Below, one piece after another: positions 1 through 12,852 of a stretch of 12,852 bases of DNA; position 1 is the first letter of the stretch; each line of letters begins with the position of its first letter. The DNA is from Deltaproteobacteria bacterium (GTDB lineage Bacteria > Desulfobacterota > Desulfobacteria > C00003060 > C00003106). The stretch covers positions 1 through 12,852 of the forward strand of contig JAFDAE010000040.1 in NCBI GenBank assembly GCA_019314005.1, in the 5' to 3' direction. The notes under the pieces are model-generated. The model had not been told where the DNA came from, ran no database searches, and saw only the letters and a list, made by a program, of their open reading frames with translations. The translations under genes and the position numbers were made by a program.

Positions 1-2
1 AT

Positions 3-1139
3 ACCGGCAGGATTGTTGCCACGGGGACACTATCTCATACTAAACGGGAAAATAATGATAGCGGCGCAGAGGCTGAGTTGTTAGTGGGGCATGGTGAGTT
101 AGTATGGATGCCAAAGGCAAATCTTACCTTCATGGCCAAATATAGGTATCAGGGAACCGATGTTGATAATCCGGATTCGACAACCATTGTTGACCGGTTG
201 AATCCAGCCACTACGTATCTATAGACGAATATCAGACCTTCTATTGATTCAAACGTAAACAGAATAACAGGCGCTATAAGGTACAAGCCGTTCAGGAATC
301 TCACCCTCAGGACTGAATATACAAAGGAGAGGAGAGAAAGAGAAAGAAACCATGCCGAGGCATGGCACCTTCCGGATGTAACCACCCGTGATATTTTTAC
401 TCTTTCACTTTATTCGAGAGTTCTAAAAAAGGCGAAATTATCCGCGAAATATGTCTATCAAAAGACGAATCAAGGAAACGATAATTCAGTAATACATTAC
501 GAGCCGCAGCATTCCAATCAAGGTATTCTGTCGTTATCATGGACGCCGTTCCCCTGGATGACAGCCCTTTTAAATTATAACATCACCAAGGACAAAACGG
601 ATGGTTTACAGATCCGGGACTACTATGGCGCCGTAGTGGGCTCGGCCAATGACAGGGAGAGATTAAAGGAAAGATTGTTTGGAAGCGTTACGTTTCAGCT
701 AACAGAAAAATTGTCTTTAAGCCCAAGTTATACCTATTTGTATGATGAGATAGAGCAGGATCTGGTATATGATGCATGGATATCAGGGAACTTAGTTGAC
801 GACGGAGTGAAAGACAAGAGTAAAGTACAGAACTATGCTGTTAATGTAATGTATGTCCCTGCCAACAACTTAAGCATAAATGCGATGCTAAATTATACAA
901 AAAGCAGCGGAGAGTTTCATCCGGGAATTTCGGAGGCCCTTAATCCCGGCTCTGTTGCCTTGTTTTCAGAAGTTAGAAAAGAGGAGATAACCTGTGAACT
1001 TGAAGGAACGTATAACTTCAGGAACGGATGGAATGTAGGTCTGATATACAGGTATACTGATTATGATGACGAATCCTTCGACAATCCTGAAACCGGAGAT
1101 TGTTCTTCAACCATGATGATGATTTCAAAAAAATGGTAA
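3..1139 (+). CDS. Porin-like outer-membrane beta-barrel protein, 5' end outside window, interrupted by in-frame amber codon
   Basis: The frame is open from base 3, stops at TAG 222-224, and is then open again to TAA 1137-1139 (about 378 codons visible). Protein on both sides of the amber has the same character: short alternating polar/apolar stretches with many Tyr, Thr and Arg (for example RITGAIRYKP, LTLRTEYTKE, GILSLSWTP, WNVGLIYRYTD), as in transmembrane beta-strands. It ends in Trp, the usual aromatic C-terminal signal for outer-membrane barrel assembly. The downstream multihaem lipoprotein suggests the porin of a porin-cytochrome conduit (MtrB/PioB or Geobacter OmbB type), which would hold cytochromes across the outer membrane; the family assignment is inference. 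After the amber there is no ATG, GTG or TTG in frame before ATG 558, inside the barrel, so clean re-initiation is unlikely. It may be a pseudogene, a readthrough gene or a sequencing error. Confidence 0.7.
222..224 (+). other. In-frame amber (TAG) codon inside the beta-barrel gene
   Basis: TAG follows codons for ATTYL and precedes codons for TNIRPSIDSN. The frame remains protein-like on both sides, with no frameshift. One substitution from a Tyr (TAT/TAC) or Gln (CAG) codon would explain it. Confidence 0.85.
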
Positions 1140-1143
1140 GGAG
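1138..1143 (+). promoter_or_regulatory. Ribosome binding site AAGGAG for the substrate-binding protein
   Basis: AAGGAG overlaps the TAA stop of the barrel gene and sits 6 bases before a GTG codon at 1150. It fixes that GTG as the start and implies translational coupling to the upstream gene. Confidence 0.75.
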
Positions 1144-1149
1144 TAAAGG

Positions 1150-2067
1150 GTGAAAAAGACATTTATTTTCACAGTCATGTTTGTTTTTATGTCTCTTATG
1201 CCACTGTATGCGGCCGAGAAGATGATCGGTGCGATTATGACCGGAGACATCACTCACTATAATACACTTCACCGGGCATTTGTGGATGAACTAAAGAAGC
1301 AGGGATTTGGCGCCGGCAAGGTTCAGATTGTTGTTCAGAAACCTTCTCCCACAAGTATGGCCTGGACTAATGCCGCAAGAAAACTTGTTGCCGTTGACGC
1401 AAATATCATTGTCACTTATGGCGCACCCCCAACGCTTAGTGTGATGAAAGAGACCTCAAAAATTCCTATTGTATTTGTGGGAGTTCCCGACCCCGCTGCT
1501 CTTGGCATCTCAGCGAAGAATATAACGGGTATAAGCTCGAAGGTTCCGATTGCGGGATTAATAAAAAACCTTAAAAGTTTTTCTAATTTTTCAAAATTAG
1601 GCATCATTTATAACAGCTCTGAGAAAGACACGGTAAAACAGGCTGAAGAAGTGGAAAAGCTGGGGGCAAAGTTCGGGTTTAAATCAGTACGGTATGACCT
1701 CAAAAAGATATCTGGCGCGGTTAAGCTTACTGATGTCAATGCTCTATTCATAACAACAAGCTCCGTAGCCATGAAGTCTATTGACACAATTATAAAGCAA
1801 GCCCGTGCGGCAAAGATTCCAACAGCAGCAGTTATTGGTGGCGCTGAAGCAAGCGGCATCCTGCTTACCTTTTGTCCGGATCCACGGGTACAGGGCAAAG
1901 AGGCCGCCAAAATCGTAAGCGCTATAATTAAAGGTAAAAAACCATCAGCCATCCCTGCTAAGGATTCCGGTAAGATAGAGATGGTTATTAATCTCAAGGA
2001 GGCCAAAGCCCTTGGTTTTAACATTCCACTCGATTTACTCATGTCAGCGACAAGGGTAATAAAATGA
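1150..2067 (+). CDS. ABC-type periplasmic substrate-binding protein (ABC_sub_bind / TrpX-like family)
   Basis: A 305-residue protein starting at GTG, 6 bases after AAGGAG. Residues 1-21 form a Sec signal peptide (KK, hydrophobic core, LYA before AEK). The mature part has the two-lobe layout of the ABC_sub_bind family: GAIMTGD and FVDELKKQGF near the start, ANIIVTYGAPP, KIPIVFVGVPDPAALGI, a second lobe starting SKLGIIYNSSEKD, then PDPRVQGKEAAKIVSAIIKGKKP and KALGFNIPLDLL near the end. Family members deliver small ligands, some of them amino acids such as tryptophan, to a membrane permease. None is visible here: the gene sits between a barrel and a multihaem cytochrome, and its stop overlaps the next start (ATGA, 2064-2067). 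It may therefore act as a stand-alone periplasmic binding or sensing protein of the electron-transfer operon. The ligand cannot be read from the sequence. Confidence 0.85.
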   Translation: MKKTFIFTVMFVFMSLMPLYAAEKMIGAIMTGDITHYNTLHRAFVDELKKQGFGAGKVQIVVQKPSPTSMAWTNAARKLVAVDANIIVTYGAPPTLSVMKETSKIPIVFVGVPDPAALGISAKNITGISSKVPIAGLIKNLKSFSNFSKLGIIYNSSEKDTVKQAEEVEKLGAKFGFKSVRYDLKKISGAVKLTDVNALFITTSSVAMKSIDTIIKQARAAKIPTAAVIGGAEASGILLTFCPDPRVQGKEAAKIVSAIIKGKKPSAIPAKDSGKIEMVINLKEAKALGFNIPLDLLMSATRVIK

Positions 2068-4499
2068 AAGCAAAAAAAGAGGTAAATAATATGACAAAGC
2101 CATCACGATTAACTATTATCTGGTCTATTGGAATACTCATATTGTTTTTCACTTGTGGGTGCGGAACAGGAAGTGACAATGAAGATATTGCTTCCGCGAG
2201 AAACGTGGGTTTTACGAATTGCTATGGCTGCCACGCGGATGGCAGTAATGTTACCGGCTGCGAAGACGTGTTTGGCGACTCAGATCCGGAAGACGGAGAA
2301 GGCTGGCTCAGCGGTCACCATGGGAACTATGAGCAGGGGCACGCAGGGTATGTGAGCCCATTCGTGAATACCGGGTTTCCTTATTACGAAAACGAAGGTA
2401 TAGCCTCGCATCCTGGTGGTGAAGATCCCACCTGTGCAGAATGCCACGACCCGTTGGAAGAAGGAAGGCTGGTCGAAGCTTATTATGATACAACAGGCAT
2501 AACTTATCTTGGGGCGGTAGACCGGCCTTTAGTAGGCTGCGAGAGTTGTCATGGCGGCGGTGGGCAACACAACGGCATCGGCGCATTACCCTATCCAAAA
2601 CCGGATCCTACCAGATGCGGGCAATGCCACAATGACGACCTCGATCACTTCGCGTACCATCCGGAGGCTGATAACATATTAACAGACTACCAATCCGCGC
2701 CACATACGGCATCCATAAATTCACATGTCTATGTCCGGGGTGACGACACAAAGATAAGGGCAAAGTGCGCGCGGTGTCACACTGACGAAGGGGCGCGGGC
2801 ATATATTACAGTCTTCAACGGCGCTGCAACGCACGATGAGATAGGTGACGCGATGGAGGGGCAGACGGATCTGGCCGCAAGCGCCACCTCTGCCGTCCAG
2901 TGCAGGACATGCCACGATCCGCACCAGCCGCTGAAACTTTTAGGGGAAGAGACTACAGGACTTCCCGCTGGGTGGTCGGGTGAGTTTAAGACCTGTACCT
3001 CCTGCCATCAGCTTTTGAACGCGGACGGGAAGCTTCTCGCTGACCAGGGCGCCGCCGGTAATCTTGTCTCTGGTGAGGATGCTACGTCCTATGCGTACCA
3101 TGACCCAGCCGTTAACAGCTACGGGAATGTTGGTGAGATTATTACTGATACGCACTATGATGACCCCACCACGACAGACATCGAAGGGTACGTCATTGAT
3201 CCAACGAGCACTCACTATGGCAGGTCAGGAACTAGCAATATCAACAGCGGCACCTGCCGTGACTGCCATAACCCCCACGACGCGGATACCACCGTTCACA
3301 ATCAATGGGCTCAATCCGCCCATGGCGGACATATAGCCACGGTGAAGGCGGCGGCGAACGATCCTAACGATCCCGGCAAGCATACTGCTGCCGTCACCGA
3401 AACCGAAGGCCCGGCATGGGTGCATTATGACTTCAAGGTCATGACTACACCTCCATTTCCAGATAAAAAACCCTGCCAGTATTGTCATACATCCACCGGG
3501 TTCAGGAACTATGCCAATGATCCGGCAACCTATGACCCTGCTACCGACAATGACCCTGCTGCCGACACTGGCTTTGTGGCTACCGGCGACCAGAAAGAGA
3601 TGCTTTACTGCTGGGCCTGCCACACAGCCAACACGGCCAACGCGGCCAATACGTCCAATCCATACGTTTTGCGAGACCCAGGCGTTTTCAGTTCTATAGA
3701 AGCTAACTACACCGTTCCGGCCGGCCGTACAGTCTCTGACCTGGAAGGCTCCAACATCTGTCTGGTCTGTCATTCCGGGAGAACAACCGGAGAGTATGTA
3801 AAAGGCTTGGTCTGGGCTGCCTCAATCACCGGGCAAAACTTCAGCGGCTTCAACTCCCATTATCTTGCTGCCGGAGGCATTATCTTCAGGATGGTCGGCT
3901 ACGAATATCCCGGAAGGGATTACGCGAATTCCTACTTCCAACATGGCGACTGCGGCACAGATGACGCGCCGGGCACCGGCTCAAACGGCCCTTGTGTAAG
4001 CTGCCACATGGAGACCGACGAAGGCCATTTGTTCGAAGCGGTTGAGAAAGATACAGGAGGTGTGATTACCGGGATAACCTCGGAAGTATGCGTCACATGT
4101 CACGTGGCGGGCTCGGGTATTGCTGTCACGACAGCGGATTTAAACACGCTTAGCGACGGCTATGAGGCTGCCGTGCAAGCGCTGGAAGATCAACTTGCTG
4201 CCAATGGTATATATTACGGTCCCTATCCATATTTTTACAGTGATGCCGGTCTTACACTAGCCTACATAGCGTGGCCGGATGATGGTGTAGCAGGGAATGG
4301 GTCAAATACCCTTGCCGCGGCATTCAATTTCGTGCTCCTCAAGCATGAACCAGGCGCTTACGTGCACAACCAGCTCTATACAAAGAGGCTCATATACGAT
4401 TCCATCGATTGGCTTGATGGCGGAGGCTTAGATTCCTCTGTGGGAACAACCCTTGGCGCAGGTACCGCGTATGAGTATCTGAAGGATGTCCGCTCGTAA
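2064..4499 (+). CDS. 13-haem c-type cytochrome, probable outer-membrane lipoprotein
   Basis: There are 13 CXXCH haem-binding motifs, at about residues 53, 124, 159, 185, 235, 280, 311, 398, 471, 516, 566, 644 and 676 (numbered from ATG 2064). The N-terminus has a hydrophobic stretch (LTIIWSIGILILFF) followed by TCGCGTGSDNE, a loose lipobox, so the mature protein is probably lipid-anchored. Distal histidines are plentiful (HHGNYEQGH, HTASINSH, HNGIG). The last 120 residues have no haem motif but contain LLKHEPGAYVHN and RLIYDSIDWLD, a tail I associate with exported multihaem cytochromes of metal-reducing bacteria (from memory). The likely role is electron transfer at the outer membrane, together with the upstream barrel. 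ATG 2064 overlaps the preceding stop, and ATG 2091 has its own GAGG; the second gives a more usual signal peptide. Acceptor and haem ligation are unknown. Confidence 0.9.
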   Translation: MKAKKEVNNMTKPSRLTIIWSIGILILFFTCGCGTGSDNEDIASARNVGFTNCYGCHADGSNVTGCEDVFGDSDPEDGEGWLSGHHGNYEQGHAGYVSPFVNTGFPYYENEGIASHPGGEDPTCAECHDPLEEGRLVEAYYDTTGITYLGAVDRPLVGCESCHGGGGQHNGIGALPYPKPDPTRCGQCHNDDLDHFAYHPEADNILTDYQSAPHTASINSHVYVRGDDTKIRAKCARCHTDEGARAYITVFNGAATHDEIGDAMEGQTDLAASATSAVQCRTCHDPHQPLKLLGEETTGLPAGWSGEFKTCTSCHQLLNADGKLLADQGAAGNLVSGEDATSYAYHDPAVNSYGNVGEIITDTHYDDPTTTDIEGYVIDPTSTHYGRSGTSNINSGTCRDCHNPHDADTTVHNQWAQSAHGGHIATVKAAANDPNDPGKHTAAVTETEGPAWVHYDFKVMTTPPFPDKKPCQYCHTSTGFRNYANDPATYDPATDNDPAADTGFVATGDQKEMLYCWACHTANTANAANTSNPYVLRDPGVFSSIEANYTVPAGRTVSDLEGSNICLVCHSGRTTGEYVKGLVWAASITGQNFSGFNSHYLAAGGIIFRMVGYEYPGRDYANSYFQHGDCGTDDAPGTGSNGPCVSCHMETDEGHLFEAVEKDTGGVITGITSEVCVTCHVAGSGIAVTTADLNTLSDGYEAAVQALEDQLAANGIYYGPYPYFYSDAGLTLAYIAWPDDGVAGNGSNTLAAAFNFVLLKHEPGAYVHNQLYTKRLIYDSIDWLDGGGLDSSVGTTLGAGTAYEYLKDVRS
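2079..2082 (+). promoter_or_regulatory. Ribosome binding site GAGG favouring cytochrome start at 2091
   Basis: GAGG lies 8 bases before ATG 2091. A weaker AAGGG at 2052-2056 could serve ATG 2064. Starting at 2091 gives the N-terminus MTKPSRLTIIW, a more typical lipoprotein signal than the longer form with MKAKKEVNN in front. Confidence 0.5.
3534..3569 (+). repeat. Two 18-bp tandem units in the cytochrome gene
   Basis: The units at 3534-3551 and 3552-3569 differ at 2 of 18 bases and encode DPATDN and DPAADT, between haem motifs 9 and 10. This is probably a linker expanded by replication slippage. Confidence 0.7.
3624..3659 (+). repeat. Four 9-bp tandem units in the cytochrome gene
   Basis: The units begin ACAGCCAAC, ACGGCCAAC, GCGGCCAAT and ACGTCCAAT, encoding TAN-TAN-AAN-TSN directly after haem motif 10 (CWACH). 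They form a low-complexity, Asn/Ala-rich linker. Confidence 0.7.
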
Positions 4500-4511
4500 T
4501 TGAGTTGCTGT

Positions 4512-4596
4512 TGATGACTCCGTAAAAAGTCATATTCACCCTAACCCTCTCCCTTGATGGGAGAGGGTTTTTTTTGCACTTTTTACGAAATCATCA
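4512..4596. repeat. Nested palindromic intergenic repeat (REP/MITE-like)
   Basis: The outer arms 4512-4530 and 4578-4596 are inverted copies matching at 17 of 19 positions, and both carry the core CGTAAAAAGT. They enclose the perfect 11-bp hairpin described as a terminator. The left arm also contains its own short inversion (ATGACT 4514-4519, AGTCAT 4528-4533). The right arm ends one base before the recD2 stop codon on the other strand and supplies extra in-frame TGA TGA codons behind its TAG. The structure suggests a small dispersed repeat that doubles as a terminator; copy number elsewhere cannot be seen here. Confidence 0.65.
4543..4575 (+). terminator. Rho-independent terminator of the cytochrome operon
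   Basis: AACCCTCTCCC (4543-4553) pairs perfectly with GGGAGAGGGTT (4559-4569) around a 5-base loop TTGAT. Eight T residues follow, 4568-4575, two of them in the stem. It lies 44 bases after the cytochrome stop. No T tract follows the stem on the minus strand, so it should work mainly on the + strand. Confidence 0.85.
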
Positions 4597-6795
4597 CTAT
4601 TCCTTTAGAGCCATATTCCCAATCCTCTCCTTAAGTCGCGTATACCGTTTCCGCACTTTATCATTCTTGACCGCAATGCCTAATGCCTTTTTCGTGCCGA
4701 TCAGGATAACGAGTTTTTTGGCCCTGGTCACCGCGGTATACAGTAAATTTCTCTGCAGAAGCACGTAATGTTGCGTCATAACCGGGATGACAACAGCAGG
4801 ATATTCACTCCCCTGCGATTTGTGTACTGAAATAGCATACGCGAGAACCAGCTCGTCAAGTGCTGAGAAATCATATGATATGGCGCGACCGTCAAAGTTT
4901 ACCATTGCTTCCTGCTCTTCCAAGTCTATGGCGACGATCTTTCCGATATCTCCATTAAAGACCTCTTTGTCGTAGTTGTTTCGAATTTGCATTACCTTGT
5001 CATTCTCTCTAAACGTCCTTTCCCCTCTGGTGACCTCTATCGGGCTGTTGTTGAGTTCCCTTTGAAGTTCAGTGTTGAGGTTCGTAGCTCCTATTATCCC
5101 TTTATACATCGGTGTAAGGACCTGGATGTCCGATATGGGGTCTAATCCGAAACGATATGGTATTCGTGTTTTAACAAGTTCGAGGATACGGGCTGCGACG
5201 TTTGCCGGGTCATCTTCTTTGATAAAGTAGAAATCGGTAAGAATTTGTTTTGACACCTGTGGTATTGTGGGCATCTCACCTTTATTGATTCGGTGGGCGT
5301 TGATCACGATATGGCTCTCTTTTGCCTGTCTGAATATCTCATTCAGCTCAACGACCTTAAATGCGCCCGAAGCGATAAGATCCTTCAAGACATTCCCCGG
5401 ACCGACAGACGGGAGTTGGTTTGTATCTCCGACAAGAATAAGGGTGGCGAGAAGAGGTATTGCCTTCAGCAGATGATACATGAGAACTGTGTCGAACATG
5501 GAAGCTTCATCAACGATGATAACGTCTGTTTCCAGAGGGTCGTTCTCATTCTTCTTGAAGGATCCGTACTGAGGTTGGAATTCCAGTAGTCGATGTATTG
5601 TCTTTGCCTTACGATCCGTGGTTTCAGCAAGGCGTTTGGCCGCTCTTCCGGTCGGGGCGGCAAGCATCACCTTTTTGCCGGTTCTCTCATATATATTGAT
5701 GATCGATTTGACTATGGTTGTCTTGCCTGTCCCCGGCCCACCGGTTACGATCATCACTTTTTCTTTTATAGCCGCTTTTACTGCTTGTTTTTGTTTTTCT
5801 GCAAGTGTTATATGCAATTGTTGATGCACCCACCCTATGGCGTTATCCATGTCTATGAGCCCGAGCTGCTTCGGGACCCTGGTAAGGGCTATCATACGAC
5901 GGGCTATCCCGGTCTCGCACACATGGAAGGTCGTGAGATAGACGGCCTTGTTGTTTTCGCGAAAACCTTCCGGGTCAGCGTTAAAATCTTCGATTACTAT
6001 CTTCTGTTCGGATGCGAGGGCGGCAAGCGCCTTGATTACCATATCCCTTTCAATATTGAGTATGTCTCTGCATTTGCCGACCAGCGGATCATAGGGATAA
6101 TATACATGCCCTTCGTTGGAGAGTTCGTTTAAGGTATATAGAACCCCGGCCTCGGCACGCAGAGGTGAGTCTTTTGGGACCCCCATTTTTTCTGCTATAC
6201 GGTCAGCCATGAGGAATCCGATACCAAATATGTCTGAGGCGAGACGATATGGGTTGTTCGTAACGATAGTAATGGATTCCTTGCCATATTGCTTATAGAT
6301 TTTTGTAGCATAGATAGCGCTCACTCCGTAATCCTGGAGGAAGATCATTACCTGGCTGATCTCTTTCTGATCAGCCCATGCCCTGCGGATCATCTCTATT
6401 CGGGCCGGCCCGATGCCGGGCACCTCACTGAGGCTCTCAATATCGGTTTCAATGATGTCTAATGCCTTGACTCCGAACTTCCCCACTATACGTTTGGCCA
6501 TCACAGGGCCAATACCCTTGATGAGCCCGGAACCAAGGTACTTCTCAATGCCTCGTGCGGTAGCCGGTGTGACGGTCTCATATTTGATTACCTTGAATTG
6601 CTCCCCGAATTTCGGATGGTTTGTCCATTCACCAAGGAGCTTTACCACCTCGCCGGGATTCAACGCGGGGAAGGTGCCAAGTACGGTCACCGGGTCGCGC
6701 CTTCCAGGTAATCGGAGCTTGGCAATAGTATAGTTGTTTTCTTCGTTAACGTAGGTAAGGCGTTCAATCTGACCTTGAATGTGCACAGGTGCCAT
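4597..6795 (-). CDS. recD2: RecD2-type ATP-dependent DNA helicase (SF1B, RecD/TraA family)
   Basis: A 732-residue protein from ATG 6795, the usual length for RecD2, the stand-alone relative of RecD found without RecBC. It is a 5'-3' helicase of DNA repair and recombination. In order: an N-terminal OB-like domain (VHIQGQIERLTYVNEENNY), helix-hairpin-helix segments (GIGPVMAKRIVGKFG, SEVPGIGPARIEMI, DIFGIGFLMADRIAEKMG), Walker A GGPGTGKT at about 352-359, Walker B VIIVDEAS with D429/E430, GDTNQLPSVGPG, FRQA, and the C-terminal motifs VHKSQGSEYP at about 657 and YTAVTRAK. A TTG at 6852 would lengthen the protein by 19 residues but lies inside a repeat element, so I chose ATG 6795. Its binding site is weak (GAG, 6 bases upstream). 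The stop is TAG, followed in frame by TGA TGA. The gene converges on the cytochrome operon. Confidence 0.93.
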   Translation of the reverse strand: MAPVHIQGQIERLTYVNEENNYTIAKLRLPGRRDPVTVLGTFPALNPGEVVKLLGEWTNHPKFGEQFKVIKYETVTPATARGIEKYLGSGLIKGIGPVMAKRIVGKFGVKALDIIETDIESLSEVPGIGPARIEMIRRAWADQKEISQVMIFLQDYGVSAIYATKIYKQYGKESITIVTNNPYRLASDIFGIGFLMADRIAEKMGVPKDSPLRAEAGVLYTLNELSNEGHVYYPYDPLVGKCRDILNIERDMVIKALAALASEQKIVIEDFNADPEGFRENNKAVYLTTFHVCETGIARRMIALTRVPKQLGLIDMDNAIGWVHQQLHITLAEKQKQAVKAAIKEKVMIVTGGPGTGKTTIVKSIINIYERTGKKVMLAAPTGRAAKRLAETTDRKAKTIHRLLEFQPQYGSFKKNENDPLETDVIIVDEASMFDTVLMYHLLKAIPLLATLILVGDTNQLPSVGPGNVLKDLIASGAFKVVELNEIFRQAKESHIVINAHRINKGEMPTIPQVSKQILTDFYFIKEDDPANVAARILELVKTRIPYRFGLDPISDIQVLTPMYKGIIGATNLNTELQRELNNSPIEVTRGERTFRENDKVMQIRNNYDKEVFNGDIGKIVAIDLEEQEAMVNFDGRAISYDFSALDELVLAYAISVHKSQGSEYPAVVIPVMTQHYVLLQRNLLYTAVTRAKKLVILIGTKKALGIAVKNDKVRKRYTRLKERIGNMALKE

Positions 6796-6804
6796 TAGGT
6801 TCTC

Positions 6805-6947
6805 GTGCCCATCCAGAAATGGTAGATTTTGTCCCAAGACAAGGCCGCACAAAGGTTTCTACCACAGGCGTAGCCACGCTACGTCGAGGATAAAAACCTG
6901 CGGAGAACGCAGTATTGGGGCAAAAGATGCCGTTTCTGGATGGGCAC
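6805..6947. mobile_element. 143-bp palindromic MITE-like element next to the recD2 start
   Basis: The ends are a perfect 15-bp inverted repeat, GTGCCCATCCAGAAA at 6805-6819 and its complement at 6933-6947. Similarity continues inwards (15 of the next 21 positions). Inside are nested hairpins: 6853-6861 with 6891-6899 (8 of 9), and CGTAGC 6869-6874 with GCTACG 6878-6883 around a 3-base loop. There is no reading frame of note and no transposase. No target-site duplication is visible at the ends. It lies 9 bases from the recD2 ATG, so it probably forms the 5' leader of that mRNA or carries its promoter. I recall similar sequence as a dispersed repeat in deltaproteobacterial genomes, but cannot verify this. 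Confidence 0.7.
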
Positions 6948-7082
6948 TGTCTTAGTGTGAGAGAAATGTGAGTTTAGAACTGAATATTATATGCTTTTTG
7001 GTAGTTATTCAACAGGTAATATCCAAGGTCGCGGAGCTTCTTGACCGGTTGTATAAAATATGTAACTATAGAAAAAAATTTG
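6948..7082. other. Intergenic spacer between two repeat elements, no gene seen
   Basis: An AT-rich divergent spacer between recD2 (minus strand) and the LPS cluster (plus strand). No convincing open frame, RNA gene or terminator was found; only the weak promoter candidate listed separately. Confidence 0.6.
7041..7069 (+). promoter_or_regulatory. Candidate sigma70-like promoter for the LPS cluster
   Basis: TTGACC (7041-7046) matches the -35 consensus at 5 of 6. A 17-base spacer leads to AACTAT (7064-7069), a poor -10 match (3 of 6) preceded by an extended TG at 7061-7062. The 125-bp element would then be transcribed in the 5' leader. Visual match only. Confidence 0.25.
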
Positions 7083-7207
7083 GTAACCGTTCACGGGTTC
7101 AGTAGTTCAGAGGTTCAGGGGTCACCGAAATCCGGATCGTCTTACGAACAAGGTTGATGAAAGCAAGATAACCCTGAACGGTGAACTCTGAACCTGTGAA
7201 CGGTTAC
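7083..7207. mobile_element. 125-bp gene-less element with GTAAC ends, related to the cassette at 10583-11056
   Basis: The 12-bp terminal inverted repeat is perfect: GTAACCGTTCAC at 7083-7094 and GTGAACGGTTAC at 7196-7207. Subterminal GGTTCA-type repeats on both sides extend the pairing (left 7096-7120, right 7171-7195). The core (7121-7170) has no gene. No clear target duplication remains, which suggests an old insertion. The GTAAC start and the GGTTCA-rich subterminal sequence are shared with the four-helix-bundle cassette, so this is probably a MITE-sized relative. It lies between the candidate promoter and the first LPS-cluster gene. Confidence 0.65.
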
Positions 7208-7218
7208 TTATTTTTAAT

Positions 7219-7224
7219 GAGGAG
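7219..7224 (+). promoter_or_regulatory. Ribosome binding site GAGGAG of the GT81-like gene
   Basis: GAGGAG lies 8 bases before ATG 7233 and just outside the repeat element, supporting that start. Confidence 0.75.
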
Positions 7225-7232
7225 TATATTCT

Positions 7233-8603
7233 ATGTCCAACTTTTCGCAAAAAAGCACCAAGATAACAAATTATTATCAATTGTCAGACGAAATTGATGT
7301 GCTCGATAAGCTGATAAAATATTCCCGTTGGAAAAAGCCTGTCGTTATAATACCCACACTTGCTTCAGAGTTTACTCTCCCTGAACGCCGGCCTGTTTTT
7401 GAGAATATCCTGCGAGAATTAAAAGGCGCAGAATATCTCGCTAATATTATTCTGGGGCTTGATGGAGCCGCGGAAAAGGACGTGCAAGATCTCCGGAAGA
7501 TTATCGCTGATATCGGGTTGAACAATGTACTGATCCAATGGAACGACGGTCCTCATTTTTCATGCTTGTATGAAGCATTGGAAGGGTCCGGCATAGATTT
7601 AAGCCAACGAGGGAAAGGGAGAAACCTTTTCATGTCCTTCGGGGTTGCTATTGCTTTGGGCGCTACCTCCGTCGGCCTTTTGGATGCCGACATAAAAACT
7701 TTTCGGAGAAACCAGTTGGATCAACTCTTCTTCCCGGTGCAGGTCTTTGATTATGAATTTTCCAAGGCGTATTATGTGCGCAGTGATGGACAGAGATTCT
7801 TTGGACGCGTTAAGAGACTTTTGGTCGATCCACTTCTTATAGCCTTAAAACGTAAGTTTACCGATACCGGTGAAGATAAGATGCTGCGCCTCGTCGATTT
7901 TTTACTCCTTTTCCATTACCAACTTTCAGGAGAAGTGGTAATTGATATAGAGCTCTTGAAGCGGATGAGATATACACTCGACTGGGGTGTTGAAGTCCTT
8001 TCTCTCATCGAGGTTTACCGTAAAGCAACCCAGATAGCACAGGTGCAATTTACGAGAGAATATTTCGACCACAAACACCAGAAGGTTTCAGCGTCCGACG
8101 CTGAAAAGGGGCTTCATAAAATGTCGATCGATATTGTAACTACATTATTAAAAGCCCTGATCGTTGACGAAGGTTTGGAAGTCTCCACCCATTTTTTTCG
8201 GGACCTGGCTATAACTTATCAATCAGTGGCTGAGGATCTAATCAAGAAATATGCTGAGAATGCCAAATTCAACGGATTGATCTATGATAGGGACGAGGAA
8301 GAACGATTTGTTGACGATGTGATTACTGATGCCATATACGATGTGGGGGAGTTATTGGATGCCCCTCAAAATATTTCAGATATGTTTTTAAGATACACTG
8401 CTATGAACCCTGAATTCGAAAGGTTCAATAAATTAGGCCTGCAAAATGTTGTCCTGGAGGTGGAAAACAGGACAAAACATGAATATCGGATTAGACGGGA
8501 TCTCCCTTCATGGACAAGAATAGAGGAAAAAATACCGGGAATTATAGATCAAATCATCGACGTTGTTGAAGAGGTGAAGAAGGGCGAAGCTGTCAACCAG
8601 TGA
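7233..8603 (+). CDS. GT-A fold glycosyltransferase, GT81-like (glucosyl/mannosyl-3-phosphoglycerate synthase-like)
   Basis: A 456-residue protein with no signal peptide, so probably cytosolic or membrane-associated. The GT-A motifs are visible: KPVVIIPTLASEF near residue 35, IILGLDGA with D77, a GKG at 127-129, the metal/nucleotide-binding DAD at 151-153 (LLDADIKTF) and DWGVEVLSLIEVY at 250-262. The GKG, DxD and WGVE spacing resembles GT81 enzymes, which transfer glucose or mannose from a nucleotide sugar to 3-phosphoglycerate. An extra 190 residues follow, ending in an acidic helix. As first gene of an LPS-core-like cluster it may make a glycosylglycerate-type compound or act on a core sugar; the acceptor is not readable. 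GT2 with another acceptor is the main alternative. The next gene starts one base after its TGA. Confidence 0.7.
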   Translation: MSNFSQKSTKITNYYQLSDEIDVLDKLIKYSRWKKPVVIIPTLASEFTLPERRPVFENILRELKGAEYLANIILGLDGAAEKDVQDLRKIIADIGLNNVLIQWNDGPHFSCLYEALEGSGIDLSQRGKGRNLFMSFGVAIALGATSVGLLDADIKTFRRNQLDQLFFPVQVFDYEFSKAYYVRSDGQRFFGRVKRLLVDPLLIALKRKFTDTGEDKMLRLVDFLLLFHYQLSGEVVIDIELLKRMRYTLDWGVEVLSLIEVYRKATQIAQVQFTREYFDHKHQKVSASDAEKGLHKMSIDIVTTLLKALIVDEGLEVSTHFFRDLAITYQSVAEDLIKKYAENAKFNGLIYDRDEEERFVDDVITDAIYDVGELLDAPQNISDMFLRYTAMNPEFERFNKLGLQNVVLEVENRTKHEYRIRRDLPSWTRIEEKIPGIIDQIIDVVEEVKKGEAVNQ

Positions 8604-8604
8604 T

Positions 8605-9756
8605 ATGAAAATAGCGCTAATACAAAAAAATTTTTCTTCTCATAAGGGAGGAGCGGAACAATATGCGGTAAACCTCGCGGGGGCGCTCATGCGTCAGGGA
8701 CATGAGGTCACTGTTTTCGCGAATCAATGGGACCGTTCCTCAGCCGAAGGGCTAAAATTCGAATACGTGCCGATGATAAAGTCCCCATCCTTTTTGCAAA
8801 CTTTCTCATTTGTACGGAACACCCAGAAGGCTCTTTCCAAAGGCCGTTATGATATTGTACACAGCCTGGCCCGAGTTTTCCCTCAGGACGTGTACAGAAT
8901 GAGTGACGGGATATATCGCTATTGGCTCGCAGTCAAAGAGCGGAATCGGTTCAAGAGGTTAATGAATTTTTTCAGCCTTAGGCATTTGGCTATTCTTTTG
9001 GTAGAAAAACAGATTTTTGCCAAGGGCAACTTTCGCAGAATTATCGCGAATTCGCAATTGTGCAAAGGCCATGCAATTCAATACTACGATGTTGATCCAG
9101 CACACATTACGGTGATACAGAATGGCGTGGATTTCGATCGGTTTAATCCCCGCGTTCGCTTCGCTTATCGGGAGAAATTGCGCACGTCTTACAACATTGC
9201 CGAAGACGATATAGTAATTCTTTTTGTGGCCATGAATTTTCGCAGAAAGGGCCTGATTCCTCTCTTGAAAGCTCTGAGTTTCTTATCGAACACTGATAGG
9301 GTGAAACTTTTAGTTGTTGGAAAAGGTAAAACAGGATATTTTAAGCGCCTTGCTTCAAAGATGGGCATTGGGGAAAAAGTTATATTTGCGGGGCCGACGT
9401 CAAAGATGGAACAATACTATGGGGGAGCCGATTTTTTCGTCCTGCCGACCTATTATGACCCTTTTGCCAATGTATGTGTCGAGGCGCTTGCCTGCGGGTT
9501 GCCTGTTGTCACTACAAGAACAAATGGCGCGTCAGAGATGATTGAACCCGGGGAAAACGGCTTTGTTGTCAATAAACCGGATGACATTAAGCAACTTTTA
9601 GAGGCGATCATAAAACTCACTAACCCCAAACTCCGCAATAGCATGGCAGAAAACGCTTTCGAAAGTGTAAAACACTTAACAATAGAAGAGCATGTAAGCA
9701 AAGTCTGCCGGGTATATGAGGAGATCTTAAAGGAAAAACGTGCCAGGCAGGATTGA
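8605..9756 (+). CDS. waaG: GT4 glycosyltransferase, WaaG-like (LPS core)
   Basis: A 383-residue GT-B fold protein, close to the length of E. coli WaaG. The N-terminal domain has the glycine loop HKGGAEQYAVNLA (residues 13-25) and RQGHEVTVFA. The C-terminal donor domain starts at VIQNGVDFDRFNP and has NFRRKGL (R213, R214, K215), GGADFFVLPTYYDPFANVCVEALACGLPVVTT and the EX7E-type motif as D285...E293. WaaG-family enzymes add a hexose to heptose of the inner LPS core at the cytoplasmic face of the inner membrane. The call rests on the donor-domain motif and the WaaG-then-WaaP order, as in E. coli; another GT4 acceptor is possible. It has no strong ribosome site and starts one base after the preceding stop, so it is probably coupled. 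Its 3' end overlaps the kinase gene by 17 bases. Confidence 0.75.
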   Translation: MKIALIQKNFSSHKGGAEQYAVNLAGALMRQGHEVTVFANQWDRSSAEGLKFEYVPMIKSPSFLQTFSFVRNTQKALSKGRYDIVHSLARVFPQDVYRMSDGIYRYWLAVKERNRFKRLMNFFSLRHLAILLVEKQIFAKGNFRRIIANSQLCKGHAIQYYDVDPAHITVIQNGVDFDRFNPRVRFAYREKLRTSYNIAEDDIVILFVAMNFRRKGLIPLLKALSFLSNTDRVKLLVVGKGKTGYFKRLASKMGIGEKVIFAGPTSKMEQYYGGADFFVLPTYYDPFANVCVEALACGLPVVTTRTNGASEMIEPGENGFVVNKPDDIKQLLEAIIKLTNPKLRNSMAENAFESVKHLTIEEHVSKVCRVYEEILKEKRARQD

Positions 9757-10645
9757 AATTACACCCCTAAACAACATCGTGGTCAACAAGGCGTATAAAG
9801 AAGTATTGGTTGAAAATCGACTCGATACTTTCAAGTCCTTCATGCAATATGCCAATGTAGAAATCGCCAAACAGGTTATTAAGGAACGTAGTACGGCAAG
9901 GTTGATCTTGGATGATGGCCGTACTCAGTCTATTTTTTTTCTTAAGCGGCATATCTCGCCTTCTGTAAGGGAATATCTTAAGCTTCTTACCAGATTTTCC
10001 TGGCCTAAGTCCGCTTTCAATGAGTGGCGGGCCATTCTCCGCTTCCATCAGGTAGGACTCCCGACCATGGTTCCTGTGGCGGCAGGAGAACAAAAAAACA
10101 GTCTGGGGCTTGTCATACAATCCTTCCTTTTGACCAAGGAAATAAAGGATGCACACCGCCTTGATCATTATCTTGCGCAGTGGCTTAAGAAACCTCTGTC
10201 AAAAGAACAGATTCAGCGAAAAAGACTTCTGGTACAGCAATTAGCACAGATGACTCAAAAAATGCATACCATGGGGCTTAACCACAGAGATTATTATCTG
10301 TGCCACATATTCATTCGAACTACTGAAGAAAACGGGGAATTTGAGCTTTTTATTATTGACCTGCATCGCGTTGACATTCGTAAGAAGGTAGGAAGACGCT
10401 GGCTAATCAAGGACCTGGCCGCACTTAATTTTTCTTCATTGGAGCTCCCCATCCATACCACGGACCGTATGCGTTTTTTCAAACTCTATCTTCAAAAAGA
10501 GCGTTTGAATGAGGACGACCGTGTTCTTCTTGGTCAAATTCTAAAGAAAACCAAAAGAATAGCTCGTCATACGGAAAAGATGGTAACTGCTCAGGTTCAC
10601 AGTTCCGGGGTTCACGGTTCAAGGTTAGAGAACGATGAGAATTGA
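9740..10645 (+). CDS. waaP: WaaP-like LPS core heptose kinase with C-terminus altered by a cassette insertion
   Basis: A 301-residue protein starting at GTG 9740, with AAAGGA (9729-9734) 5 bases upstream. WaaP features in order: SIFFLKRH (beta-3 lysine), FNEWRAILRFHQVGLPTMVPVAAGE (aligned Glu and hinge), MHTMGLNHRDYYLCHIF with catalytic D184 in HRD, FIIDLHRVD with D207 in place of the DFG aspartate, and GRRWLIKDLAALNFSS. WaaP phosphorylates heptose in the inner LPS core, a cytosolic step that strengthens the outer membrane. The last 18 or so residues after EKM (VTAQVHSSGVHGSR...) are encoded by the inserted element. Without it the frame would read EKMYKKG and stop. The active site is untouched, so the enzyme is probably functional. 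The stop TGA lies inside the four-helix-bundle gene (11-base overlap). Confidence 0.85.
   Translation: MPGRIEITPLNNIVVNKAYKEVLVENRLDTFKSFMQYANVEIAKQVIKERSTARLILDDGRTQSIFFLKRHISPSVREYLKLLTRFSWPKSAFNEWRAILRFHQVGLPTMVPVAAGEQKNSLGLVIQSFLLTKEIKDAHRLDHYLAQWLKKPLSKEQIQRKRLLVQQLAQMTQKMHTMGLNHRDYYLCHIFIRTTEENGEFELFIIDLHRVDIRKKVGRRWLIKDLAALNFSSLELPIHTTDRMRFFKLYLQKERLNEDDRVLLGQILKKTKRIARHTEKMVTAQVHSSGVHGSRLENDEN
10575..10582 (+). repeat. Target-site duplication, left copy (AAAAGATG)
   Basis: AAAAGATG ends immediately before the GTAAC terminus of the cassette and is identical to the copy at 11057-11064. Confidence 0.85.
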
Positions 10646-11056
10646 ACGTTTTGAAGATATTGAAGCCTGGCAGCTGGCACGTGAATTGGCTCGAAAAGTG
10701 TACCGCCTGACAAAAAAGCCGGGATTTGCGAAGGACTACGGGCTGAAGAGACAGATACAGGATGCTGCCGGGTCATCGATGCATAATATTGCCGAAGGTT
10801 TCGATTCCGAGACGAATACAGAGTTCGTTCGGTTCTTGCGATACGCTAAGCGGTCTTGCACAGAAGTCCAGAGCGAACTCTACCTCGCCGTGGATGAAGA
10901 GTACATATCGCCCGGTGAATTCAAGGATGTCTACGAACAAGCCAGGCGAACACGTGCTGCAGTTCGTGGATTTATCAACTATCTCAAGAAATATGAAGAG
11001 CGCAAAGTAGCCAACCCTGAACCGTGAACCTTGAACCCAACAACCTGAGTAGTTAC
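10583..11056 (+). mobile_element. 474-bp transposase-less cassette carrying a four-helix-bundle gene, IS66-like ends
   Basis: The left end GTAACTGCTCAGGTT (10583-10597) and the right end AACCTGAGTAGTTAC (11042-11056) are inverted copies matching at 14 of 15. Inside them GGTTCA-rich repeats face each other (left 10608-10626, right 11016-11038), so a transcript could fold into a long stem with the gene as its loop. The cassette is flanked by a perfect 8-bp direct repeat. IS66-family insertion sequences are known for ends beginning GTAA and for 8-bp duplications, so an IS66-type transposase may mobilise it in trans; that link is inference. The only gene is the 130-codon four-helix-bundle gene. 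The insertion replaced the last codons of the upstream kinase. Confidence 0.85.
10635..11027 (+). CDS. Four-helix-bundle protein (23S rRNA intervening-sequence protein / S23 family)
   Basis: A 130-residue, highly helical protein. The family pattern is clear: FEDIEAWQLARELARKVY at the N-terminus, LKRQIQDAAGSSMHNIAEGFD in the middle, FVRFLRYAKRSCTEVQSELYLAVD, then a last helix ending INYLKKYEERK. Relatives are encoded in intervening sequences of 23S rRNA genes (for example in Leptospira and Coxiella), form pentameric four-helix bundles, and are related in fold to the Avd protein of diversity-generating retroelements; their function is unclear. Here the gene sits in a mobile cassette, not in rRNA. 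Start ATG 10635 overlaps the kinase stop by 11 bases, with only a weak AGAG upstream, so translation is probably coupled. The last residues (VANPEP) are encoded by the right-hand repeat. Confidence 0.88.
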   Translation: MRIERFEDIEAWQLARELARKVYRLTKKPGFAKDYGLKRQIQDAAGSSMHNIAEGFDSETNTEFVRFLRYAKRSCTEVQSELYLAVDEEYISPGEFKDVYEQARRTRAAVRGFINYLKKYEERKVANPEP

Positions 11057-11064
11057 AAAAGATG
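11057..11064 (+). repeat. Target-site duplication, right copy (AAAAGATG)
   Basis: AAAAGATG starts immediately after the GTTAC terminus of the cassette. Joining it to the upstream kinase frame gives EKMYKKG followed by TAA. Confidence 0.85.
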
Positions 11065-11112
11065 TATAAAAAAGGTTAATCACACAGACGAAAAAGGGAC
11101 TTTCTGACAGGA

Positions 11113-12535
11113 ATGATGCCGCACGCCAACAATATCCACTGGGAAATATTGGAAACTCAGGATCACCTCTTCCGTACACATAGCCTCGAGAACCCTGAAT
11201 CTCTGATTAAAGAATGCCAGGTAATTAAAGAAGGTCACGAAAGAGCTGTCTATTTTTACAAGGCAGCGGGCGTTTATATAAAATGCATGCGTCGCGGGAA
11301 GGCAAAAAAAGAATGGCGAAACTGGACAAGGCTCTTTGAGGTAGGTCTGCCCACGATTATCCCGATTGCCATGGGTGTTGCCAGGAATTGTGCTTACCTT
11401 GTCTCCGTGGCGCCTTGGTGCAGTAGTCCGCAATATGCACAAAGCCGGTTTTTATCATCGGGACCTTCACGGCGGGAATTTCATATTCCGCTCTGACGGG
11501 AGGGACTTTGATTTAAAGATGGCCGATTTTCAAAGAGGTTGCTTCAAGAGGATCTCTCTCAGCCGAAGGTTAAGAGATTTGGCCGACCTGGCATTGTCAC
11601 ATTTTTTTCATGTGGGGATTAAGGAACAATTGGCCTTTTTGACAGGATATTTAGGGAGTCCTCAGGACGCGAAGACCTTTATCCGGCAGAGGGGGGAACG
11701 GCTGGAAAACCTCATTCTCAAGCGTGCAAGTCTTGTGGCCGACCGCAAGGTGCGCAAATCACGCACGGTTAATAAATACTTTGACCGTTTAACTCTTCAA
11801 GGCGGCCGGTACAAAGGTGTTTATCTCAAAAAAAACCGGGATCTGATTCCTGAATCTTTTCTGTCTTCGCCTTTGGATTTTCTTTACAGAAAGGAAGTCG
11901 GGGTACTCAAGGACTCCCGGTCGGTGCGGGTGGTCAGGTATCAGGATGTTTGTATCAAATATTATAAACGGCGCGAGGCCAAGGACTTGTTCAAGAGTTT
12001 GTTGGGATTGAGCAAGGGTAAAAAGAGTTTTCACTGGGCCCTGGCTATGCTATACCGCTTTATAGCAACCCCGGAGCCATTGTGCTACCTGGAGGGCCGG
12101 GGAGGTGATTCCTTTTACCTGAGTCGGTTTGTTGATGATGCCCGCAATCTGGTGATTTATCTGCGGGAAGTACCAGAGGAAAAGCGGAAGGCGTGTCTAC
12201 AATCTCTGGCCATCTTCCTAAACAGAATGTTTTACCGCGGAGTCTATCACATGGATCTCAAAGGGTCCAACATTCTGGCCAGAGACAATGGTCCGGAATT
12301 TGAGTTTTACCTGATTGACACCGATGAGATAGCCATTTCCTGGAAGGGTTTTCCTGCACTGCTGAAAAAGAGCCTCTTGAGAATCTTGCGCACGCTGGTT
12401 TCCTATTTTGGCCGTCAGGAGTTGGTGGAGTTTGCCGGCGCCTGTTTGCCCGTCTTGCCAACCCGGTCGCTGTCCGGGAGCCCGGAAGATCTGGTAGAAC
12501 AGGTATTGAAGATGCAGGCGGCGCAACAACATTGA
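11113..12535 (+). pseudogene. Two-domain LPS sugar kinase (WaaP/Kdo-kinase-like), first domain broken by an out-of-frame deletion
   Basis: The N-lobe of kinase domain 1 is read from ATG 11113: VYIKCM (beta-3 Lys), KKEWRNW (Glu), VGLPTIIPIAMG. Its catalytic part lies in another frame from about 11411: LGAVVRNMHKAGFYHRDLHGGNF (HRD aspartate at 11462) and MADFQRG. The hinge proline to the catalytic-loop His of MH spans 88 bases here, against 68 codons in the neighbouring WaaP-like gene, so roughly 115 bases seem to be missing. A second kinase-like domain follows in the second frame: VCIKYYK, GVYHMDLKGSNIL (HMD, aspartate at 12254) and LIDTDEI (aspartate at 12317). The intact protein would have been about 510 residues and probably phosphorylated core sugars. 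Domain 2 could survive if translated alone, but the only nearby start is a TTG at 11366. Confidence 0.7.
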
Positions 12536-12538
12536 GTT

Positions 12539-12555
12539 ACCCCTCATTTAGGGGT
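12539..12555 (+). other. Small hairpin after the kinase gene
   Basis: ACCCCT (12539-12544) pairs with AGGGGT (12550-12555) around CATTT, 3 bases after the stop codon. No T tract follows, so it is at best a weak terminator or an mRNA-stabilising hairpin. Confidence 0.35.
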
Positions 12556-12597
12556 GCGAAGCTTGAGCAATTATTATAGATTTGCAAAGGCGGCATT

Positions 12598-12852
12598 ATG
12601 GGTAACAAAAACCAATTGTGGTATGTCCAAAATTATATTGAGGAATTTGAAGGCCCGTATTTAGAAATAGGTTCTAAAAATTACGGCAGTACTCAAAATA
12701 TACGCTCATTATTTTCATCTAAAGAGACATATATAGGAATTGACATGAGCGAAGGGGACGGGGTAAATTTAATATTGGATCTTACAGATAATTTCACTGA
12801 AGTTGATGAACAGCTTCATGGCGAAAGATTTGGAACAATATTTTGCTTTAGT
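12598..12852 (+). CDS. Class I SAM-dependent methyltransferase, N-terminal part (runs off window)
   Basis: The frame is open from ATG 12598 to the window end (85 codons visible), with AAGG 7 bases before the start. The protein shows a Rossmann methyltransferase start: GPYLEIGSKNYGS (motif I glycine loop), TYIGIDMSEGDGVNLILDLT (motif II acidic residue, then an aspartate likely to contact adenine) and FGTIFCF (fourth strand). The substrate is unknown; next to LPS genes a sugar or lipid target is plausible but unproven. The sequence is visibly more AT-rich than the preceding kinase genes, which may mean separate acquisition. It is not clear whether it belongs to the same operon. Confidence 0.7.
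   Translation, partial: MGNKNQLWYVQNYIEEFEGPYLEIGSKNYGSTQNIRSLFSSKETYIGIDMSEGDGVNLILDLTDNFTEVDEQLHGERFGTIFCFS

Follow-up and report, generated by a model that had tools for sequence, protein, structure and literature searches.

The interrupted kinase gene and the inserted element

The window (the whole stretch of DNA analysed, 12,852 nucleotides) harbours a cluster of glycosyltransferase and lipopolysaccharide (LPS) kinase genes. One of the kinase genes, preceded by a glycosyltransferase gene and followed by a second kinase gene, is entered near its 3' end by an element with one gene of the 23S rRNA intervening-sequence protein (IVP) type. The following features were found.

9740 to 10582, plus strand: interrupted host gene, lipopolysaccharide kinase (PF06293; RfaP-like; WaaP/RfaP-type), entered near the 3' end
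10575 to 10582, no strand: target duplication, left copy, AAAAGATG, 8 bp
10583 to 11056, plus strand: whole element, 474 bp, delimited by its ends and the flanking direct repeat
10583 to 10597, plus strand: left terminal inverted repeat GTAACTGCTCAGGTT, class A, IS66-like
10583 to 10645, plus strand: in-frame extension of the upstream kinase reading frame across the left arm; its stop overlaps the IVP start
10594 to 10626, plus strand: left arm, a degenerate 7-bp array (GGTTCAC, AGTTCCG, GGTTCAC, GGTTCAA); period 7 is also found in relatives
10635 to 11027, plus strand: 23S_rRNA_IVP / four helix bundle gene, 130 aa (PF05635, TIGR02436)
11013 to 11038, minus strand: right arm, inverted 7-bp units, plus-strand reading AACCCTGAACCGTGAACCTTGAACCC
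11042 to 11056, minus strand: right terminal inverted repeat, minus-strand reading GTAACTACTCAGGTT
11057 to 11064, no strand: target duplication, right copy, AAAAGATG, 8 bp

The inverted ends GTAACTGCTCAGGTT and GTAACTACTCAGGTT are identical at 14 of 15 positions, and the two copies of AAAAGATG are perfect and abut the element on both sides. A scan of the window for the end pattern, allowing up to three mismatches, returned just these two ends, both exact, at a chance expectation of 0.84. The inverted arms extend inward past the ends over 44 nt with 77% complementarity, and the repeats just inside the ends belong to 7-bp arrays, which characterise many IVP loci and not this copy alone. The IVP gene and one overlapping frame are the only ORFs of at least 80 aa within the element. 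TnpC (PF03050) is absent, so that this is not a complete IS66 element; in the profile scan the IVP matched PF05635 alone.

When the flanks were joined in silico, the kinase obtained a tail, ...KKTKRIARHTEKMYKKG, of the size found in the close relatives L232, L233 and L234. Kinase tails were recovered for 9 of the 12 fetched homologues, and those besides these three differ more. An empty site of the window's own locus was not found among the kinase homologues (100 of 297 genomes matched, the closest being 42% identical). Many frames related to the kinase measure about 540-605 aa. The downstream kinase gene is split over the overlapping frames 11113-11496 and 11366-12535, which resembles a frameshift, either biological or from assembly. 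The overlap of the kinase stop with the IVP start would make translational coupling possible. The element does not lie inside an rRNA gene: it sits in the glycosyltransferase/LPS kinase cluster, and an Rfam search of the window at gathering thresholds gave 0 matches.

The IVP gene, its transcript and its orientation

The window protein matched PF05635 with 99.6 bits (E 1.5e-28; curated cut-off 33.8) and TIGR02436 with 96.8 bits (cut-off 24), which places it in both families. Among solved structures, 2gsc (XCC0516; E 7e-10) is closest to it in sequence. Comparison with nine relatives yielded dN/dS ratios of 0.07-0.13, and the IVP gene is therefore under purifying selection; 54 of 81 reading frames were used, while 27 were left out because the matched stretch contained stops, frameshifts or N. 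In phage records no IVP match was found at E 1e-5.

The earlier note had proposed that the facing repeats fold the transcript into a stem capped by the gene, and in silico this was borne out. RNA of positions 10575-11064 has a predicted folding energy of -168.7 kcal/mol, compared to -133.8 (sd 6.3) for shuffled sequences, none of 100 shuffles being as good (z -5.5). The predicted outer stem spans the element from its first to its last base. As in rRNA intervening sequences (IVSs), terminal inverted repeats are thus predicted to close a stem around the ORF.

IVP genes show an orientation bias. Among 104 genes compared with their two neighbours, 81 are on the same strand as both and 5 are opposite to both (+/+ 81, +/- 13, -/+ 5, -/- 5). 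Adjacent ORFs are generally co-directional (450 of 576 pairs), so part of this pattern is operon structure; the figure of 81 versus 5 concerns the IVP's own direction.

An 8-bp duplication peak among IVP loci

A scan of genome contigs revealed 435 IVP relatives, of which the best 80 were retained. In total 153 profile matches were reduced to 117 distinct IVP genes with both flanks and, after removal of L034 because of an N run beside the gene, to 116. This set consists of 71 genes from the best 80 of the 435 relatives, 9 plasmid genes, 35 further copies (chosen or best-scoring) and the window, and is not a random sample.

GTA...TAC ends together with a perfect direct repeat were found for repeats of 8 bp at 6 of the 116 genes, compared to 1 at 5 bp, 0 at 6 bp, 1 at 7 bp and 0 at 9-11 bp. 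A control with swapped partners gave 0.85 at 5 bp, 0.30 at 6 bp and 0.00 at each length from 7 to 11 bp. With one mismatch allowed, the count at 8 bp rose to 9 of 116 (control 0.40), against 5 at 7 bp (control 0.95) and 6 at 6 bp (control 3.95). The nine cassettes with an 8-bp repeat of at most one mismatch are the following.

Class A: the window, L001, L002, L003
Class B (GTAACCGTTCA/GTAGGCGTTCA): L024, L030, L038
Anammox (GTAACTATTYAG): L170, L195

The 8-bp duplication expected of an IS66-type non-autonomous element is hence present in perfect form at the window and as a peak in the set. A single 8-bp repeat could arise by chance in a long search, and it was considered that chance accounts for the 10575/11057 repeat as well as for the ends, the IVP gene being an ordinary member of the operon. 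The set-wide swapped-partner control, the amplified ends and the miniature copies (see below) refute this at the level of the family and leave it next to no probability.

With up to three mismatches, ends on both sides of the gene were found at 12 of the 116 loci for class A and at 10 for class B, and at 0 with shuffled flanks. The expectation that such ends are conserved around other four-helix-bundle genes was thus correct for these loci but not for most IVP genes: 107 of the 116 have no GTA-type ends plus 8-bp repeat at one mismatch. The 17 target repeats that were gathered are 80% A+T, compared to 50% in the flanks of the set. A regular role of the duplication as donor of the following gene's start codon was also considered. 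ATG forms its last three bases in three of the nine cassettes (window, L001, L003), and in L001 and L003 it provides the ATG of the next ORF, so this is not a rule. In L198, an anammox IVP of a different type has near-class-A ends (GTAGCTACTTAGG / GCGACTACTCAGG) and AAGGCTG-like units.

Ends shared with IS66 elements

IS66 insertion sequences have GTAA-type ends and an 8-bp duplication as well; for two Paracoccus IS66 elements, 8 is given in a table (PMC3281130). In two cases the resemblance of IVP cassettes to IS66 reaches identity of 15-18 terminal bases: the cassette L170 and the IS66 element L303, from one anammox genome, share 18, and the cassette L024 (Eth-SRB2) and the IS66 element L093 (Desulfosarcina widdelii) share 15. 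The window cassette differs from IS66 in carrying an IVP gene and no transposase gene.

The window's own end type was found in L293, an IS66 element with an intact TnpC (ORF 814-2523; PF03050 E 4.8e-43). Its ends are GTAACTACTCAGGTC, which lies 17 bp downstream of the TnpC stop codon, and GCAACTACTCAGGTC on the opposite side, with 16 of 20 bases agreeing between them. The window ends agree with L293 over GTAACTNCTCAGGT at its right end, and with its left end with one further change. Terminal repeats are consequently shared with IS66 through L293 for the window and over 15 and 18 nt for the class B and anammox cassettes. Furthermore, the exact class A 13-mer lies beside a decayed TnpC in Eth-SRB2 (L096/L098, one place), and L084 has GTAACTTCTCACG at both ends. 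Within one mismatch, the class A motif occurs at 12 places in 57 IS66 loci (196,084 bases), in which L132 and L098 repeat L084 and L096. The view that class A ends do not occur in IS66 was overturned by the exact 13-mers in L293 and L096/L098 among these 57 loci. PF03050 was confirmed by profile for L084, L303, L093 and L293. A matching 8-bp repeat is absent at L293 (8 of 8 positions differ), L303 and L084, and the IS66 copies with ends closest to those of the window are therefore not proven to be intact units.

Perfect 8-bp repeats were found at the IS66 elements L294 (ends GTAACTTCTCA), L284 (GTAACAGCTCA/GTAACCGCTCA), L285 and L286 (both GTAACCCTTCA) and L280 (GTAATCGTTCA/GTAACCGTTCA); L093 has the likewise perfect 8-bp repeat GTATCTTT and the ends GTACGTGTTCA/GTAACCGTTCA. 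The pattern GTAACNNYTCA fits at least one end of each of these six elements; class A conforms to it too, and so does class B at its GTAACC end. Deviating ends are GTAATC (L280), GTACGT (L093) and, in class B, GTAGGC/GTAAGC, and differing ends occur in the IS66 elements L081, L092, L101, L273, L274, L281 and L292. A looser pair rule (9 of 15 end positions) was passed by 25 of 51 IS66 loci and also by chance pairs; only the loci with GTA-type ends were used.

PF03050 was detected in 7 of 13 IVP-holding genomes and in 2 of 5 further genomes. The 6 of 13 IVP genomes without a match, among which G005 with 108 copies of the end motif described below, are mostly draft metagenome-assembled genomes. 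With the TnpC of L084 as query, IS66 was found in one of eight genomes of the same order, the match being L084 itself, and in 70 of 395 genomes of the phylum.

Amplified ends and gene-less derivatives

The end motif GTAACTNCTCAGGTT, with at most one mismatch, is present in 12 of 13 genomes holding IVP relatives, with 119 copies in G013 and 108 in G005, while counts for the reversed motif range from 0 to 3 across genomes. It does not exceed this control in G009 (1 versus 2) and G010 (0 versus 3). Twenty stretches of G013, chosen around motif matches, contained 7 paired elements with 8-bp repeats (at most one mismatch), and other pairs without such a repeat. Three of the copies with repeats are 90 bp long and gene-less with both arms fused (L150 and L156 with a perfect repeat, L149 with one mismatch), and L152 is a copy of 188 bp that retains a remnant of the IVP start. 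A copy of 104 bp in another genome (L118) has AATTATAG on both sides. Longer motif pairs were rejected: L143 and L144 (2.2 kb, G013) hold ORFs read as chemotaxis/flagellar genes and have no repeats, and L141 (1.1 kb, G013) has no 8-bp repeat.

Since the miniatures L147, L157 and L159 of G013 combine the same IS66-like ends with a different heptamer (TAGGCTG type), ends and arms are separable modules. The movement of gene-less copies is what would be expected if the IVP were an idle passenger and arms and miniatures spread purely as IS66 ends. The low dN/dS ratios and the occurrence of heptamer arms with IVP genes across phyla speak against this explanation, which is considered improbable.

The window element is, in all likelihood, an IS66-type non-autonomous element, i.e. 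a mobile insertion cassette, with an IVP gene as passenger. The earlier note's description, a discrete cassette that lacks a transposase and has IS66-like ends and an 8-bp duplication, is upheld by the set-wide control, by the gene-less derivatives with 8-bp repeats, by the end identities with IS66 of 18 and 15 bases and by L293, an IS66 element with the window's end type. On the note's further suggestion, that the bundle protein may aid spread or processing, the evidence points both ways: dN/dS reveals selection on the protein, but copies lacking the gene have moved as well.

Arrays of 7-bp units around IVP genes

Within 150 bp on either side of the gene, an array of period 7 (score at least 10) was found at 66 of the 116 IVP genes, lag 8 at 13 and lag 14 at 49; each remaining lag from 4 to 13 occurred at one gene at most. 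At score 14 the lag-7 array was found at 44 of 116. ORFs elsewhere in the IVP loci (score at least 14, N-runs kept) have lag 7 in 49 of 299 cases, lag 8 in 6, lag 14 in 42 and other lags in 3-5; the lag-7 arrays at these non-IVP ORFs are solo arrays. The upstream flank matched the reverse-complemented downstream flank at a score of at least 14 at 59 of 116 loci, compared to 18 of 116 for direct matches and 5 of 117 inverted matches in a control with the downstream flank of another locus. At 19 of 23 loci of the GGTTCA type the arm matched its own partner better than the mean of the others (22.9 vs 17.1); the likeness between the arms of one element therefore goes further than the unit they have in common.

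The heptamer unit depends on the lineage: GGTTCAN mostly in Desulfobacterota, AAGGACN in WOR-3, AAGAACN in planctomycetes and relatives, TAACTGA in Calditrichia (L215), GGGAGTA, GGGTGTA and AGGAGTC in cyanobacteria, and others. In some planctomycetes and WOR-3 the arrays are direct, not inverted. Genome-wide triples, counted in 16 genomes or records, were found for AAGGACN in one (G024, 8 times), for AAGAACN in three and for GGTTCAN in seven; the AAGAACN pattern is less clean, with 19, 10 and 2 matches of the reversed control in G021, G022 and G031. At L215 the TAACTGA units flank the IVP gene in inverted orientation. G026 (L243-L272) contains 34 tandem TAACTGA pairs versus 0 reversed.

Nineteen plasmid loci (16 cyanobacterial) were available, 8 of 15 records of one list and 11 of 28 of another, the lists partly overlapping. 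A lag-7 score of at least 14 was found on a side at 12 of 19, and an inverted match of at least 14 at 10 of 19; other lags scored at most 10, lags 8 and 14 being outside this count. One operon present on two Nostoc plasmids (L133/L138) has the IVP gene at different junctions, each plasmid showing the site of the other empty; by eye no 8-bp repeat was found at these junctions. On another Nostoc plasmid (L134) the IVP gene lies on the opposite strand between the genes for ribonucleotide reductase beta and alpha, with GGGAGTA/TACTCCC arrays. IVP genes also occur inside cas operons of the cyanobacterial plasmids L136, L139 and L308 (cmr2/IVP/cmr3 once, cas6/IVP/cas4 twice), and 18 IVP genes in cas loci have been reported, according to the part of that paper available (PMC3936711). 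Judged by their arms, the cas-operon IVP genes look like insertions rather than cas genes.

These arrays bear on what the primary mobile unit is. It might be the IVP gene plus heptamer arms, with its own mode of movement, possibly linked to RNA or reverse transcription as for its relative bAvd; IS66 ends would then have been captured later in some lineages. Consistent with this, heptamer arms occur in phyla where no IS66-type ends were seen, the 66 genes with lag 7 exceed the nine with GTA ends plus 8-bp repeat, the plasmid loci with lag-7 arrays are part of a mostly cyanobacterial collection, the Nostoc junctions display mutual empty sites with no 8-bp repeat, and the same ends enclose different heptamers (L147, L157 and L159 vs L150). 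On the other hand, the analysis turned up no other enzyme and no other rule for the boundaries, the 11 window proteins scanned include no reverse transcriptase domain, and sharp boundaries, where present, are IS66-like. This own-mechanism alternative is given a probability well short of even. That IVP plus heptamer arms is a module older than its IS66 dress is put forward with similar caution.

Proposed mechanism and comparison with known systems

For the window element as an IS66-type cassette, the following model is proposed. IS66-like terminal repeats would enclose one IVP gene between inverted arms of 7-bp units, in place of a transposase. Its likely mover would be an IS66 transposase (TnpC) acting in trans and leaving the 8-bp duplication, and miniatures devoid of the gene would arise by internal deletion. 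Being inserted co-directionally with transcription, the cassette would become part of the operon mRNA; there its arms would pair into a stem that encloses the IVP gene, as happens in rRNA IVSs. Through RNase III-type processing or local masking of this stem, the host transcript would probably suffer less damage. As a helix bundle of the bAvd-like type, the IVP may bind the stem RNA or its repeats and thereby promote persistence of the element.

Mobile insertion cassettes and miniature inverted-repeat elements (MITEs) are transposase-less, have the ends of insertion sequences, carry a passenger gene and occur with short gene-less derivatives. The window element resembles them in all these respects and differs in its passenger, an IVP gene with heptamer arms that fold the transcript. 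We know of no IS66 cassette with IVP and heptamer arms. In the open-access literature, which excludes most subscription papers, neither an IS66-type IVP cassette nor an IVP-heptamer module was found, and the available part of the Paracoccus IS66 paper describes no MITE (PMC3281130).

The IVS in Coxiella rRNA encoding S23p/IVP, as far as described in the text available, measures about 430-470 nt, has one IVP ORF, terminal inverted repeats that close a stem, and tandem heptameric repeats upstream of the S23p ORF (PMC4990558). The window element shares these properties. It differs from rRNA IVSs in its location in a protein-coding operon and in its IS66-type target duplication. A related helix-bundle fold is found in bAvd of diversity-generating retroelements (PMC10053308, available part); PF22296 matched the IVP of L170 weakly, below the cut-off. 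Unlike these retroelements, the window contains no reverse transcriptase domain, which applies to the 11 proteins scanned in these 12.9 kb only. Intergenic 7-bp units are also known from Beggiatoaceae, where TAACTGA, the same unit that flanks the IVP gene of L215, forms arrays of which most sets lie just before start codons (PMC4679880, available part). In contrast, 2 of 21 distinct TAACTGA arrays of G026 precede an ORF start. The words 23S, helix bundle and intervening had 0 matches in the text of that paper, so under those words it makes no tie to IVPs. 

It is possible, though at present tentative, that IVP genes with inverted 7-bp arms constitute one superfamily of mobile elements. This would comprise rRNA IVSs, operon cassettes (with IS66 ends in some phyla) and gene-less derivatives, and would be the source of the puzzling heptamer arrays found in many genomes, such as the TAACTGA arrays and the STRR of cyanobacteria. 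Cyanobacterial STRR are intergenic heptamer arrays with 7-bp units. Both arms would be renewed together, because the unit differs between elements yet agrees across the gene.

The origin of rRNA IVSs has been called unclear, a remnant of transposition being one old guess (PMC4990558, available part). Here a gene and stem of the IVS type form a DNA cassette with sharply defined IS66-type ends, target duplications and miniatures, which makes this guess testable. For the spread of heptamer arrays no evident mechanism was recognised in the available part of the Beggiatoaceae paper (PMC4679880); the 7-bp arms connect IVP genes to these genomic heptamer arrays as well as to rRNA intervening sequences.
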